This document shows positions 1-64,000 of a stretch of 64,000 nt of DNA, piece after piece. Position 1 is the stretch's first letter. Every line of letters starts with the position of its first letter. Under the pieces are notes generated by a model. It was not told the origin of the DNA, ran no database searches, and was given only the letters and a program-made list of their open reading frames with translations. Both the position numbers and the translations under genes were made by a program. The DNA comes from Candidatus Peribacteria bacterium RIFOXYB1_FULL_54_35 (GTDB lineage: Bacteria > Patescibacteriota > Gracilibacteria > Peribacterales > Peribacteraceae), in NCBI GenBank assembly GCA_001787755.1, contig MFYJ01000011.1, forward strand, positions 124,001-188,000, written 5' to 3'.

Positions 1-1089
1 GAGATTGATGAGGATGAACACGCAGAGGATGACGGCGCTCGTCGCCTGCGCAAGTTGGACGATTGGAAATGCGAGGGCGAGAATGAGAATAAGCACCACA
101 ACGACGATCGTGGAGAACACCGGCGTCTGTGTCCGTGCATTGACCGCACTGAATACGGAAGGCAACCATCCTGCTTTGCTTAAGCCGTAGAACATGCGCG
201 ACGCCATGATCATCTGCACCACGAGTCCGTTGAGCACCGCAAGGAGACCGATTGTCGTGATGAGGACGGGCTTTGCACCCGTGCTGTGCTCGTAGAGGAG
301 CGCGAGCGGCGCGTCGCTCTGAGAGAGAACATCAGCCGGGAGTGTGAGCACGGCAAGCAGCGCGAGCATGCAGTACAGAATGGTGACTACCAAAATGGCA
401 AGACCGATGGCGCGCGGCATGACATGCACGGGGTCTTTCACTTCTTCGGCGACGTTCACCATATCTTCAAATCCTATGAACGCGAAGAACGAGAGGAATG
501 CGCCGGACAAAATCCCTTTCCAAACTGAAATGTCGGAAGAGGGGATCATCTCCGGGAACCGGGAGGGGAGCATCGCGATATTGTCCCACGTCACACCAAT
601 GATGATGAGGAGCCCCACCACCTCCACCACTGTGACGACTGCGACTGCGAGGGCCGATTCTTTGATACCCCATATGGCGAGCAGCCCCATGAGAACAGTG
701 ATGGTGATGATGATGACGGGAGCCGGCACGGAGAAGAACACCTGGAAGTACCCAACGAAGCCGTGGATGATGGCACCGGCGGAAATGATTCCGGCAACGG
801 CGACCGACAGCCCGACAAGCAGGGAGAGCCACCGTACACCGAATGCCTCGAAAATGTACCGGGCTTCTCCGCTGCTCACCGGAAAGCGCGACGAGAGGAC
901 GGCAAAGGAGTACCCCGTGAGAGCCGAGAGGACCGCAGAGACCAGAAACGCCACGGGCGTGTGCATGCCCGACATGCCGGCAACCTTGCCGATGAGTGCG
1001 TAGATGCCCGCCCCCATGATGGTGCCGACGCCGTAGAACACGAGGAGAGGCAGATTGAGGGAGCGGCGGAGAGTGGGGGTGGCGGGCAT
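1..1089 (-). CDS. APC-superfamily amino-acid permease, C-terminus cut by window edge
   Basis: Integral-membrane transporter that probably moves amino acids across the cytoplasmic membrane. The frame is open from an ATG at 1089 to the left edge (363 codons), so the C-terminal helices lie outside the window. Residues 20-30 read GVGTIMGAGIY, the glycine-rich unwound TM1 motif of the amino acid-polyamine-organocation family. About nine hydrophobic helices follow, including a SFFAFIGFEDMVNVAEE stretch that matches the family's TM6 substrate region. The substrate cannot be told from sequence. A TATACT box at 1117-1122 on the same strand could be its -10. recJ is divergent. Confidence 0.88.
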   Translation of the reverse strand, partial: MPATPTLRRSLNLPLLVFYGVGTIMGAGIYALIGKVAGMSGMHTPVAFLVSAVLSALTGYSFAVLSSRFPVSSGEARYIFEAFGVRWLSLLVGLSVAVAGIISAGAIIHGFVGYFQVFFSVPAPVIIITITVLMGLLAIWGIKESALAVAVVTVVEVVGLLIIIGVTWDNIAMLPSRFPEMIPSSDISVWKGILSGAFLSFFAFIGFEDMVNVAEEVKDPVHVMPRAIGLAILVVTILYCMLALLAVLTLPADVLSQSDAPLALLYEHSTGAKPVLITTIGLLAVLNGLVVQMIMASRMFYGLSKAGWLPSVFSAVNARTQTPVFSTIVVVVLILILALAFPIVQLAQATSAVILCVFILINL

Positions 1090-1216
1090 GTATGCTAAAA
1101 AGGAAGAAACAATCTGAGTATACAGGATGTTTGGTTTGGAGCGTGCGAGCAGAATGGAACCGCCATCCCCATCTTGGAAGGCTGGCATACCAACTGCTAT
1201 ACAACGCCCGCTTGAA

Positions 1217-1363
1217 AGATCCAAGATACAAATTACAAGATGCAAATAAGAAACAAAGTACAGACTCCAATCCGCAACAAATCCTCAAATGGCAAACCTC
1301 CTTTGAATCTGGATTGAATGTTGGATGTTGTTTGGAACAACTTGTTATTTGTATCTTGGATCT
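1217..1363. repeat. Long inverted repeat between divergent permease and recJ
   Basis: Arms at 1217-1239 and 1341-1363 are inverted copies that agree at 22 of 23 bases. They enclose about 100 AT-rich bases that themselves hold looser inverted matches. The 1090-1441 stretch has no credible gene. This repeat differs from the other palindromes here because it sits between divergent genes, where a shared terminator is not needed. It could be a relic of a small non-autonomous element. Confidence 0.7.
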
Positions 1364-1441
1364 CGTAGATAGTGTTCTTCTCCTCCCCCATAGGATCTCC
1401 TCTATTTGTCTCCGCAGGGATCTGCTAGGGTGGGCATCCTG

Positions 1442-3040
1442 ATGCCTGAGGACGTTTCCCTGACCGGAAAGAGGTGGCTGCCTCCTGAAAAGAGCGGCCA
1501 GACTGCGGGCGACGCCATTGCGTATCTGCTCCACTCTCGGAAGCTCGATATTTCCGTTTCCCCCCCTGTCTTCCCACACATGGAACAGGCGGTGGAACGT
1601 ATCTTTGCGGCAGTGAAACGCAGAGAACGCATTGCTATCTTTGGCGACTACGACTGCGACGGCATCACTGCAACCGCACAGCTGGTTCGCTTCTTCCGGC
1701 GAAGAGGACTAGATCCTCTCATCCGTCTCCCTCACCGCGTGCACGACGGGTACGGCCTGAACACGGCCATCGTGGAAGAATTCCATAGGGCAGGAATACA
1801 ACTCCTCATTACTGTGGACAACGGCATCTCTGCGGTACAGGAAATTGCGCTCGCGAAGCAGTACGGGATGGAAACGATTGTGACAGACCACCACACCGTG
1901 GGAACAGAAATCCCTCCGGCAAGCATCATTCTGCACCCGGAACTTGCCGGGTGTCCCGGGCCGCACCCTTCCGGTGCAGGCGTAGTGTTCCTCCTTCTCC
2001 AGGCACTGGAGAAAGGCACATGGGAAGAAGAGCCCATCGATCTTGTCCTCGCCATGTGCGGCACTGTCGCCGATCTTGTGGAATTGCGTGGGTACAACCG
2101 CCAGCTTGTACGGGAAGGGCTCACAGCACTCCGGAACCTCTCCGCAGGGCCACTCATGCTCCTGCGGGAGTATACAGGGACCCGTACGAGCACAGATGTC
2201 GCTTTCCGGCTTGCACCACGCATAAATGCAGCAGGACGCTTGGGGGACCCTCTGCTGGCCCTCCAGGCCCTCCTGGAAGGAGGGGAGGCCATCGGGGAAC
2301 TCGATGCACTTAATACGAGCCGTCAGCAGCAGACACAGGACCTCTACAGAGAGATACGACATTCCCTCGATGAGAGCTCACCGTTGCTTTTCTCGGCGGA
2401 TACAACATATCCACACGGACTCATTGGCCTCATTGCCGGCAAGCTCACTGAAGCAACCGGAAAGCCCAGTTGTATCGTGACTGTGAGCGGTGATGAGTGC
2501 ATTGCTTCTCTGCGCAGCCCCCCTTGCTACCACATTACACAGGGGCTCGTACGTTGCTCGGAGTTGCTCTCACGCTTTGGGGGACATGCATGCGCTGCAG
2601 GGTGCAACTTTCCCCTGCGGAACATGACGGCATTTGAACGGCAGCTCACATCCGACATTGCGCAGCACACGCAAAAACAAGATCTCCAACCGTTCCTCCA
2701 GGTCGATGCAACGATCCCACCGGCAGACATCACCCTGGATCTCTGTGCCGCACTGGAAACGCTGGAACCGTTTGGAGCGGGGAACCCTGAGCCACGCTTT
2801 CTCCTTGAGGGGGTGCACCTTGAGGGAGCACGCACCGTCGGTGCAGAGAACACTCATTTGCAATGTTCTGTTGCCGGGAGAAAATCCATTGGATTTCACC
2901 TCGCCCCATTGCTCAGTAAGCTTGATGCGCCACTCGATGTGCTCTGCCGTCTGCAGATAGACAGCTGGAATGGGTACAGGCAGCCGCAACTCATCATTGA
3001 TGATGTGCGTGTAACAAAAAGAGCACCTGTGAGCTTGTAG
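1442..3040 (+). CDS. recJ: Single-stranded-DNA-specific exonuclease RecJ
   Basis: 5'-3' single-strand DNA exonuclease of the DHH phosphoesterase family, used in recombination and repair. Its metal-site motifs are in order: GDYDCDG (about residues 68-74), TVDNG, VTDHH (DHH motif), NAAGRLG, and the DHHA1 signature GGHACAAG near residue 385, followed by the C-terminal OB-like domain. At 532 residues it is near the usual length. The ATG at 1442 was chosen because a purine-rich AGGGTGG lies 8 bases upstream; TTG at 1406 and GTG at 1430 are in-frame alternatives. The TAG stop lies inside the left arm of an inverted repeat shared with the convergent XRE gene. Confidence 0.93.
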   Translation: MPEDVSLTGKRWLPPEKSGQTAGDAIAYLLHSRKLDISVSPPVFPHMEQAVERIFAAVKRRERIAIFGDYDCDGITATAQLVRFFRRRGLDPLIRLPHRVHDGYGLNTAIVEEFHRAGIQLLITVDNGISAVQEIALAKQYGMETIVTDHHTVGTEIPPASIILHPELAGCPGPHPSGAGVVFLLLQALEKGTWEEEPIDLVLAMCGTVADLVELRGYNRQLVREGLTALRNLSAGPLMLLREYTGTRTSTDVAFRLAPRINAAGRLGDPLLALQALLEGGEAIGELDALNTSRQQQTQDLYREIRHSLDESSPLLFSADTTYPHGLIGLIAGKLTEATGKPSCIVTVSGDECIASLRSPPCYHITQGLVRCSELLSRFGGHACAAGCNFPLRNMTAFERQLTSDIAQHTQKQDLQPFLQVDATIPPADITLDLCAALETLEPFGAGNPEPRFLLEGVHLEGARTVGAENTHLQCSVAGRKSIGFHLAPLLSKLDAPLDVLCRLQIDSWNGYRQPQLIIDDVRVTKRAPVSL

Positions 3041-3161
3041 TTTGTAGCCGGTAGTTTGTAGGAAGCTTTAAAACCTAAAACTATCAAACTTCATACATCC
3101 TTTCATCTTCAATAGAGACCTTAAAACTTGCGACAAGCTACAAACTACCGGCTACAAGCTC
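3031..3161. terminator. Inverted repeat at convergent recJ / XRE ends
   Basis: The left arm (3031-3061) includes the recJ stop codon. The right arm (3138-3161) is its inverted copy, except that the left arm carries an extra 7-base duplication (TTTGTAG). The loop is about 76 bases and AT-rich. Its place between convergent genes suggests a bidirectional terminator or mRNA 3'-end protector rather than a coding element. Confidence 0.5.
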
Positions 3162-3165
3162 GTCA

Positions 3166-3390
3166 TCACACAGGCACCAGGTTTCCCTCCATTTGGAATA
3201 CTGTCGTCACGCTCTCATCGAGGGCTGCAGCGATCTTGTATGCCAGCAGCACTGAAGGATTCGTCTGGCCGCGTTCTATGCTCATAATTGTCTGACGACT
3301 CACGCCGGTGCGCAGCGCGAGTTCCTCCTGCGTCATGCCTCTATCGAAACGCAGCTTGCGAATAGTGTTTTTGAGAACGGGACCAGCCAT
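3166..3390 (-). CDS. Small XRE-family helix-turn-helix regulator
   Basis: A 74-residue stand-alone HTH_3 (Cro/C1-type) DNA-binding protein. Residues 9-64 form the five-helix fold: KLRFDRGMTQEELALRTGVS holds the first helices, and SRQTIMSIERGQTNPS is the recognition helix plus the conserved ERG-x-x-NPS turn. It resembles the short YozG-like regulators often found alone. No partner toxin or membrane gene is adjacent, so its target is unknown. It lies about 100 bp downstream of uppP on the same strand but has its own candidate promoter at 3425-3452. Confidence 0.9.
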   Translation of the reverse strand: MAGPVLKNTIRKLRFDRGMTQEELALRTGVSRQTIMSIERGQTNPSVLLAYKIAAALDESVTTVFQMEGNLVPV

Positions 3391-3424
3391 GGGAGTGGGG
3401 AAGAATTCAGTAACAGGTTCGGGA

Positions 3425-3452
3425 ATACTACTGACACTTCGGAAATGTTCAA
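3425..3452 (-). promoter_or_regulatory. Candidate promoter of the XRE regulator
   Basis: On the minus strand TTGAAC (3447-3452) and TAGTAT (3425-3430) are 16 bases apart, about 35 bases before the ATG at 3390. The match is moderate. Confidence 0.4.
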
Positions 3453-3489
3453 GCAGAAAAATAAAGACTTAGAAATTTCTTGAGCAAAA

Positions 3490-4281
3490 TCATATGCCCC
3501 GCGCAAGCAAGAGCACACTTATTACAACAAGATACCAGGAAAACCACGCAAGACTGTGCTGTGTGACAAAAGAACGCAGGAAGCGAATAGCGAGAATACT
3601 CGCAACGAAAGAGCTCACAAATCCGACAACTATGATCCCCGCAGCGGGCAATGCCACTGTACCTGCAAGAAGATGCCACAGGGAAACTCCTGTTGCTCCT
3701 GCGATGATAGGAACCGCGAGGAGGAAAGAAAAATCGAGAGCGTCTCTCCTTGTCGTATGGAACAGGCGGGCAGCGGAAATGGTGCACCCCGAACGCGAGA
3801 GACCCGGCACAAGCGCACATGCCTGCGCAAGACCGATGACGAGAGCCCGGCTCCCGGTGAGATGTTCCGCCTGCCGGCTCTGTTCCGAACGTTCCCCCAG
3901 CAGAAGCACAGCGGCAGTAACGAGGAATGCGAGAACCACAGCCAGAGGCGAACTCAGTTTCTGTGCGATCACATCCTCAAAAGCGAGCCCCGCAAGAGCC
4001 CCCGGAACAGTGGCGATGATCAGTAAGATGAGCAGGCGCCGGTACGTTGCATCTCCTGTGAAAGGGGAGAGAAGGAGCTTCCTCCACTCCGTGAAATAGC
4101 AGAGAACAAGCGCAAGGAGCGTGCCTGCATGGAGGAGCACATTGAATCCCAGCATGCTCAGCGGATCAATCTCCATATCAAAGAAGGACTCAGCGAGAAT
4201 CAGATGCCCGGAACTGGAGACAGGCAGGAGCTCCGTGAGCCCCTGCAGCACGCCGAGGATAAAGGCCTGGAGAGATGTCAT
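3490..4281 (-). CDS. uppP: Undecaprenyl-diphosphate phosphatase (BacA/UppP)
   Basis: Membrane phosphatase that recycles undecaprenyl pyrophosphate to the monophosphate lipid carrier used for peptidoglycan and surface-glycan export. The 263 residues match the family length. The two signature segments are present: GLTELLPVSSSGHLIL near residues 14-29, with the catalytic glutamate and the PVSSSGH motif, and PGLSRSGCTISAARL near residue 160, with the conserved PGxSRSG arginine. Seven to eight hydrophobic helices are evident. It starts at ATG 4281, divergent from the DedA gene, with 168 bp between them. Confidence 0.95.
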   Translation of the reverse strand: MTSLQAFILGVLQGLTELLPVSSSGHLILAESFFDMEIDPLSMLGFNVLLHAGTLLALVLCYFTEWRKLLLSPFTGDATYRRLLILLIIATVPGALAGLAFEDVIAQKLSSPLAVVLAFLVTAAVLLLGERSEQSRQAEHLTGSRALVIGLAQACALVPGLSRSGCTISAARLFHTTRRDALDFSFLLAVPIIAGATGVSLWHLLAGTVALPAAGIIVVGFVSSFVASILAIRFLRSFVTQHSLAWFSWYLVVISVLLLARGI

Positions 4282-4449
4282 CTACGAGCGTTCCCTTGCC
4301 TCCAGCATACTGCGAACTTGCCCGACTGTCTTACAGTTTTCCACCTCAATCACCATCATCTCGCTCAGTACAGACAGAGCTCCATTTTTAATGGCACTGT
4401 TCCCTGTTGTAAATGATGAAAATCCTGCACAATGCCGTGGCCCTAATCC

Positions 4450-5091
4450 ATGGACTACCTCTCCCTTCTACTGCACATCGATGAGTCTCTCCAGGTTGCC
4501 GTAGAGAACTATGGCCCTCTGCTCTACGCCATCCTCTTTCTCATCATTCTCTGTGAAACAGGCCTGGTCGTGACGCCGTTCCTGCCCGGGGATTCACTCC
4601 TCTTCGCCACCGGCGCCATTGCCGCACTGGGCGACCTGGATATCATTTTTCTCTGGTTGCTCTTATGTACAGCAGCTATTGTTGGCGACTCCATAAACTA
4701 CGCGGCTGGCAGCTGGTTCGGCGAACGTATTTTCAATGGGAAGATTCCTTTCCTCAAACCGGCATACCTTGAACGCACACACTCGTTCTTTGCACGTTAT
4801 GGCGCGAAGACCATTGTGTTGGCCCGCTTTGTACCCATTGTCCGGACCATTGCCCCCTTCGTCGCCGGTGCAGGCACGATGCACTACCGTACTTTCCTGA
4901 CTTTCAATGTCGCCGGCAGTCTCCTGTGGGTGACACTCTTCCTCCTCGGTGGGTATTACTTCGGACAAATCGAATTAGTAAAAAACAACTTTGAGGCGGT
5001 CATCTTCATCATCATCGCGCTTTCACTCGTTCCTCCTTTTGTGGAATGGTGGAGAGAGAAGAGGAAAGCAAAGAAAGCCCTCTCCCCATAA
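4450..5091 (+). CDS. DedA-family membrane protein
   Basis: A 213-residue polytopic membrane protein of the DedA/VTT (SNARE-associated) family. Some members recycle undecaprenyl phosphate or other lipids across the membrane. Diagnostic features are ETGLVVTPFLPGDSLLF near residue 36, the glycine-rich GDSINYAAGSWFG, and the F-ARYG-x5-ARFVPIVRTIAPFVAGAGTM region, with its conserved arginines and proline, that forms the re-entrant loop. A basic C-terminal tail (KRKAKKA) should be cytoplasmic. It sits next to uppP, which fits a lipid-carrier role, although the specific substrate is inferred. Confidence 0.9.
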   Translation: MDYLSLLLHIDESLQVAVENYGPLLYAILFLIILCETGLVVTPFLPGDSLLFATGAIAALGDLDIIFLWLLLCTAAIVGDSINYAAGSWFGERIFNGKIPFLKPAYLERTHSFFARYGAKTIVLARFVPIVRTIAPFVAGAGTMHYRTFLTFNVAGSLLWVTLFLLGGYYFGQIELVKNNFEAVIFIIIALSLVPPFVEWWREKRKAKKALSP

Positions 5092-5166
5092 TCCACAACC
5101 TCCAAGCATCTTCCGCAACAATCGAGATTTGCACAACAGCAAGGGCATTCTGTACGATAGACTCTA

Positions 5167-5643
5167 ATGACCCCTTCGCCGTTCCACGGAATCTTCAGCG
5201 CATTCGCTGAACCGGGAACTCCCTCCCCAGGCAATTTGCCTTCAAACCTCACTCTCGACGAGGGACTTCCGCAACCAAGCGGGACTCCTTCTCCTCTCCC
5301 TCCACCGAAGCAAACTGGCCAGATTACGGTGGATATCTACGAACTGGATAACTACTACATTATCCGCTCACCCATTGCGGGTGTGCGGCTGACTGATCTT
5401 GATATAGAGGTGGACGGAAAAGTGGTGACCATCCGCGGGCGGCGCACACTGAGTGATACGGTTCCGGATGGCCAATACTACGTCCAGGAATGCTTCTGGG
5501 GAGAATTCAGCAGGAGCGTCACCCTGCCCACTACCATCGACCCTAAAAAAGTGAAAGCGACATTCAGTAAAGACAGCATCTTGAAAATTCTCATCCCCAA
5601 GGAGGAGAAGGTGAAAATCATCCGCATCAATGAGGGGACGTGA
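5167..5643 (+). CDS. Small heat-shock protein, Hsp20/alpha-crystallin family
   Basis: ATP-independent holdase chaperone of 158 residues. A proline-rich, low-complexity N-terminal arm (about residues 1-52) precedes the alpha-crystallin domain (about 53-150). That domain shows DIYELDNYYIIRSPIAGV, VTIRGRR, the FWGEFSRSVTLP strand typical of bacterial Hsp20, and KATFSKDSILKILIPK, which holds the conserved hydrophobic-x-I/L-x-I/L tail strand. The expected G-x-L near ATFSKDSILKI is replaced by S-I-L. No CIRCE or ROSE-type element was seen upstream. Confidence 0.88.
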   Translation: MTPSPFHGIFSAFAEPGTPSPGNLPSNLTLDEGLPQPSGTPSPLPPPKQTGQITVDIYELDNYYIIRSPIAGVRLTDLDIEVDGKVVTIRGRRTLSDTVPDGQYYVQECFWGEFSRSVTLPTTIDPKKVKATFSKDSILKILIPKEEKVKIIRINEGT

Positions 5644-5648
5644 GTGCT

Positions 5649-5766
5649 GAGCTTATTAGCTTCTTTAGCTGATTAGCTTGTTAGGTTTATAGCTTCATTA
5701 GCTTCACTAGAAAAACACCAAGGTACCAGGTTCAAAAATCCAAAACCCTAAAGAAGCTAATAAGCT
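5649..5766. terminator. Inverted repeat at convergent hsp20 / hypothetical ends
   Basis: A perfect 19-base inverted pair (5650-5668 and 5748-5766) flanks an 80-base loop. The right arm contains the stop codon of the minus-strand gene. Bases 5666-5701 recur exactly at 7049-7084, next to galU. It is probably a two-way terminator and belongs to the window's family of 3'-end palindromes. Confidence 0.55.
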
Positions 5767-6073
5767 ACTTTTTTATTTTCTCCGTCCTCTTTGCTGCCGC
5801 CTGCTTGGCTGCACGCGAGCGGGCTGCACGTACCTTGAGACGTGCAGACATTTCTTCCTGAATACCCAGGAGTGTGGCCACCACATCCTCGCCACCCATG
5901 TACCGTGGATCTGCTTCATCGAGAAGAACAGCGAACTGGCGGAGACACTGCTTTGCCTCCTTCGCCTGGCCCTCGCTGCGAATGCCCCCCTGGAGAAACC
6001 CTATGAGTTCCATCTGCATAAGGTAAAGATTCTGCACTGTTGCAAGACCGGATGCCTGTTTGGTGTTTGCCAT
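5765..6073 (-). CDS. Conserved-type hypothetical protein with basic C-terminus
   Basis: A 102-residue soluble protein that I do not recognise. It is mostly helical, with heptad-like leucines and methionines (about residues 11-60), then a strongly basic Ala/Lys/Arg tail (from about residue 78, including AAKQAAAKRTEKIKK). The tail resembles those of DNA- or RNA-binding small proteins, but no domain is evident. A near-consensus promoter (6107-6135) precedes it, so it is probably well expressed. It is convergent with hsp20 and divergent from galU. Confidence 0.75.
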   Translation of the reverse strand: MANTKQASGLATVQNLYLMQMELIGFLQGGIRSEGQAKEAKQCLRQFAVLLDEADPRYMGGEDVVATLLGIQEEMSARLKVRAARSRAAKQAAAKRTEKIKK

Positions 6074-6106
6074 ACTATTTGTGTGTGGAGAGATAGTTCG
6101 CTATAT

Positions 6107-6135
6107 ATTTTAATAACTTTTGAACAATTTGTCAA
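6107..6135 (-). promoter_or_regulatory. Near-consensus sigma-70 promoter
   Basis: On the minus strand a perfect TTGACA (6130-6135) is spaced 17 bases from TAAAAT (6107-6112), within AT-rich DNA 34 bases before the ATG at 6073. Confidence 0.75.
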
Positions 6136-6208
6136 ATTTCTATTACAGACTCTCTCTGCGTGCTACAGTAGCAAATGCAGATTTTGCTGTTGATACGCCC
6201 ATAATCCC

Positions 6209-7051
6209 ATGAAAATCACTCAGGCGATTCTCCCCGTTGCGGGACTCGGCACCCGCTTCCTTCCGTGGACAAAAGCCGTCCCGAAAGAGCTGCTGCCCCT
6301 CGGCAACCAGCCGATCATCGCGCATCTCGTCCACGAATGTTTGGATGTGGGCATCACCGATATTTGTTTTGTCATCAGCAAGGGGAAAGAAGCCATCCCC
6401 CAGTACTTTAAAATTGACCCGGCACTCGAAGAGGAGCTGAAGAAGCGCGGAAAGTTCCACCTTGTAAAAGAGCTGCTGCGTTACGACTCCGTGAATTTCC
6501 ACACCGTCTACCAGAATGAGCAGCACGGAGATGGCCACGCTATCCTCCAGGCGGCTGACTGGGCTGGGGAGGGGACTATCGCCATCCTCTTCGGCGATGA
6601 TCTTTTCACAGGAAGCAAATCGGCACTCCGGCAGCTGATAGATGCGCACAGTATGCTCACAGAAGATGAGCGCGGAGCCATTGTTGCCCTTGAGAGAATC
6701 CCGCCGGAGGACACGCTGCGCTACGGCATTGTGGACGTGGAGAAGGAACACAAGTCCTCTCCACGGCTCAAGAAAGTGAAGGGGCTTGTGGAGAAGCCAG
6801 AGCCGCAGTTTGCCCCCTCCAATCTTGGCATCGTGGGCCGCTACCTCATTCCGCGTTCCGTCATAGATGTCCTCCCGGAGGTGGAGTCCGGACATGGCGG
6901 AGAAATACGCCTGATCGATGCACTCACCCGCAAACTTGGTTCCCTCCCGATTTACGGGTACGAGTGCGAAGGCACACGCATAGACACCGGACACCCGGAG
7001 GGATACGCCAAAGCAGTGAGCATCTTCTCAGTCGAAGAAGAGGAGGAATAG
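6209..7051 (+). CDS. galU: UTP-glucose-1-phosphate uridylyltransferase
   Basis: Makes UDP-glucose from UTP and glucose-1-phosphate for surface polysaccharide synthesis. The N-terminal nucleotide-binding signature GLGTRFLPWTKAVPKELLPL (about residues 13-32) carries the G-x-G-T-R and PKE motifs. Further family features are GKEAIPQYF, the FGDDLF metal-site segment near residue 130, VEKPEP, and GGEIRLIDAL. At 280 residues it is close to the usual 290-300. The product may feed the glycosyltransferases at 15.6 and 22-26 kb. It ends in an inverted repeat shared with the convergent exported protein. Confidence 0.95.
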   Translation: MKITQAILPVAGLGTRFLPWTKAVPKELLPLGNQPIIAHLVHECLDVGITDICFVISKGKEAIPQYFKIDPALEEELKKRGKFHLVKELLRYDSVNFHTVYQNEQHGDGHAILQAADWAGEGTIAILFGDDLFTGSKSALRQLIDAHSMLTEDERGAIVALERIPPEDTLRYGIVDVEKEHKSSPRLKKVKGLVEKPEPQFAPSNLGIVGRYLIPRSVIDVLPEVESGHGGEIRLIDALTRKLGSLPIYGYECEGTRIDTGHPEGYAKAVSIFSVEEEEE

Positions 7052-7146
7052 CTGATTAGCTTGTTAGGTTTATAGCTTCATTAGGGATTAGGGATTTTGA
7101 TCTGATACCTTGATACCTTCCTAATGAAGCTAATAAGCTAATCAAC
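7049..7146. terminator. Inverted repeat at convergent galU / exported-protein ends
   Basis: Inverted pairs at 7075-7085 with 7120-7130 (11 bp), and 7054-7062 with 7135-7143 (9 bp), surround a short loop. The first 36 bases (7049-7084) are identical to 5666-5701. The left end overlaps the galU stop codon. Confidence 0.5.
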
Positions 7147-7151
7147 TAAAG

Positions 7152-7553
7152 CTAGTGCCTGATGCACTGGAAGTCACTCGGGGGAGTGCGGTAGTTCGGA
7201 CGGTAGTAACTGTGGTTCTGGCAGTCAGTGGCGCTTGGAACCCGGAAGTACGGGAACTCCGCAAGGAGAAACTGCTGCTCGGCGCTTGTTCTCCTGGTAC
7301 TCCCTACGTCGAGGAGTGTGTAATAGTTGTTGCGGTAGAACGGGTGTAGTGCGTATGTCACCGTCCGGCGGAAGTACGCGTTGTCATAGAGCAGGCGGCT
7401 GCGTGCCCTGTGCGAGAGCACTTGTGAGGGCTTGCGGTTGGAGCGGTCGTACGGGTGCACTCCTTCCCATGCCGCCTCCGCACGCGGTGAAAGAGGGGCG
7501 AGAAGTAGTGCAGTGACCAGGGCAAGCGAGAGCTTATGAAACATAGGAGGCAT
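7152..7553 (-). CDS. Small exported hypothetical protein, Tyr/Arg-rich
   Basis: A 133-residue protein with a clear Sec signal peptide: HKLSLALVTALLLAPLSPRAEAAW, with likely cleavage after AEA near residue 27. The mature part is basic and rich in Tyr, Arg and Asn, with two late cysteines (in TDCQNH and FQCIRH) that could pair. I do not recognise a family. ATG 7544 (MFHKLS) is an equally good start. The next gene upstream on the same strand is a membrane protein. Confidence 0.7.
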   Translation of the reverse strand: MPPMFHKLSLALVTALLLAPLSPRAEAAWEGVHPYDRSNRKPSQVLSHRARSRLLYDNAYFRRTVTYALHPFYRNNYYTLLDVGSTRRTSAEQQFLLAEFPYFRVPSATDCQNHSYYRPNYRTPPSDFQCIRH

Positions 7554-7593
7554 AGGCTAACCCGCTGCACTCCTGAGTCAAGAGCTGTGGGAG

Positions 7594-8055
7594 CTACACC
7601 GAACAAGAGATGTTTCCGGACTTGGGAGGCCGCAGCTTCTTTTCCCGCAGAGATGCACCGAACACGGTGCACGGCACGAGGAGAATGAAGAATATCCCAT
7701 ACCACCAGAGCGGCTTGACACCCTTTTCCAAAAACATCGTGAGAGTACCGAGGACAATCATGACCAGACCGAGTATCACTGCAACTCTTCTCCTGTTGCC
7801 CATCGCAATGAGCGCAGACACGTAGCCCCCCACCAGTGCAAAGACAAGATTGAGCGCAAGCGCCACTGCGAGAGCCCCTGCACCAAGCGGCACACCTGTG
7901 GCAGGATTCGGGAACAGCCCCGGCCAGATCTGCATGAGCACGCCGAAACTCAGCACCACCAAGATGACTGCGGTAACGTAACCGACAACCACAGCGAGGA
8001 CTTTGCACTCTAGAACAGCAGACGCTTTGCGGACTGTGAAAGGACTGAGAGGCAT
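7594..8055 (-). CDS. Four-helix membrane protein of unknown function
   Basis: A 153-residue protein with four hydrophobic segments (about residues 20-45, 57-82, 90-110 and 115-133) separated by short loops. NRRR lies before the third helix and a Lys/Arg-rich tail ends the protein, so the C-terminus is likely cytoplasmic. No transport or enzymatic motif is visible. It lies in a minus-strand block of unknown genes from 7.1 to 10.0 kb. Confidence 0.75.
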   Translation of the reverse strand: MPLSPFTVRKASAVLECKVLAVVVGYVTAVILVVLSFGVLMQIWPGLFPNPATGVPLGAGALAVALALNLVFALVGGYVSALIAMGNRRRVAVILGLVMIVLGTLTMFLEKGVKPLWWYGIFFILLVPCTVFGASLREKKLRPPKSGNISCSV

Positions 8056-8149
8056 GGGAAAAGATTAACACCACCGGAGTGTGAACACTACGGAGCAGAT
8101 GGCGATCTGTTTGCAGTAATAGAGTATTTGGATTTGTTCCTTGGAATAA

Positions 8150-8188
8150 TTGAGTACTGGAATACCAGAATACTGGAATACTACTCAA
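8150..8188. repeat. Short tandem and inverted repeat cluster
   Basis: The 11-base word TACTGGAATAC occurs at 8155-8165 and 8171-8181, bounded by TTGAG and CTCAA. It lies between two same-strand genes (stop at 8203, start at 8055). Confidence 0.5.
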
Positions 8189-8202
8189 TACTACATACTC
8201 AG

Positions 8203-9111
8203 CTATGCTGTGCGGTCAAACCGCAGCGTGCCACTTAAGTTGTCTTTGCCCGCCTTGTAGGGCTCGTTCCCAATCTGCTCGTTCACCCAGACAACGAATG
8301 CATCCTGCTGCTCCGGCTTCATGCCGTGGAATTCCTGCGAGAGCGCCTGGAATGCGGCGGGACCATCCACCTTCTTATCGGCAGCCACCTCGCTGTTTGC
8401 CTGCTTCATGGCAAGGACGAGATCGCCCATGCTCTTCTCCGCCGAAGGCGAAGGCACGTACTTCTCCTTCTCCGGTTGTGATGCCTGCTCCGTGCCTCCT
8501 TCCTGCTTCGCAACTGCAAGACCACCCTCTGTCTTCTGCCAAGTGACAGATCTGCCAGTGCCTTCCTGATCCTCGAGGCTTGCATCGAGTGCATCCCCCG
8601 TCGCGTTCTTCTCATCAAGTTTTCGCCCCATCATTTCATGAAGGCGCGTCGACATCTTAGAAAGAGATAGACCGTCCTCTGACAACTGGAGAACCCGCGG
8701 GTCCGTGATGTTCACCGTACGCCGCTCGGCAATGTTCTGTCTCCCTTCCCGATCCACATCCAGAGTTTCCTGAATAAGCATATGCACAGTATCACTCGCA
8801 TGCTGCACTCTCTGAAAAAGGAATTCTTGGGTACGCTGAACTGTCTTACCTGCCCCTTCCTTCGCCTGCTTCCCGAGATCCTCCACCCTCTGAGCCAGGA
8901 GATCGACATTCTCCGCTACCAGCGTGTCGATCCCATCGAGCTTCCGCATGTTATCACCAATCATCTGGTCGATCCTATCCAGTGTCTGCCCGTGTCTCTC
9001 CGTCGGTTCCACTGACCGCTCTGCACCTGTTTCCGGCCCGCCCGCTCCCATGAAGCGGAGCATGCGCGGCTCGCAGATGCCACTCCTTTGAGTGATGAAC
9101 GGGAAGATCAT
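8203..9111 (-). CDS. Large coiled-coil hypothetical protein
   Basis: A 302-residue soluble, acidic protein that I cannot assign. Residues about 38-120 (RIDQMIGDNMRKLDGIDTLV and following) have heptad spacing and are likely coiled coil. A charged, low-complexity middle (about 170-225) leads to a globular end (about 230-302, with FQALSQEFHGMKPEQQDAF). The start ATG at 9111 overlaps the stop of the upstream gene as ATGA, so the two are probably translationally coupled. Confidence 0.75.
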   Translation of the reverse strand: MIFPFITQRSGICEPRMLRFMGAGGPETGAERSVEPTERHGQTLDRIDQMIGDNMRKLDGIDTLVAENVDLLAQRVEDLGKQAKEGAGKTVQRTQEFLFQRVQHASDTVHMLIQETLDVDREGRQNIAERRTVNITDPRVLQLSEDGLSLSKMSTRLHEMMGRKLDEKNATGDALDASLEDQEGTGRSVTWQKTEGGLAVAKQEGGTEQASQPEKEKYVPSPSAEKSMGDLVLAMKQANSEVAADKKVDGPAAFQALSQEFHGMKPEQQDAFVVWVNEQIGNEPYKAGKDNLSGTLRFDRTA

Positions 9112-9548
9112 TTGATGTTTGGATCAGGTGCCTTGTCTGCCTCTCTCATAATTTCTTCCGGGGTTTTCTGTTTCACAGCTTTCTGCTCTGCAAACGTTTC
9201 CTCCAGCTGCGTGATCTTCTCTGCATCCATGGCATTCGTTGTCTGCTCCAACGAAGCATATGCCGTATGCACGAATTGCTTGATCTCCTTGTGCATGGCC
9301 TTTTCACTCTGCTTCATGATCTGATTGAACGTAGAGAACGCCTCCATGTAACGCCTTGCATGTGCTTTCACTTCCTCAGGCTTCTCAGCTTTCAGCCGCT
9401 CGCGCACCTTCGGCAGTTCCTTTGAAACAAGTTCCGGTTCCACCATTTGCATGATGGAGTCGTAGAGTTCCGTGCCATTGTCCGGGAGCGGCGGGAGCTC
9501 CTTCGGGAACGGCAGAACGCCACTGGGGTCTGTTTGTGTCTTGGGCAT
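9108..9548 (-). CDS. Helical hypothetical protein, coupled to the next gene
   Basis: A 146-residue acidic, all-helical protein with a proline-rich start (PFPKELPPLPDNG) and long amphipathic helices. No family is recognised. Its TGA overlaps the ATG of the 302-residue gene. A strong promoter with -10 at 9559-9564 leaves only about four bases before the ATG, so the message is likely leaderless. The pair may form a complex, but that is only inferred from coupling. Confidence 0.78.
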   Translation of the reverse strand: MPKTQTDPSGVLPFPKELPPLPDNGTELYDSIMQMVEPELVSKELPKVRERLKAEKPEEVKAHARRYMEAFSTFNQIMKQSEKAMHKEIKQFVHTAYASLEQTTNAMDAEKITQLEETFAEQKAVKQKTPEEIMREADKAPDPNIK

Positions 9549-9558
9549 TATTTATTAT

Positions 9559-9587
9559 ATTATAGCATATTTATACTACTAAGACAA
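9559..9587 (-). promoter_or_regulatory. Strong promoter with consensus -10, leaderless start
   Basis: On the minus strand TTGTCT (9582-9587), a 17-base spacer and TATAAT (9559-9564) preceded by TGC give an extended -10. The predicted start site falls about 4 bases before the ATG at 9548. Confidence 0.8.
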
Positions 9588-9596
9588 TTTTGGAGG

Positions 9597-9995
9597 TCAA
9601 CACCACTTCCTCCCCTTGGGCCTCCTAATGGGCTTATGTTCGTGCACGCGCGGCGGCGGCGCATCCGCCTCCCCGGAGACATCGCAGTTGTGTTCTGTAA
9701 TGAGCTCCGCTGCGCGCCCCCGGACTGCATCGCCGAAGACCATAACAGAATTTGCAATCCTCTGCGGTCCTGCGATCTCGTAATGCGCACTGAGTGACAC
9801 GCAACCTACGGTATCGAGAAGAAGATCCACAATACGGTCCCTGCTCCCACCAATAACTCTCCGCACCGCATCTGCCTGCTCCTCAACAATGTCCCATACC
9901 TCTCGTGCAACTTGCTGGAAGGCAGCATGTGATGGTTGCACGTTGATACCGGCATTCTGGATAGCCTTCGTAAGCCTGCGTGGGACTTCGCTCAT
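9597..9995 (-). CDS. Hypothetical protein with basic Cys-ended tail
   Basis: A 132-residue protein with a helical body (about residues 1-110) and a short Pro/His/Arg-rich tail that ends in KGRKWC. It has no signal peptide and no recognised domain. It is upstream of and on the same strand as the coupled pair at 8.2-9.5 kb, but a strong promoter separates them. Confidence 0.65.
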   Translation of the reverse strand: MSEVPRRLTKAIQNAGINVQPSHAAFQQVAREVWDIVEEQADAVRRVIGGSRDRIVDLLLDTVGCVSLSAHYEIAGPQRIANSVMVFGDAVRGRAAELITEHNCDVSGEADAPPPRVHEHKPIRRPKGRKWC

Positions 9996-10072
9996 AGAAG
10001 CAGGCTATGGTCTCACCACACAGAAAGCTCGTCAAAGAAGAACCCCGTGGAATGCTGATGCGAATCAGAGCT

Positions 10073-10120
10073 CTATAACTCCCGTCTGAGCAATTCGATC
10101 TCGTCCCTCAGATCGGCAGC
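10073..10120 (-). pseudogene. Diverged second copy of the last 15 uvrB codons
   Basis: Read on the minus strand, this segment encodes AADLRDEIELLRREL and then TAG. That is the same 15-residue peptide with which UvrB ends at 10161 (there followed by TGA). The copies are offset by 88 bases. They differ at seven of 45 bases, and every difference is a synonymous third-position change. The frame just before it is unrelated to UvrB. It looks like a relic of another UVR-motif gene or of a replaced uvrB 3' end. Confidence 0.75.
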
Positions 10121-10160
10121 CCATTCGGCTGGGCTCAGGACTGCCTTTCTGAAACAGTTC

Positions 10161-12164
10161 TCATAATTCACGTCTGAGCAATTCAATTTCATCCCTGAGA
10201 TCGGCAGCCTTCTCGAACTCCAGGTTCTGCGAAGCAAGTTCCATCTGCTGTTCCAGTTCTTCGATGAGACGCTTCTTCTCGTCCTTGGGAATCTTCTCGT
10301 GCCTGCGCTTTGGCCGGCGGAGTTCCATCTTCCTCTGCTCTTCGGAGATATCGTGCACAGCCTTCTCGATAGATTTGGGGGTGATACCGTGCTTCTTGTT
10401 GTATGCCTCCTGGATCTCCCTACGGCGGTTCGTTTCGTCCACCGCCTGCCGCATGGCATCAGTCCACATGGGCTTCCCTGTCTTTGGATCCGGTGTGGCA
10501 TACAGCGTCACATGCCCGTGCACGTTGCGCGCGCAGCGGCCGATGGTTTGAATGAGTGCGTCGCGTGAGCGGAGAAATCCCTGTTTATCGGCATCGAGAA
10601 TTGCAATATAGCTTACCTCCGGAAGATCGAGCCCCTCGCGGAGGAGATTGATACCGACGATGAGATCTATCTCTCCCGTACGCAGCTGGCGGAGAATCTC
10701 TATGCGCTCGAGAGTCTCGATATCGCTGTGGAGGTACCGCACTTTGAAGTCCTGCTCCAGCAGATAGTCATTGAGCTTCTCAGACATCTTCTTGGTAAGC
10801 GTGGTGATAAGTGCGCGCTCTCCGCGCTTGATAGCCTGATTGATCTCTTCGGTAATGTCATCGATCTGGTTTTTGCTGGTTTTCACTTCCACCTTCGGAT
10901 CCAGCAGCCCCGTGGGACGGATGACCTGCTCTGCAATGTACTGCTTCTTCGTGTGCTCCTTCTCGTACCTGCTCGGCGTGGCCGACACGTAGATGGCCTG
11001 GTTCACCCGCTCTTCGAACTCTCCAAATTTCAGAGGACGGTTGTCATGCGAACTCGGAAGACGGAACCCGTACTCCACGAGCGTTTGCTTGCGGCTGAAG
11101 TTTCCTTCGAACATGCCACCGATCTGCGGGACGGTGATGTGCGATTCATCCACGAAAAGGAGGAAATCTTTGGGGAAGTAATCGAGCAGCGTGCTTGGCG
11201 GCTGCCCGGGCTCCGTATTATTGAGGTACCGGACATAGTTCTCTATGCCGGTGCAGTACCCCGTCTCCCGGAGCATTTCGAGATCGTACTCCGTGCGCTG
11301 GCGCAGGCGCTCCGCCTTGGCAATCTCCCCTGCACTGAGCATCTCCTTCTCGCGCACATCGAGATCCGCAACGATCTGCGCAACAGCTCTCTCTATCTTC
11401 TCCTGTGTCGTCACGTTGTGCGAAGCGGGGAAGATGGTGATCTCATTGAGATCTGCAATGAGTTCCCCAGTGAAGCTGTCGACTTCCTGGATGGTCTCTA
11501 TTTCGTCGAAGGGCATCTCGAGCCGGAAGACCGTGTCACCTCCCGGCGGAAACACTTCCACTGTGTCCCCAAGCACATGGAACATGCCTTGCTTGAATTC
11601 CATGGCACTCCGCCTGTACTGGATATCCGTGAGTCGGCGCAGGAATTTGTCTCGCTGCACGGCTTCACCCCGTGTGAGCTTGATTGCCAGTGCCTCGTAG
11701 TCTTCCACGTTGCCAAGACCGTAGATGCAGGAAACGGATGCAACGACGAGCACATCGCGCCGGGTGAGGAGATTGAAGGTGGCTGCATGGCGGTACTTGG
11801 CGATCTCTTCGTTGATGCTCGCATCCTTCTCTATGTACGTGTCTGTGGTGGGGAGGTACGCCTCCGGCTGGTAGTAGTCGTAGTAGGAGACAAAGTAAGA
11901 GACGGCGTTCCCCGGGAAGAATCCCTGGAACTCAGAGCACAGCTGCGCCGCGAGCGTCTTGTTGTGCGCGAGAACGAGGGTGGGACGCTGCACCTCATGG
12001 ATGATGTTGGCCATGGTAAACGTCTTCCCTGTTCCCGTGGCACCGAGGAGTGTTTGATGCCGCTCACCCGCCTTCAGCCCTTTGAGGAGCTGCGCGATAG
12101 CCTGGGGCTGATCACCGGTGGGAGAGAAATCCGAAACAAGTTGGAATGGCTGAGCTTCTGGCAT
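10161..12164 (-). CDS. uvrB: Excinuclease ABC subunit B
   Basis: The DNA-damage-verifying helicase-like subunit of nucleotide excision repair. At 667 residues it is full length. GATGTGKTFT (Walker A, about residue 41) is followed by the YYDYYQPEAYLP beta-hairpin, helicase motif DESH (about residue 343), GINLLREGLDLP and QTIGRCARN motifs. The C-terminal UVR domain, which contacts UvrC, ends LRDEIELLRREL. The start MPEAQPFQLV lies 8 bases from a TATACT box, so translation is probably leaderless. A diverged copy of its last 15 codons lies just downstream. Confidence 0.97.
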   Translation of the reverse strand: MPEAQPFQLVSDFSPTGDQPQAIAQLLKGLKAGERHQTLLGATGTGKTFTMANIIHEVQRPTLVLAHNKTLAAQLCSEFQGFFPGNAVSYFVSYYDYYQPEAYLPTTDTYIEKDASINEEIAKYRHAATFNLLTRRDVLVVASVSCIYGLGNVEDYEALAIKLTRGEAVQRDKFLRRLTDIQYRRSAMEFKQGMFHVLGDTVEVFPPGGDTVFRLEMPFDEIETIQEVDSFTGELIADLNEITIFPASHNVTTQEKIERAVAQIVADLDVREKEMLSAGEIAKAERLRQRTEYDLEMLRETGYCTGIENYVRYLNNTEPGQPPSTLLDYFPKDFLLFVDESHITVPQIGGMFEGNFSRKQTLVEYGFRLPSSHDNRPLKFGEFEERVNQAIYVSATPSRYEKEHTKKQYIAEQVIRPTGLLDPKVEVKTSKNQIDDITEEINQAIKRGERALITTLTKKMSEKLNDYLLEQDFKVRYLHSDIETLERIEILRQLRTGEIDLIVGINLLREGLDLPEVSYIAILDADKQGFLRSRDALIQTIGRCARNVHGHVTLYATPDPKTGKPMWTDAMRQAVDETNRRREIQEAYNKKHGITPKSIEKAVHDISEEQRKMELRRPKRRHEKIPKDEKKRLIEELEQQMELASQNLEFEKAADLRDEIELLRREL

Positions 12165-12172
12165 GTCGGGGG

Positions 12173-12191
12173 AGTATAGCCGTATCGGCTA
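12173..12191 (-). promoter_or_regulatory. uvrB -10 box with overlapping palindrome
   Basis: TATACT (minus strand, 12173-12178) lies 8 bases before the uvrB ATG. The perfect palindrome TAGCCG-TAT-CGGCTA (12177-12191) overlaps its upstream edge, a plausible operator for damage-regulated repression. No known LexA box sequence matches it. Confidence 0.5.
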
Positions 12192-12233
12192 TTCCAGAAC
12201 ATCATTCTCCCATTCGGATTTCATTGCAGGCCA

Positions 12234-12262
12234 TTGACATAATCAACTTATATGTTGATAAT
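12234..12262 (+). promoter_or_regulatory. Promoter with operator-like palindrome in its spacer
   Basis: TTGACA (12234-12239), a 17-base spacer and GATAAT (12257-12262) form a near-consensus promoter pointing at the gene at 12382. The spacer and flanks form ATAATCAAC-TTATAT-GTTGATAAT, two 9-base half-sites agreeing at 8 of 9, so a dimeric regulator probably binds between the boxes. Confidence 0.65.
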
Positions 12263-12381
12263 ATCCGCTCGACCTTTTGCACCACCGTCTGCTCTGCATT
12301 CGCCGTCTCTCAGTGCACCTAAGCACCGGGGGACATCGTTGTGCAGAGTCCCATCATTTTTTGAGAGAGAAAGGGAAGGAT

Positions 12382-12687
12382 ATGCGAAAGAGAACGATTT
12401 GCCGGCCATGGAGTTACTATTGGAGAATCTTCCATGGCCGCGACGAAGTGATCGTCAGGCGGGAGTCGACACCTCTAACGGTTCTGACCCCTGGACAGTC
12501 GGTCAGTTATTCAACCGTCGTGCTGAAACATGTCGATGGCGGGTTTAAAGCCACTGACGGACGACGGTGGGAAGGTGCAGGGATCATGGTTTCCGAAGGC
12601 GAGATTCTTGGTCTGAGTGTCGAGTACCTCTCGCCCGGTCACCTCCATCTCTTCACTGGAAAAGGTACTTTCACTTCCTGGGTGTAG
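12382..12687 (+). CDS. Small basic hypothetical protein
   Basis: A 101-residue protein. The ATG at 12382 was chosen for a strong Shine-Dalgarno AAGGGAAGG a few bases upstream; an in-frame TTG at 12277 is much less likely. It begins with a basic segment (MRKRTICRPWSYYWRIFHGR) and continues as what looks like a small beta-rich domain with alternating hydrophobic residues (VIVRRE, LTVLTPGQSVSYSTVVL, GIMVSEGEILGLSVEYLSPG). The family is unknown. Its promoter carries a palindrome, which suggests specific control. A hairpin follows at 12714-12760. Confidence 0.65.
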   Translation: MRKRTICRPWSYYWRIFHGRDEVIVRRESTPLTVLTPGQSVSYSTVVLKHVDGGFKATDGRRWEGAGIMVSEGEILGLSVEYLSPGHLHLFTGKGTFTSWV

Positions 12688-12713
12688 AGAGACGACTGAG
12701 GCACAACAAACCC

Positions 12714-12760
12714 AAACCTTCTCCCATGAATTCCTCACGGAATCCATCGGGAGAAGGTTT
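12714..12760 (+). terminator. Hairpin after the small regulated gene
   Basis: A perfect 12-bp stem (12714-12725 with 12749-12760) encloses a second short stem around GAATTCC / GGAATCC. No T-run follows, so it may be a processing or protective hairpin. Confidence 0.5.
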
Positions 12761-12835
12761 AGAAGACTCCCCATGAGATTGTGCGTGGAGTGGACAGAAC
12801 AAGAATGGGAGATGATTACTCTACGACATTGTTCC

Positions 12836-12844
12836 TGCTACGAT
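12836..12844 (+). promoter_or_regulatory. Extended -10 of serS, leaderless spacing
   Basis: TGC-TACGAT ends 6 bases before the serS ATG at 12851. The box matches TATAAT at four of six positions, with the TGn extension. Confidence 0.4.
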
Positions 12845-12850
12845 ACTGCC

Positions 12851-14149
12851 ATGATCGACCTCCAGGATCTCCGCGCCCGGCCTGCTGCTTACCAGGATGC
12901 AGCGAAGAAGAAGGGGATAGATATTTCCATCGAGGGTTTTTTGAAACTCGATGATCTGCGCAGGGAGCTCCGGCAGTTCGTGGATGACATGCGTGCGCAG
13001 AAGAACAGCGTAAGCAAGCGCATTCCAGCCATGAAGGATTCGGAGCGGACGGAGGCACTGAAAGAAATGAAGAAGCTCTCCGAGAGCCTCAAGGAAAAGG
13101 AGGAGGAACTGCGTATAGCAGAAGAAAGCTGGCAGGAGATGCAACTGCAACTCCCCGCTATCCCGCACGAGGATGTCCCCGTTGGGAAAGATGAGAGAGA
13201 TAATGTGGAAGTCCGGGGGGAGGGGAGCCTGCCGAAGTTTACCTTCACACCCAAGGACCACGTTACCCTGGGTGAGGAGCTGAACATCATCGATATCCCG
13301 CGCGGCGTGAAAGTTTCCGGGACACGGAACTACTACCTGAAAGGAGATGGCGCGCGCCTGCACCACGCCGTGCTGCGCTTCACCATGGATTCCCTCGTGA
13401 GGAAGGGCTGGACTCTCTTCTCCCCGCCACTGCTCGCGACCTACGACTGCTTCATGGGCACGGGTTTCTTCCCGGGAGTGGACCAGCAGAACATCTATGC
13501 GGTCGGGGGGCAGGAGAGAAAGGATGACCCCATACAAGGCGATGGACTCCACCTCATCGGAACTTCAGAAGTGACCGTGTGCAGCTACCACAAGGATGAA
13601 GTGCTGCAGGAAAAAGATCTCCCCACACGCTACGCCGGGTACAGCACCTGCTTCCGACGCGAGGCAGGAAGTTACGGCAAGGACACCAAAGGGCTCTACC
13701 GCGTGCACCAGTTTGAGAAAGTGGAGCAGGTGGTGCTGTGCAGGGCAGACCAGAAAGAGGGGATGAAGATGTTCGAAGAAATCCGGAACAACGCGGAAGA
13801 CGTGCTGAAGGCGCTCAAACTTCCATACAGGGTTCTGAACATCTGCACGGGCGACATGGGGAAGGGGAAAGTCTTCATGCAGGACATAGAGACGTGGATG
13901 CCCTCACGGAAGAGCTACGGAGAGACGCACAGCTGCAGTTACCTCGGGGACTTCCAGGCACGGAGACTTAATATAAAGTATGAGACAAAAAGTGGTGAGA
14001 AGAAGTTCGTGCACACGCTGAATAACACCTGTATTGCTTCCCCGCGCATTCTCATCCCTCTCCTGGAAATCTACCAGAATGCAGATGGGACTGTGACGAT
14101 TCCGGAGGTACTGCGACCGTACATGGGTGGCCAGGAAAAAATTGGGTAA
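12851..14149 (+). CDS. serS: Seryl-tRNA synthetase
   Basis: Class II aminoacyl-tRNA synthetase that charges tRNA-Ser (and tRNA-Sec where present). The 432 residues are typical. The N-terminal antiparallel coiled-coil arm (about residues 28-105, rich in Lys/Glu) binds the tRNA variable arm. The catalytic domain shows TSEVTVCSYHKDE, the motif 2 region GYSTCFRREAGSYGKDTKGLYRVHQFEKVEQ, and motif 3 NNTCIASPRILIPLLE. The start MIDLQDLRARP matches the family's usual M-x-D-x-K/R-x-I/L-R start. In-frame codons upstream to 12617 are not family-like. Confidence 0.96.
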   Translation: MIDLQDLRARPAAYQDAAKKKGIDISIEGFLKLDDLRRELRQFVDDMRAQKNSVSKRIPAMKDSERTEALKEMKKLSESLKEKEEELRIAEESWQEMQLQLPAIPHEDVPVGKDERDNVEVRGEGSLPKFTFTPKDHVTLGEELNIIDIPRGVKVSGTRNYYLKGDGARLHHAVLRFTMDSLVRKGWTLFSPPLLATYDCFMGTGFFPGVDQQNIYAVGGQERKDDPIQGDGLHLIGTSEVTVCSYHKDEVLQEKDLPTRYAGYSTCFRREAGSYGKDTKGLYRVHQFEKVEQVVLCRADQKEGMKMFEEIRNNAEDVLKALKLPYRVLNICTGDMGKGKVFMQDIETWMPSRKSYGETHSCSYLGDFQARRLNIKYETKSGEKKFVHTLNNTCIASPRILIPLLEIYQNADGTVTIPEVLRPYMGGQEKIG

Positions 14150-14204
14150 CTGAGAATGCTAACACAGTTTTTTGGTTGGGATAACACCATATCACCGGAA
14201 GTGT

Positions 14205-14245
14205 AGGTCTTTTTGATGTTGGGCTTTTATAAGCCAAAAAAAGAC
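14205..14245 (+). terminator. Hairpin downstream of serS
   Basis: GGTCTTTTT (14205-14213) pairs with AAAAAGACC (14237-14245). An inner stem GGCTT/AAGCC (14221-14225 with 14230-14234) lies between. This is a compact structure 56 bases after the serS stop. It lacks a clean T-run, so termination is only likely. Confidence 0.45.
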
Positions 14246-14320
14246 CAACTGTGAAAAGCATTGCCGCTGTAGCACCCATCAGACAACATGCAGTCCCATT
14301 TCCCATTCCCCATCCACTCC

Positions 14321-14524
14321 ATGACCACTTTTGGAACACCAGGATACGACTTTATCGAAACATCGGAAGGAAGGATTGGTGACTTCTCCTTTGTCCCTGT
14401 TGCGGAGAGAAGAGACAGGAAAGTAGCAGCCGAACAGAGACCGGTACAGCCGGAAGATCTCGCTCTTGCAAGACAGGAAACACCCGACGCTACGCGAACG
14501 CTCCTTGGGGCACAGCAGGGATAG
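14321..14524 (+). CDS. Possible small hypothetical protein
   Basis: A 67-codon open frame inside the 14150-14645 gap. Its composition is protein-like (TPGYDFIETSEGRIGDFSFV and a charged helical end), but it has no Shine-Dalgarno and no recognised family. An in-frame ATG at 14288 would add 11 residues. The rest of the gap holds only the 14205-14245 hairpin and a promoter at 14612-14620. Confidence 0.35.
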   Translation: MTTFGTPGYDFIETSEGRIGDFSFVPVAERRDRKVAAEQRPVQPEDLALARQETPDATRTLLGAQQG

Positions 14525-14611
14525 TATCTTTCTGCAGTAGAGGCAGTGGCCGGGAGCGGGTTCTCCGCGATTGGCCTTGCACGTGATGGTGTATGCGGAT
14601 GAATGTTTTTG

Positions 14612-14620
14612 TGGTATAAT
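14612..14620 (+). promoter_or_regulatory. Extended consensus -10 before the 14646 gene
   Basis: TGG-TATAAT (14612-14620), a perfect -10 with TGn extension, 25 bases before the ATG at 14646. No good -35 was seen. Confidence 0.6.
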
Positions 14621-14645
14621 ATTTCTGTAGACCCACACACATACC

Positions 14646-15041
14646 ATGATTCTGCTCCTCTCTGGCGCATCGGAAACTGCTCGGGCACTTGTGGTAGACA
14701 AGATCCTGGACACGCACAAAGACTGGCGCCATCTCGCGCTGGAGGATTTGCGTGAGGAGGACACATGGAATGAAGAGGAGATTGGCATGGAGGAAGTCTT
14801 TGGTGTGATGATCGCCTGTGACTGCGCAAAAGATGTGCAGCAGGAAGGTTGCCATATCATCATCACCTGCCCCTCCGTGCACCTCATAGAAACGGTGCGC
14901 GACACGTTCCCTGAAAAGATTGTCACTGTGCACATGGGCGAAGAGAAGGAGGGAGAAGAAACATTCTCCCACGTGCTCAATCCGAAGACGCACTCTCTCA
15001 ACGATACATGCAATTTTTTGGAAGAACTCATTGCACAATGA
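14646..15041 (+). CDS. Hypothetical protein coupled to a receiver-domain gene
   Basis: A 131-residue acidic protein. The start (MILLLSGASETARALVVDKI) has the strand-loop-helix layout of a P-loop kinase but lacks the GK[ST] of a Walker A, so nucleotide binding should not be assumed. Later strands (VFGVMIACDCA, CHIIITCPSV, KIVTVHMGE) keep an alpha/beta pattern. Its TGA overlaps the ATG of the next gene (ATGA at 15038-15041), so the two are probably translationally coupled and may work together. Confidence 0.75.
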   Translation: MILLLSGASETARALVVDKILDTHKDWRHLALEDLREEDTWNEEEIGMEEVFGVMIACDCAKDVQQEGCHIIITCPSVHLIETVRDTFPEKIVTVHMGEEKEGEETFSHVLNPKTHSLNDTCNFLEELIAQ

Positions 15042-15424
15042 AGCCACTCTTCCTTATAGCCGACGATTCGGAGTCCAAGCGTGAGTTATTGGAACGTATA
15101 GTGTTAAGGAACGTCGATGTAAAAGTGCTCACCGCACGAACCACGGAAGAAGCTCATGGACTTATTGTGGAGCACGTGGAATTTGCCGGAGCATTCATAG
15201 ACTATGAAATCCCTTCAGAAAACGGACCGGCCGTCATAGCACACCTCAAAAAGCACAATCCAAATTGCTGCATCGCCCTCGTCACATCGGCTGATTGCTC
15301 CCACTACAGGGAAGAAGCCGAAAGGGCAGGAGCAGAGGCTTTCGTGAGTACCGCCTGGCCACTCGATAGGGTCGAGACTGATCTCAATTTACTGCTTGCT
15401 GAATGGAAAACACAGATGCAATGA
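15038..15424 (+). CDS. Stand-alone response-regulator receiver domain, degenerate
   Basis: A 128-residue CheY-like receiver without an output domain. Present are the acidic pair (IADDSE, about residues 7-8), the phospho-acceptor region FIDYEIPSENGP (Asp near residue 53) and the switch residue in ALVTSAD. The conserved lysine that normally precedes a proline in beta5 is absent: the segment reads STAWP. Loss of that lysine usually changes or abolishes phosphorylation switching. Translation is coupled to the upstream gene by ATGA, so MKPLFLIADD is the likely start. Confidence 0.8.
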   Translation: MKPLFLIADDSESKRELLERIVLRNVDVKVLTARTTEEAHGLIVEHVEFAGAFIDYEIPSENGPAVIAHLKKHNPNCCIALVTSADCSHYREEAERAGAEAFVSTAWPLDRVETDLNLLLAEWKTQMQ

Positions 15425-15430
15425 AGCCTG

Positions 15431-15497
15431 GAATATGGAATGTTGTATGTCGAATGTAGGGAACCCACATACGACATTCTACCTACGACATCCATAC
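15431..15497. repeat. Imperfect palindromic repeat
   Basis: Words of the ATGTTGTATGTCGAATGTAG type and their inverted forms (GACATTCTACC, ACGACATCCAT) alternate around GGGAACCC. It lies between two same-strand genes, so it could end the receiver transcript. There is no T-run. Confidence 0.45.
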
Positions 15498-15556
15498 CTT
15501 GACTCTTCCGCCTAAAAGCTGAAAGCTACAATCCAAATGCCTGCACTCTGCCTCCT

Positions 15557-15637
15557 ATGAAAATACTGTTTACCCTTCGATGGCACTCAGGGCGAGAAAG
15601 TAATCCAAGGGAATCATCTCACAGTTCCTGCTTATGA
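15557..15637 (+). CDS. 26-codon leader ORF or relic that mimics the next gene's start
   Basis: A short open frame beginning MKILFTL, whose TGA (15635-15637) overlaps the ATG of the glycosyltransferase (15634) as ATGA. Its first 19 bases match the start of that gene except at two synonymous positions; the glycosyltransferase begins MKILFTR. After that the two diverge. It is either the stump of a second glycosyltransferase or a coupling leader peptide. Confidence 0.45.
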   Translation: MKILFTLRWHSGRESNPRESSHSSCL

Positions 15638-16743
15638 AGATATTGTTTACCCGCTTCCCCCTCGAAAGTGCCCACGGCGGTGCAGAGACACAGACAATTT
15701 CGCTCATGAAAGGATTGAAGCAGCGTGGCCACGCGGTGGCATTTTTAGGAAGTTGCCCCACACTGCTCGTTCTCTGTCAACAACACCAAATCCCCTGTGC
15801 TTCTCTCGATATCGGCCCCCCGCCGGTAAGCAAAGAAACAATCATCAGCTTCTTTTGGAGAAAGAAGAGGATGCAGCAGAAGCTTGTAAGCGCCTTCAGG
15901 GAGTTCTGTGCCCATGGTCTCGACACGGTGATAATGCTGAGCATCTCAGAAAAGCTTCTGCTTACGCGCTCCGCAGCTGAGGCAGGTATCAAGGTGTTAT
16001 GGATTGAACATGATTCCATCGGCCCGTGGCTGAAGCACAACCCCTTCCTGCGTAAACTTCGCAAACAGAGCCAGTGGGCAACAACCGTGTGTGTTTCGGA
16101 ACTGAGCAGGAAGCTCTACCTTGATCTTGGATGGGATCCAAAGAAGGTGATGAGTATTCCAAATGGCATCGATCCTCAGCGCTTTTCCGTGGAACCGCCG
16201 GAGAAGAAACCGTCTGATCATCCTCACATTGGCTGTGTTGCCCGCCTCTCCGAGGAGAAAGGTATAGACCTGCTCATAAAAGCAATGAAAGATCTCCCCA
16301 ACACCACACTCAGCATCGTGGGAGTGGGGGAGCAGAGGGACAGCCTGGAGAAATACATTTCCAAATATGAAATGGGTTTCCGCACGAAGATTGAGTCTCG
16401 TAAAGGAAACCTGGGAGCGTTCTACCACTCTCTGGATATTCTCGTGCTTCCTTCGAAGCGCCATGACCCCTTCGGTCTTGTGGCGGCGGAAGCGATGATG
16501 CTGGGGATTCCTGTGATCGTTACTGATGTCTGCGGCATCGCTCAGCAGCTCACACACGGCAAAGATGCGATGATCGTGGAAGCAGGTTCTGTGGAAGCAC
16601 TGAAAGAAACCATTTCTGAGTTGCTCATAGACGAGAACCTGCGACGGAGCATCGCTCAGGCAGGCCAGCAAAAAGCGCTCTCTGACTTCACGATGGATAG
16701 CATGATCGACCGGTACGAGGAAGTGCTGCTTCGGAAGAAATAG
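15634..16743 (+). CDS. Family 4 (GT-B) glycosyltransferase
   Basis: Retaining sugar transferase of 369 residues, probably for a surface glycan. The N-terminal Rossmann half begins MKILFTRFPLESAHGGAET, with the GGAE acceptor loop of GT4 enzymes. The C-terminal nucleotide-sugar half has NGIDPQRF, IGCVARLSEEKGIDLLI (the R-x-x-x-x-K-G motif), and the E-x7-E region DPFGLVAAEAMMLGIPVI near residue 280. Donor and acceptor are unknown. It may belong with the amidase-SpoIID gene downstream, 17 bp away, only by position. Confidence 0.9.
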   Translation: MKILFTRFPLESAHGGAETQTISLMKGLKQRGHAVAFLGSCPTLLVLCQQHQIPCASLDIGPPPVSKETIISFFWRKKRMQQKLVSAFREFCAHGLDTVIMLSISEKLLLTRSAAEAGIKVLWIEHDSIGPWLKHNPFLRKLRKQSQWATTVCVSELSRKLYLDLGWDPKKVMSIPNGIDPQRFSVEPPEKKPSDHPHIGCVARLSEEKGIDLLIKAMKDLPNTTLSIVGVGEQRDSLEKYISKYEMGFRTKIESRKGNLGAFYHSLDILVLPSKRHDPFGLVAAEAMMLGIPVIVTDVCGIAQQLTHGKDAMIVEAGSVEALKETISELLIDENLRRSIAQAGQQKALSDFTMDSMIDRYEEVLLRKK

Positions 16744-16748
16744 GTGGG

Positions 16749-16754
16749 TATACT
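16749..16754 (+). promoter_or_regulatory. TATACT -10 with leaderless spacing
   Basis: TATACT ends 6 bases before the ATG at 16761, so the predicted transcript starts at the start codon. Confidence 0.5.
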
Positions 16755-16760
16755 CGCGGT

Positions 16761-19205
16761 ATGCGACTACTCACCGTTGCTTCAGCCGCACTGTCCACAG
16801 CAGTTGTAGGCAGCGTTCTCCCCTCCAATCTTTCTCACGTACAGGTGCATACATTTGAGGAGCCAATCGATGCACTGAGTATAGGAGTAGTAACCGACGA
16901 GATAGACCTTTCGGTGAGTGCGAGGCTGGGGTCCACATGGGCGGAGTGGGAAGACCTCTTCATTGAGAAGGAGTTTGATCCCCTCCTGCGGGAATCGAAC
17001 CTGGTGCTCTTCCCCGAACCTGTGTCGGAAATCCGTCTCCGCGGGAGGACGGACCAGTACGTACTGCATCCTATTCGTGTTTCAAAGGAACCGATCCGCT
17101 ACGCGGTCGCAGCCATAGGCAGTGTGGGCAAGCCTCGCATCCTCACACGGAGACAGTGGGGCGCGGATGAAAGCCTGACCTACGTCGGCACACCGACAAG
17201 CCGCTCTGATGAACCAAGCGAACCACCGGACAACAGTGAATACAATGCCGTGCCGCAGCGTGTACTCGACTGCGAGGAGGCGCAGCGCGACTTTCCGGAA
17301 GAATTCCGCACAGAGAAAACAACTGAAAACGATCCCAGCGGTAAGGAGTATCGCTGGCCCCGGCGGTACTCACCGGAAATCCGCCAGCTGGTGGTGCACC
17401 ACACAGCACAGAAAGTGGATGGTGATGCCCGCCCCGCGGTGGAACGCGTGCGTGCGCTCTACGAGTACCACACAAATGGGCGCGGGTGGGGAGACATTGG
17501 GTACCACTACGTGATTGATGGGGAGGGGCAAATCTACGAGGGACGCGCAGGCGGAGACTATGTGGTGGGCGGCCACGTGTACTGCGGCAATGTGGGAACA
17601 ATCGGCATCGTGATGCTGGGGAATTTTGATGTCGAACAACCGGCACACGCGCAGACAAACAGCCTGAAGTGGCTCCTCGCCGAACTCGCGGACAGGTACG
17701 GGCTCGACCTCGAAGAACAGGCAGTCTTCCATGGAAAATCCATGCCGGTTATTGTGGGACATGGAGATCTGATTCCCACCGAGTGTCCTGGATACTATGT
17801 GCGGGAAACATTGAATACCATCCGCAGCCACGTGATTGCCGGTAATTACAGCGCAAAAATCACCTATCCGACTATTGCGAAAACAAGCGCAAAGAAACCC
17901 ACCGCTTCCCGCGCAATCCTTCTGCCCGTTGGAAGTACGGAACTCACCGGAAGACCCGGAGGTCTCCTCCACGTCTCCTTGCAGTACAAACCGGCAGGCA
18001 GCATGCAGAGAAGAGGGCGCATTGCAGCAGTGAACCGCTCCAGCTCTGTGATCGGCCTCTGGCAGGAAAATGGAGGACACTACTCGGAGGTGCGTAAAGA
18101 GCTCATAGCACCGGAGAACATCCGCGGCGGAGAGGCAGAGACACTCCGCCTCCGCATACAACTCCCCCGCATCGCCGGCGTCTACACCGTGGACATCGGA
18201 CCTGTGACATACGTCCTCAGGGCCGAGGGTCGCCGGGCCCCGGCTCCGAAGACCACACCCACCAGACAGTCCTACTCGCCGGAACAACGGCAGAATCTGC
18301 AGACACCCGGTTACCGCAGGATGCAGGCAGAGGAACAACCCCCTCAGAACACGCAGACACGTACGCCGGTGGGCACAGCTGGGAAGCTTTCGGATACCAT
18401 CCGCATCCGCCTCAATTACACCGAAGAGAGCGCAACGGTGGAAACGAGCACCAGCCCTACTGTCAATGGAGTGCTTTTGGATGGCCGAAATTTCTCTCTC
18501 CGGAAAAAGGATTTCTCCTGTGCCCTCCTCGCAGACGGGAAAGTGATTGAATCGGGCACAGTGCGCATGGATACCAATGGCGGCATCTTCACCCTTGCAA
18601 GCTGGGAAAAGCCGGAGAACCGCTTCCGCGGTGTCCTGGAGTGCCGCGTGATGTTCGGAGAGCTCGTGCTGATCAATGAGCTCCTGCTGGAAGATTACAT
18701 GGCCGGAGTGGCGGAGGAACCGGACTCAGAACTCTACGAGAAGCAGAAAGCCTTTGCCATTGCCGCACGCAGTTATGCTGCTCACTACATGGAACCGGAG
18801 AACCGCAAGTTCCCCGGCATGCCCTACGACGGGAGTGATACAGGAGCAAGTTTCCAGAACTACCAAGGATATATCTACGAGCACAGCAACCCCCGCTGGG
18901 TGCGTGCTGTGCAGGAGACAGAGGCACAGGTGCTTAAAAAGCTCAACCGCATTGTGAAGGCCGCGTACTTCAGCAGCAGCGACGGCCGCACACGTTCACC
19001 GGAAGAGAACGGTTGGAAGGACTTCCCATTCGCAGAGGTCTTCCGCAGTAAGCCAGACCCCTGGTGCAAGGGGCTATCACTCCTCGGCCACGGAGTGGGA
19101 ATGTCCGGCTGCGGCGCAGAAGGACAGGCAGAGGCAGGGGAAAGCGCAGAAGAGATACTGGAGTACTACTACCCGGGAACACGCATGGAGTTATTGAGCC
19201 ACTGA
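16761..19205 (+). CDS. Exported amidase_2/PGRP - SpoIID fusion, peptidoglycan hydrolase
   Basis: An 814-residue exported wall-remodelling protein. A signal peptide (RLLTVASAALSTAVVGSV) is followed by an N-acetylmuramoyl-L-alanine amidase of the type 2/PGRP fold (about residues 125-365): RQWGAD, VVHHTAQ with a zinc histidine, GDIGYHYVIDGEGQIYEGR, GTIGIVMLGNF, and HGDLIPTECPG with the second His and the Cys ligand. A linker (about 370-545, Pro/Gln/Thr-rich) leads to a SpoIID/LytB domain (about 550-810): LEDYMAGVAEEP, QKAFAIAARSYA, YFSSSDGRT, GHGVGMSGCGAEGQA. Fusing an amidase to a SpoIID-type glycan-strand lyase gives both cuts needed to remove stem peptides and cleave denuded glycan. Confidence 0.88.
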   Translation: MRLLTVASAALSTAVVGSVLPSNLSHVQVHTFEEPIDALSIGVVTDEIDLSVSARLGSTWAEWEDLFIEKEFDPLLRESNLVLFPEPVSEIRLRGRTDQYVLHPIRVSKEPIRYAVAAIGSVGKPRILTRRQWGADESLTYVGTPTSRSDEPSEPPDNSEYNAVPQRVLDCEEAQRDFPEEFRTEKTTENDPSGKEYRWPRRYSPEIRQLVVHHTAQKVDGDARPAVERVRALYEYHTNGRGWGDIGYHYVIDGEGQIYEGRAGGDYVVGGHVYCGNVGTIGIVMLGNFDVEQPAHAQTNSLKWLLAELADRYGLDLEEQAVFHGKSMPVIVGHGDLIPTECPGYYVRETLNTIRSHVIAGNYSAKITYPTIAKTSAKKPTASRAILLPVGSTELTGRPGGLLHVSLQYKPAGSMQRRGRIAAVNRSSSVIGLWQENGGHYSEVRKELIAPENIRGGEAETLRLRIQLPRIAGVYTVDIGPVTYVLRAEGRRAPAPKTTPTRQSYSPEQRQNLQTPGYRRMQAEEQPPQNTQTRTPVGTAGKLSDTIRIRLNYTEESATVETSTSPTVNGVLLDGRNFSLRKKDFSCALLADGKVIESGTVRMDTNGGIFTLASWEKPENRFRGVLECRVMFGELVLINELLLEDYMAGVAEEPDSELYEKQKAFAIAARSYAAHYMEPENRKFPGMPYDGSDTGASFQNYQGYIYEHSNPRWVRAVQETEAQVLKKLNRIVKAAYFSSSDGRTRSPEENGWKDFPFAEVFRSKPDPWCKGLSLLGHGVGMSGCGAEGQAEAGESAEEILEYYYPGTRMELLSH

Positions 19206-19226
19206 ATTGCTCAGTGACTCAATAAC
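19190..19226. terminator. Bidirectional hairpin at convergent amidase / metK ends
   Basis: Stem 19190-19205 with 19211-19226 agrees at 15 of 16 positions around a 5-base loop. It contains the stop codon of the amidase gene and ends 17 bases before the metK stop codon. Confidence 0.7.
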
Positions 19227-19243
19227 TACTCTCTTTGCGATTG

Positions 19244-20422
19244 TTACTTTGCCTTTGCTGTACTGCTTAGCACTTTCACCGCAGCCCGCAGTGCATCGAC
19301 GCGATCGGTCTTCTCCCAGCTGAACCCGGGACGGCCGAAATGACCATACACCGCTGTCTGGCGATAGATGGGCCTGCGGAGGTCCAGCGTCTTTATGATG
19401 CCTGCCGGAGTCAGATCAAATATCTGCTTCACTGCACTGGCAATGACGGAGTCTTCTGCTTTGCCGGTGCCGAATGTCGTGACATGAACAGACACAGGCT
19501 CGGGAAATCCGATGGCATACGCCAGCTGTATTTCACACTTGTTCGCAAGGCCTGCTGCCACAATATTTTTCGCAATGTAACGAGCCATGTACGCACCACT
19601 GCGGTCCTGCTTATTCGGAACCTTACCGCTGAACGCACCTCCACCATGGCGCCCCATGCCACCATAGGTGTCGACGATGATCTTGCGGCCAGTGAGGCCG
19701 GTGTCCCCATGAGGGCCACCAGTGATAAACGCGCCAGTTTCGTTCACTAGATAGCGTGTGTTTTTGTCGAGGTATTTCCCACAGACAGGCTTTATAACAT
19801 GCTGTATGAGATCTGCTTTGATCTGCTCTGCAGTGATACCCCTATCGTGCTGCGCAGCAAGCACGACGGTGTCCACGCGGAGGGGGCGGTCGTCTTCACT
19901 GTATTCAATGGTGACTTGGCTCTTCCCGTCGGGACGGAGGTAGGAAAGCGTACCGTTCTTGCGTACTTCTGCCAGGCGTCTTGCGAGCCCGTGCGCAAGC
20001 GTTATTGGCAATGGCATGTACTCCTCGGTTTCGTTGCAGGCATACCCGAACATAAGACCCTGGTCCCCCGCACCCTGAGCTTTGTGTTTCCCCTGGCCTT
20101 CTTTTTCGCCTTGTGCGATATCTGCGCTCTGTTCATGAATAACATTCACCACCGAGCAGCTTTGGTAGTCGATTCCGTACTCTGCATTATCGTACCCGAT
20201 CTCCTTTAAGACATTGCGCACAACCTGCTGCACATCCACATAGGTCGTGGTGGTAATTTCGCCGCCAACAACAATGAGCCCTGTCGTCGTATAGCATTCA
20301 CAGCAGCAGGCGCCAGCCGGGTCGTCTGTGAGAACGGCATCGAGTATTGCATCGGAGATCTGGTCGCAGATCTTGTCCGGGTGGCCCTCGGTCACCGATT
20401 CTGAAGTAAAGAAGTAAGACAT
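19244..20422 (-). CDS. metK: S-adenosylmethionine synthetase
   Basis: Makes SAM from methionine and ATP. The 392 residues from ATG 20422 ([20 protein letters not shown]) match the family. Motifs: [17 protein letters not shown] near the N-terminus, [12 protein letters not shown] (the GAGDQG hexapeptide) near residue 118, [20 protein letters not shown], and [19 protein letters not shown] (usual form [19 protein letters not shown]). In-frame codons upstream to 20455 are rejected because MSYFFTSES is the canonical start. A SAM-I riboswitch lies in its leader, which predicts feedback control by its own product. Confidence 0.97.
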
Positions 20423-20488
20423 GAGAAGAGTGTGAAAAGGAATAGAAGGAACCACGCTCTCCCCGGTGAGGTGGAAGCGAGACTAAAG

Positions 20489-20588
20489 CTATCTTCCCCC
20501 ATGCGGGGCTGGAGTTCCCACCGTTGCCCTCACGGGCGGGTTGGGGGGCATCTCAGCGGGCCAGTTCCCTCGATGCCTCTCTGGATAG
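20489..20588 (-). ncRNA. SAM-I (S-box) riboswitch aptamer upstream of metK
   Basis: Read on the minus strand, the segment shows the S-box core in order. P1 pairs CTATC (20584-20588) with GATAG (20489-20493). Then come CAGAGAGG, the P2 stem GGCATC/GATGCC around GAGGGAACTGGCCCGCTGA, CCAACC, a P3 hairpin GCCC-GTGA-GGGC, the CGGTGGGAACTCCAG joining region, and P4 CCCC-GCAT-GGGG before GAAGATAG. All four helices and the invariant joining bases are recognisable. About 65 bases separate it from the metK ATG. A weak CCAC...GTGG hairpin before a T-rich tract there could be its expression platform. Confidence 0.88.
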
Positions 20589-20610
20589 AAGCGATGATTG
20601 TAAGACAAAT

Positions 20611-21300
20611 TTACAATGCCTGGGTAGCTCGTGCAAGCGGTTGCTGCCCATTCTTTCTCTTATGTAAATCGAAGTACTGCTCACGCGTGAGTGGCTGTAC
20701 CTCCAAAGAATGATTTCCTGCGTCGCCCAGCGCTGCAAACAGCCACGATCTAATACGATCCCGGTACTCTCCCTGCACATAGACAATCATAACGATACGT
20801 TGCCCAATTTGATGCGTTGCGATGCATATCTCGTAGAGAATATTCTCGGACGCACACACTCTTTCCACCTGTTCCCTTACTTGGGCAACTTTCACCAGTC
20901 GCTGCGCTTCCTGTAATTGCTCCGCACGCTGCTCCGCAAGGGAATCATACGATGACTGCGTGAGCGGTCCGACCACAAGGCGCGGGAAGCGTCGAGCAAG
21001 CGCACCGCATGCTGCTGCCAAGTGCTCCCCCTGTACCCACACATGTGCATACCCGTGCCCTGTACCATCACTCAAATTTCCCACGCTGAAGAGGGCGCCC
21101 GGAGGCAGGGTGTCTCTCGCGGCTCTCTCAATCTCCTGGAGATGCCCCGTGTAACATGCAACCGCCTCTGCACCCTGCAGTCCCTCTTCGCTGAATCCCG
21201 TTTTCGTATCGAGAATCACAGTTTCAGTGTAGTTGAAGCGCTTTAGAGAACAATAATACTCATTTTTTGGCTTCTGGAAACCATCTTTGTAAGGAAACAA
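20611..21300 (-). CDS. Hypothetical soluble protein
   Basis: A protein of up to 229 residues that I do not recognise. No ATG is available near the 5' end. The frame opens with a TTG at 21300 (Shine-Dalgarno-like TGAAG upstream), and GTG at 21219 is an alternative. The sequence alternates beta-type segments (TETVILDTKTGF, GYAHVWVQGEHLAA) with a charged helix (EQRAEQLQEAQRLVKVAQV), suggesting an alpha/beta cytoplasmic protein. It lies between the editing deacylase and metK on the same strand. Confidence 0.6.
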   Translation of the reverse strand: MFPYKDGFQKPKNEYYCSLKRFNYTETVILDTKTGFSEEGLQGAEAVACYTGHLQEIERAARDTLPPGALFSVGNLSDGTGHGYAHVWVQGEHLAAACGALARRFPRLVVGPLTQSSYDSLAEQRAEQLQEAQRLVKVAQVREQVERVCASENILYEICIATHQIGQRIVMIVYVQGEYRDRIRSWLFAALGDAGNHSLEVQPLTREQYFDLHKRKNGQQPLARATQAL

Positions 21301-21404
21301 TACTTCACAAGAATCAAGGTACCTTCACACGACTTCGTCCGCTGCGGCGGACTACGCTGTGTCCCGCAGATGAAAGCGATTGGTGTTCAAGGAGATTCCC
21401 AGTT

Positions 21405-21896
21405 CTAAAGACCGGGGAGCTTCACAATTCGAAGCTCATGACCCGTCGCCCGAAGGAACGCCTGGAGCCCCTCCCGGGAAATGACGAGCGAGGCTGTATT
21501 GACGAGCGGATGCACCCGGAACGACTCCTCCCTCCAAAGATCTTCATCCATGTAAAATTCCACCGCATGCTCCGTGTCGTTGACGAGCGCAAGGATGCTC
21601 ACTGCACCCGGCGTAATACCGAGATATTTCTGGAGGCGCTCAGGAGATCCGAAACCGAGCTTCTTGGCATCCAGCAGTTCCGAGAGCGCTTTGATATCCA
21701 CCTGCTTCTCGTATCCCACTGTCACAAGGATGTGCCGTCTCCCTTTTTTATCCCGCAGGAAGAGATTCTTTGTATCCGCACCCGGAATACCTTCGGGAAT
21801 CAGCTCCTGTGCCTGCTCGCAGGTGAAAACAGCGGGATGATCGTAGTGCCCATAGGGGATCCCATGATCCTTCAGGAATTGACGGATGTCTGGCAT
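21405..21896 (-). CDS. YbaK/ProX-type aminoacyl-tRNA deacylase (PrdX-like)
   Basis: A trans-editing hydrolase that removes wrong amino acids (typically alanine) from tRNA-Pro or related tRNAs. From ATG 21896 the protein has 163 residues. Family marks: HPAVFTCEQAQ near residue 18, GADTKNLFLRDKKGRRHILVTV with the catalytic lysine, LGFGSPERLQKYLGITPGAVS, and HPLVNTASLVIS. The order matches stand-alone PrdX/ProXp-ala proteins. It is divergent from the FkbM gene, with 42 bp between start codons. Confidence 0.88.
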   Translation of the reverse strand: MPDIRQFLKDHGIPYGHYDHPAVFTCEQAQELIPEGIPGADTKNLFLRDKKGRRHILVTVGYEKQVDIKALSELLDAKKLGFGSPERLQKYLGITPGAVSILALVNDTEHAVEFYMDEDLWREESFRVHPLVNTASLVISREGLQAFLRATGHELRIVKLPGL

Positions 21897-21926
21897 GGGA
21901 GAACTGTAGCAAACAAACGGGAAGAG

Positions 21927-21932
21927 TATAGT
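21927..21932 (+). promoter_or_regulatory. TATAGT -10 with leaderless spacing
   Basis: TATAGT ends 6 bases before the ATG at 21939. Confidence 0.45.
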
Positions 21933-21938
21933 GCCTCC

Positions 21939-22703
21939 ATGAAGTATGGAGCTTCTGCGGCACATCTTGCGAAGAAGATCCTCTCGCGTGTGCGGAACGT
22001 CTCAGAAGCACCAAGAAAGTTCTTTGTGCAAATCGGGGCAGGAGATGGATGGACCGAATGGAAAGGGCCGCCCGTGGGGAAAATGATCACAGGAGGGGAC
22101 TCCATACACCGGCTTGTGAGCCAAGGCGGATGGGAAGGAATACTGGTAGAACCAAACCCCCATGTCTTCCAGAGACTCCGGTGGAATTACAGGCATATGA
22201 ACAGCCTCATATTTGAGAACATCGCCGTAGCAGAGAGGGACGGCGTGAAAGACTTCTACATTTGCCACAAAAACACTCACCTCAGTTCTTTCTCTCTGGA
22301 ACACACCCAAAAGCACGACCCGACAGGCAGAGAGGGATTCGTGGAATCAGTAGAGAAAATACGCGTGCGCTGCATGTCACTCAGCACACTGCTCCAGAAA
22401 CACAATATGCATACTATTGATCTCCTGCAGATAGATGCTGAAGGGTACGACTTTATGATCCTCCAATCCCTTGATCTATTTGCGATGAAGCCACGTGCCA
22501 TTCGCTATGAACACAAACACATGACGCAGGAGGAGCAAACGGCATGCAAAGCCCTGCTGGAAAAGAATGGTTACAGAGTACACCCCACGGACTTCCTCAA
22601 TACTCTCGCAAGTTTGGAAGGCATGTGCGGGATTTCAGCGGATGCCCCTCCGGGAGGAAGGAAGACCAGCGCGCATACGCAAGAGCAATCTCATGCTCTA
22701 TAG
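21939..22703 (+). CDS. FkbM-family SAM-dependent methyltransferase
   Basis: A 254-residue O-methyltransferase, probably acting on a sugar of a surface glycan. The SAM-binding start FFVQIGAGDGWTEW (motif I) and LVEPNPHVFQRL match the FkbM pattern. ENIAVAERDG and IDLLQIDAEGYDFMILQSL (the DxEGxD motif) are diagnostic. MKYGASAAHL at 21939 was taken as the start; the open frame upstream is antisense to the deacylase and not coding. Its last 107 bases overlap the convergent glycosyltransferase gene. With the next two genes it forms a glycan-decoration block. Confidence 0.85.
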   Translation: MKYGASAAHLAKKILSRVRNVSEAPRKFFVQIGAGDGWTEWKGPPVGKMITGGDSIHRLVSQGGWEGILVEPNPHVFQRLRWNYRHMNSLIFENIAVAERDGVKDFYICHKNTHLSSFSLEHTQKHDPTGREGFVESVEKIRVRCMSLSTLLQKHNMHTIDLLQIDAEGYDFMILQSLDLFAMKPRAIRYEHKHMTQEEQTACKALLEKNGYRVHPTDFLNTLASLEGMCGISADAPPGGRKTSAHTQEQSHAL

Positions 22704-24456
22704 CGTGAGAAACACTCTCTAGAGAGCACAGATGCCTCTCTCTCCAGTCACGAAGAAACGCATGTTGAATTTCAGTAATGAAAGGTAACACCCATTCAGC
22801 GTCCTTTGCAGCCGGTGCCGCGCTGTTCCAGAATGCAGGCCAGAGAGAAGCCATTGTCTGTACCTCCTGCAAAGAAGGAGACCTCTCTATGAGCTGCATG
22901 ATATTCCGCTGTGCCATTTCCAATGCATGTGTCCGCTGCACCTCCTGCATGGTGAGTGACATACTCTCAGGACGGCCACGACGAAACTGGACCAGCACGT
23001 CTGGTATGGACCCCACATCTGCTTTTCCGGCCATGCGACTCCAGAGATCATAGTCTTCTGCACTATTGCGCTCAGGTGCGTATCCTCCGAGCTGCTCTGC
23101 AGACCTCCTGCGGAACATCACGGCGCTCTGGCATGCGAGGCAGTTGTAGAAGAGGAGATGCCAGGCAATAGTCCATGGTGCCATGGGAACCGTAGAGGCC
23201 CCCAGAGAACACCCCCGCGGAACGGAGTACCACTCCCAGTTCGTACAGACGAGATTAGCCTCTGGGTGCAAGTCGAGAAAGGCAATACTCTTCTCTAATC
23301 TTGTGGGAGAGGAAAAATCATCCGCATCATTCCTGGCTATGTAGTGCCCCCGCGCTTCTGCAAGGGCCCTCATGGTTGAGCGCGTTTGACCGATAGTTTC
23401 TGTGTTGTGGAGAACGCGTATGCGCGCATCTTCCTTCGCAAACCGTTCCAAAGCTGCCGCAGTTTCATCTGTAGAGGCATCTTCGACGATCAGGAATTCA
23501 AAATCCCTGAAGCTCTGATGAAGTATGCCTGTGACAGCTTGCTCCAAATCCGGCATGCCGTTATGCACAGACATCACCACGCTCACCCGAGGAATGGCCA
23601 TGCCAACAGTTCCGGGCACCACTGCCCCTTCTCTCTGGTATTTCACGGATTGTAAGCGGTTGTAAATGGGAACACGCTTCTGCATAAATTGCTCCTGCCT
23701 CCAGGCAGCAATTCCTCTCTTCCCCTGGGTCGGGCAGTCCAGGAAAGGACCGACATTGTGGCAGAGAGGTTTTCCTGCACCGGAAAAACTCAGCAAAATA
23801 TCATCACAGAAATTCTGTGACCACGTTTCTTGCCTACCAAGATCGAGCAGATCCACCAGACGGAAAAACTCTTCCACATGCTCTCTTGTGAAGCAGTACA
23901 CACGGTTCAAGACATCTAAAGTGCTGTTCCGGCCATGTTGTGCGTGCTGCACTCTCCCCTCTGAATAAAGTTCCCCGAACATACCGTGAAGCACGGCAGG
24001 ATTCTGCCGCACCGCCTCGCAGAGAACCTGCATCTGCTCCGGACGAAGGAAAATATCGTCGTCGATGGCAAGGAAGAAATCGGCAGGCTCCTCTCGCGCA
24101 ATTACAAGGCGCTCCACGACATTGCGCCTCTCTTTCGGATTCAGGATGCGCACGCGCGGGTGGCGCACCGTCAGCCACCGGCGCAAATTGCAGCGGGGAT
24201 CGTTGTTGGAAACAATGATCTTCCCCACCCCGGGTGTCTGCAGGGCGGCACGAACGATGAGATCAATATTCTGCGGTCTCTTGTATGCCAAGATGATTGC
24301 CGTACACCACCCTGCAGATTCCTCCGGTATCCGTCCGCTCCGTATTTCTCTCTCATAGCGGCGAAATGCATCCAGCCACAAAAAATGGTTCTTCCATGAG
24401 ATGCCTTCCGGCCTGCAAATGAGCCGCCTGGTCTTTGTGAGAGGATGCAGATGCAT
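22597..24456 (-). CDS. Two-domain glycosyltransferase
   Basis: A large protein (619 residues from ATG 24456) with two transferase modules. The N-terminal module (about residues 50-270) resembles EXT/GT64- or GT2-like folds: TAIILAYKRPQNIDLIVRAA, VSNNDPR, FLAIDDDIFL (acidic metal site). The C-terminal module (about 290-500) is a clear GT-A family 2 domain: RVSVVMSVHNGMPDLEQAV, EDASTDET, ARNDADDFS (DxD), and NSAEDYDLWSRM. An ATG at 24570 would overlap the divergent gene's start, so 24456 is preferred. It probably adds two sugars in sequence. Confidence 0.82.
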   Translation of the reverse strand: MHLHPLTKTRRLICRPEGISWKNHFLWLDAFRRYEREIRSGRIPEESAGWCTAIILAYKRPQNIDLIVRAALQTPGVGKIIVSNNDPRCNLRRWLTVRHPRVRILNPKERRNVVERLVIAREEPADFFLAIDDDIFLRPEQMQVLCEAVRQNPAVLHGMFGELYSEGRVQHAQHGRNSTLDVLNRVYCFTREHVEEFFRLVDLLDLGRQETWSQNFCDDILLSFSGAGKPLCHNVGPFLDCPTQGKRGIAAWRQEQFMQKRVPIYNRLQSVKYQREGAVVPGTVGMAIPRVSVVMSVHNGMPDLEQAVTGILHQSFRDFEFLIVEDASTDETAAALERFAKEDARIRVLHNTETIGQTRSTMRALAEARGHYIARNDADDFSSPTRLEKSIAFLDLHPEANLVCTNWEWYSVPRGCSLGASTVPMAPWTIAWHLLFYNCLACQSAVMFRRRSAEQLGGYAPERNSAEDYDLWSRMAGKADVGSIPDVLVQFRRGRPESMSLTMQEVQRTHALEMAQRNIMQLIERSPSLQEVQTMASLWPAFWNSAAPAAKDAEWVLPFITEIQHAFLRDWRERHLCSLESVSHAIEHEIALAYARWSSFLPEGHPLKSRTCLPNLREY

Positions 24457-24542
24457 GCACTGGGAATTGTACAGAACAAGGCGTTCAATTGTATCCCCGC
24501 CCTCTCTGCCATACCATACTCCTCCTTGGCTCCTCTGATCTG

Positions 24543-26234
24543 ATGAAGATTGTCTCCATAACATGGGCACGGAACGAAGTGGATATTCTGGAATCTTTTG
24601 TCCGCCACAACGCGAGCATCGTGGACCGCATGGTCATCGTGCTGCACCGGACGAAAGATAACTCTTCCACTATCCTGGAAATGCTCAGGGAAGAAGGTAT
24701 GGCAATTGATATCCGTACAGAGGAGCACCCTCTGCACCACCAGACGGAGGTACTCACGGCACTCATGCATGATCTGGCACAGAACGATGCACCGGACTGG
24801 ATACTCCCACTCGACGCAGACGAGTTCCTCATCTCCCCGGAGAACGCTGATCCGCGGGAAAAACTGGAAAAACTGGATCGGACTACGCCGCATCTTTTGT
24901 GTTGGCGCACGTACGTCCCCACTGAACGGGATTCCCCCACAGAACCAGATCCGGTGAGGCGCATCATCTTTAGAAAATCCTGTGAAGAGCCGCCTTTCTC
25001 CAAGGTGCTCATCCCGGGGACCCTGGCTGCAGATGACAATGTTTGCCTTGCACCCGGAAACCATAGCATTCTTCGGCATACACCCGAGGGGAAAATACCG
25101 GTGAGCGCAATGCCTGCTTCCCATCTCGCTCTGGCACATTTCCCCGTACGGAGTGAATCGCAGCTGCGGAGGAAGATTCTGCAAGGATGGCCAAGTGTCC
25201 GGGACCTGCCGACCCGCCAACCGAGAGAGGCATACCACTGGAAACAGCTTTTTCCCCGTTGCTCAGACCCTGCCCCCATCGGCAGAGAGGAACTGCAGAA
25301 GATCACCATGCAATATTCAGCCAACAGAGACACCCCTGTAGATTTGACCGTAGATCCTCTGATACGCAGATATGCCCGTATCCGCTACATACAACAGACA
25401 GTGCCGGTCCCTGTGGGAAATGCAACTACCTCCCCGCATACGCGCGTTCACCAACTCTCAGCATCGGAAACCAGAGATGCTGACCAATACCAGCGTTTCA
25501 TACTCTTCTGCCACCCCAGATGCGGGTCTTCGAATCTATGCAGAATACTCTCGCAGCATGAAGATATTCACTGTGCTTCGGAAATTTTCAATGTGGGTAA
25601 TGTCAACATGCAGCGCTACCTTGCTGCCACGCTCGGCATGAAACCCACATGCCTGGAAAACCACGAAACCATGCTCCAGGATTTTTTCTTCCGCTGTCAT
25701 GCACATGAGAAAAAATCGGTGATCGGGTTAAAAATTCTCGACTATCAGGTACCCGAGTATCTTCAGAAGGGATGGCTACTGCAGCCTGAGCACAAGGTGA
25801 TCCTCCTCTCCCGCCAGAACATGCTTGCCGCAGCACTCTCGATCCAGATTGCCTGGAGAACCGGCATTTACAATATCCGACCGAATGAGGAACTCGTTCT
25901 CCGCCGCCCATTCCGCGTCCGCAAAGAAGACATAGAACACTGGATGCGATCACAGAGGGAATGGCTGCAGGAACTGCGTTCGCTGCTCTTGGAACATGGC
26001 AAACCATTCTTTGAGTGTACCTATGAACAACTGGGGAAATCCACCATTGCAGAACTATGCCAGTTCCTCGGTTGCTCCCCTCTGGAAGAGTATGAAAACT
26101 ACTTCTCGAAAATCACGCAGCCGCACCATTATGAGTACATTGAAAATCTCTCTGAAATTCTCGATGCATTCTCCTCTGAGGAATATGTTTCCATCCCCGT
26201 AACGCCACACACAAAAACTCTCTCTTCCCTGTAG
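24543..26234 (+). CDS. Glycosyltransferase - sulfotransferase fusion
   Basis: A 563-residue protein. Residues 1 to about 270 are a GT2-like glycosyltransferase: MKIVSITWARNEVDILESFV, then LPLDADEFL (DxD). From about residue 305 a sulfotransferase-like domain begins: RFILFCHPRCGSSNLCRILS matches the PAPS-binding loop (P-R-x-G-[ST]), then GLKILDYQVPEYL, VILLSRQNMLAAALSIQIAW (the R-x7-S element), and CTYEQLGKSTIAELCQFLG. Together these would attach a sugar and sulfate it. The PAPS supply enzymes are not in the window. The start at 24543 is 87 bp from the divergent glycosyltransferase. Confidence 0.8.
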   Translation: MKIVSITWARNEVDILESFVRHNASIVDRMVIVLHRTKDNSSTILEMLREEGMAIDIRTEEHPLHHQTEVLTALMHDLAQNDAPDWILPLDADEFLISPENADPREKLEKLDRTTPHLLCWRTYVPTERDSPTEPDPVRRIIFRKSCEEPPFSKVLIPGTLAADDNVCLAPGNHSILRHTPEGKIPVSAMPASHLALAHFPVRSESQLRRKILQGWPSVRDLPTRQPREAYHWKQLFPRCSDPAPIGREELQKITMQYSANRDTPVDLTVDPLIRRYARIRYIQQTVPVPVGNATTSPHTRVHQLSASETRDADQYQRFILFCHPRCGSSNLCRILSQHEDIHCASEIFNVGNVNMQRYLAATLGMKPTCLENHETMLQDFFFRCHAHEKKSVIGLKILDYQVPEYLQKGWLLQPEHKVILLSRQNMLAAALSIQIAWRTGIYNIRPNEELVLRRPFRVRKEDIEHWMRSQREWLQELRSLLLEHGKPFFECTYEQLGKSTIAELCQFLGCSPLEEYENYFSKITQPHHYEYIENLSEILDAFSSEEYVSIPVTPHTKTLSSL

Positions 26235-26256
26235 CACGGTCATGCGCTACTTGCGG

Positions 26257-26262
26257 TATACT
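26257..26262 (+). promoter_or_regulatory. zwf -10 box with leaderless spacing
   Basis: TATACT within TTGCGGTATACTTG ends 7 bases before the zwf ATG at 26270. Confidence 0.55.
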
Positions 26263-26269
26263 TGAGCCA

Positions 26270-27715
26270 ATGCTCGCCGCGTCTTCACCATTCAGCCTCG
26301 TTCTTTTCGGCGCCTCCGGCCATCTGGCAAAACAGAAGATTTACCCGGCCCTCTATGTTCTTGCGCTCAAGAAGCGCCTGCCAAAAGAGTACTGCATTGT
26401 CGGGTTCTCCCGCTCAGAAATGGACGACAGTTCTTTCCGGGAACATGTAGCAAAAGCGGTGCGTGCCGGCATGCCGGAAGTGACTGAGAAGGCTCTCTCA
26501 GAACTTCTCAGCCACATGTACTATCAACGCGGCCAGTACGACAAAAAAGAGGACTTTATCCGATTGAATACCCGCCTCTTAAAGATTGAGAAAGGTTGGG
26601 AGAATCGCGTACGGCTTGCATACCTTTCCATCCCACCCACGGTGTTTGCGGGTGTATTACGCAACCTGTGTGCGGGGGGGATTCATACACACGAGCAAAG
26701 AGGAGACTTCCGCTGCATCATAGAGAAACCCGTTGGACATGACCTGCAGAGTGCAGAGGAAATCCAGAAGGAGCTCTCCCACTGTTTCGAGGAGAAAGAG
26801 ATCTACCTGCTTGATCACTACCTTGGGAAAGAGGCTGTGCGCAACGTGTACTACCTTCGTTTCGCGAATCCCATACTGGAGCAACTCTGTAAGAACACGC
26901 TCATCCACCACGTGCAGATTTCAGCGGCAGAGTCTGCCGGGCTGGAAGGACGTACAGGGTACTTTGAGAGCACCGGTGCTCTGCGAGACATGTTCCAGTC
27001 GCATTTGCTCATGGTTGCTTCACTGCTCACTATGCGACTTGAAGGGGATGAAGCCTTCCGGACAAACCGGTTCAAAGCAATGGAGCAGTTCTACCTTCCC
27101 CCTGCCACAGACCTCAATGATATTGTGCTGCAGGGGCAGTACAGCACGGGAGAACTACTCGGTAGGCAGGTGGCCGGATACACAGAGGAGAAAGGAATTG
27201 CAGCAGATTCGCGCACCAACACATTCATTGCCTTAAAGATCCTCTCGCGCACTGCGCGGTGGCAGGGAGTTCCCTTCTATCTCCGGAGCGGCAAGCGGCT
27301 GGAAAAGAAGGAAACCCGCATAACCATCCAGTTTCAGGAGCCGCATCTGGTGGGCAAAGGATCCTCCCCCAACCGTCTCGACATCATCCTGCACGGGGAG
27401 GCAGGCATGCGCGTGTACATGCAGACGAAGCTTGGCGGCACGGAGCCGGAGTTCCGCCCTCTCATCCTGGAAGATCCGCTCGTCTGCTTCGGGGATTGTC
27501 TTCCCGAGCACGGGCTCCTGCTCCTCGAAGCCATTCACGGCAAACAGCAGTGGTACTTGTCGTTCAATGAGGTGCGGTTTGCCTGGCGGTTGCTTGACCC
27601 CATCCAGGCTCATCTTACTAAACCGAATACGCCTCTCTACACATACACTGCCGGGACAGAAGGCCCGAAAGAGGCGGGCAAATGGGTAGAGAGAGACGGT
27701 ATACACTGGTTCTGA
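26270..27715 (+). CDS. zwf: Glucose-6-phosphate 1-dehydrogenase
   Basis: Oxidises glucose-6-phosphate to 6-phosphogluconolactone with NAD(P)+, the entry to the oxidative pentose phosphate pathway. 481 residues. The Rossmann fingerprint FGASGHLAKQKIYPAL (about residues 14-29), the substrate motif IEKPVGHDL, and the catalytic DHYLGKEAVRN near residue 183 are all present, followed by the large beta+alpha domain with FYLRSGKRLEKKETRITIQF. The stop is 2 bases before pgl, so the two are one operon. Confidence 0.96.
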   Translation: MLAASSPFSLVLFGASGHLAKQKIYPALYVLALKKRLPKEYCIVGFSRSEMDDSSFREHVAKAVRAGMPEVTEKALSELLSHMYYQRGQYDKKEDFIRLNTRLLKIEKGWENRVRLAYLSIPPTVFAGVLRNLCAGGIHTHEQRGDFRCIIEKPVGHDLQSAEEIQKELSHCFEEKEIYLLDHYLGKEAVRNVYYLRFANPILEQLCKNTLIHHVQISAAESAGLEGRTGYFESTGALRDMFQSHLLMVASLLTMRLEGDEAFRTNRFKAMEQFYLPPATDLNDIVLQGQYSTGELLGRQVAGYTEEKGIAADSRTNTFIALKILSRTARWQGVPFYLRSGKRLEKKETRITIQFQEPHLVGKGSSPNRLDIILHGEAGMRVYMQTKLGGTEPEFRPLILEDPLVCFGDCLPEHGLLLLEAIHGKQQWYLSFNEVRFAWRLLDPIQAHLTKPNTPLYTYTAGTEGPKEAGKWVERDGIHWF

Positions 27716-27717
27716 CC

Positions 27718-28407
27718 ATGGACTTCGCACACCTTGCCACCGATACCGACGGGGAGTTTTCCTCCGCAAGCGTCACTCTCCTCGAAGGACTCATGAACGC
27801 AGCGATGCTTGAAAGAGGCAACTGTATTCTTGGTCTCTCCGGCGGCTCCACGCCCAGACCTGTCTACGAGGCACTGGGGAAGAGCCAGGAAATCGACTGG
27901 CAGCACGTATGGCTCTTCCTCGTGGATGAGCGCTATGTTTCTCTGGAGGAGGACGAGAGCAATACAAAACTCATACAGGAGACACTGCTGACAAATGCCG
28001 CACTTCCCTCTATGCAGTTCAAACACCCTGCAGATCTGCCGCTTGAAAAATGGCAACAGGAATACGAAAAAACACTTGCAGATCTCCTCAAGGGGAAATG
28101 GCCGGACATCGTGATACTGGGCATGGGAGAAGACGGGCACATTGCCTCTCTCTTTCCACCGGTGTCCGAGAGGGGGATGGGACCGGAGCTTACCGTACGC
28201 ACGACTACTGATCGCTTTGCAGTACATGATCGCATCAGCGTCACACTGCCTGTGCTCACCAATGCCTGCTCAAAAATCTTCCTCCTGAGAGGAAAGGAAA
28301 AGAAGAAGATATGGGAGGAAATGCTTGCAGATGATGCCGACGAACGGAGATGGCCAGCGAAAGCTATCCTTGCTTCCGGAAACGTGACGGTCGTCACTCA
28401 GTGGTGA
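27718..28407 (+). CDS. pgl: 6-phosphogluconolactonase
   Basis: Hydrolyses the lactone made by Zwf. From ATG 27718 the protein has 229 residues, typical of the NagB-like DevB family. Motifs: LGLSGGSTPRPVYEALG (phosphate-binding), VWLFLVDERYVSLEEDESN (the DERxV/xxxxSN motif), and ILGMGEDGHIASLFPP (GxGxDGHxASLFP). The in-frame ATG at 27682 lies inside zwf and is less likely. Its last 14 bases overlap the convergent yraN gene. Confidence 0.95.
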   Translation: MDFAHLATDTDGEFSSASVTLLEGLMNAAMLERGNCILGLSGGSTPRPVYEALGKSQEIDWQHVWLFLVDERYVSLEEDESNTKLIQETLLTNAALPSMQFKHPADLPLEKWQQEYEKTLADLLKGKWPDIVILGMGEDGHIASLFPPVSERGMGPELTVRTTTDRFAVHDRISVTLPVLTNACSKIFLLRGKEKKKIWEEMLADDADERRWPAKAILASGNVTVVTQW

Positions 28408-28765
28408 GTTCGATCTGCTTCATGTGCTCTGTCACTTCCCCTCCAGCAACACAGAGGGCATCTATTCTATAGCTGTCGGAAAAGTCCTGTGCAGAGACCC
28501 ACATCTCCGCTGCCCGCTGCATCCTCCTCTTTTTCTCCGTGGTAAGACTCAGCTCCGGACGGAAGTCCGGATCATTCTTCGAACGTGTCTTCACCTCTGC
28601 AAAGACGATGACCTTCTCAGAAGGATCGTACGCGATGAGATCAATTTCATCCCGGCCTACGCGAATGTTGCGACCGTAGATGCGGTACCCGATCGAACGC
28701 AGGTACTCCTCTGCCATACGTTCTCCTGTTCTCGCCACTGCAATACGTGGTGTGTCTTTTTCCAT
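28394..28765 (-). CDS. YraN/UPF0102 endonuclease-like protein
   Basis: A 123-residue member of UPF0102, small proteins with a restriction-endonuclease-like core and often a comM neighbour, as here. TGERMAEEYLRSIGYRIYGRN leads to RVGRDEIDLIAY and IVFAEVKTRSKND, which give the D...E-x-K catalytic layout. The long open frame upstream to 29146 is antisense to comM, so MEKDTPRIAV at 28765 is the start. The biochemical role of the family is not settled. Confidence 0.9.
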   Translation of the reverse strand: MEKDTPRIAVARTGERMAEEYLRSIGYRIYGRNIRVGRDEIDLIAYDPSEKVIVFAEVKTRSKNDPDFRPELSLTTEKKRRMQRAAEMWVSAQDFSDSYRIDALCVAGGEVTEHMKQIELTTE

Positions 28766-28867
28766 ACAAATCTGAGTATCCTGCAAAGGTGTACAATCGT
28801 CCAGTCGAAGTACTGGATTACAAGGTGTACGTGGGTACACTCGAAGACAGTTGTTCCCTCTGATCCT

Positions 28868-30370
28868 ATGCTCACGCAGCTTACCTCCTTTGCGACTGTC
28901 GGTCTTTCCAGTGAAAAGGTGACGGTGGAAGTAGGTGCCATCCGCGGCGAACCCAAGATGTACATCGTGGGACTCGGCGATACCGCCGTACAGGAAAGTA
29001 AGCAACGCGTGAGAATGGCTGTACGCAGCAGCGGTTACACATTGCCGACGGGGAGAAACATTACGGTGAACCTGGCACCTGCGGACCTGCGCAAGGTCGG
29101 ACCGCGCTACGACCTCGCGATTGCACTCGGACTCTTGATTGTTCATGGATCAGTGAGTATCCCCGAGGAAATTCTTCATGATGCAGCGTACATAGGCGAA
29201 CTCGCCTTGGACGGCGCGCTGCGGCATGTCTCGGGGGTACTCTCAACGGCTATTGCCTGCCGCGAGCATGGCATCTCCACCATCGTCGTCCCGGCGGCAA
29301 ACGGCCCGGAAGCCGCACTCGTGCCCGGACTCAGAGTGATTGCTGTAGAGAACCTCTGTGAACTTATCGCTATCCTCAATGGAAAGAAAAACCCGCCTTC
29401 TATCTCCACCCCAGCGGCAGGCACCAACATGGCCCCCCTCAGAGAGAGTATTGATTTCGCCGATGTACGCGGGCAGGATCACGCAAAAAGAGCACTGGAA
29501 ATTGCTGCGGCAGGCGGGCACAACGTGCTTCTCAGTGGAGCACCGGGCGCGGGGAAAACTCTCCTCGCGAAGGCATTCCGGAGCATTCTCCCTCCGCTCA
29601 CTGAGGAAGAATCCATTGAAGTCACACAAATATATTCCGTGGCCAACCTTCTTCCGCATGACTTGCCTCTCATACGGCAACGACCGTTCCGGCTCGTGCA
29701 CCACACAGCCAGCGGCGTGAGCATTGTCGGCGGAGGCCAGATACCGGGACCGGGAGAAATCAGCCTCGCCCATAAGGGCGTCCTCTTCTTAGATGAACTT
29801 GCCGAGTTCCCGGCTCAGGTGCTGGAAGTGCTCCGGCAGCCACTGGAAGACCGCCAGATTACCATCAGCCGCGCACAGGGCTCGGTGACATTCCCCGCCG
29901 ACTTCATCATGGTTGCAGCCATGAATCCACCTAAATTCAGCAGCGGAAGAGCAGACAGAATCCACAAGCGGATCAGCGCCCCACTGCTGGATAGAATTGA
30001 TCTCACCATTGCCGTCGACCCTGTGAATGTTGAAGACCTGCAGAGAGAACCGCGGGAAAACGTGGAAACCAGCGTTGTCATTCTTGACCGCGTCATCGCT
30101 GCACGGGAGAGGCAGCGACGGCGCTTCGCGAAGCTCCCCATCAACACCAACAAGGAAATGGGTGTGAAGCAGATCGACGAACTCTGCCCCCTGAATGACG
30201 GCTGCCTCGCACTCCTCAAGCAGGCTGTTCAACATCTTGGGCTCTCTGCCCGCGCCTACCACCGCACCATCAAAGTCGCACGGACCATCGCGGACCTCAC
30301 CGGGGATGACGGGATTGACCAGGTGCACGTTGCCGAAGCCCTGCAGTACAGGCAGAGCATTGAGGGGTAG
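28868..30370 (+). CDS. comM: YifB/ComM-family Mg-chelatase-like AAA+ ATPase
   Basis: A hexameric AAA+ helicase-like protein that promotes branch migration during natural transformation in species where it was tested. 500 residues. An N-terminal Lon-protease-S5-like domain (about 1-170: TVEVGAIRGEPKMYIVGLGD, GRNITVNLAPADLRKVGPRYDL) precedes the ATPase: GAPGAGKTLLAKAF (Walker A, near residue 220), GVLFLDELAEFP (Walker B), AAMNPP, and a C-terminal Mg_chelatase_C with RAYHRTIKVARTIADL. With type IV pilus genes nearby, a DNA-uptake role is reasonable but inferred. Confidence 0.94.
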   Translation: MLTQLTSFATVGLSSEKVTVEVGAIRGEPKMYIVGLGDTAVQESKQRVRMAVRSSGYTLPTGRNITVNLAPADLRKVGPRYDLAIALGLLIVHGSVSIPEEILHDAAYIGELALDGALRHVSGVLSTAIACREHGISTIVVPAANGPEAALVPGLRVIAVENLCELIAILNGKKNPPSISTPAAGTNMAPLRESIDFADVRGQDHAKRALEIAAAGGHNVLLSGAPGAGKTLLAKAFRSILPPLTEEESIEVTQIYSVANLLPHDLPLIRQRPFRLVHHTASGVSIVGGGQIPGPGEISLAHKGVLFLDELAEFPAQVLEVLRQPLEDRQITISRAQGSVTFPADFIMVAAMNPPKFSSGRADRIHKRISAPLLDRIDLTIAVDPVNVEDLQREPRENVETSVVILDRVIAARERQRRRFAKLPINTNKEMGVKQIDELCPLNDGCLALLKQAVQHLGLSARAYHRTIKVARTIADLTGDDGIDQVHVAEALQYRQSIEG

Positions 30371-30803
30371 GGAATAGGGTTAGGGAATAGGGTTAGGGCT
30401 AGTATTTTTCTTTTCAACAATCATGAGAATCCAATCGTTTACATATATGGAGGTATGGAAACGGGGTATGGAACTAGTAGTTGAAATATATTTGCTTACA
30501 GACAAGCTCCCGCGAGAGGAAGTCTACGGTCTTTCGTCACAGCTAAGGAGGGCTTCGGTTGGGATTCTTGCGAATCTTGCTGAGGGTTTCAGTAGATCAA
30601 GTAATCCCGACAAGGCATACAAATACACTATTTCTCGCGGAGAGTGTTCTGAGGTACATGCATTGCTTCTTGTATGCGTCAGACTGCAACTCCTTTCTGA
30701 AGAAGAAGCAAAGAAGGCACTGCTCCTTAATGCTCATACAGGAAAGTTGCTTACAGGACTCATCCAGAAATATTCTTCTAATCCTAGCCCTAGCCCTAGC
30801 CCT
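30369..30803. repeat. Inverted repeats framing the four-helix-bundle gene
   Basis: On the left, two tandem copies of the 13-base unit AGGGAATAGGGTT (30369-30381 and 30382-30394) lead into AGGGCTAG. On the right, CTAGCCCTAGCCCTAGCCCT (30784-30803) forms the end of the gene. The pair 30389-30402 and 30784-30797 are inverted copies agreeing at 13 of 14 bases. The right arm is coding and produces the Ser-Pro-Ser-Pro tail of the protein. Confidence 0.65.
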
Positions 30804-30815
30804 CTAGTAATGTAG
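30423..30815 (+). CDS. Four-helix-bundle protein (S23 / 23S-IVS type)
   Basis: A 130-residue protein of the four-helix-bundle family found in 23S rRNA intervening sequences and, more widely, as free-standing genes; it is related to the Avd protein of diversity-generating retroelements. Clear marks are the start FTYMEVWKRGMELVVEIY, the segment YGLSSQLRRASVGILANLAEGFSR, and the last helix HTGKLLTGLIQK. The tail NPSPSPSPLVM is encoded by the right inverted repeat. It lies between comM and pyrF, 5 bp before pyrF, so it was probably inserted into that operon. Function of stand-alone members is unknown. Confidence 0.87.
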   Translation: MRIQSFTYMEVWKRGMELVVEIYLLTDKLPREEVYGLSSQLRRASVGILANLAEGFSRSSNPDKAYKYTISRGECSEVHALLLVCVRLQLLSEEEAKKALLLNAHTGKLLTGLIQKYSSNPSPSPSPLVM

Positions 30816-30820
30816 CCCTG

Positions 30821-31660
30821 ATGCACTTTGCCGACGCCCTCACCAGAGCAACCAAAGAAAAGTCTCCCGTGTGCGTGGGGCTGGACCCCAGTGTCTCCAA
30901 ACTCCCGGAGGGAATTCCACATGATGCTGCTGGCGTGCTGGAATTTTCGAAGGGGATTGTGGACGCCGTAAAGGATGTCGCAGCCTGCGTGAAGCCACAG
31001 ATGGCGTACTATGAGGTGCTTGGATGGGAGGGGATGAAAATCTTCTGGGAAACATGCGCATATGCCAAGGAACAAGGACTACTGGTAATTGCTGACGGCA
31101 AAAGAAACGACATCGGCTCCACCTGTGAGGCATATGCCGACGCATATCTGAACGCACAAAGCCCTATAGATGCTCTCACAGTTTCCCCGTATCTCGGCTC
31201 AGATGGAGTAAAACCCTTCGTCGAGAGGTGCAGCAAAAACAACAAGGGGATCTTCATCCTGGTCAAAACCAGCAATCCAAGTTCCGGTGAATTGCAGGAT
31301 CTCCCGACAGGAGACGAAGTGGTTCACGAGCACATGGCGCAACTTGTAGAAAGCTGGGCTGCACAAGTGCTTGGCCCGGAATCCAACTTCTCCTGCATTG
31401 GTGCAGTCGTGGGCGCCACCTATCCGGAGGAACTCAAGTACCTGCGCACACTCATGCCCCATGTGCCTATTCTCATACCCGGCTTCGGCGCACAGGGCGG
31501 CACGGCGCAGGACGTAAAATACGGCTTTGTGCCGGATGGCACCGGAGCGATTGTGAATTCCTCCCGCGGGATTATCTTCGCAAGCAAAGGGAAAGACTGG
31601 CAGGAAACAGCGCGAAAAGCTGCCCAGGAAATGGCAGCACAACTGAAAAACCTCTTCTAG
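30821..31660 (+). CDS. pyrF: Orotidine 5'-phosphate decarboxylase (subfamily 2)
   Basis: Last step of UMP synthesis. 279 residues, the length of the longer, subfamily-2 type. CVGLDPSVSKLP near residue 20, KPQMAYYEVLGWEGM, and the catalytic ADGKRNDIGST (K-x-x-D pair) near residue 93 are present. PFVERCSKNNKGIFILVKTSNPSS and the phosphate loop PGFGAQGG near residue 225 complete the barrel. Other pyrimidine genes are not in this window. Its TAG lies inside the left arm of a 19-bp inverted repeat. Confidence 0.95.
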   Translation: MHFADALTRATKEKSPVCVGLDPSVSKLPEGIPHDAAGVLEFSKGIVDAVKDVAACVKPQMAYYEVLGWEGMKIFWETCAYAKEQGLLVIADGKRNDIGSTCEAYADAYLNAQSPIDALTVSPYLGSDGVKPFVERCSKNNKGIFILVKTSNPSSGELQDLPTGDEVVHEHMAQLVESWAAQVLGPESNFSCIGAVVGATYPEELKYLRTLMPHVPILIPGFGAQGGTAQDVKYGFVPDGTGAIVNSSRGIIFASKGKDWQETARKAAQEMAAQLKNLF

Positions 31661-31747
31661 GCACGGCAGTGTTTTCCTGCGTGAGCATGAGGAAAGAGCA
31701 GAGCTACGAATTGTTCGGAGATGCCTGAAAAACACTGCCGTGCCTAG
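31657..31747. terminator. Perfect 19-bp inverted repeat at convergent pyrF / SLH ends
   Basis: CTAGGCACGGCAGTGTTTT (31657-31675) and its exact inverse (31729-31747) contain the stop codons of both convergent genes. The 53-base loop has no gene. It is probably a bidirectional terminator. Confidence 0.65.
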
Positions 31748-33369
31748 TACCGCCAGACCCTCCCCTCCGCGACGGGGGCAGGGGACTCTATCCACTGGTA
31801 ATCAGCGGAACCGTCTGTCCAGCGCACATCTCCGCTCTCGCTGAGAGATCCTGGAACTTCCAAATTCACCTGCAGTGTATCCCCGTGTGAAGCCTGTGAA
31901 AGGTCCACATCGCCGTAGAGATCCAGTATTCCCAGCCTCCCCAGCTCCTCGGGAATGGCAAAACAGTCGACGAGACTCAGTTCTTGGGAATCTGACTCTT
32001 CCGTGTTACAGGCGTAGCGGCGTTCTGTTCCTTCCCCCCGCAATTCCCAATTTGTGACCCGGATACCCGGCGCATTATGCACATGAAAACGGAGATGACG
32101 TACCCGGAAATCAGCCACCGGATCTTTCTCCGTCTCAAAGAGGAAAGACGCAAAATGTTTCCCGGCACCCTGGTCGAGACTTCCCGTACTGCTCAGAAGA
32201 TTTTCTACCCGCGTAATGCGTGCCTGCACGGTTTGGTGCGCAGGGTAGTGCGCGCTCGCCGGAACAATCTGGTACTGCACTGTTGGATCAACTACTTCTC
32301 CGACCATCACAAACATCTTTTTCACTTTAACCCATTCTTCAGAAAAACCCCTCTCGTGAAGCCTCCTCAGTTGTGCCTGTAACACAAACGTGCTTCCTGT
32401 GCGCTCGGAAAGTATGAGACCGCTCTGTCCCGGCTCAAACGAGACAATCCATGTTTCATCGTCCCGGTCGTACACATCCAGCTTGAGTTTGGCGATTTCT
32501 TTCCCACTTCCGGTAAAGAGATAGATACCCGAGAGTGTGCGGGCTTCCCTTTCCAGAGTGACTTTGACGATGCGCAGCTCAACCGGATTCTCGCGCGTAA
32601 AAAGCTGAAAATCCGCAATGGGCCCCCTTTGGCCCACCATAAGAAAGCTGCTTTTTACAGGAACAAGACTCTCCTTTCGCGGAGAAGGGGGAAGTGGCTC
32701 CTCTTCCTCCGGCTCAGGCTCTGCTTCTTCTGAGACAACAACATCCTCACCACGCTCCGCGCGCCTGTAGTAGTTTAATTCCCCTTCATACTCCGCACGG
32801 AACGCTGCAGCCAGTCGCGCCATCTGCCCCCGCGTGAGGTAGCGGTCATATGCCAGATTCACCGGGAGGGCTGTTCTGTGGTTTTGTGCCGCCTGTACAT
32901 AGATCTCAAACCACTCTGCATCCGCATCTGCATACGCGGTGTAGGCGTACAGCTCCCCCAGCATCTTCAGGGCCTCAGCATAGTTCACCGGATTCTCCGG
33001 ACGGAAGAATCCATCGGGATACCCGGAAACAACACCGCGCTTCTTCGCGAGACACACGTACCTCGAGAACCAATCCTCTTCACGGACATCCGGGAAACAC
33101 CCCGACGCATCGGAGAGGGAAACAACAATCCGTGGGTAACTCGCGAGAGCAATTTTGAGAAATTCCGCCCTGTTGAGGGTGCGCCGCGGCTGAAAGGTGC
33201 CATCGGGGTTCCCCTCTACGGCGCCAATAGTCGTAAGTACACTGATACCCGCCGCCTCCGCAGGCAGGAATGGGGCATCTAAGTACATCAGACTCTGGTC
33301 CCGATAGTCGAGTGCCTGTGCTCCCAGAGGAATGAGGAACGCACCGAGAGTGATGAGCAGCCGTCGCAT
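31744..33369 (-). CDS. Exported SLH-domain surface protein
   Basis: A 541-residue secreted protein likely bound non-covalently to the wall. Signal peptide RRLLITLGAFLIPLGAQAL (cleavage near residue 18). Two clear S-layer-homology domains: about residues 40-80 (LTTIGAVEGNPDGTFQPRRT-LNRAEFLK) and about 95-140 (CFPDVREEDWFSRYVCLAKK, GVVSGYPDGFFRPENPVNYAEALKML), then a weaker third repeat to about 185. An acidic proline linker (EPEPEEEEPLPP) precedes a beta-rich C-terminal region of unknown role, with two late cysteine-containing loops. A TATACT box lies 7 bases before the ATG at 33369. Confidence 0.9.
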   Translation of the reverse strand: MRRLLITLGAFLIPLGAQALDYRDQSLMYLDAPFLPAEAAGISVLTTIGAVEGNPDGTFQPRRTLNRAEFLKIALASYPRIVVSLSDASGCFPDVREEDWFSRYVCLAKKRGVVSGYPDGFFRPENPVNYAEALKMLGELYAYTAYADADAEWFEIYVQAAQNHRTALPVNLAYDRYLTRGQMARLAAAFRAEYEGELNYYRRAERGEDVVVSEEAEPEPEEEEPLPPSPRKESLVPVKSSFLMVGQRGPIADFQLFTRENPVELRIVKVTLEREARTLSGIYLFTGSGKEIAKLKLDVYDRDDETWIVSFEPGQSGLILSERTGSTFVLQAQLRRLHERGFSEEWVKVKKMFVMVGEVVDPTVQYQIVPASAHYPAHQTVQARITRVENLLSSTGSLDQGAGKHFASFLFETEKDPVADFRVRHLRFHVHNAPGIRVTNWELRGEGTERRYACNTEESDSQELSLVDCFAIPEELGRLGILDLYGDVDLSQASHGDTLQVNLEVPGSLSESGDVRWTDGSADYQWIESPAPVAEGRVWRY

Positions 33370-33376
33370 CGGCGAC

Positions 33377-33382
33377 AGTATA
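33377..33382 (-). promoter_or_regulatory. TATACT -10 of the SLH gene, leaderless spacing
   Basis: On the minus strand TATACT (33377-33382) ends 7 bases before the ATG at 33369. Confidence 0.5.
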
Positions 33383-33475
33383 ATAGTCAATACAGAAGAG
33401 AAACAGGGTTCTTCGAATCACATGATTCGACATATTTTATGCTGGTTTTTGTTTTACGGAGGCCAAAACAGTAGA

Positions 33476-33644
33476 ATGAAATTCTATAAAAAAGGAATGG
33501 ATTCATTTTTGCACGTACTCTGGTGCATTCATCGAATTTATTGGAGTAATATTCTTGGCTATTGCTATGGCCGCGACGCCAGCAGGTGGTGTTTTGGACA
33601 TGGATTGTAAAGCTAATGATCTTAATGGGGAATGTCTTAAATAG
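33476..33644 (+). pseudogene. Small membrane-protein gene with a +1 frameshift
   Basis: ATG at 33476 with GGAGG upstream begins MKFYKK, but the frame needed for the rest changes at the run of six A's (33488-33493). Dropping one A joins it to EWIHFCTYSGAFIEFIGVIF and LAIAMAATPAGG and on to a TAG at 33644, 55 residues in all, with one hydrophobic helix. Length 169 is one base over a multiple of three. It is either a broken gene, a sequencing indel, or a frameshift site. The segment is AT-rich compared with its surroundings. Confidence 0.6.
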
Positions 33645-33653
33645 TTTGTTGTG

Positions 33654-33782
33654 ATGAAGCATCCATATCTCAATAACATAGGTTTATTTTTTCTCGTTGC
33701 TGGATTCTTCGTTGAATTTATTCCTGCAATTCCTCAAATCCTGGAATGGTTTAGTGCAAAGATTCATAAATCCAAATCCTGA
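33654..33782 (+). CDS. 42-residue single-helix membrane protein
   Basis: A small open frame starting 9 bases after the frameshifted gene. NIGLFFLVAGFFVEFIPAIP forms one membrane helix, followed by a short basic tail. The stretch GFFVEFI resembles GAFIEFI of the preceding gene, so the two may be paralogues. Its stop abuts the stop of the convergent GIY-YIG gene. No function is known. AT-rich composition suggests acquisition with its neighbours. Confidence 0.6.
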   Translation: MKHPYLNNIGLFFLVAGFFVEFIPAIPQILEWFSAKIHKSKS

Positions 33783-34046
33783 TTATGTAAATGGCAACTG
33801 AAGTGTTTTTCGAAGCATATGCTTCAGAGCATTTTTTCCTTGTGTCGTTTTCAAGTACTTCTCACGACGGAGCGCATCATCTTGTGAAAGATAACTTTCA
33901 ATAAATATGAGTTTCCAGGGTCTCTTTATCTTCGTTGAAGTGACGCTGCCTTTGTTATGCGCGGCAATGCGCTTTTTAATATCAGTTGTATAGCCAACAT
34001 ACAATGAACCATCCCGTGCACTGCGGAGAACATAGACTATGAACAT
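33783..34046 (-). CDS. GIY-YIG domain protein (UPF0213 type)
   Basis: An 87-residue stand-alone GIY-YIG nuclease domain. MFIVYVLRSARDGSLYVGYT holds the two core strands (VYVL and YVGYT in place of GIY and YIG), then TDIKKRIAAHNKG with the conserved arginine, and SYLSQDDALRREKYLK with the catalytic glutamate. Such short proteins are common in bacteria and are not homing endonucleases by themselves. In-frame codons before 34046 are less family-like. It lies in the AT-rich islet between the SLH gene and tRNA-Arg. Confidence 0.87.
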   Translation of the reverse strand: MFIVYVLRSARDGSLYVGYTTDIKKRIAAHNKGSVTSTKIKRPWKLIFIESYLSQDDALRREKYLKTTQGKNALKHMLRKTLQLPFT

Positions 34047-34183
34047 AGCATATGATTCTATCAGAAAGTCCCGTAGTACGCACTTCACTGCGTTACATGC
34101 AACTACAGGACACTCAGTATGCTGACTGCGGGAATTAAGTGGCCTGCCATGAAGTTGCTCGAACGAAGTGAGAGCATACTTCG

Positions 34184-34258
34184 TGGTGACCCCGGCGGGA
34201 ATCGAACCTGCATTTGCCCCTTAGGAGAGGGCTGTTCTATCCATTGAACTACGGGGCC
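34184..34258 (-). tRNA. tRNA-Arg (anticodon CCT)
   Basis: Read on the minus strand it starts GGCCCCGTAGTTCAATGG. The acceptor stem GGCCCCG pairs with CGGGGTC, the anticodon loop CTCCTAA gives CCT, the T-arm contains GGTTCGATTCC, and CCA is encoded at the 3' end (34184-34186). It decodes AGG. Confidence 0.95.
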
Positions 34259-34345
34259 GCAAGGAAATGTTAAATGGAAATGCGGAAAAAGGGAAAGCGA
34301 TGGCATCTTTTTCATTGATGGTACACTTTCCCCTTCCTCAATGTA

Positions 34346-34927
34346 TTACCCGCGTTTCAGCACCACAATCTCACGCCCTTCCACAGGGAGCACTTTCACT
34401 TTGTATTCCGGCACAGCCTCCTTCCCCCTGGCACCACAGACACCCAACACCTCTGCATACGCACTTTCATCCCCGTTGGAAACAGGAATAAGAACACGGG
34501 GATCAATCTCATCTACCAGCTTCTGCACACGCTTGGGGTCGTCTGTAGGAACGACCAGCACATCTATGTCACCCAGAAGTTCCAGTTCGTAGTCGCTCCA
34601 TTCCTGGAGCGGTGACGAGAGGAATCCGCAACGGACAGAATCGAGCTCCACAACATAGGAAATTTGTGCCCCTTCGTTGTGCCCGATACCCCGGATAGTC
34701 ACATCCTGAATGTCATACTCACCCGGCCAGGAAATTGTTCCTTTCTGTGGGGCTTCCTCCGGCGTCCGGAAGAGCGTCACAAGCGCATCTGCCTTCTCCT
34801 GTTTCTCCGGAAAGACAACAACAGATCTGTTCCCCCATTCACAGCGGATAGCGGCGCCTTTCGGTGACTTCAGTACGAGCATGCGCAGATGATACTGGAG
34901 GCCAGTCTCCACGCAAAAGAAATTCAT
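34346..34927 (-). CDS. Metallo-beta-lactamase-fold-like protein lacking the metal motif
   Basis: A 193-residue cytoplasmic protein. The ATG at 34927 has a strong GGAGGGGGAAG ribosome site. The order of strands (AAIRCEWGNRSVVVFPE, ISWPGEYDIQDVTIRGIG, ISYVVELDSVRCGFLSSP, DIDVLVVPTDDP, VLIPVSNGDES) resembles the UlaG/RomA-like branch of the MBL fold. The H-x-H-x-D-H zinc motif is not present, so hydrolase activity is doubtful. It follows murA by 26 bp and probably belongs to an lspA-murA operon. Confidence 0.65.
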   Translation of the reverse strand: MNFFCVETGLQYHLRMLVLKSPKGAAIRCEWGNRSVVVFPEKQEKADALVTLFRTPEEAPQKGTISWPGEYDIQDVTIRGIGHNEGAQISYVVELDSVRCGFLSSPLQEWSDYELELLGDIDVLVVPTDDPKRVQKLVDEIDPRVLIPVSNGDESAYAEVLGVCGARGKEAVPEYKVKVLPVEGREIVVLKRG

Positions 34928-34953
34928 GACTTCCCCCTCCAACTAAAAGCCCC

Positions 34954-36231
34954 CTACTCCTCCTGCCCGCTGGTCTCAATTTTTTGGATCTTTGCGCCAA
35001 GACTACGCAATTTTTCATCGAGACGATCGTACCCACGTTCAATGTACCGGATATCGGTAATGGCTGTTTCTCCCTCAGCGCAGAGAGCTGCTATGACCAT
35101 AGCTGCACCTGCCCGGATATCATTACTGGCAACCGTTCTCCCCCGTAGAGGTGTCGGGCCAATAATGAGAGCCTCATGTGCGTTGAGCACTTCCACGTGT
35201 GCTCCCATTTTTTCCAGCTCATACAAATATGCCATACGCCCCTCGAAGAGACGCTCAAAAATTCTGCTCACACCATGGGCTTGCGAGAGTGCCACCCCCA
35301 TAGGCGCCTGGAGATCCGTAGGAAATCCAGGGAACACATTGGTTTTTATGCTCAGGGCATGGAGAGAGGAAAGTTCCCCATCGACGAAAAGCACACTATC
35401 GTCAATGTATTTGCATATGCCCCCCAGCCGCCGTACTGCATCGAGGAAAGAGAGGAGGTGTCCTGCATCTGTGCCATGCAGCCGCACCTTGCCCTTGGTC
35501 ACAATAGCCGCGAGAACGAGGCAACCTGCTTCAAGGTAGTCAAACGGAACGGTGGCAGAAACACATTGCAAATCTCGCCGGCCACGAACAATAACGGTAT
35601 GAGTACCTATTCCCTCTACATCCACTCCCATAGCTTGTACCAGCCTTTCCACGGCTTGCACGTGTGGTTCGGCAGCTGCGATATCGATACGCGTTTCACC
35701 GGGGAGAAGCGCGGCGGCAAGCACGGCATTCTCTGTCGCAGTGACAGAAAACTCCGGGAGGATAACATGCGCGGGTGCCAGCTCTCCTTGCAGGTGAAGG
35801 ATATCTTCCGTGCTCATGTTTTCCGCTCCCAGCTGCTCCAGAGCACCAATGTGCGCACCAACGGGGCGCTTACCGAGAACACACCCCCCTGGATATGCCA
35901 TCTCCACAACTCCAAAGCGGGAGAGAAGTGGGCCAAGAAGCACAATAGACCCGCGCAATTTGGAAACGAACTCCGCAGGAATGGGTTTGCTCTGCACATT
36001 GTGAGTGCGGATGCGCACAGTCCCATTCTGGAATGATGTTTCTGCCCCCAGAAAATCAAGAATGGAGAGCATAGAACGCACATCCAACAGATCCGGCACG
36101 TTGTGTAGCACCGTCTCCCCGCTGCAGAGCAGGCTCCCTGCAATCATAGGTAGAGCCGCATTCTTGGAGCCGCTTACAGTCACGTCCCCGCGCAGTGGCA
36201 TACCTCCCTGTACGCTGTATCGAATGTCCAT
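34954..36231 (-). CDS. murA: UDP-N-acetylglucosamine 1-carboxyvinyltransferase
   Basis: First committed step of peptidoglycan precursor synthesis, adding enolpyruvate to UDP-GlcNAc. 425 residues. VSGSKNAALPMIAGSLL (KN motif near residue 22), RGSIVLLGPLLSRFG, and the catalytic-cysteine loop PGGCVLGKRPVGAH near residue 118 are conserved; Cys is retained, so fosfomycin would be expected to bind. It also has EN-AVLAAALLPGET and FPTDLQAPM. It is downstream of lspA on the same strand, with a 105-bp gap. Confidence 0.97.
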   Translation of the reverse strand: MDIRYSVQGGMPLRGDVTVSGSKNAALPMIAGSLLCSGETVLHNVPDLLDVRSMLSILDFLGAETSFQNGTVRIRTHNVQSKPIPAEFVSKLRGSIVLLGPLLSRFGVVEMAYPGGCVLGKRPVGAHIGALEQLGAENMSTEDILHLQGELAPAHVILPEFSVTATENAVLAAALLPGETRIDIAAAEPHVQAVERLVQAMGVDVEGIGTHTVIVRGRRDLQCVSATVPFDYLEAGCLVLAAIVTKGKVRLHGTDAGHLLSFLDAVRRLGGICKYIDDSVLFVDGELSSLHALSIKTNVFPGFPTDLQAPMGVALSQAHGVSRIFERLFEGRMAYLYELEKMGAHVEVLNAHEALIIGPTPLRGRTVASNDIRAGAAMVIAALCAEGETAITDIRYIERGYDRLDEKLRSLGAKIQKIETSGQEE

Positions 36232-36336
36232 CTATGCTGAGTGAAGGAATATGAGGTGACTCATTGTAACGTGCCGGGGAAAGGGGCAACAGCCATGAGG
36301 CAACAGAAGTATCATTTCTGCTCAAAGAAGCAAGTA

Positions 36337-36777
36337 TTAGCAGCGTTTTCGGGCGCGGAATTTCTGAAAAATCAACTCCGCAAAGAGCAGCGAAACCCCA
36401 ACTGTGATGCAACTGTCAGCAACATTGAAAATGGGGAATCTGCCGATCTGGAACAAATCGGTCACAGTCCCATTGTGAAGACGATCCACAATGTTTGCGA
36501 GGCCACCTCCCAGGAGGAGCCCAAACCCCACCTGGCTTTCTGCGCTACGGGCGGTTCTCAGAGCCATCACGGCAACCGCCACTGCTGCAACCGCAATCAA
36601 AATTGGCTCCGCAAGCCCCAGTTCAAGCCCAAAAGCCACTCCCGTATTCATAGATTTCTGCAACCCAACAAACGAACCGATGAGAGCGACGCGCTCATGG
36701 AGAAAACGCTCTGTAAGCACCGCAGAGCCAATACTCCCAAGAAAACTGAGGATGAATGACCCCCAAAACAGTTGCAT
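36337..36777 (-). CDS. lspA: Lipoprotein signal peptidase (type II)
   Basis: Membrane aspartyl protease that cleaves prolipoprotein signal peptides. From ATG 36777 it has 146 residues and about four helices. The conserved segments are NTGVAFG near residue 44, GLANIVDRL with the first catalytic aspartate, VTDLFQI, and FPIFNVADSCITVG with the second. Its presence implies lipoproteins in this organism, though no lipobox protein is obvious in the window. An in-frame TTG at 36786 is a weaker start. Confidence 0.92.
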   Translation of the reverse strand: MQLFWGSFILSFLGSIGSAVLTERFLHERVALIGSFVGLQKSMNTGVAFGLELGLAEPILIAVAAVAVAVMALRTARSAESQVGFGLLLGGGLANIVDRLHNGTVTDLFQIGRFPIFNVADSCITVGVSLLFAELIFQKFRARKRC

Positions 36778-36803
36778 ATGCCCCAAGCATACGCCCCTGA
36801 TGC

Positions 36804-36831
36804 TTGCTTCGTCTCCTGAAAGGGGTACAAT
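36804..36831 (+). promoter_or_regulatory. nusA promoter
   Basis: TTGCTT (36804-36809), a 16-base spacer and TACAAT (36826-36831), which gives a leader of about 90 bases before the nusA ATG. Confidence 0.6.
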
Positions 36832-36859
36832 ATACTCAACACTGATGAAGTAGAGTTTT

Positions 36860-36895
36860 CACTGTTTCACTTGATGCTGAAACGGTGGTTTTTTT
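36860..36895 (+). terminator. Intrinsic terminator in the nusA leader (candidate attenuator)
   Basis: CACTGTTTCA (36860-36869) pairs with TGAAACGGTG (36878-36887) around an 8-base loop, with one G-T pair. Seven T's follow at 36889-36895. It lies between the promoter and the nusA start, and no other plus-strand gene ends here, so it looks like an attenuator. Confidence 0.75.
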
Positions 36896-36929
36896 CCTTT
36901 CACAGTTCCACTTTCTACCACCCCTCGTC

Positions 36930-38225
36930 ATGCGTGCATCATTCATAGCCGCAATCAACCAGATTTGTTCGGAGAAGAACGTAAGTCCCGAACAGGTGCT
37001 GGACGCTATCAGGCAGGCCATAGCAACTGCCTACCGTAAAGATTTTGGGAACCGTGAGCAGGAAATCCGCGTGGAGCTTGAAGAGGGCAAAGACATGCCT
37101 ACCATCCTCCTTGTGAAGGAAATTGTGGAAGAGGTGGAAAACGATAATTTCGAAATCAGCATCAAAGATGCGAGGAAGATTAAAAAGGATGCGGATGTCG
37201 GCGATGAAATTGAGATTGATGTTACCCCTTCAGGATACGGCCGTATCGCTGCACAGGCAGCAAAACAAGTCATTCTGCAAAAACTGCAGGAGGCAGAGAA
37301 ACAGAGCTTGTACGAAATGTTCAAGGACCGCGAGGAGGAACTGCTCACCGCCACAGTCACAAAGGTGGAACCAAACTGGGTGACACTTGAAATCGAAGGA
37401 ATGACCGTAAGTCTCCCCTGGAAAGAGCAAATACCGGGCGAGCACTACTACACAGGAAAGCGCATCCGTGTGTACCTTGATAAGGTGGAGCTCACAGGGA
37501 AAGGGCCACAGCTGCGCATCTCCCGCACACACCACGGCCTCGTACGCAAACTCCTCGAGCTGGAGATCCCGGAAGTGCGCAACTGTGATGTCGAAATAAA
37601 AGCCATTGCCCGCGATCCTGGTTTCCGCAGCAAAGTCGCCGTTGCAAGTACCGACCCGCGGATTGATCCCATTGGAGCATGCGTGGGACAGAAGGGCGTA
37701 CGCATCCAGGCAGTGATGGAGGAACTCAATGGGGAGCGTGTTGATATGATTGAGTGGTCCGATGACCCTATCCGCCTCATTTCCACCGCGTTACAACCGG
37801 CAGCTATTTCCGCTGTCATCATCGTGAATGACACAGAGAATCTCGATGAAGAAGGGAGGCGCATCAAAAGGCGCGCCGCCGTCTTTGTGGAAGAAGCCCA
37901 GCGTCCCATGGCTATAGGGAAAAAAGGGCAGAACATCCGCCTGGCTACTGAGCTTTCCGGCTACGAATTGGACATGTACAACTATGAGGAATTGCCTGCC
38001 TTTAAAGCAAAACTAGCAGAGCTCACGGGCTCCGATGCACTCAAAATGCAGGGAATGACCCCAGAACAGCCTGCAGAAGGAGCCGTCCCGGACAAGAAGG
38101 CCGCCGCAGGGAAAGAAGTTGCAGAGGAAAAACCTGAGAAAGAAAAAGAAGCGAGCGGAGAACCAGAGGCAACAAAGGAGAAAGAAGATACCGGTGAGAC
38201 AAAGGAGGATGGAAAGAAAGAATAA
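36930..38225 (+). CDS. nusA: Transcription termination/antitermination protein NusA
   Basis: RNA-polymerase-binding elongation factor that promotes pausing and intrinsic termination. 431 residues from MRASFIAAINQICSEKNVSP. N-terminal domain (about 1-125), S1 domain (about 130-200, LTATVTKVEPNWVTLEIEG), then KH1 and KH2 (about 220-345: DPRIDPIGACVGQKGVRIQA and RPMAIGKKGQNIRLATELSG, with GxxG loops). The final 70 or so residues are a Lys/Glu-rich disordered tail not found in all NusA proteins. Because NusA strengthens intrinsic terminators, the terminator in its own leader suggests autoregulation. Confidence 0.95.
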   Translation: MRASFIAAINQICSEKNVSPEQVLDAIRQAIATAYRKDFGNREQEIRVELEEGKDMPTILLVKEIVEEVENDNFEISIKDARKIKKDADVGDEIEIDVTPSGYGRIAAQAAKQVILQKLQEAEKQSLYEMFKDREEELLTATVTKVEPNWVTLEIEGMTVSLPWKEQIPGEHYYTGKRIRVYLDKVELTGKGPQLRISRTHHGLVRKLLELEIPEVRNCDVEIKAIARDPGFRSKVAVASTDPRIDPIGACVGQKGVRIQAVMEELNGERVDMIEWSDDPIRLISTALQPAAISAVIIVNDTENLDEEGRRIKRRAAVFVEEAQRPMAIGKKGQNIRLATELSGYELDMYNYEELPAFKAKLAELTGSDALKMQGMTPEQPAEGAVPDKKAAAGKEVAEEKPEKEKEASGEPEATKEKEDTGETKEDGKKE

Positions 38226-38277
38226 TTCGGCAAGAAATACCATGTCCCGATGGTAGCGAGAGCGCTACCATCGGTTC

Positions 38278-40548
38278 ATGCAACTTCCGGGCATCCCCCT
38301 TGTTGTTCTCGACACGGAAACGACCGGCCTTCTCCCGCGCGTGAACAGGATCATTGAATTCGCATCCGTCTTGCTGAGGGACGGAGTGATGCAGGATGAA
38401 TATGAACAGCTCATTTTTGTGGAAGAAGCGATTCCGCCGCATGTAGAAGTACTTACGCGCATCAAAACAGCAGACCTCCAGGGGAAGCCACGATTGGAGG
38501 ATGTGCGCGGAGATATTTTGAAGCACATAGACAAAGATGCCATCATCGTCGGGCAGAACATCACCTATGACATGGAAATGCTCAAGGGAGAAGGAATCGA
38601 CCTCAGCGGTCGCCCATGGATTGATACTTCCATGCTCGCTTCGCTCGTATTCCCGGAGTTCGAGAGTTACTCGCTCGGGTACATGAGTACCGTCCTCTCA
38701 CTGAACCATGAACCAATGCACCGCGCACTCGGGGATGTGCACGCCACAGTGGAACTCTTGAGCAGATGCTGGGAACGCATGCTCATGCTTCCCAGAGAAC
38801 TGCAGATGCAGGCACAGGATATTATGCGGAGAGCACCAGAAGGATACAGACGCTTCTTTGGGGCACTGCCCGCTCCTCACACAGACACCAAACCAGTGTG
38901 GTTGCACATGGGAACAGATACAACCACTGGGAACGGCAATGCTATCCGTGGCGTCACTCTCACTAAACCAAGCGGCAGCGTGGCACTTCTGGAAGAACCA
39001 GCATCTCCAGGAGTATTGGAAATAGTGATGCGCGCTGCAGTAGCAGACAGCAACACTGTCCACTGGCTCGCGGTGAAAAACCTCGAAATGACCACAAAGA
39101 AACTCACATTACCGGAGGGTGTACGCATTTTGTTCCCGCCGTACCTCCTCCTGGACCCCGAGGCCGGAACAAAGTTTATTCACCAGGAATCCTTCACGGC
39201 AAACGAGGCAACACTTGCCCTCAAGCTACTCTGGTACACACCAGAAACCCAGAGCGATCTCCCATTGCACGGCGATGAAGTGACTGTATGGAATGGCAAA
39301 CTCGCCTGTACGGAAGAGTCTGCGGCGTACACCAGGCAGTTTTTAAATCCCCCAGGTGTTCTCCTGCTGGATCACCGCCAGCTTCTCTCTTTCATTGCAG
39401 ACCCAAAACATACAGGACACAATGCGCTCACGACACAGGCACATATCGTCATTGATGATGCTTCTATGTTGGAAGACACCGCTACGAAAGCATACGAGTG
39501 GTACTGCCCGCTCCCGCATCTTCGTGCAGCCGCAGAGGGAAACGAAATACTCACAAAACTTGCGGATATAACCGAACTCTGGGCTGAACGGACAAGGGGC
39601 AACCAGGATCTCCATTACCTCACAGTGAGCGACCTTCAGAATCCTGACGCCCGGGGCATGCGTGACCTGCTTGATGAGGCGCTGCAGAACCCCGACCTCC
39701 CGCGGCTCGCCCTGCGCTACCTCTCCCACCTGCAGCAGATCCTCCGTCCAGAAAACCTCAAAGACCGCATTGTGTACATTGAACTGCGCTACAGCGGAGA
39801 TTTGCATATCCATTCCGCACCCGAACAAATCGGCATCTTCCTCCAGCGCCATCTCTACGATGTATTCCCCACCACGCTCCTCGTGCCGCCCGGCAGTGCC
39901 AACACCCTGAAAGAGGTGCTTCCTGCAGGGACTAAAACAGCCATACAACCAGCTATCCAGGCTGCGATTCCCTTCGAGATTTTGTACCCCGAACATCTGA
40001 ATCTCAATGAACTCATCACCACCACCCCTGAAGGAAAAACTATTGTTCTCATGAGCAGCAAACGAAGTATTGATGATGTGTATATTAAACATGCTGAAGC
40101 GCTGGAAAAACGCGGTATCTCCCTCATCTGCCAGGGCCTGTGTGGGGGAGCTGGACGGATGCGAGCCAATTTCATTGCCGCCCAAAGCCCTGCACTCTGG
40201 TTCCTGACACCATGGGCGTTTGAAGGAATTACACTCCCAGCCAATACCGCAGATCGGTTGGTTCTGTTCAGTCTCCCCTTCGATCACCCTTCTCATGCCG
40301 TTCTCAGCAAACGTGCCGAACACTACCAGAATGCCTTCATGCAGTACTCGCTCGCGCGGCTGCAGCACAGGCTCTTCCGGCTGCTTCGGGCATTCAGCGG
40401 ATACTGCAAAGAAGGGGCAGAGGTGCTCCTACTCGATGACAGATTGCACACCAAAAACTACGGAAAAGATATCCTTGCGTACCTTTCTCAATTCAGAAGT
40501 GATGCAGGAACCGATCCGTCTCGCTCTGCCCAGGTCACTCTTTTTTAA
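38278..40548 (+). CDS. DEDDh exonuclease fused to a degenerate DinG-like helicase
   Basis: A 756-residue protein. Residues 1-175 form a DnaQ/epsilon-type 3'-5' exonuclease: VVLDTETTGL (Exo I), NITYDMEML (Exo II), HRALGDVHAT (Exo III with the H and D). The rest resembles DinG/XPD family helicases: HIVIDDASML in the DEAH position, and a C-terminal PALWFLTPWAFEGITLPANT, LVLFSLPFDHPSH, LARLQHRLFRLLRAF. No Walker A (GxGKT) is found where the helicase domain begins, and DEAH is changed to DDAS. The helicase part may therefore be structural. It starts 52 bp after nusA. Confidence 0.82.
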   Translation: MQLPGIPLVVLDTETTGLLPRVNRIIEFASVLLRDGVMQDEYEQLIFVEEAIPPHVEVLTRIKTADLQGKPRLEDVRGDILKHIDKDAIIVGQNITYDMEMLKGEGIDLSGRPWIDTSMLASLVFPEFESYSLGYMSTVLSLNHEPMHRALGDVHATVELLSRCWERMLMLPRELQMQAQDIMRRAPEGYRRFFGALPAPHTDTKPVWLHMGTDTTTGNGNAIRGVTLTKPSGSVALLEEPASPGVLEIVMRAAVADSNTVHWLAVKNLEMTTKKLTLPEGVRILFPPYLLLDPEAGTKFIHQESFTANEATLALKLLWYTPETQSDLPLHGDEVTVWNGKLACTEESAAYTRQFLNPPGVLLLDHRQLLSFIADPKHTGHNALTTQAHIVIDDASMLEDTATKAYEWYCPLPHLRAAAEGNEILTKLADITELWAERTRGNQDLHYLTVSDLQNPDARGMRDLLDEALQNPDLPRLALRYLSHLQQILRPENLKDRIVYIELRYSGDLHIHSAPEQIGIFLQRHLYDVFPTTLLVPPGSANTLKEVLPAGTKTAIQPAIQAAIPFEILYPEHLNLNELITTTPEGKTIVLMSSKRSIDDVYIKHAEALEKRGISLICQGLCGGAGRMRANFIAAQSPALWFLTPWAFEGITLPANTADRLVLFSLPFDHPSHAVLSKRAEHYQNAFMQYSLARLQHRLFRLLRAFSGYCKEGAEVLLLDDRLHTKNYGKDILAYLSQFRSDAGTDPSRSAQVTLF

Positions 40549-40585
40549 ACAGTGAATTTTGCTCCGGAAGCCGCCTGAGGACGAA

Positions 40586-40601
40586 CCGCCCGAATGGGCG
40601 G
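40586..40601 (-). terminator. GC hairpin after the small exported gene
   Basis: CCGCCC-GAAT-GGGCGG, 6-bp perfect stem in the 63-bp space between convergent genes. On the minus strand TTCGTCC follows. Confidence 0.45.
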
Positions 40602-40611
40602 GACGGGCAAA

Positions 40612-40953
40612 TCACCGGCTCTCCGGCGGGGTGCACATGATTCCATTGTCCTCGCCCCAGTCATTACACCCCGGGAGAGGCTCGCATTGAGTGGCCATTC
40701 CATTGGTGTAGAGAATGTACCGCGCCGTTTCCTGACTGCACTGCACAACACACTCATGCGGCCCCAGTAATTCGCCGTCATACTCATACTCCACAACGAT
40801 CGGTTCACCTGTGCACGGATCCCCGTCGTGGGGATAGACGGGCGTCCTCACTCTTCCCTTTGGCATGGTTACCGCCTGGTAACCCACAAAGAGCAAAAGT
40901 GCCACAAGCACGAAACCAGACCAGGAGATTTTTCTCTTCCACTGCTGCATCAT
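40612..40953 (-). CDS. Small exported Cys-rich protein
   Basis: A 113-residue protein with a membrane segment near the N-terminus (SGFVLVALLLFVGYQAV) and a 75-residue outer part with six cysteines (DPCTGEP, HECVVQCSQE, TQCEPLPGCNDWGEDNGIMC), suitable for three disulfides. The family is not recognised. Several ATGs (40968, 40959, 40953, 40950) are possible starts. The final segment GCNDWGEDNG is striking and acidic. It lies just downstream of the phosphoglycosyltransferase gene on the same strand. Confidence 0.7.
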   Translation of the reverse strand: MMQQWKRKISWSGFVLVALLLFVGYQAVTMPKGRVRTPVYPHDGDPCTGEPIVVEYEYDGELLGPHECVVQCSQETARYILYTNGMATQCEPLPGCNDWGEDNGIMCTPPESR

Positions 40954-40972
40954 GTACATAATATACATACAT

Positions 40973-42367
40973 TCATTTCTCGCAAGACCGCAAACTCACA
41001 ACGAACGGTGTCCGCCAGAGAATCCAGAGATCCAGTAGAAGCGACCACTCCTCTATGTACTGGAGATCGTACTGCACTTCATCCTCAAACTTGAGGTAGC
41101 TGCGCCCAGAAACCTGTGCCAGACCAGTGATTCCGGGTTTCACGGCGAACACGCGGCGCTGATGGCTTGCATAGCGATCCACTTCCTCCGGAAGATGCGG
41201 CCGGGGCCCCACAAGGGACATATGCCCCATGAGCACATTGAGGAGCTGCGGCAGTTCATCCAGATCAAACCTACGGAGCAGCTGGCCAATGGGCGTGATA
41301 CGCGGGTCTTGGCTCATTTTGAACAGGGGACCATCACACCGTTCATTCTGGGGAAGTAGTTCATTCTTTTTTGCCTCCGCATCCCGCACCATGGATCTGA
41401 ACTTCAGTACCGGGATACGCCTCGCCGCGTGCTCGCCCACTCTCCAGGAGACGAAGAATACCGGCCATCCGCTGCCCACAATGATGAGAACGGCAAGAAG
41501 GAGAAAGAAGGGGGAGAGCAGAATGAGCAGGAAGAAACTCACCACAAAATCGAAGAGGCGCTTGATGACACGCCCCCAACCATCCAACGGAGTGGGCTGG
41601 AAACGCATCATGGGGAAAAGACCAAGACGCTCCACAACAAGCTGATGGGGGACATCGGCAAATACGGGGGGAAGAAACGCGTACCCAATGTGCTGGGATC
41701 GGCAGTAATCAATGAGTGCAGCCGTTTCCGGGCCTCGTGGATTTGGGTCAGTCTGTACCACAAGATCAACGGGATGTTCTTCTCTCAGCTTTTGGAGAGA
41801 GAGAAGATCCTGCAAATGCCCCAGATACCGATATCGTACGTCTCTCTCAAGTACCTCTCTCGCTCCCTGTGCAATGGGATGTACTCCGAGAGATGCCACA
41901 AGCCGTACACCGATACCAGCGCGAAGGAATGCCCGCTGCAGAAGCACCACTGCGCTCCGTGCCGCAAGGACGAAAAAAACAATGAAAAAAGTCGCATGCA
42001 TCAGCAGCACACGCGAGTAGAACAGCTGTTTGCGGACGAGGAAATACCAGCCAATAACCGCAACAAGCCACAGTGCCCCTGCGATGATAATATCGCCTAT
42101 TTCCACCCACGCACTGCGTGTAGAACGAAGCGTGTAAAGACGGAGGCAAGCTGCAATGATGAGGAAAAGACCCACCCCCGGGAGCACAAACGAATCGAAA
42201 AAGAACTCCACGGGCGGGAGAGTACTTGGCGGATCAAGAAGTTGTATGCGAGGAATGAGATCCATACTTGCCTCGCGCAGGCGGTAGCTTAAGAGGAGTG
42301 CGGCCATCACTGCGAGGGCATCCAAAGGAATGCGCAGTAACCCGAAAAGCACTTCTGATCTCTTCAT
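40973..42367 (-). CDS. Polyprenyl glycosylphosphotransferase (WcaJ/CpsE type)
   Basis: Starts surface-polysaccharide assembly by moving a sugar-1-phosphate from a UDP-sugar to undecaprenyl phosphate. 464 residues: four N-terminal helices (about 5-140), a CoA-binding-like soluble domain (about 150-260), then the catalytic bacterial sugar transferase domain (about 275-464) with KRLFDFVVSFFLLILLSP, VFFVSWRVGEHA, KFRSMVRDA, RFDLDELPQLLNVLMGHMSLVGPRPHL and GITGLAQVSGR. Its product would be the lipid anchor for glycans built by the glycosyltransferases at 15.6 and 22-26 kb. Confidence 0.93.
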   Translation of the reverse strand: MKRSEVLFGLLRIPLDALAVMAALLLSYRLREASMDLIPRIQLLDPPSTLPPVEFFFDSFVLPGVGLFLIIAACLRLYTLRSTRSAWVEIGDIIIAGALWLVAVIGWYFLVRKQLFYSRVLLMHATFFIVFFVLAARSAVVLLQRAFLRAGIGVRLVASLGVHPIAQGAREVLERDVRYRYLGHLQDLLSLQKLREEHPVDLVVQTDPNPRGPETAALIDYCRSQHIGYAFLPPVFADVPHQLVVERLGLFPMMRFQPTPLDGWGRVIKRLFDFVVSFFLLILLSPFFLLLAVLIIVGSGWPVFFVSWRVGEHAARRIPVLKFRSMVRDAEAKKNELLPQNERCDGPLFKMSQDPRITPIGQLLRRFDLDELPQLLNVLMGHMSLVGPRPHLPEEVDRYASHQRRVFAVKPGITGLAQVSGRSYLKFEDEVQYDLQYIEEWSLLLDLWILWRTPFVVSLRSCEK

Positions 42368-42451
42368 GAGACAGCATTGTACACTAGCAATAAGGCCCAG
42401 AGCGCCCAATGCACAGCAGAAGAGGCTGGGAGTGCAATAATATCAATATTA

Positions 42452-42460
42452 TGGTATAAT
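42452..42460 (+). promoter_or_regulatory. Extended consensus -10 of the histidine kinase gene
   Basis: TGG-TATAAT ends 13 bases before the ATG at 42474, which gives a very short leader. Confidence 0.65.
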
Positions 42461-42473
42461 AATACATGTTCGT

Positions 42474-43844
42474 ATGCCCAAACCAGAGAGAAAAAATGGG
42501 GGGAAACTCGCTGAAATTTCGGGTGTGCTCCCTAAACATAAACTCGGGCCCTTTGTCCCACAGAAGCAATCGACACTCTTCCTGGCGCTCATTTGTGCCG
42601 TGGTTTCAGCCTTGTACATCTGGGGGTACGCCCACAGAGAGCTCACTTCTGCCACACAGACAGCCACCGTTGTTCTAGTGCTTTCTGTAGGGGTGATGGG
42701 AGGATCATTACTTGTGGGGATTCTCTACGCTCTCCTGCGGGGAGAGAGGATCAAGGACGAGACTGATTTTTATGAAGCACTCCTGAACGCCCAGAGTGAT
42801 TTAGGAGAAGGTCTCATCATCATGGAAGAAGACCGGATTATTTATGCGAACGACGCATGCCACACCATTTCCGGTTACACCTCAGAGGAGTTTTCTGCCA
42901 TGCCTTCTTTCCTTCTCATAGTCGTACCTGAACAGCGTGCAACGCTCGCTGAGCGCCTACGTAAACGCATACAGGGGGAAGTAGTGGAAGAACAGTACGA
43001 AACGGCAATACTCCACAAGGATGGCAGACGAGTGGATTTGGAAATATCGATTAAGAAATTCAATGTGAAAAATGCCGTGCGCCTCGTTGTTATTGCCCGC
43101 GACATTTCCGAGCGCAAGAAGATAGACAACGCAAAGAATGAGTTCGTCTCATGGGTTTCACACCAGCTGCGCACACCTCTGACAGCATCCAACTTCCTTG
43201 CCGAGATGCTCCTCGCCGGAGACGACGGCAAACTGACTATCGAACAAACACGCTCCATTGAGAAGATCTATGACGCAAACCAGCGCATGATCAGCCTCAT
43301 CAATTCACTTCTGAATGTCGCCCGTATTGAATTGGGCACCCTGGTTGTTGAATGCTCTCCCACAAATCTTGCCGAGATCAGCAACAGCGTACTTGATGTG
43401 CTGCGACCGCAGATCGAAATAAAGAACCTCAATGTACAGAGGATATACGACAGAGAAATGCCACTTGTGAACACAGACCCAAACCTCGTGCTCATGATCT
43501 TCCAGAACCTGCTTTCCAATGCCGTGAAGTACACGAATAAGGGGGGCATTACCGTGAGTATAAAGCGCAGTGCACAGAACGTGCTCATCAGCATCACAGA
43601 CACAGGCATGGGCATACCGAAGAGAGACCAGGAAAATATCTTTGGAAAACTCTTCAGGGCAACGAATGTTTTGACGAAGGAGATAGAGGGAACAGGTCTT
43701 GGCCTCTACATCATCAAAGCCATCGTGGAATTGTTTGAGGGAGGGATTTGGTTCGACTCTGAGGAGGAGAAAGGCACAACGTTTTACATCTCCCTCCCGC
43801 TCAAGCAGAATTGTTGTTCACTCCGGGAACCAAACTTCCTCTAG
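42474..43844 (+). CDS. PAS-domain sensor histidine kinase
   Basis: A 456-residue membrane-bound kinase. Two helices (about residues 32-50 and 62-85) anchor it. A PAS domain follows (about 100-215: LIIMEEDRIIYANDACHTIS, SGYTSEEF, HKDGRRVDLEISI). The HisKA H-box is EFVSWVSHQLRTPLTA with the phospho-His near residue 228. The ATPase domain has LLSNAVKYT (N box), ITDTGMGIP (G1), IFGKLFRATN (F box) and GTGLGLYI (G2). No cognate response regulator is adjacent. It is convergent with a small exported gene, with only 4 bp between stops. Confidence 0.93.
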   Translation: MPKPERKNGGKLAEISGVLPKHKLGPFVPQKQSTLFLALICAVVSALYIWGYAHRELTSATQTATVVLVLSVGVMGGSLLVGILYALLRGERIKDETDFYEALLNAQSDLGEGLIIMEEDRIIYANDACHTISGYTSEEFSAMPSFLLIVVPEQRATLAERLRKRIQGEVVEEQYETAILHKDGRRVDLEISIKKFNVKNAVRLVVIARDISERKKIDNAKNEFVSWVSHQLRTPLTASNFLAEMLLAGDDGKLTIEQTRSIEKIYDANQRMISLINSLLNVARIELGTLVVECSPTNLAEISNSVLDVLRPQIEIKNLNVQRIYDREMPLVNTDPNLVLMIFQNLLSNAVKYTNKGGITVSIKRSAQNVLISITDTGMGIPKRDQENIFGKLFRATNVLTKEIEGTGLGLYIIKAIVELFEGGIWFDSEEEKGTTFYISLPLKQNCCSLREPNFL

Positions 43845-43848
43845 AACT

Positions 43849-44388
43849 CTAGGAACCCGGAACGGTCATGCGCTGCAGGCGGTAATAGCAGCGGGCACGC
43901 CGCGTTCCAATGGTAGTGAGGCACGGGTCATGTTCTGGCTCCAGCCGGACTTCCCCTGGCCTGCTGCGCTTGCTGCTCGGAAGATACTCAACGTTCTTCT
44001 CTTCCCTTGTGCCGGGCGCTTTTCTCACCGGCGCAATACGCTCGTATGTATCCATCATCTCCTCTCCCCTGCGTTCCATGAAGCGATTTTGGTCCTGCTG
44101 TTCCAGCAGTCTTTCACGCCGTTGTCCGGCACTCAGATTCTCCAATGTGCGCTGCTGCTGGATCGCACGGTACTCCATGCGATAGTCCAAGAAGGTGCTG
44201 GACTCCGATGCCTGGCGACCACGTGCCCTCTTGCGCAACTGTCTGCGTGTAGGACGAAAATCGGTATTGCCCACTCTCTCTACTTGGGTGGTGTCTTGGG
44301 CGGTATCTGGAGGAATACCCTGGGCTGACATGAGAAACGGCGTGGTGCCGAGAACCAGACCAAGAAGAACAGCAACGAACCGGCGCAT
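43849..44388 (-). CDS. Exported basic, Gln/Arg-rich hypothetical protein
   Basis: A 179-residue protein with a signal peptide (RRFVAVLLGLVLGTTPFLMSAQG, cleavage near residue 22). The mature part is helical and very rich in Arg, Gln and Glu (RRQLRKRARGRQ, QQQRTLENLSAGQRRERLLE). The C-terminus holds two cysteines (in EHDPCLTT and RARCYYR), as in the small exported protein at 7.15-7.55 kb. Upstream in-frame ATGs at 44415 and 44442 are possible. Function unknown. Confidence 0.7.
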   Translation of the reverse strand: MRRFVAVLLGLVLGTTPFLMSAQGIPPDTAQDTTQVERVGNTDFRPTRRQLRKRARGRQASESSTFLDYRMEYRAIQQQRTLENLSAGQRRERLLEQQDQNRFMERRGEEMMDTYERIAPVRKAPGTREEKNVEYLPSSKRSRPGEVRLEPEHDPCLTTIGTRRARCYYRLQRMTVPGS

Positions 44389-44538
44389 GACTAGAAAGGG
44401 AAAGGCAATCCTCATTCTACTAAATATTCGTTCCGGTGACACCCCCCATATTCTGTGGAATGGTGCGTGATCCCATTTGTGGAAACTCTTGAAGTTCTTG
44501 CCACCCCAAAAATGACACTTGTCGCTCTCAAAGTGAAA

Positions 44539-44865
44539 TTACATCTCCACAAGCACTATGCTCACCGCTGCGAGGAAAATCCCCACTTTATTCAGGAAAG
44601 AAAGATCTTCATGAAAGAACACTGCACCAACGAATACCGCGCCAAAAAGGCTGAGGAGCACAAATACAGTAATCGCCTGTGAGAGAGTTTCATGCTTGAG
44701 AGTGAAAGCCCAAAAAACTGAACCCACAAAATACATCAGCAGCCCGAACCCCAGGACGAACATGCCGTCGCCCAGTGCCCATTTTTTGAAGAAGAAATCG
44801 CCCACAAGCTCGCTTACGACCGCCAAACACATCAGGGCCAGAAATATGATTTTCGCAGAGTGCAT
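44539..44865 (-). CDS. Four-helix SMR/EamA-like transporter protein
   Basis: A 108-residue membrane protein with four helices, the size and layout of small multidrug-resistance (EmrE-like) proteins or half of an EamA transporter. FLALMCLAVVSELVGDFFFKKWA places an acidic residue in helix 1 (in SELVGD), as expected for proton-coupled export. GSVFWAFTLKHETLSQAITVFV matches the helix 2-3 region of the family. VGIFLAAVSIVLVEM is the last helix. The substrate is unknown. Confidence 0.72.
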   Translation of the reverse strand: MHSAKIIFLALMCLAVVSELVGDFFFKKWALGDGMFVLGFGLLMYFVGSVFWAFTLKHETLSQAITVFVLLSLFGAVFVGAVFFHEDLSFLNKVGIFLAAVSIVLVEM

Positions 44866-45301
44866 AGAAAGAGAATACCTGAAAGTAGTATGGCGAACAT
44901 CTCATTGAGCCCACATGTTCCTATGGAATGCGAGCTTGGGAACGGACGGCATCTCTGTATTGTCCTCCTTCGCCCGCCTTCCCACTTCGCCCTTTGGGCT
45001 ACGAGGGACAAGTCAGCGGACTACGGAGGACAACGGCTCTTCGGTCTCGCGCTACGCCCTATACCGAAAAACGAACTTGGCGGCTGCCCGGCTTCGCTGC
45101 GCTATGCCGTGGCATCCGGCTTTGAGGCAACCATCGCGGCGTAGTCTCGGCGTCGCGAAGCGACAACGGACGGAGCCGGATGGAGCCACCTCCGGGAATC
45201 CCTTCGTCTCCTCGTCCGTCTTCGGCGAACTCGTCGCTCAGGGTAAACTTTTCTTCCCGGTTTCCATTCTTCCTAGCCCATGCATTTCGCTTCGTATTTA
45301 C
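44866..45301. other. Gene-poor GC-rich interval with a copy of the tRNA-Thr 3' end
   Basis: No credible gene lies here. Bases 45181-45200 repeat exactly the 3' 20 bases of the adjacent tRNA-Thr gene (45302-45321, minus strand), including CCA. The copies have the same orientation and lie 121 bases apart. Such partial tRNA copies are typical of integration-site scars. The rest is GC-rich with short CG-rich palindromes. Confidence 0.6.
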
Positions 45302-45378
45302 TGGAGCCACCTCCGGGAATCGAACCCGGGACCTACCGCTTACAAGGCGGTTGCTCTAGCCATCTGAGCTAAGGTGGC
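45302..45378 (-). tRNA. tRNA-Thr (anticodon TGT)
   Basis: On the minus strand it starts GCCACCTTAGCTCAGATGG. The acceptor GCCACCT pairs with AGGTGGC, the anticodon stem ACCGC/GCGGT encloses loop CTTGTAA (anticodon TGT), the T-arm contains GGTTCGATTCC, and CCA is encoded. It decodes ACA and probably other ACN codons. Confidence 0.95.
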
Positions 45379-45453
45379 AGAAAACAGGGGGAATGAGCAA
45401 CGGGAAATAGCTCCTTCAGAGCCGCTGCGCATTACATATGCTACTTTCCATTA

Positions 45454-45482
45454 TTGCGGAAAAACCCCCACTCTGCCATAAT
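45454..45482 (+). promoter_or_regulatory. RNase P RNA promoter
   Basis: TTGCGG (45454-45459), a 17-base spacer and CATAAT (45477-45482). The predicted start near 45489 coincides with the first base of helix P1. Confidence 0.7.
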
Positions 45483-45488
45483 AGAAAG

Positions 45489-45973
45489 CCCTGTTCTTTT
45501 GATGATCGCCCCGCACCGTACGGTGCGGGGAGGAACATCCGGGCACCAGTGGAACGCTATGCGGGTAACACCCGTCGCCGCAGTACATATCAAGCAAAAC
45601 TGCGGTAGGACAAGTGCCACAGAGACGAGTCCCGCGCAAGCGGGGAGTGAAACGCCTCGGAGTACCGAGGACTGCGAGCTCTCTCTGCTCCGGGCTGACC
45701 ATTCAGCCCTGCATCTTCGATGCCTTCATGGGTCCATACCCTCCAACGTATCGAAGCACGAGCTCATAGTCGGTAAACTCATAGTGGTGCAAGGAGGATT
45801 TGGGTGGCCAGATTCTGTGATGGTTCCGTCGCACCGGCTACCCCTCCGCGCAGTGCCCCGTACGAGTGCTATACACTCCGCGGGACCGAGGTCTGTGAGC
45901 AATCCAGATCCCAGATAGATGATCATCCCCCCGCATCCGCGGGGGAACAGAACCCGGAGTACAAAGGGCAGGG
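45489..45973 (+). ncRNA. rnpB: RNase P RNA (bacterial class A-like)
   Basis: The catalytic RNA that matures tRNA 5' ends. Conserved blocks appear in order: GGGGAGGAACATCCGGGC (5' P4 region; usual form GAGGAAAGTCCGGGC), GCGGGTAACACCCG, AGTGCCACAGAGA, CCCGCGCAAGCGGG, GAGTGAAACG, GTCGGTAAACTCATAGTGG, GCAAGG, CCCAGATAGATGATCA, and ACAGAACCCGG (3' P4 region). P1 pairs CCCTGTTCTTTTG at the start with CAAAGGGCAGGG at the end. About 485 bases, longer than the E. coli RNA (377). An own promoter and an intrinsic terminator flank it. Confidence 0.92.
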
Positions 45974-45991
45974 ATACTCATCGCGAAGACT

Positions 45992-46016
45992 CCGAAGACT
46001 ACCTCTTCGGTGTTTT
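45992..46016 (+). terminator. Intrinsic terminator of RNase P RNA
   Basis: CCGAAGA-CTACC-TCTTCGG stem-loop (45992-46010), then TGTTTTT. It overlaps the 3' end of the convergent sensor-kinase gene. Confidence 0.75.
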
Positions 46017-48236
46017 TCGCATCTTCTTAGGGAGATAAACCGTAAACACCGTTCCCTTTTCCTCCGAACTCCTAAAACGAATATCCCCCCCTAAGCTATC
46101 CATAACCATGCGGGAGATATAGAGTCCCAATCCACTCCCGTCTGTGTCGAGCTGGCGGACATTATCTGCACGGAACAGACGTTCGAATATCCGTTTCTGG
46201 TCCCCCTTCGGGATACCAATCCCCGTGTCACTCACCGTGATTTCATATGCAGTCGGCTTTTCCTGAAGAGCAATTTCCACCTGCCCACCAGGCAACGTGT
46301 ACTTCACTGCGTTGGAGAAAAGATTTTGGAGCACAATGTGGAGCAGAATGACATCAGTTGAAACAGGACATTTTCTGTCTGGAATCTGTACCTCGCACGC
46401 GATTTTCGATGTCTTCGCGAATGACCTCAATTCCTCAGCCACATCTTCCATGAACTCCCTCAGGTCGAAGTTCTGGCGATTGGGCTTGATGGCCTTCCCT
46501 TCCAGCCGCGCTGCGTGCAGCAGAGCATCGACGAGTCTCGCCATGCGTCTGGAGGCAATTTCCATCTCCCTCAGATACTCCCGCTGCTCCCCGGAGAGTT
46601 TCTTCTCTCCTGCACTTGTCAGAAGTTCTATGTACCACTGAAGCGTGGAGAGGGGGGTACGCAGCTGGTGCGACGCAAGAGAGATGAATTCGGATTTTAA
46701 GTAGTCCACACGGCGCTCTTCGGTAATATCGTAGAACACTGCAATGGCACCAAGCAGCTTCTTACCATCGAGAATTGGCGTAACCGAGAGGGTGATGGGG
46801 ATGAGCACACCATTCTTTTCGTGGAGAATACTCCAGCGCACTTCAGGAACCGCCCGCACCGGAACCTTCTTACGAAGACATCCCAGCACAGGATGTTTAC
46901 CGGGTTCGACTGGGCGCTTGTGCAGGTGCAGACGGAGCACCTCCTGCACGGACTTGCCGAGGCAGGACAATTTGTTGCATCCGATTAGCCCATCTGCCGC
47001 AGCATTCTGATCTAGTACCATTCCCTTCTTATCCACCACTACAATGCCGTGTTGAATTGATTCCAGAATGGTGCGGGCCTTCTCGTACTCTTCGCGCTGT
47101 GCTTCCGTTTGTACCCGTACTTCCTCTTCCAGATTTTCATACACCACCTTGAGACGACAGGCTAAATCTGCAGTCACCCGGTCGAGCATCTCCACCTCAT
47201 CACCCGTGTGGACCGATTTATGGAAACCCCAGTGGCCAGGCCCAAGGAGCAGTACTTTCCTGCTTAATCTCCGCAATGGAGCGGTAACATTGTGTGCAAT
47301 GACAACAGACAGCAGTGCCGTCAGGATAAGAAGCACCAGACTCACTACAGCAAGTGTGGCACCCATTGCGAATACTCCCGAAAGCGCCTGCCGCGTATCA
47401 ACCTTCACAACAAGCCCCCATCCCAACACGGGAAGATAGCGGTACGCAGCGAATACCTGGTTACCCCGGTAGTCTTCTGCCTCCTGTACTCCTTCTACAT
47501 GAGAGAGGGCAAGTGCGAGAACATCGCCGAAATTATACTGGTCCCTAAGAAGACCAAGATTGAGTGGCTGGTTGAATTGGCCGACAGGACGGTAGTGTAA
47601 CAGCACAAGCTCCTCCTCTCTTACTTCACCGATAAGGATCTCAGCTGTATCCCCGAGAGTTTCTACCGAGAGCACATCCGTCAACAGCTCTTCCACCTCA
47701 TAACGCACAACAAGAAAACCCTGCAGAACATCTGCATCATCTCTCACTTGTACAAATACGTTGTGGCCTGCCCATCCGCTCTCCTCAATGAGAGGAACAA
47801 GTTTTGTACGCGCTGCCATAGGAGGCACGCGAGAGGTGGAGATTCCAACACTGCCAATAGCATCACCATCCGCTGAAAAAAGAGTCATCCCTACCACCGG
47901 TATTTCTTCATGGAGGAGCTGGGCGAAGAGAGGCGCGAGCTCCTCACTCTTCCCTGTGTTCACCATCTGCAAAATCTCCCGCCGTGAAGCCAGAAGTACT
48001 GCATACTCACGATCCTGCCGCAGTCTCTCTTCTATGGAATCCTCCTTCGCCGCTACAAGAGAAGAAAGCTGAGCCAACGTAGCCCTTTCCACGTACGAAC
48101 GGGCAATGAAGAATGAGGAAAATGAAAGGGTCCCAACTGTGAGAGCGGCCAGCAGAAGCATGTACAGAGCAACCCTCCATAGGAAGGATTTGTGCTGCAG
48201 AAGCTCTGTAGAGCGTCGCTGACGGCTTTTAAGCAT
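45999..48236 (-). CDS. Membrane sensor histidine kinase with extracellular sensor, HAMP and PAS
   Basis: A 745-residue kinase. Helix 1 (about residues 20-44) and helix 2 (about 290-318) frame a roughly 240-residue extracellular sensor of the dCache/CHASE kind. HAMP follows (about 320-370: APLRRLSRKVLLLG), then a coiled coil, a PAS domain (about 395-510: ILESIQHGIVVVDKKGMVLD), and HisKA with FISLASHQLRTPLSTL (His near residue 528). The ATPase has LFSNAVKYT, SDTGIGIPKGDQ, IFERLFRADNVR and GSGLGLYI. It lies downstream of the pilin genes; a pilus-related role is inferred from position only. Confidence 0.93.
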   Translation of the reverse strand: MLKSRQRRSTELLQHKSFLWRVALYMLLLAALTVGTLSFSSFFIARSYVERATLAQLSSLVAAKEDSIEERLRQDREYAVLLASRREILQMVNTGKSEELAPLFAQLLHEEIPVVGMTLFSADGDAIGSVGISTSRVPPMAARTKLVPLIEESGWAGHNVFVQVRDDADVLQGFLVVRYEVEELLTDVLSVETLGDTAEILIGEVREEELVLLHYRPVGQFNQPLNLGLLRDQYNFGDVLALALSHVEGVQEAEDYRGNQVFAAYRYLPVLGWGLVVKVDTRQALSGVFAMGATLAVVSLVLLILTALLSVVIAHNVTAPLRRLSRKVLLLGPGHWGFHKSVHTGDEVEMLDRVTADLACRLKVVYENLEEEVRVQTEAQREEYEKARTILESIQHGIVVVDKKGMVLDQNAAADGLIGCNKLSCLGKSVQEVLRLHLHKRPVEPGKHPVLGCLRKKVPVRAVPEVRWSILHEKNGVLIPITLSVTPILDGKKLLGAIAVFYDITEERRVDYLKSEFISLASHQLRTPLSTLQWYIELLTSAGEKKLSGEQREYLREMEIASRRMARLVDALLHAARLEGKAIKPNRQNFDLREFMEDVAEELRSFAKTSKIACEVQIPDRKCPVSTDVILLHIVLQNLFSNAVKYTLPGGQVEIALQEKPTAYEITVSDTGIGIPKGDQKRIFERLFRADNVRQLDTDGSGLGLYISRMVMDSLGGDIRFRSSEEKGTVFTVYLPKKMRKTPKR

Positions 48237-48258
48237 GATTTTGGGTATAATTCGTTTA

Positions 48259-48267
48259 ATTATAGCA
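48259..48267 (-). promoter_or_regulatory. Extended consensus -10 of the sensor kinase
   Basis: TGC-TATAAT on the minus strand, 22 bases before the ATG at 48236. Confidence 0.65.
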
Positions 48268-48292
48268 TAAAAACGTGTTTTCAGCCATAAGA

Positions 48293-48323
48293 CCCCCGAC
48301 CGGAGTCGGGGGCCTTTCTTTTT
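48293..48323 (-). terminator. Terminator between pilin and sensor kinase
   Basis: An 8-bp GC stem (CCCCCGAC / GTCGGGGG, 48293-48300 with 48305-48312) with a 4-base loop. On the minus strand TCTTAT follows; on the plus strand CCTTTCTTTTT follows, so it may act both ways. Confidence 0.75.
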
Positions 48324-48337
48324 CAGAAAACCGATAG

Positions 48338-48808
48338 TTATCGTGTCACGCTGATAGTACTTGCTGCCTGCTCGGTAGCCGGAGCAGAGACTGTGATGCG
48401 CCCATTCGCATCCTGAATAATGAAGTACAGAGTCCCCGTGGAAGTTGCGTACTGCGGATCTGTGGGCAAGCTCACAAGGTATGTCCCTGTCAGCATGCGC
48501 AGGTTCACATCGCCAGCTGCAATACAGGTAGCAGGATCAAGAGTCTCGCGGCAAATCTCTGCTGCGGCCCCTGTCGGAATGTTGCCTGGTAGATTCCCGT
48601 TGTTATCGATCGCGTACTGGTAGACCGCATTCAGAACGGTGTTGACGTCGCTGCGGCGCTGGGCATCGCGGGCATCTCCGAGCTGCTTGGTCGGGTTGAT
48701 GGCGACAATGACGATGGACGCCAGAATCGCAATAATACCGATCACAAGCAGGAGTTCTATGAGCGTGAACCCTGCGCGGGTGATGCGGGGGGAAAGGTGC
48801 ATTTTCAT
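48338..48808 (-). CDS. Type IV pilin-like protein (tandem copy 2)
   Basis: A prepilin of 156 residues. A short basic leader (MKMHLSPRITRAG) ends at the prepilin peptidase site G^FTLIELLLVIGIIAILAS, with Glu at +5 and an N-terminal assembly helix. The first 75 or so residues are almost identical to the upstream pilin, the rest is different (ATCIAAGDVNLRMLTGTYLV, VSAPATEQAASTISVTR). It has one cysteine pair for a pilin disulfide loop. A terminator lies on each side, so it is transcribed separately from its twin. Confidence 0.93.
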   Translation of the reverse strand: MKMHLSPRITRAGFTLIELLLVIGIIAILASIVIVAINPTKQLGDARDAQRRSDVNTVLNAVYQYAIDNNGNLPGNIPTGAAAEICRETLDPATCIAAGDVNLRMLTGTYLVSLPTDPQYATSTGTLYFIIQDANGRITVSAPATEQAASTISVTR

Positions 48809-48894
48809 AGGAAAGTAGGGGGAAGAAATAGTCAATGTCCTCCGGAGCACTTTCCGGAGAACGCCGAAGATGAGCTTACCATATTTTTTGCATA

Positions 48895-48926
48895 GTAAAA
48901 CCCCCGCAGGCATTCCGGCGCGGGGG
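48895..48926 (-). terminator. Intrinsic terminator between the two pilin genes
   Basis: On the minus strand CCCCCGC (48920-48926) pairs with GCGGGGG (48901-48907), followed by TTTTACT. Confidence 0.8.
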
Positions 48927-48950
48927 TTCTTAATTCCCAATGAGAAAATG

Positions 48951-49406
48951 TTACCTCGTCACACTGATGAGACTCGTTGCCTGCTCGTACTCAGGAGCAG
49001 AAACCGTGACACGGTTGCTTGCTGTGAGCTGGATGTTGTAGTTCGTGTCGTTGCCGGTAGCACCACTCGGATCAACCGGGATGCTCACAAGGTACGTACC
49101 AGTGAGAGCACTCAGATTGCATCCGCTTGTCACACCAGTGCAATCGTTCGTCAGACAGATGCCACGATCTGTCGTATCGATACAGGTCGGGAGCGTGCCG
49201 TTGTTATCGATCGCGTACTGGTAGACCGCATTGAGGATGGTGTTGACGTCGCTGCGGCGCTGGGCATCGCGGGCATCTCCGAGCTGCTTGGTCGGGTTAA
49301 TGGCGACGATGACGATGGACGCCAGAATCGCAATAATACCGATCACAAGCAGGAGTTCTATGAGTGTGAACCCTGCGCGGGTGATGCGGGGAGAGAGATG
49401 TTTCAT
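48951..49406 (-). CDS. Type IV pilin-like protein (tandem copy 1)
   Basis: A prepilin of 151 residues with leader MKHLSPRITRAG, cleavage G^FTLIELLLVIGIIAILAS, and Glu at +5. The C-terminal body has four cysteines (in LPTCIDTTDRGICLTNDC and TSGCNLSAL) and ends VSAPEYEQATSLISVTR, like its twin. The 5' 190 bases (49201-49391) differ from the other copy at only about six positions, while the rest is unrelated, so gene conversion or recent duplication with swapped bodies is likely. Extended -10 promoter at 49483-49491. Confidence 0.94.
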   Translation of the reverse strand: MKHLSPRITRAGFTLIELLLVIGIIAILASIVIVAINPTKQLGDARDAQRRSDVNTILNAVYQYAIDNNGTLPTCIDTTDRGICLTNDCTGVTSGCNLSALTGTYLVSIPVDPSGATGNDTNYNIQLTASNRVTVSAPEYEQATSLISVTR

Positions 49407-49482
49407 AGAGAGAAAAGGGGAAGGGTTGGGAAGAAATTAGGAGGATCGGCATACAAAAACTCCGATCCGTTGATTGGAGTTG

Positions 49483-49491
49483 ATTGTACCA
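49483..49491 (-). promoter_or_regulatory. Extended -10 of the first pilin gene
   Basis: TGG-TACAAT on the minus strand, about 76 bases before the ATG at 49406. The leader contains a GGATCGG/CCGATCC stem (49444-49469 region). Confidence 0.6.
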
Positions 49492-49539
49492 AACAATGGC
49501 CATGTGTAGCACGTTTACCTTGACTACATGCGCAATATC

Positions 49540-50178
49540 TTATGGCTCACACAACAGAGTAACCGATACCGCCGAACAGGAACCCGATTCACAGTAGCCC
49601 CAACTGTAGCTCCCACTACCACTGCACACTGGGGAGCTACACCCGCAATCTCCTTCTTCCTTATCATCTGGGAACAGCGTCACAAGTGCTTCAAATGTCC
49701 GGGAGAATTCTGGGAATGTGGGCAACGGAATGGTTCTTGAGAGCACGAAGGAAATAGTGACACTCTGTCGGCTGTCCTCCGGCGATGTATTCCGCACAAG
49801 AAAATTTGTTGCTACGATATTCCCCGAACCAGTCATGGGACGAACTGTATTTGCTTCCACCACCATAATCACCCCGCTCCCCTGCGCAATGATAGTGGGA
49901 TTTTCCACATCCTGAGCCATTTGCAGGAAAAGGAGCGAACCTGTTTCCCCCTGCGGGGGGTCAATGATTCGTTCCGCACGGCGGACCCGCCGCGTTATCG
50001 ACTGCAGCAGCTGGATACCTGTCTGATCAACAAGTGCAATAGTTTGCTGACGTACCCGTTGTTCATTGGATGAAAAAAGCAGCGCTACCACTACCCCTGA
50101 AACCAGCGAGAAGAACGCAAGAAAGAGCAGAAGTTCAACCAGCGAAGTCCCGGAACGGACACGGAATATTCGATGCAT
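49540..50178 (-). CDS. Minor pseudopilin (PilW/PulJ-like)
   Basis: A 212-residue prepilin-like protein. The processing site is SG^TSLVELLLFLAFFSLVSG with Glu at +5. A long amphipathic helix continues to about residue 75, then a beta-rich body. The C-terminus (from about 176) is Cys/Ser-rich with six cysteines (DCGCSSPVCSGSGSYSWGYC and CSAVSVTLLC). Its ATG is 1 bp past the stop of the upstream gene, so the minor pilin genes form one operon. Confidence 0.82.
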   Translation of the reverse strand: MHRIFRVRSGTSLVELLLFLAFFSLVSGVVVALLFSSNEQRVRQQTIALVDQTGIQLLQSITRRVRRAERIIDPPQGETGSLLFLQMAQDVENPTIIAQGSGVIMVVEANTVRPMTGSGNIVATNFLVRNTSPEDSRQSVTISFVLSRTIPLPTFPEFSRTFEALVTLFPDDKEEGDCGCSSPVCSGSGSYSWGYCESGSCSAVSVTLLCEP

Positions 50179-50179
50179 A

Positions 50180-50599
50180 TTAGTAACTACAGGAAGTGAA
50201 CAGCGACACCTCTTGCCAGGAAGTAATGGTCACACTGGGGAGCAATCGTGAGACAAGAATTTCCATGCGCCGCGCCGTATCCCCCCGTAACCCCTCCGTG
50301 CAGATTGTGCGGTTCTCGTTTCCTGTCCCCCCAACGGCAAGAATCTCGCATGTCCCATTCCCCTGATCCAGCAGTTCGTTCCCGCCGTAACTGCTGTCAC
50401 TCCGCAGTTGAAGAAGAGCATGTTCCGCACATGCCTGTGCGAGCGCGAGCGCTTCGCTGGAGTGCTTAAGCGAGAGGCCTGTACGCGCAGCGGAAGTGGA
50501 GAGGAGGAGGACAGATGCGGTGACCGCAAGAGAGATGGTCCCAACTACCAGAACGCTGAGAAGAAAGATGTACCCCCGATGCTGTGAAGAGTACTTCAT
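50180..50599 (-). CDS. Minor pilus component (PilX/GspK-like)
   Basis: A 139-residue protein with a single N-terminal helix after a basic leader (HRGYIFLLSVLVVGTISLAV). The helix carries no glutamate at +5, as in PilX/GspK-type minor pseudopilins that cap the fibre. It has a Ser/Ala/Leu-rich stalk (HSSEALALAQACAEHALLQL) and four cysteines in the body. The start ATG overlaps the stop of the preceding beta-propeller pilin gene (ATGA at 50596-50599). Confidence 0.75.
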   Translation of the reverse strand: MKYSSQHRGYIFLLSVLVVGTISLAVTASVLLLSTSAARTGLSLKHSSEALALAQACAEHALLQLRSDSSYGGNELLDQGNGTCEILAVGGTGNENRTICTEGLRGDTARRMEILVSRLLPSVTITSWQEVSLFTSCSY

Positions 50600-52050
50600 G
50601 GGCCGGGTTGGATGATTTCGAACGCATCGTTTGTAGCGAGAAATACGCGGTCTTTCAGCATATCGTAGAATATGCCGCTCGCTGCTCCGTTCGGACTATC
50701 GTAATAGGTGAGCTCTGCGGGGAGACCACCCGAAAGACGATGGGGATCGATAACCTGCAGCTCCTTGTCCGGATGGCTGGATGCCAGGAAGACGTACCGT
50801 CCCCCCGGTTCCACCGCGATATCGGATGCATTGCCACCCACTTCGTAGTACCAGGGCCCCGGTGGCGGTGATGGTACGACGCTCTCTGAGATATCAAAGA
50901 GAATGAGTTCTTCTATACTTGTCCCATCGAGCCGGCCAAGCAGGGCGGCAGTCCCAAATACAGCGATGGCACTGCCATCGTGAACATCGGTAAGGTTGTA
51001 TCCTACCCCCGGAGCATCAGTCAGATTTGCCGGATCGAACGCATCGACCACTCTCAGCTCCGCGACATCCTGGGTGCTCCCGGCGTAGATGTAGGCCTGG
51101 TGGACTTCAATGTCCATGAAACCTCCGGCGTTATTCATAGAATCGAGGAGGGCGAGAACGCCTCCGGACGCGCTGAACGAATAGAGTTCATTTACCAAAC
51201 CATCCTCGCTCGCCCCTACGAAGAGCGTCCCGTTGAAGTAACCCAGTGACCGTGCACGGTCATCTGCGGGAATACCCTCCTGATCGATGAGATCACCAGA
51301 AGAGAGGGTACTCGGCGAAGAAATATTATAGGAACGGAGTTCGGAGGAAGCATCCGATGTCAGCACATACAGCACGTCGCCAACGGCGAGAAGATCATAT
51401 CCTGCCGCCCCCAGAGAGAAAGAGTTTGCTGTGCGAACAGGATTGCTAAGATTAGAAATATCAAAAACATAGAGCCCGGTCGTGTTGCCGCTTGTGACAA
51501 AAGCATAATTGCCTTTGACTATTACCTTGTTAAAAAGAACACCAATGTCTGTGTACGCACCCTGCGGTGAAACGTCCGACCAATCCCCAATGGGCTGCAC
51601 TTTACGCCAATTGGTTATTTCCGTTGTGAGAACCACGCTTCCCGAGCGTCCCATCCCATGGTTCCACGCCGTCTGTGCGACCGCGAAAACGGTATCTGCC
51701 CCGGATGCAGCAATCGTGACATGAGAAGCATACCCATCGGATGTAGTAGCACCGGACTCTGTGAGTTCCCATGTGCCTCCAAGCCCTACTCGTACCCCAT
51801 GATCTCCCTCCGTAAGAAGGGAGAAATCCTGATCACGCATGGTGCGGAGTGCCTCGAGAGACTGCTCTGCAAGAAATGCTCCACGCATATGATCGCCGCT
51901 TGCGAGAAAGCCGCGCTGGCTGAAGAGAAGACTGGACCCTACTGCAATGATGAAGAGACCAAACACCACGACCCCCAGGAGGGCATCGAGCATCATGAAG
52001 CCACCATGGACCCTGCAATGAGGTGAGCTTGTTCGCACTGTAGCTCTCAT
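50596..52050 (-). CDS. Pilin-like protein with beta-propeller-like C-terminus
   Basis: A 484-residue protein from ATG 52050. Site G^FMMLDALLGVVVFGLFIIAVG has Asp instead of Glu at +5, with a long stalk helix to about residue 70. From about residue 150 onward repeats of the LVIVD type appear: NYAFVTSGNTTGLYVFDISN, DVLYVLTSDASSELRSYNIS, GTLFVGASEDGLV, AYIYAGSTQDVAELRVVDAF, RYVFLASSHPDKELQVIDPH. These should fold as a beta-propeller. Such a large adhesin-like head on a minor pilin suggests surface binding at the fibre tip. The family is known from other CPR pilus clusters only in outline. Confidence 0.82.
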   Translation of the reverse strand: MRATVRTSSPHCRVHGGFMMLDALLGVVVFGLFIIAVGSSLLFSQRGFLASGDHMRGAFLAEQSLEALRTMRDQDFSLLTEGDHGVRVGLGGTWELTESGATTSDGYASHVTIAASGADTVFAVAQTAWNHGMGRSGSVVLTTEITNWRKVQPIGDWSDVSPQGAYTDIGVLFNKVIVKGNYAFVTSGNTTGLYVFDISNLSNPVRTANSFSLGAAGYDLLAVGDVLYVLTSDASSELRSYNISSPSTLSSGDLIDQEGIPADDRARSLGYFNGTLFVGASEDGLVNELYSFSASGGVLALLDSMNNAGGFMDIEVHQAYIYAGSTQDVAELRVVDAFDPANLTDAPGVGYNLTDVHDGSAIAVFGTAALLGRLDGTSIEELILFDISESVVPSPPPGPWYYEVGGNASDIAVEPGGRYVFLASSHPDKELQVIDPHRLSGGLPAELTYYDSPNGAASGIFYDMLKDRVFLATNDAFEIIQPGP

Positions 52051-52122
52051 ACTAGCAGTGATACGAACTAAACCGAAGACGCGGCTCACATAAAGCTGTT
52101 CCGGATCGCCAATTTGGGTTGG

Positions 52123-52159
52123 GCGGCTAGCGACTAGCTACACGCTAATCGCTAACCGC
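52123..52159. repeat. Inverted repeat between the giant pseudopilin and the beta-propeller pilin
   Basis: GCGGCTAGCGACTAGC (52123-52138) and GCTAATCGCTAACCGC (52144-52159) are inverted copies with 14 of 16 matches around a 5-base loop, followed by another GCTAACCGCT word. It is a strong hairpin that could end the upstream transcript. Confidence 0.6.
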
Positions 52160-52177
52160 TAACCGCTCATTGTCTAC

Positions 52178-55135
<2,958 letters not shown>

Positions 55136-55189
55136 AGTGGAGAAGGGTAGGGGATGGGGGGAATTCAAACTGAATCGTTTCCAGCGGGA

Positions 55190-56689
55190 TTATGATCTCC
55201 CGACATTGCCAACGACGCTGTAAATTGGAACGATAATAGCAAAAGCGATAGTCCCTACGAGGGCACCAATGAAAAGAAGGAGCATCGGCTCGAGAATAAT
55301 AGGAAGTTTCTCCGCAGTCTCTTCGGCCTTCTTCTCATAGATGTCCGCTATTTTAAGCAAAGTGGCAGAAAGTGTTCCGGAGCGTTCTCCTGTCACCACT
55401 AATTGCTGGACAGAAACGGGAAGGAGTTTCCTTGTATGGGGCATCATCTCAAATGCTTTTGCAAACGAGTCCCCGACATTGATGCGCGCAAGAAGCTTTG
55501 TGTAGAACGATTTGTAGGAATAGACCTGCGTTACGTCCGCCAGTGATTCCAATGCCTCTACCAGAGGAACACCCGCACGGAGGAGCCCGCCCATGATCAC
55601 GCCAAAACGTGCGATGGTCGCCTCTTTCGCAAGACTGCCGATCCCCGGGATGCGGAACATGAACCACTGTGTCACAGCCTTGAAGCGCGTGAATCTTGAA
55701 AGAAGCGAAAGAAAGATGAAGAAGAGAATCATGAGCGGTACGACTTTCATGCCGTATGCCTCGAAGAACTTCGACACTTCAATGACAATACGTGTCGCGA
55801 GAGGAAGATCCACATTCAGCGAGTAGAGAACCTGCACAAGATTCGGGAGCACAAACATACCAAGGCCCATCACGATGACAAACATCATGGTGAGAACAAT
55901 GGTCGGATAGATCATGGCCATCTTCACCTTTTGTTTCAGTGCATGGTCTTTTTCCTGCTGATCTGACAGATATTCCAAATTGCGGGCCAGATTCCCCGCA
56001 TCTTCGCCAATGTGCACCAGTGCTATTTCATACGGACTGAAAAAGCAGGTGTCCTCCATGGCCCGCCAGAACGAGCTTCCATTCTCAACGGAAACAATGA
56101 CTTTGCCGACCATTTTCTTCACTGCCTTCGAACGCACTTCTGCTTCGAACGCACGGAGAGAGTCAAGGAGAGGAAGCCCCGCATTCAACATGGTCGCGAG
56201 GGTTTGGACGAAAAGGTGGCGGTACCTCCCCATACCAAGGTAATTCAGTGTCTGGAAAAAAACGGCGACTGGATTCTTCTTCTTCTTTTCGCGCACCTCA
56301 ATGACAAATGGGCGCTCCTTGGATTCCCCTGCTGCTGCTTCCTCCTTCTCTTCCCCTTGCTCCTTGTTTTTCTTTCCATGTCCAAAAGAGAAGAACCTGT
56401 GTTTCTTCTCTGCTTTCTTCTCTTTCACCTCACCGGCACTTTTGGGAGTAGCTTTAGAGCGCTTCCCAAACGTATTTGCGCCGCTCTGTACTCTCTCTTT
56501 CTTCTTGTTTTCCTCCGACTGATCTGATGTCCGCTCTTTCTCTTCTGGTTGCTCTTTCATCATCTCTTCCTTCTGCACCTGTTTTCCCTTTGGGGACGTC
56601 TTTCCCTGTTTCTTCTTGGGTACCACATGCCTGAGCATCGCAGAGATCCCCTTTTTTCCAGCCGATGCAGACTTACTTTTTCTTGCCAT
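55190..56689 (-). CDS. pilC: Type IV pilus inner-membrane platform protein
   Basis: GspF/PilC-family assembly platform, 499 residues from ATG 56689. After an unusual 130-residue Lys/Glu-rich, probably disordered N-terminal extension, two GspF domains follow (about 155-275 and 360-480): LFVQTLATMLNAGLPLLDSL, YPTIVLTMMFVIVMGLGMFVLP, FGVIMGGLLRAGVPLVEALESL and PIILEPMLLLFIGALVGTIA, with three membrane helices. Its start overlaps the pilB end by 17 bp. Confidence 0.93.
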   Translation of the reverse strand: MARKSKSASAGKKGISAMLRHVVPKKKQGKTSPKGKQVQKEEMMKEQPEEKERTSDQSEENKKKERVQSGANTFGKRSKATPKSAGEVKEKKAEKKHRFFSFGHGKKNKEQGEEKEEAAAGESKERPFVIEVREKKKKNPVAVFFQTLNYLGMGRYRHLFVQTLATMLNAGLPLLDSLRAFEAEVRSKAVKKMVGKVIVSVENGSSFWRAMEDTCFFSPYEIALVHIGEDAGNLARNLEYLSDQQEKDHALKQKVKMAMIYPTIVLTMMFVIVMGLGMFVLPNLVQVLYSLNVDLPLATRIVIEVSKFFEAYGMKVVPLMILFFIFLSLLSRFTRFKAVTQWFMFRIPGIGSLAKEATIARFGVIMGGLLRAGVPLVEALESLADVTQVYSYKSFYTKLLARINVGDSFAKAFEMMPHTRKLLPVSVQQLVVTGERSGTLSATLLKIADIYEKKAEETAEKLPIILEPMLLLFIGALVGTIAFAIIVPIYSVVGNVGRS

Positions 56690-58574
56690 GCTTGCCGTAG
56701 ATTTCAAAGACAACTTCGGGTGGTGCCGCCACACGCATGAGCTCCTCGATCGTGGTGATCCCCGCCTCCATCTTTTCGAACCCGTCTTCGAACATAAGCT
56801 TCATACCCTGCTTGCGAGCAAGGAGACTGATGTCCGCACTCGTAGCCCGTGCGATAATGAGTTCTTCAATCTCCTGTGTGACAATAAGCAATTCGTGGAT
56901 ACCAATGCGCCCGCGGTATCCTGTGTTTCCACAGGCATCACACCCCTTTCCTTTGTAGAGAGTGACTTTTCCCTGCTTGAAAAATTTCCCTGCACCGGGA
57001 AAGAGGCTGCGTGCTTCCTGCCCCGGGATGCTGTAGCTATACCTGCAATGGGGGCAAATGCGCCGCAGGAGCCGCTGCCCAATGACTATCTCGAGTGTGG
57101 AAGCGAGTAGAAAAGGCTCCAGACCCATATCAATGAGACGCGGCACTGCTGTCGCCGCATCGTTGCTGTGGAGTGTTGAGAAGAGAAGGTGCCCTGTGAG
57201 AGCGGCATTTACGGCGATTTCCGCCGTTTCCCCGTCACGTATCTCTCCCACGAGAATCACATTGGGATCCTGGCGTACGAGCGCACGCAGGCCGGATGCA
57301 AACGTGAGGTTCGCTTCGGGGTTCGTCTGAATGTGATTGATGCCAGCAATCTTGTACTCCACTGGATCTTCTATCGTGGAAATATTCACATCGGGTGTAT
57401 TGCGCAGAATAACGAGCGCATAGAGCGTGGTAGACTTGCCCGATCCTGTCGGCCCGGTAGCCAGAAGCATGCCGAATGGCTTGCGTGCCGCCTTTTCGAG
57501 TACCTCCTGGTTCTCTTTTGAGAAACCAAGTTCGGAGAGCGTGAGGCTGCTCACGTAGGATGCAAGCAGACGCATCACTGCCTTCTCGCCATCTACAACC
57601 GGCACAATGGAAACGCGGATATCGATGGTGGAACCGTCCGGAGACACATGGCGGATGGCGCCGTCCTGCGGGGCAAAGTGCTCGTCGATACGCATGTTGG
57701 CTTCAATCTTGATGAGGTTCACAACTCCCTCGTAGTAGATTTTTGGTATGCGCCCTGCCTCGTGCATCACACCGTCCACACGGAAGCGGACAATCGTAAA
57801 CTTGTCTCCCTGCGGCTCGAAATGGATGTCGGAAGCGCGCAGCTGAATGGCATCGTTAATGATTTCTACCAAAATTTCCGGTGCCACCTCCTTTTCCGCA
57901 TCAACAATCTGCTGGAAACGAGTGGCAAGCGGCTTGCGGTAGCGGAGGAACATCGCCTCTATGCCCTCTTTGGAAGCAAAGACATACGTGATCTTCCCCT
58001 TGAACCCCTCTGCCTCTGCCTTCTTCCTCCCCAGACCAAAGAAACCTCCCCCCGCTTTCTTTTTCTCTTTTACTTCTTTCTCCTTGCTCTTGGGCTTTTC
58101 TTCCTTGCCCTTTTCTTTCTTTGGTTCTTCTGATTTTTTTTCCTCTTCTTCTCCCTTCTTCTCTTTCTTCTTCTCCGTGCTTTCTTCCTCCGGAAACACT
58201 GCTTCCTCCTTTCCCAGATTTACCCGAATGACCTCTTCCAGATTTTCCTGCTGTGGATCCGTTGTCGCGATTTTCACAGAATTTTCTTTCTTCTCCACAA
58301 CAATGACAAAGTATTTCCGTGCAATTGCTTCCGGCAGGGAGGCGAGTTCCTCCGTGCTCGGCGGATTCGTCTGCAAATCATAAAACTCCAGTTTGTAGTG
58401 CTCTGCGAGAGCACCCTGTATGAGACTGGGAGTAATGAGCCCCTGCCCACTGAGTACATTGATCAGCGATTGTTTATTCTCTTTTGCCTCCAGCAACGCA
58501 TTCTGCAGTTCCTCTTCGGAGAGATAGCTCTGCTTCACGAGGATCTGGCCGACAGCGACATCTTCGAGTGGCAT
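56673..58574 (-). CDS. pilB: Type IV pilus extension ATPase
   Basis: GspE/PilB-type hexameric ATPase, 633 residues. N-terminal MshEN-like domain (about 1-115: VGQILVKQSYLSEEELQNAL), then a roughly 60-residue Lys/Glu-rich insertion (about 125-190), then the ATPase: RASDIHFEPQGD, LLATGPTGSGKSTTLYAL (Walker A, near residue 370), EDPVEY, Walker B region NVILVGEIRDGETAEIAV, and HSNDAATA. Two CxxC pairs (ICPHCRY, GCDACGNTGYRGR) form the zinc site. Three bases after the response-regulator stop, overlapping pilC. Confidence 0.96.
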   Translation of the reverse strand: MPLEDVAVGQILVKQSYLSEEELQNALLEAKENKQSLINVLSGQGLITPSLIQGALAEHYKLEFYDLQTNPPSTEELASLPEAIARKYFVIVVEKKENSVKIATTDPQQENLEEVIRVNLGKEEAVFPEEESTEKKKEKKGEEEEKKSEEPKKEKGKEEKPKSKEKEVKEKKKAGGGFFGLGRKKAEAEGFKGKITYVFASKEGIEAMFLRYRKPLATRFQQIVDAEKEVAPEILVEIINDAIQLRASDIHFEPQGDKFTIVRFRVDGVMHEAGRIPKIYYEGVVNLIKIEANMRIDEHFAPQDGAIRHVSPDGSTIDIRVSIVPVVDGEKAVMRLLASYVSSLTLSELGFSKENQEVLEKAARKPFGMLLATGPTGSGKSTTLYALVILRNTPDVNISTIEDPVEYKIAGINHIQTNPEANLTFASGLRALVRQDPNVILVGEIRDGETAEIAVNAALTGHLLFSTLHSNDAATAVPRLIDMGLEPFLLASTLEIVIGQRLLRRICPHCRYSYSIPGQEARSLFPGAGKFFKQGKVTLYKGKGCDACGNTGYRGRIGIHELLIVTQEIEELIIARATSADISLLARKQGMKLMFEDGFEKMEAGITTIEELMRVAAPPEVVFEIYGKHGKKK

Positions 58575-58577
58575 ACG

Positions 58578-58994
58578 CTAGAGGGCAGTTTTTACACGTT
58601 TAATAATGTCTGTAATAGGTGTGTTGGATTTCACAAAGTAATCCACCGCACCAAGCTCTTTGGAACGCGTGCGGTCTTCATCCTGTCCCAGATTGGAGAG
58701 AATAATAATCTGGCAGTTTTTCTTCCTGCTCTTCAGTTCCTCCATGAAAGTAAAACCATCCATCTGCGGCATAATGAGGTCGAGAAGAATCATGTCATAT
58801 TTGTTCTTCAGCGCTTCCTCCAGAGCATCTTTTCCATTCACACACACGGTGGTATCGAACCCTTCGTGTTGGAACTTCAGTTCCAGCGCATGCGCCAGAG
58901 GACGCTCATCTTCAACAATGAGAATTTTTTTACCCTCTCTCCCGGGCTTTGCCTCTGGTTTTTCTTTATCTGCAGACTGGGGCTTCGCAGGCAT
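58578..58994 (-). CDS. Stand-alone response regulator (CheY-like) upstream of pilB
   Basis: A 138-residue protein. After a Lys/Pro-rich start (MPAKPQSADKEKPEAK), the receiver fold has KKILIVEDERPLAHALELKF (acidic pair), DMILLDLIMPQMDGFTF (phospho-acceptor Asp near residue 76), ILSNLGQDED and the conserved lysine in DYFVKSNTP. All catalytic residues are present. It has no output domain. Directly upstream of pilB with 3 bp between them, it could control pilus motor activity. Upstream in-frame codons to 59141 belong to the purH promoter region. Confidence 0.9.
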   Translation of the reverse strand: MPAKPQSADKEKPEAKPGREGKKILIVEDERPLAHALELKFQHEGFDTTVCVNGKDALEEALKNKYDMILLDLIMPQMDGFTFMEELKSRKKNCQIIILSNLGQDEDRTRSKELGAVDYFVKSNTPITDIIKRVKTAL

Positions 58995-59146
58995 AGTACG
59001 AGTAATGAATCCTCTTATTTTAGCAAAAAAACTGCTTTTAGGCAATGCGGCCCCCCTGCTCGTTTTTCTCCGGGACAACACTGGCAATACCGCACATTGC
59101 CTGTACACTTTTATGCTGGTTCTTTCCTTTGTCTGACACACCTCTC

Positions 59147-60658
59147 ATGGGTAAACGCGCTCTTCTTTCTGTCTCCGATAAGTCCGGCATTGCAGATTTC
59201 GCCCGGGCACTCGCGGAACTTGGGTTTGAAATTCTCTCCACAGGTGGAACACAAAAGGCCCTAGAGAAAGCCAAAATCCCTGTGACGCCAGTGGAAAAAA
59301 TCACACAGTTCCCTGAGTGTTTCGGGGGACGGGTGAAAACAATGCATCCGGCAGTGACCGGCGGCATCCTCTTCCGGCGTGGCAACGCCGAAGACAGAAA
59401 AGAAGCAAAGGAGCACAACATCGCACCTATCGACATTGTTGCTGTGAACCTCTACCCCTTCGAAGAAGCATCCAGGGACAAAACAAAAGCGAGAGAGGCA
59501 CTCATCGAACAGATTGATATTGGCGGTCCCACGCTCCTCCGCAGCGCGGCAAAAAATTATGCCGATGTCACCGTACTCTGCGATCCAGCCGACTACAGCC
59601 GGGTAATTGATGAGCTGCGAGCCCACGGTGAAACTTCCCCCGCCTGCAGGGCAGAGCTTGCTGCCAAGGTTTTTGCGCGTACCGCGGCATATGACGGGAT
59701 CATCGCCGAGGTGCTCTCGGGAGGGCGGAGTAAAGGGCTGATGCTCACCAATGAATTGGCTCTCCGCTACGGAGAGAACCCGCATCAGTGGGGAAAATAC
59801 TATGATGTCGCTGGACATGGCCGGCGATGGGAAGTGCTGCAGGAAGAGAAGAAAATGAGCTACCTCAATATTCTGGATGCGGATAGCGCCATCAATCTTG
59901 TCTGTGAATTTGAGGAGCCCACTGCCGCCTGCATCAAGCACGCCAACCCCAGCGGAGTAGCGAGCCACTTAGATATCACCGAAGCATTCCAGCGGAGTTT
60001 CGATGCTGACCGCCTCTCTGCGTTCGGCGTGATCGTCGCCCTCAACCGGGAATGCCCGAAGGGAGTAGTCCAAAAAATTATTGACCAGAAGATTTTCGCA
60101 GAAGTGCTCATTGCTCCAAGCTTCTCAGGTGAAGCATTGGAACTTCTCAAGCAGAAGCCACGGATCCGCGTTATACGCTGTGAATGTCCACGGGCTGAAG
60201 ATCTGGTGACATACCGCTCCATGCTCGGCGGCATCCTGGTGCAGGACGCCGATACAAAGGAAGTGGCAAAAGATAATCTGACCTGTGTCACAGAGGTGAA
60301 ACCAACGAAGCAACAAATAGAGGATCTGCTCTTTGCCTGGAAAGTAGTCAAGCACGCCAAAAGCAACGCCATCGTATTCGCGAAGGACAAGGTAAGCACG
60401 GGAATCGGTTGTGGGCAAACAAGCCGTGTGGACTCCACGATCATCGCAGCAAGGCGCGCAGGAGAGAAAGCGAAGGGATCCATGATGGCCAGCGATGCAT
60501 TCTTCCCCTTCGCAGATTCTGTGGAAGAAGCAGCGAAGCATGGGATCGCCGCCATTATTCAGCCAGGGGGATCCATCCGGGACAAAGAGGTGATTGCGAA
60601 AGCAAACGAGCTCCTTATCCCGATGGTCGTGACAGGTATCAGAGGATTCAGACATTGA
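59147..60658 (+). CDS. purH: Bifunctional AICAR formyltransferase / IMP cyclohydrolase
   Basis: Last two steps of IMP synthesis. 503 residues from MGKRALLSVSDKSGIADFAR. IMP cyclohydrolase domain (about 1-185): STGGTQKALE, VKTMHPAVTGGIL, QIDIGGPTLLRSAAKNY. AICAR transformylase domain (about 190-503): LRYGENPHQWGKYY, ACIKHANPSGVA (the Lys-His pair), CGQTSRVDSTIIA and FPFADSVEEAAKHGIAAI. Other purine genes are not in the window, so the pathway may be partial here. It is convergent with recR, with one base between stops. Confidence 0.96.
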   Translation: MGKRALLSVSDKSGIADFARALAELGFEILSTGGTQKALEKAKIPVTPVEKITQFPECFGGRVKTMHPAVTGGILFRRGNAEDRKEAKEHNIAPIDIVAVNLYPFEEASRDKTKAREALIEQIDIGGPTLLRSAAKNYADVTVLCDPADYSRVIDELRAHGETSPACRAELAAKVFARTAAYDGIIAEVLSGGRSKGLMLTNELALRYGENPHQWGKYYDVAGHGRRWEVLQEEKKMSYLNILDADSAINLVCEFEEPTAACIKHANPSGVASHLDITEAFQRSFDADRLSAFGVIVALNRECPKGVVQKIIDQKIFAEVLIAPSFSGEALELLKQKPRIRVIRCECPRAEDLVTYRSMLGGILVQDADTKEVAKDNLTCVTEVKPTKQQIEDLLFAWKVVKHAKSNAIVFAKDKVSTGIGCGQTSRVDSTIIAARRAGEKAKGSMMASDAFFPFADSVEEAAKHGIAAIIQPGGSIRDKEVIAKANELLIPMVVTGIRGFRH

Positions 60659-60659
60659 A

Positions 60660-61256
60660 TCACAGCACCCTTCTTCCTGCGATTGCTTCTTTCAGAGTGA
60701 TTTGGTCTGCGAACTCGATATCCGCCCCCATGGGGAGTCCATGTGCGAGGCGGGAAACCTTCGGGACAAACCCATCGAGTTTCTGTTTGATGTACGTTGC
60801 CGTTGCCTCACCTTCCACATCTGGATTGGTGGCCACGATCACTTCCTTCACACTCCCATCCGCACAACGCCTGATGAGCTCCGCAAGTTTGAGCTGCTCA
60901 GGACCCATGCCGTCGATAGGGGAGAGCACGCCGTGGAGAACGTGATACACACCCTTGTAGGATGTACGTTCAAAAGAAATGACATCGAGAGGATTCTCTA
61001 CTACGAGAATTATTGCCCTGTCCCGCGCGGAATTGGTGCAGATGGAGCACTGCTCCTGCAGTGCGACCATCTGGCAGCTGCTGCAATACTTGAGTTCATT
61101 CTTGAGCTTCGTGAGTGCTTTCCCCAAGTTCTCAGGAGAAGCCTTTGAACTCCTGAGGAGATGGAATGTCAGGCGCTCTGCGGACTTGGGGCCAATGCCC
61201 GGAAGTTTGGAAAACTCCTCAATGGTCTGCTGAATCTGTGGGGGGAGAAGAGACAT
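60660..61256 (-). CDS. recR: Recombination mediator RecR
   Basis: Ring-forming DNA-binding protein of the RecFOR pathway. 198 residues, full length. Helix-hairpin-helix FSKLPGIGPKSAERLTFHLL (about 14-33), zinc motif YCSSCQMVALQEQCSIC (about 56-72), Toprim core ILVVENPLDVISFERT, and a C-terminal VATNPDVEGEATATYIKQKL with SRLAHGLPMGADIEFAD. Gene order recR-smpB on the same strand, with 50 bp containing a palindrome. Confidence 0.96.
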   Translation of the reverse strand: MSLLPPQIQQTIEEFSKLPGIGPKSAERLTFHLLRSSKASPENLGKALTKLKNELKYCSSCQMVALQEQCSICTNSARDRAIILVVENPLDVISFERTSYKGVYHVLHGVLSPIDGMGPEQLKLAELIRRCADGSVKEVIVATNPDVEGEATATYIKQKLDGFVPKVSRLAHGLPMGADIEFADQITLKEAIAGRRVL

Positions 61257-61259
61257 GAC

Positions 61260-61298
61260 AGCTTTCAGCTTAAAGCTAATGGCTGAAAGCTGAAAGCT
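61260..61298. repeat. Palindromic repeat between smpB and recR
   Basis: AGCTTTCAGCT (61260-61270) and AGCTGAAAGCT (61288-61298) are exact inverted copies. Further AGCTAATAGCT-like words surround them. Neighbouring genes run in the same direction. Confidence 0.55.
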
Positions 61299-61306
61299 AA
61301 TAGCTG

Positions 61307-61750
61307 TTAATAGTCTTCCCCCCTGTGCAGTTTCTTCTTTACTTCTTTCTCCCGAATCTTCTGCCGCTTGTCGAACCTGCTTTTCCCTTTCCCCAGACCA
61401 AGAAGCACTTTGATGTACTTTCCCGCCCGTACCTCCAGTGGAATAATGGTGATACCCTTTTCATCCGATGCTGACTGCAGCCTCTGAACATCAGCTTTCG
61501 AGAGGAGCAGGGGGCGATCTCTGCCGGGATCGTAACTCTCCAGCCCCGATGCAAATTGATACGCAGCGATTTTCATGCCCTTGAGAACCGGTTTTCCATG
61601 CAGGAAGGAAACGTACGAACCCGCGAGATTCGCGTTGCCGTTCCGGCAGGACTTCACTTCCTGGCCCGTGAGCATGAGGCCTGCTTCCACCGTATCGAGT
61701 ATCTCGTAGTCGTACCGGGCACGCCGATTCTGGGCGACAATTTTCACCAC
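61307..61750 (-). CDS. smpB: SsrA-binding protein SmpB
   Basis: Binds tmRNA and brings it to stalled ribosomes. From GTG 61750 it has 147 residues, matching the family: VAQNRRARYDYEILDTVEAG, LTGQEVKSCRNGNANLAGSY, GLGKGKSRFDKRQKIREKEV with the basic C-terminal tail. No ATG is available at the right place; GTG 61750 or 61747 fits the family, and a TTG at 61840 would give an unusual 30-residue extension. A tmRNA gene is not in the window. Confidence 0.9.
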   Translation of the reverse strand: MVKIVAQNRRARYDYEILDTVEAGLMLTGQEVKSCRNGNANLAGSYVSFLHGKPVLKGMKIAAYQFASGLESYDPGRDRPLLLSKADVQRLQSASDEKGITIIPLEVRAGKYIKVLLGLGKGKSRFDKRQKIREKEVKKKLHRGEDY

Positions 61751-61825
61751 CGTTGCAGTATGCGCGAAAGCGCTTGGAGAGCCAATAGAAAGCCCTGAAC
61801 CAGGGATTCTAACTGTAAGGAATCC

Positions 61826-61854
61826 TTGACACTCTGGCAATATTTGGGTACCAT
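61826..61854 (+). promoter_or_regulatory. Consensus -35 promoter for the 61861 RNA candidate
   Basis: TTGACA (61826-61831), a 17-base spacer and TACCAT (61849-61854). The predicted start near 61861 coincides with the first base of a closing stem. Confidence 0.55.
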
Positions 61855-61860
61855 GGGCCC

Positions 61861-61997
61861 GTCAGTTATGCATTCCCTGTATGCTCGCTTGGGTCTGCCA
61901 CCTTCACTCCCTGTGAAAAGAGGCAGTTCGAAGTGAGCATACAGCGGCGGGGACTTCTGTCTTCCGACAAGTATGCTCTTATACTGACGAAAGAATC
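61861..61997 (+). ncRNA. Candidate structured small RNA
   Basis: No gene lies between smpB and the prepilin peptidase. On the plus strand GTCAGT (61861-61866) closes with ACTGAC (61983-61988). Inside is a long hairpin: CTGTATGCTC (61877-61886) with GAGCATACAG (61935-61944), then inner stems CTGCC/GGCAG and TTCAC/GTGAA. A promoter lies just upstream and a terminator hairpin at 61998-62031. No known Rfam family was recognised; it is not tmRNA, SRP or 6S by eye. A minus-strand alternative cannot be excluded. Confidence 0.5.
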
Positions 61998-62031
61998 ATG
62001 GGCCTACTTGTTCCAACAAGAAGGCCCATTT
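61998..62031. terminator. Bidirectional terminator between the RNA candidate and prepilin peptidase
   Basis: ATGGGCCT-A-CTTGTT pairs with AACAAG-A-AGGCCCAT (61998-62012 with 62015-62029), with a two-base loop. TTCTC follows on the plus strand, and GATTCTTTC on the minus strand after the peptidase stop. Confidence 0.7.
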
Positions 62032-62032
62032 C

Positions 62033-62827
62033 TCATGAGAGAAACGGGATTCCAACGCAGGCGCGCGCGGACCACAGCAGGCAAGACATCATTCTCTCCC
62101 CCATAAGAAGAGCAGTGAGTGTGCCAAGCGCAAGGAAAGGACCGAACGCAATGTAATCCTTGCGGGTTATCCTCCCCGTAAGCAGAAGAACAGATGCAAC
62201 GAGCGCGCCGAGAATGTAGGAAGAGAACAGCATGAAGAGCACGAGTTCCCTCTGCCCGAGAAGTGCACTGAGCCCTACTGCGAGGAGAACGTCCCCGCTC
62301 CCGATCCACTTCCCCCTGCTCAAGATCCACTGCGCCCCAAAAAAACCGACACCAATCACGAAGGCAAGAATATCGAATGCCCCGCTGAGCCCGGTATAGA
62401 GGAATGCCAGAATAATGAACAGAATGGTGAATGCATCCGGAATACCCTGGATACGCACATCAACAACAGCAATGAGGAGGAGCATCCAGAGTGCGAAAGC
62501 GAGAACAACCGCCGAAAGCAAAGAGGGCGCAATGAATGCCGCAGTCACTGCAAGCAAGCCGGACGCCAATTCCACACCGGGGTACTGCCAACTGATCTTT
62601 TTTTTACAGTGTCTGCACTTCCCCCGAAGGCAGAGGAAACTCACAACAGGAATGAGACAGAGAGGTCCAATACTCTTCTTGCATCGGGGACAATGTGACC
62701 TCCCCCAAATGCTCTGCCCGCGTGGCAGGCGATAGATGAGAACATTCCCGAAGCTCCCGAAGACAAGTCCGAGGAGAAAGAAACACACCCCAATGAGCAC
62801 CGCAGGTACCCCTGCAAGGGAGAACAT
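62033..62827 (-). CDS. pilD: Prepilin peptidase / N-methyltransferase
   Basis: Bifunctional A24 membrane aspartyl peptidase that trims prepilins and methylates the new N-terminus. 264 residues. N-terminal domain: GSFGNVLIYRLPRG, CPRCKKSI and CRHCKKKISW (two zinc CxxC pairs). Peptidase: AVVDVRIQGIPD with the first catalytic aspartate and KWIGSGDVLLAVGLSAL (GxGD) with the second. About eight helices. Its substrates would be the pilins at 48.3-55.1 kb. Confidence 0.96.
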   Translation of the reverse strand: MFSLAGVPAVLIGVCFFLLGLVFGSFGNVLIYRLPRGQSIWGRSHCPRCKKSIGPLCLIPVVSFLCLRGKCRHCKKKISWQYPGVELASGLLAVTAAFIAPSLLSAVVLAFALWMLLLIAVVDVRIQGIPDAFTILFIILAFLYTGLSGAFDILAFVIGVGFFGAQWILSRGKWIGSGDVLLAVGLSALLGQRELVLFMLFSSYILGALVASVLLLTGRITRKDYIAFGPFLALGTLTALLMGERMMSCLLWSARACVGIPFLS

Positions 62828-62840
62828 GACCACTAGGCTA

Positions 62841-63644
62841 TCACATCTTGCCCCGCATGAAACATGCTATGCGCCTGCGGTGGAAACCAACCGTACCGCC
62901 AAGAGTAACGAGAGCGGCAAGCCACAGCTCCACTCCCGAGCTCGGAAGTTCCGGCGCGCTGTTCACCTGTGTGGCAGCTACCGGCACTTCCTCCGCCACT
63001 GGAAGAGGAGCAGGAACCGGCTGAACTTCTTCCTCCGCGGGTACTGCTTCGGCAACTGCACTCGCCGTGGGTGCTCCTTCCCCCCAGTATGATTTGTCCC
63101 ACGTATCATCCCACGTCTGCGGTTCTGCCGGATCATTCTCGTAGGCAAGTGCCGAAAGAGCCTCAAAATCATCGTCCCATGTGTCATCCCACGCCGCATC
63201 CCACTCCTCTGTTTTTTCCTCTTGTGGTTCTACCGGTGGTTCCGGCCATTCGTCAGACCAATCTCCCCATCCTTCATCCGCAGCTTGTTCCATGTTTCCT
63301 ATTGCTTCGAGATCCCAGTTCGCCGGGGTATCTTTCTTGGGTGCGGGAGGTTCTACCTCCTGTCCGAATGTATCTACTATGAAACGTGCGCGCTGCGCAA
63401 TCCGCCTCTGTTCCGACTCTTTGAGACCCGTCTGAGCAGCAACACCACCCTCCACGCTCAACTGATCCTGTGGAACGGTCAGCCACGCAGTCACTATGGG
63501 AGTCACAACAGGGGCACTGTACTGATACCCGTAGTAGATACCGAGCGCCAGGCTGCCTCCTACGACCGCCCCTGTGAGCTGCCGCAGAAGAGATGCTTTC
63601 TGCTCTTTGCCTTTCTTCCCTTTAGTGCTCTTTTTTGTGGGCAT
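62841..63644 (-). CDS. Acidic surface protein with LPxSG wall-anchor signal
   Basis: A 267-residue protein. A Lys-rich start and a membrane helix (about residues 20-42) precede a region of Trp/Asp-rich repeats: WGDWSDEWPEP, WDAAWDDTWDDDFEAL, TWDDTWDKSYWGEG (about 120-190). An Ala/Pro/Glu-rich spacer leads to LPSSGVELWLAALVTLGGTV and HRRRIACF, a sorting-signal layout: LPxxG, hydrophobic helix, Arg tail. No sortase is in the window. It has an extended -10 at 63666-63674 and lies directly upstream of pilD. Confidence 0.75.
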   Translation of the reverse strand: MPTKKSTKGKKGKEQKASLLRQLTGAVVGGSLALGIYYGYQYSAPVVTPIVTAWLTVPQDQLSVEGGVAAQTGLKESEQRRIAQRARFIVDTFGQEVEPPAPKKDTPANWDLEAIGNMEQAADEGWGDWSDEWPEPPVEPQEEKTEEWDAAWDDTWDDDFEALSALAYENDPAEPQTWDDTWDKSYWGEGAPTASAVAEAVPAEEEVQPVPAPLPVAEEVPVAATQVNSAPELPSSGVELWLAALVTLGGTVGFHRRRIACFMRGKM

Positions 63645-64000
63645 TTTGTGTGAATATTTCCTGTAAGTATAGCAGATTTTGCTTTCCTGGCCAAGGTCTT
63701 CCTTCTCGCGCTTTTCTTCAAAAGGCTGCTTTTGTATTTTCCAGGGTGAAAAGCCTCTATGCGTTCTATGGGGCAGGGAAGATCTCTTTCACCGATCCCA
63801 GGCGGGAACGACTGGTCATATCCAAAGAGGATGAGATCCGGCTTCGCTCTCCTCACAGGAGCAAGATAATCCTTTGCGCTGCCATAGAGGATTGTTGCGG
63901 AAGGATATGCCTCTCTAATGGCCTGACCACGTGCATGCTGGCTCTGATCCGGGGAAAAACCTTTCACGAGTTTCACCGTCCTTTCGTGAGCAACCACCAC
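63560..64000 (-). CDS. Cytidylyltransferase-like nucleotidyltransferase, N-terminus cut by window edge
   Basis: The frame is open to the right edge, so the N-terminal part with the HxGH motif lies outside. Visible family marks are VAHERTVKLVKG, HARGQAIREAYPSATILYGS, KDYLAPVRRAKPDLILFGYDQ, and PIERIEAFHPGKYKSSLLKK, which match RibF/TagD-like nucleotidyltransferases. The last 40 residues are basic and continue 85 bases into the N-terminus of the next gene in another frame, which is unusual. A lost stop codon is one explanation. Confidence 0.75.
   Translation of the reverse strand: MVVAHERTVKLVKGFSPDQSQHARGQAIREAYPSATILYGSAKDYLAPVRRAKPDLILFGYDQSFPPGIGERDLPCPIERIEAFHPGKYKSSLLKKSARRKTLARKAKSAILTGNIHTKCPQKRALKGRKAKSRKHLFCGSSQGRS
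63666..63674 (-). promoter_or_regulatory. Extended -10 of the LPxSG surface protein
   Basis: TGC-TATACT on the minus strand, 22 bases before the ATG at 63644. It lies inside the coding end of the nucleotidyltransferase. Confidence 0.55.

Follow-up and report, generated by a model that had tools for sequence, protein, structure and literature searches.

An exonuclease-DinG fusion protein with a motor-dead helicase fold in Patescibacteria

What a DinG-type helicase fold is kept for once the ATP site of its motor has gone is the question raised by a gene at positions 38278-40548 (+ strand) of the window, by which we mean the whole stretch of 64,000 nucleotides under analysis. Reading from ATG to TAA, this gene encodes a protein of 756 amino acids in which a DEDDh exonuclease is followed by a motor-dead DinG/XPD helicase fold; in the accessible parts of the literature the importance of the motor in exonuclease-DinG proteins is disputed. 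We hold it to be probable, at roughly two chances in three, that the protein acts as an ATP-independent, probably clamp-tethered 3'-5' exonuclease whose former motor serves as a passive holder of single-stranded DNA (ssDNA).

Domain architecture and loss of the ATP site

The DEDDh 3'-5' exonuclease domain covers residues 9-161 (38302-38760, +; Pfam RNase_T, 1.3e-22), and its catalytic letters D12, E14, D98, H148 and D153 are all in place. The same letters occupy these five columns in 123/123 aligned proteins, so that the intact DEDDh residues reported in the preliminary description of this DNA are borne out. The exonuclease domains of DnaQ and PolC share the fold and the residues with the window protein but have no DinG helicase fold. 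Further downstream, Pfam recognizes Helicase_C_2, that is, motor domain 2 (MD2), in residues 579-738 (40012-40491, +) at 8.3e-9, above its cut-off. The best NCBIfam match, TIGR01407 (DnaQ exonuclease/DinG helicase family), scored 155.2 bits, which does not reach the curated cut-off of 547.7, and in a sequence search of the PDB the DinG of Staphylococcus aureus (SaDinG) ranked second with the single protein and first with the family profile. Intact relatives have longer inserts, the medians being 187 residues from motif I to II and 278 from II to IV, against 155 and 198. A four-cysteine FeS cluster was not found in the 33 aligned family sequences, where cysteine reaches at least 50% in four scattered columns only (164, 344, 410 and 618); some known ExoDinGs also lack the cluster, according to the available text of PMC12345164.

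An AlphaFold model of the window protein, built from the 33-sequence family alignment, had a mean pLDDT of 89.6 and a pTM of 0.85. Foldseek placed SaDinG first (E 1.1e-32), followed by E. coli DinG and CasDinG, and a comparison with 9ii8 (SaDinG) by VIA-align gave a Z of 26.2 over 686 residues with an rmsd of 9.9, a high value for the whole chain, so that the placement of the domains may differ from that in SaDinG. For a second model, that of a motor-dead protein of family f18 (pLDDT 87.6), SaDinG was again the top match, with a Z of 24.2. Profile-profile comparison of the family with intact relatives reached a probability of 100 and an E of 3.6e-75 over 713 columns, with DDAS facing DEAH. Two of the checks proposed in the preliminary description, profile-profile alignment and structure prediction, have thus been run and both recover the DinG fold, closest to that of SaDinG, in agreement with its view of a DinG-like motor that lacks an ATP site.

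Where the window protein reads LLEEPASPGVLE at the motif I (Walker A) position, alignment and model place EEPASPGVL (residues 239-247; 38992-39018, +), which is no P-loop. The register here depends on the method, the intact P-loop facing a gap of the family in hhalign and EEPASPGVL in MAFFT, and neither alignment shows GK[ST]. The model has a strand (235-239), a loop (240-245) and a helix (246-256) at motif I, again with no GK[ST]. The sole GK[ST] of the protein, residues 586-588, is not a P-loop, since it stands at the start of an MD2 strand (587-591) and not after a strand. At the motif II position, DDAS (residues 393-396; 39454-39465, +) replaces DEAH. Further on, TPWAFEG (residues 644-650; 40207-40227, +) is a remnant of motif V in which T644, P645, W646 and E649 are invariant in 33/33 sequences. 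The C-terminal DinG motifs had been called partly readable, which holds for motif V, half kept in the family as TPW.(F/Y)E, but not for motif VI (QGxGRxIR), which is lost; what survives best in this part are the DNA contacts described below. Since the ATP-binding motifs I, II and VI are absent, we file the window protein as a motor-dead variant of ExoDinG and not as a helicase.

The loss extends to the whole family of the window protein (f1). All 33 aligned full-length orthologs lack Walker A and carry D394 and S396 where DEAH would stand, and the same was true of 35/35 once two further orthologs had joined, which upholds the earlier observation of a missing Walker A and of DDAS at the DEAH position. 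The 123-protein alignment comprises these 35 proteins, 50 motor-dead ones that represent 17 further families of the class, and 38 intact ones; 33 of the latter belong to five families of the same class, and the other five are named full-length ExoDinGs of Coriobacteriia. The set was a chosen one and not a random one, so its counts are not frequencies. Grouping was by family and followed a motif search, which partly builds in the following contrast at the ATP site; the DNA-contact columns played no part in it. Rows dropped were L023 (stop inside), L036, L037 and L039 (contig fragments), L070 and L078 (duplicates), and L117 and L127 (no exonuclease motif seen in the frame). The Walker A lysine is present in 0/35 family proteins, 3/50 other motor-dead and 38/38 intact ones, the motif II glutamate in 0/35, 20/50 and 38/38, the motif II histidine in 0/35, 3/50 and 38/38, and the motif VI arginine (column 705) in 0/35, 12/50 and 38/38. 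All four of Walker A Lys, Walker A Ser/Thr, motif II Asp and motif II Glu are combined in 0/35, 0/50 and 38/38. It is very improbable that ATP use by the helicase fold persists by way of a non-canonical site: an Asp does stand at the first DEAH position, a magnesium ligand in a working motor, in 31 of the 35 family proteins (29 of 33 in the smaller set, with T or S in the others), and the strand-loop-helix shape at motif I survives in the model, but the Walker A lysine is missing throughout, its Ser/Thr ligand is found in 1/35, the motif I loop is not glycine-rich across the family, and Glu to Asp, His to Ser and replacement of the motif VI Arg are each seen in 35/35.

A P-loop in the correct position of a structural model had been named beforehand as the finding that would speak against a lost ATP site; it was looked for and is absent. 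A pattern search of the 85 motor-dead proteins turned up P-loop-like strings in six of the family, of which five lie near residue 580-586 and one at 179; no family member has one at motif I, so that a cryptic P-loop was rejected. Outside the family the search found such strings in three dead proteins, L045 (f4), L043 (f2) and L111 (f6). In the last two they align with residues 254-262, before the motif Ia strand, and L043 has a second one that aligns with 428-435, in each case away from motif I. Only in f4 does a near P-loop stand in the correct place, reading GIGNGKY with CEAH or CEAD at motif II in 3/3 proteins (L045, L123 and L124), apparently a half-way stage of motor loss.

DNA-contact residues and the C-terminal motif

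In SaDinG, as described in the available text of PMC12345164, MD2 accommodates seven ssDNA bases and the exonuclease four, and ssDNA binding is weakened most by K801A, F804A and F823A and moderately by R858A and Y864A. Residues 778-880 of SaDinG align without gaps with residues 642-744 of the window protein, and the family profile agrees. By this alignment F668 (40279-40281) is the equivalent of F804, F687 (40336-40338) of F823, R722 (40441-40443) of R858 and Y728 (40459-40461) of Y864, all on the + strand, so that four MD2 contacts are identical in the two proteins. The stretch with the MD1 DNA contacts of SaDinG aligned at -2.8 bits only with the family profile, below mapping, and the mapped contacts are those of MD2. 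All four residues are identical in 35/35 family proteins. Among the 50 other dead proteins, position 668 is F in 50, position 687 aromatic in 50, position 722 R in 44 and K in 2, and position 728 aromatic in 42 with a gap in 8; F, aromatic, R/K and aromatic come together in 38/50, as in 38/38 intact proteins, at least one of the four sites being missing in 12/50. The kept residues support the suggestion, made in the preliminary description, that the former motor may have a structural or DNA-clamping role. What counts against a holder of ssDNA is the fifth contact, K801, which is not retained in the family: its equivalent is S665 here, and S, A or T is found in 30/35 family proteins, with K or R in 44/50 of the other dead ones. 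The conserved F, R and Y could also serve the fold alone.

The family has in addition kept DDASMLEDTATK (residues 393-404; 39454-39489), which begins with DDAS and is nearly fixed, D394, S396, L398, E399 and A402 being invariant in 33 sequences. That this part of MD1 has been so strongly retained after losing its ATP role is what would be expected of a new contact surface, and could mean that the dead helicase is a docking platform that recruits a separate motor or the replisome and does not itself hold DNA. A tail that fits the clamp motif would also suit a docking platform. We nevertheless regard this explanation as decidedly doubtful, given that the family, like most other dead proteins, retains the DNA-contact residues and that no partner gene was found, in a cross-family comparison covering the upstream neighbour only.

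The tail in question ends in QVTLF (40531-40545, +), within residues 742-756 that are modelled with low confidence (pLDDT below 50). It fits the strict sliding-clamp motif Q-phi-x-[L/M]-[F/L] given in the accessible part of PMC11139829, which, with phi as L, I, V, M or A, fits 28/35 family proteins. A relaxed end, Q..[LMIF][FLWM], is present in 33/35 family proteins and in 0/88 other relatives, with an expectation of about 0.7% from composition, and among the 59 non-overlapping open reading frames of the window it occurs once, in this gene. The two family proteins that lack it are L003 and L126. In L003, a close relative, at 1501-3726, identity to L004 is 59% in MD2 and 75% in the exonuclease, and a frame error near the end is possible. 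DnaE of the same genome carries QTDLF at residue 920 of its open frame. We consider the C-terminal motif a likely, predicted sliding-clamp binding site, a role that an accessible flexible tail would fit. The other dead families examined have no clamp motif, and a clamp tether therefore cannot be the general role of such proteins.

Known DinG proteins and the proposed mode of action

SaDinG (8ZEF/9II8; PMC12345164, available text) has, like the window protein, a DEDDh exonuclease followed in the same order by a DinG motor fold, but it is an enzyme with working ATPase and 5'-3' helicase activity whereas the window protein is without motifs I, II and VI, and it has 897 amino acids against the 756 of the window protein with its clamp motif at the tail end. 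Since crosslink resistance in S. aureus requires both the nuclease and the ATPase of DinG (PMC12345164, same text), a motor-dead form must act in a different biological role. E. coli DinG (6FWR/6FWS) shares the DinG fold, and a predicted clamp motif, QLDLF, has been reported for it (PMC12525004, accessible part); unlike the window protein it has no exonuclease domain, and it carries an FeS cluster and is an active helicase. In the accessible parts of the respective reports, B. subtilis DinG K290A degrades ssDNA (PMC12525004) and Listeria DinG E465A keeps its activity (PMC12774634), so that the 3'-5' exonuclease of the B. subtilis and L. monocytogenes proteins works with the ATP site mutated in the laboratory. 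The natural forms of these two proteins keep their ATP motifs, whereas the loss in the lineage of the window protein is natural and fixed. By analogy, the natural loss would leave a working 3'-5' exonuclease, and these published DinGs lend the suggested DNA-clamping role further backing.

A survey of DinG-like proteins in 192 bacterial orders distinguishes ten groups, including ExoDinG and pExoDinG (PMC11981726). The latter resembles the window protein in being a DinG fusion with one catalytically dead half, but there the exonuclease is predicted to be dead and the helicase is thought to be intact; in the window protein we see the reverse, so that the two are mirror images. As far as the accessible text of the survey goes, its ten groups hold no class for a motor-dead ExoDinG, and the words Patescibacteria, CPR, Walker and degenerate are absent from its main text. 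Among the matches listed from the open-licence part of PMC, we noticed no motor-dead ExoDinG.

The mode of action that we propose would combine these elements as follows. The DEDDh domain would degrade single strands in the 3'-5' direction with metal ions and without need of ATP, and the helicase fold (MD1, the shortened middle inserts and MD2) would neither bind nor hydrolyse ATP any more. The groove of MD2 would hold the strand passively, which may add affinity and restrict digestion to unpaired ends, and the flexible tail of the family with its QxxLF-type end would serve as a tether to the DnaN sliding clamp, bringing the enzyme to sites of replication or repair. Candidate substrates are ssDNA, flaps, or RNA in hybrids.

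Selection, distribution and genomic surroundings

All 35 other genomes of the family that were searched match the gene, G003 and G034 in pieces only. Counting our own, 34 loci have the full gene, and 33 of these were aligned, L023 being left out for an in-frame TGA stop. Helicase_C_2 matches were found in 56 of the 58 family genomes, singly in 55 and with a second, partial match in G439, and nearly all lie within open frames of the expected length. Across the 33 sequences 84 columns are invariant, 41 of them from residue 200 on. We determined dN/dS by the Nei-Gojobori method, domain by domain, in 12 pairs (L209 and L210 were used for this only). Pairs among L020, L209 and L210 of the family gave 0.11-0.12 in MD1, 0.07-0.10 in MD2 and 0.06-0.11 in the exonuclease, and the family pair L034/L125 gave 0.05-0.08, but at a dS of at least 1.8; the pair L003/L004 was saturated. 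In the helicase halves of other dead pairs the values were 0.03-0.13 for f18 and f4 and up to 0.22 for f7, and intact pairs lay at 0.01-0.09. Both dead helicase halves are under purifying selection. A decaying relic or a sequencing artefact is extremely improbable: the in-frame TGA of L023 and the low likeness of the tailless L003 to L004 in MD2 would agree with it, but 33 uninterrupted full-length family frames, the spread of the Helicase_C_2 match over the family genomes, the low dN/dS in both halves and the invariant columns speak against it. Judged from these sequences, motor loss is a trait of the lineage and not chance or one faulty sequence.

Motor loss is also seen beyond the family. 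TIGR01407 had some match in 186 of 193 genomes of the class, above cut-off in 5, and a profile made from 18 dead proteins matched 129 of 240 genomes of the phylum, own class included, many of them in the exonuclease part only. In two families of the class TGA codes for glycine, as seen for 80 of 88 such codons at conserved columns, and code table 25, which has the same assignment, points to Gracilibacteria and hence to Patescibacteria. From other classes 31 of the best or longest matches were picked and 30 used, L257 (a 429-aa piece) being dropped. The exonuclease letters are intact in all 30 of these chosen proteins, and the motor motifs are lost in 26 and kept in 4 (f45 and f37), among which L238 ends inside motif VI. 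Of the 26, 22 have F at both 668 and 687 and 24 have R or K at 722. Half-eroded P-loops occur in five of the 26 (L230, L231, L232, L234 and L235, from f69, f30, f58 and f84), for example AGPGVGRY with DEAQ, and may show motor decay caught at different stages.

The trees, all weakened by long branches, leave the number of losses between one and several. In the full-protein tree (93 rows) the dead proteins of the class group together with an SH-aLRT of 89; the exonuclease-only tree needs 5 changes, and the AU test does not reject one clade (p-AU 0.10); a wider tree without the motif columns needs 1 change, with a support of 8 (79 rows, without L254, L256, L260, L261, most family f1 rows and some others). 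We put forward as a tentative picture, held at somewhat under even odds, that many lineages of Patescibacteria, in perhaps several separate events, converted DinG from an ATP-driven helicase into a passive holder of single strands, with eroded P-loops recording the stages, and that the window's family rebuilt its ATP site into DDASMLEDTATK, newly fixed, and made the enzyme a clamp-tied, ATP-free 3'-5' exonuclease. Whole lineages that shed the ATP site while nuclease and grip on DNA were retained would represent a natural separation of the two functions, and many natural enzymes predicted to be ATPase-dead become available for comparison. The label "ATP-dependent helicase DinG" would be wrong for the motor-dead proteins.

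The gene lies downstream of nusA (36885-38225, +; Pfam), its conserved neighbour, which is found in 31 of the 33 upstream flanks of the family, several of these flanks being cut by the locus end. A -10-like box, TACCAT (38266-38271, +), stands 12 nt before the ATG and is conserved across family loci: TANNNT occurs within -16 to -11 in 32/33 loci, with 24 counts at -12, against a mean of 2.4 and a maximum of 7 in 1000 shuffles. Shine-Dalgarno-like letters were seen in 3/33 loci only. The gene probably has its own promoter just after nusA and is transcribed into a leaderless mRNA.

These surroundings bear on the possibility that the main substrate is RNA, the enzyme trimming either rRNA or the RNA strand of RNA-DNA hybrids while its helicase fold holds the RNA, which we regard as rather unlikely. 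The position of nusA directly upstream and the absence of an RNB-domain match from the same genome would suit it, as would published reports, in their accessible parts, that Listeria DinG removes unprocessed rRNA by a nuclease independent of the DEAH motif (PMC12774634) and that the DinG of B. subtilis digests the RNA of hybrids (PMC12525004); the Listeria protein, however, prefers DNA in vitro (PMC12774634), PNPase is present in the same genome, the clamp motif points towards DNA, and with a probable promoter of its own the gene need not share the role of nusA. RNB nucleases, XseA (ExoVII) and MutS1 had no match in the same genome at E 0.001, and the window protein is likely a dedicated 3'-5' exonuclease, perhaps clamp-bound, of this poorly understood bacterial group.

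A perfect 11-bp inverted repeat with an AGAG loop (38248-38273, +) lies over the -10-like box and is a possible operator or terminator. As a conserved hairpin before the gene it was rejected, being perfect at the window's own locus only and partial in L004; the box is the conserved part. Elsewhere in the window, Pfam recognizes an S-layer homology domain protein at 31747-33390 (-).
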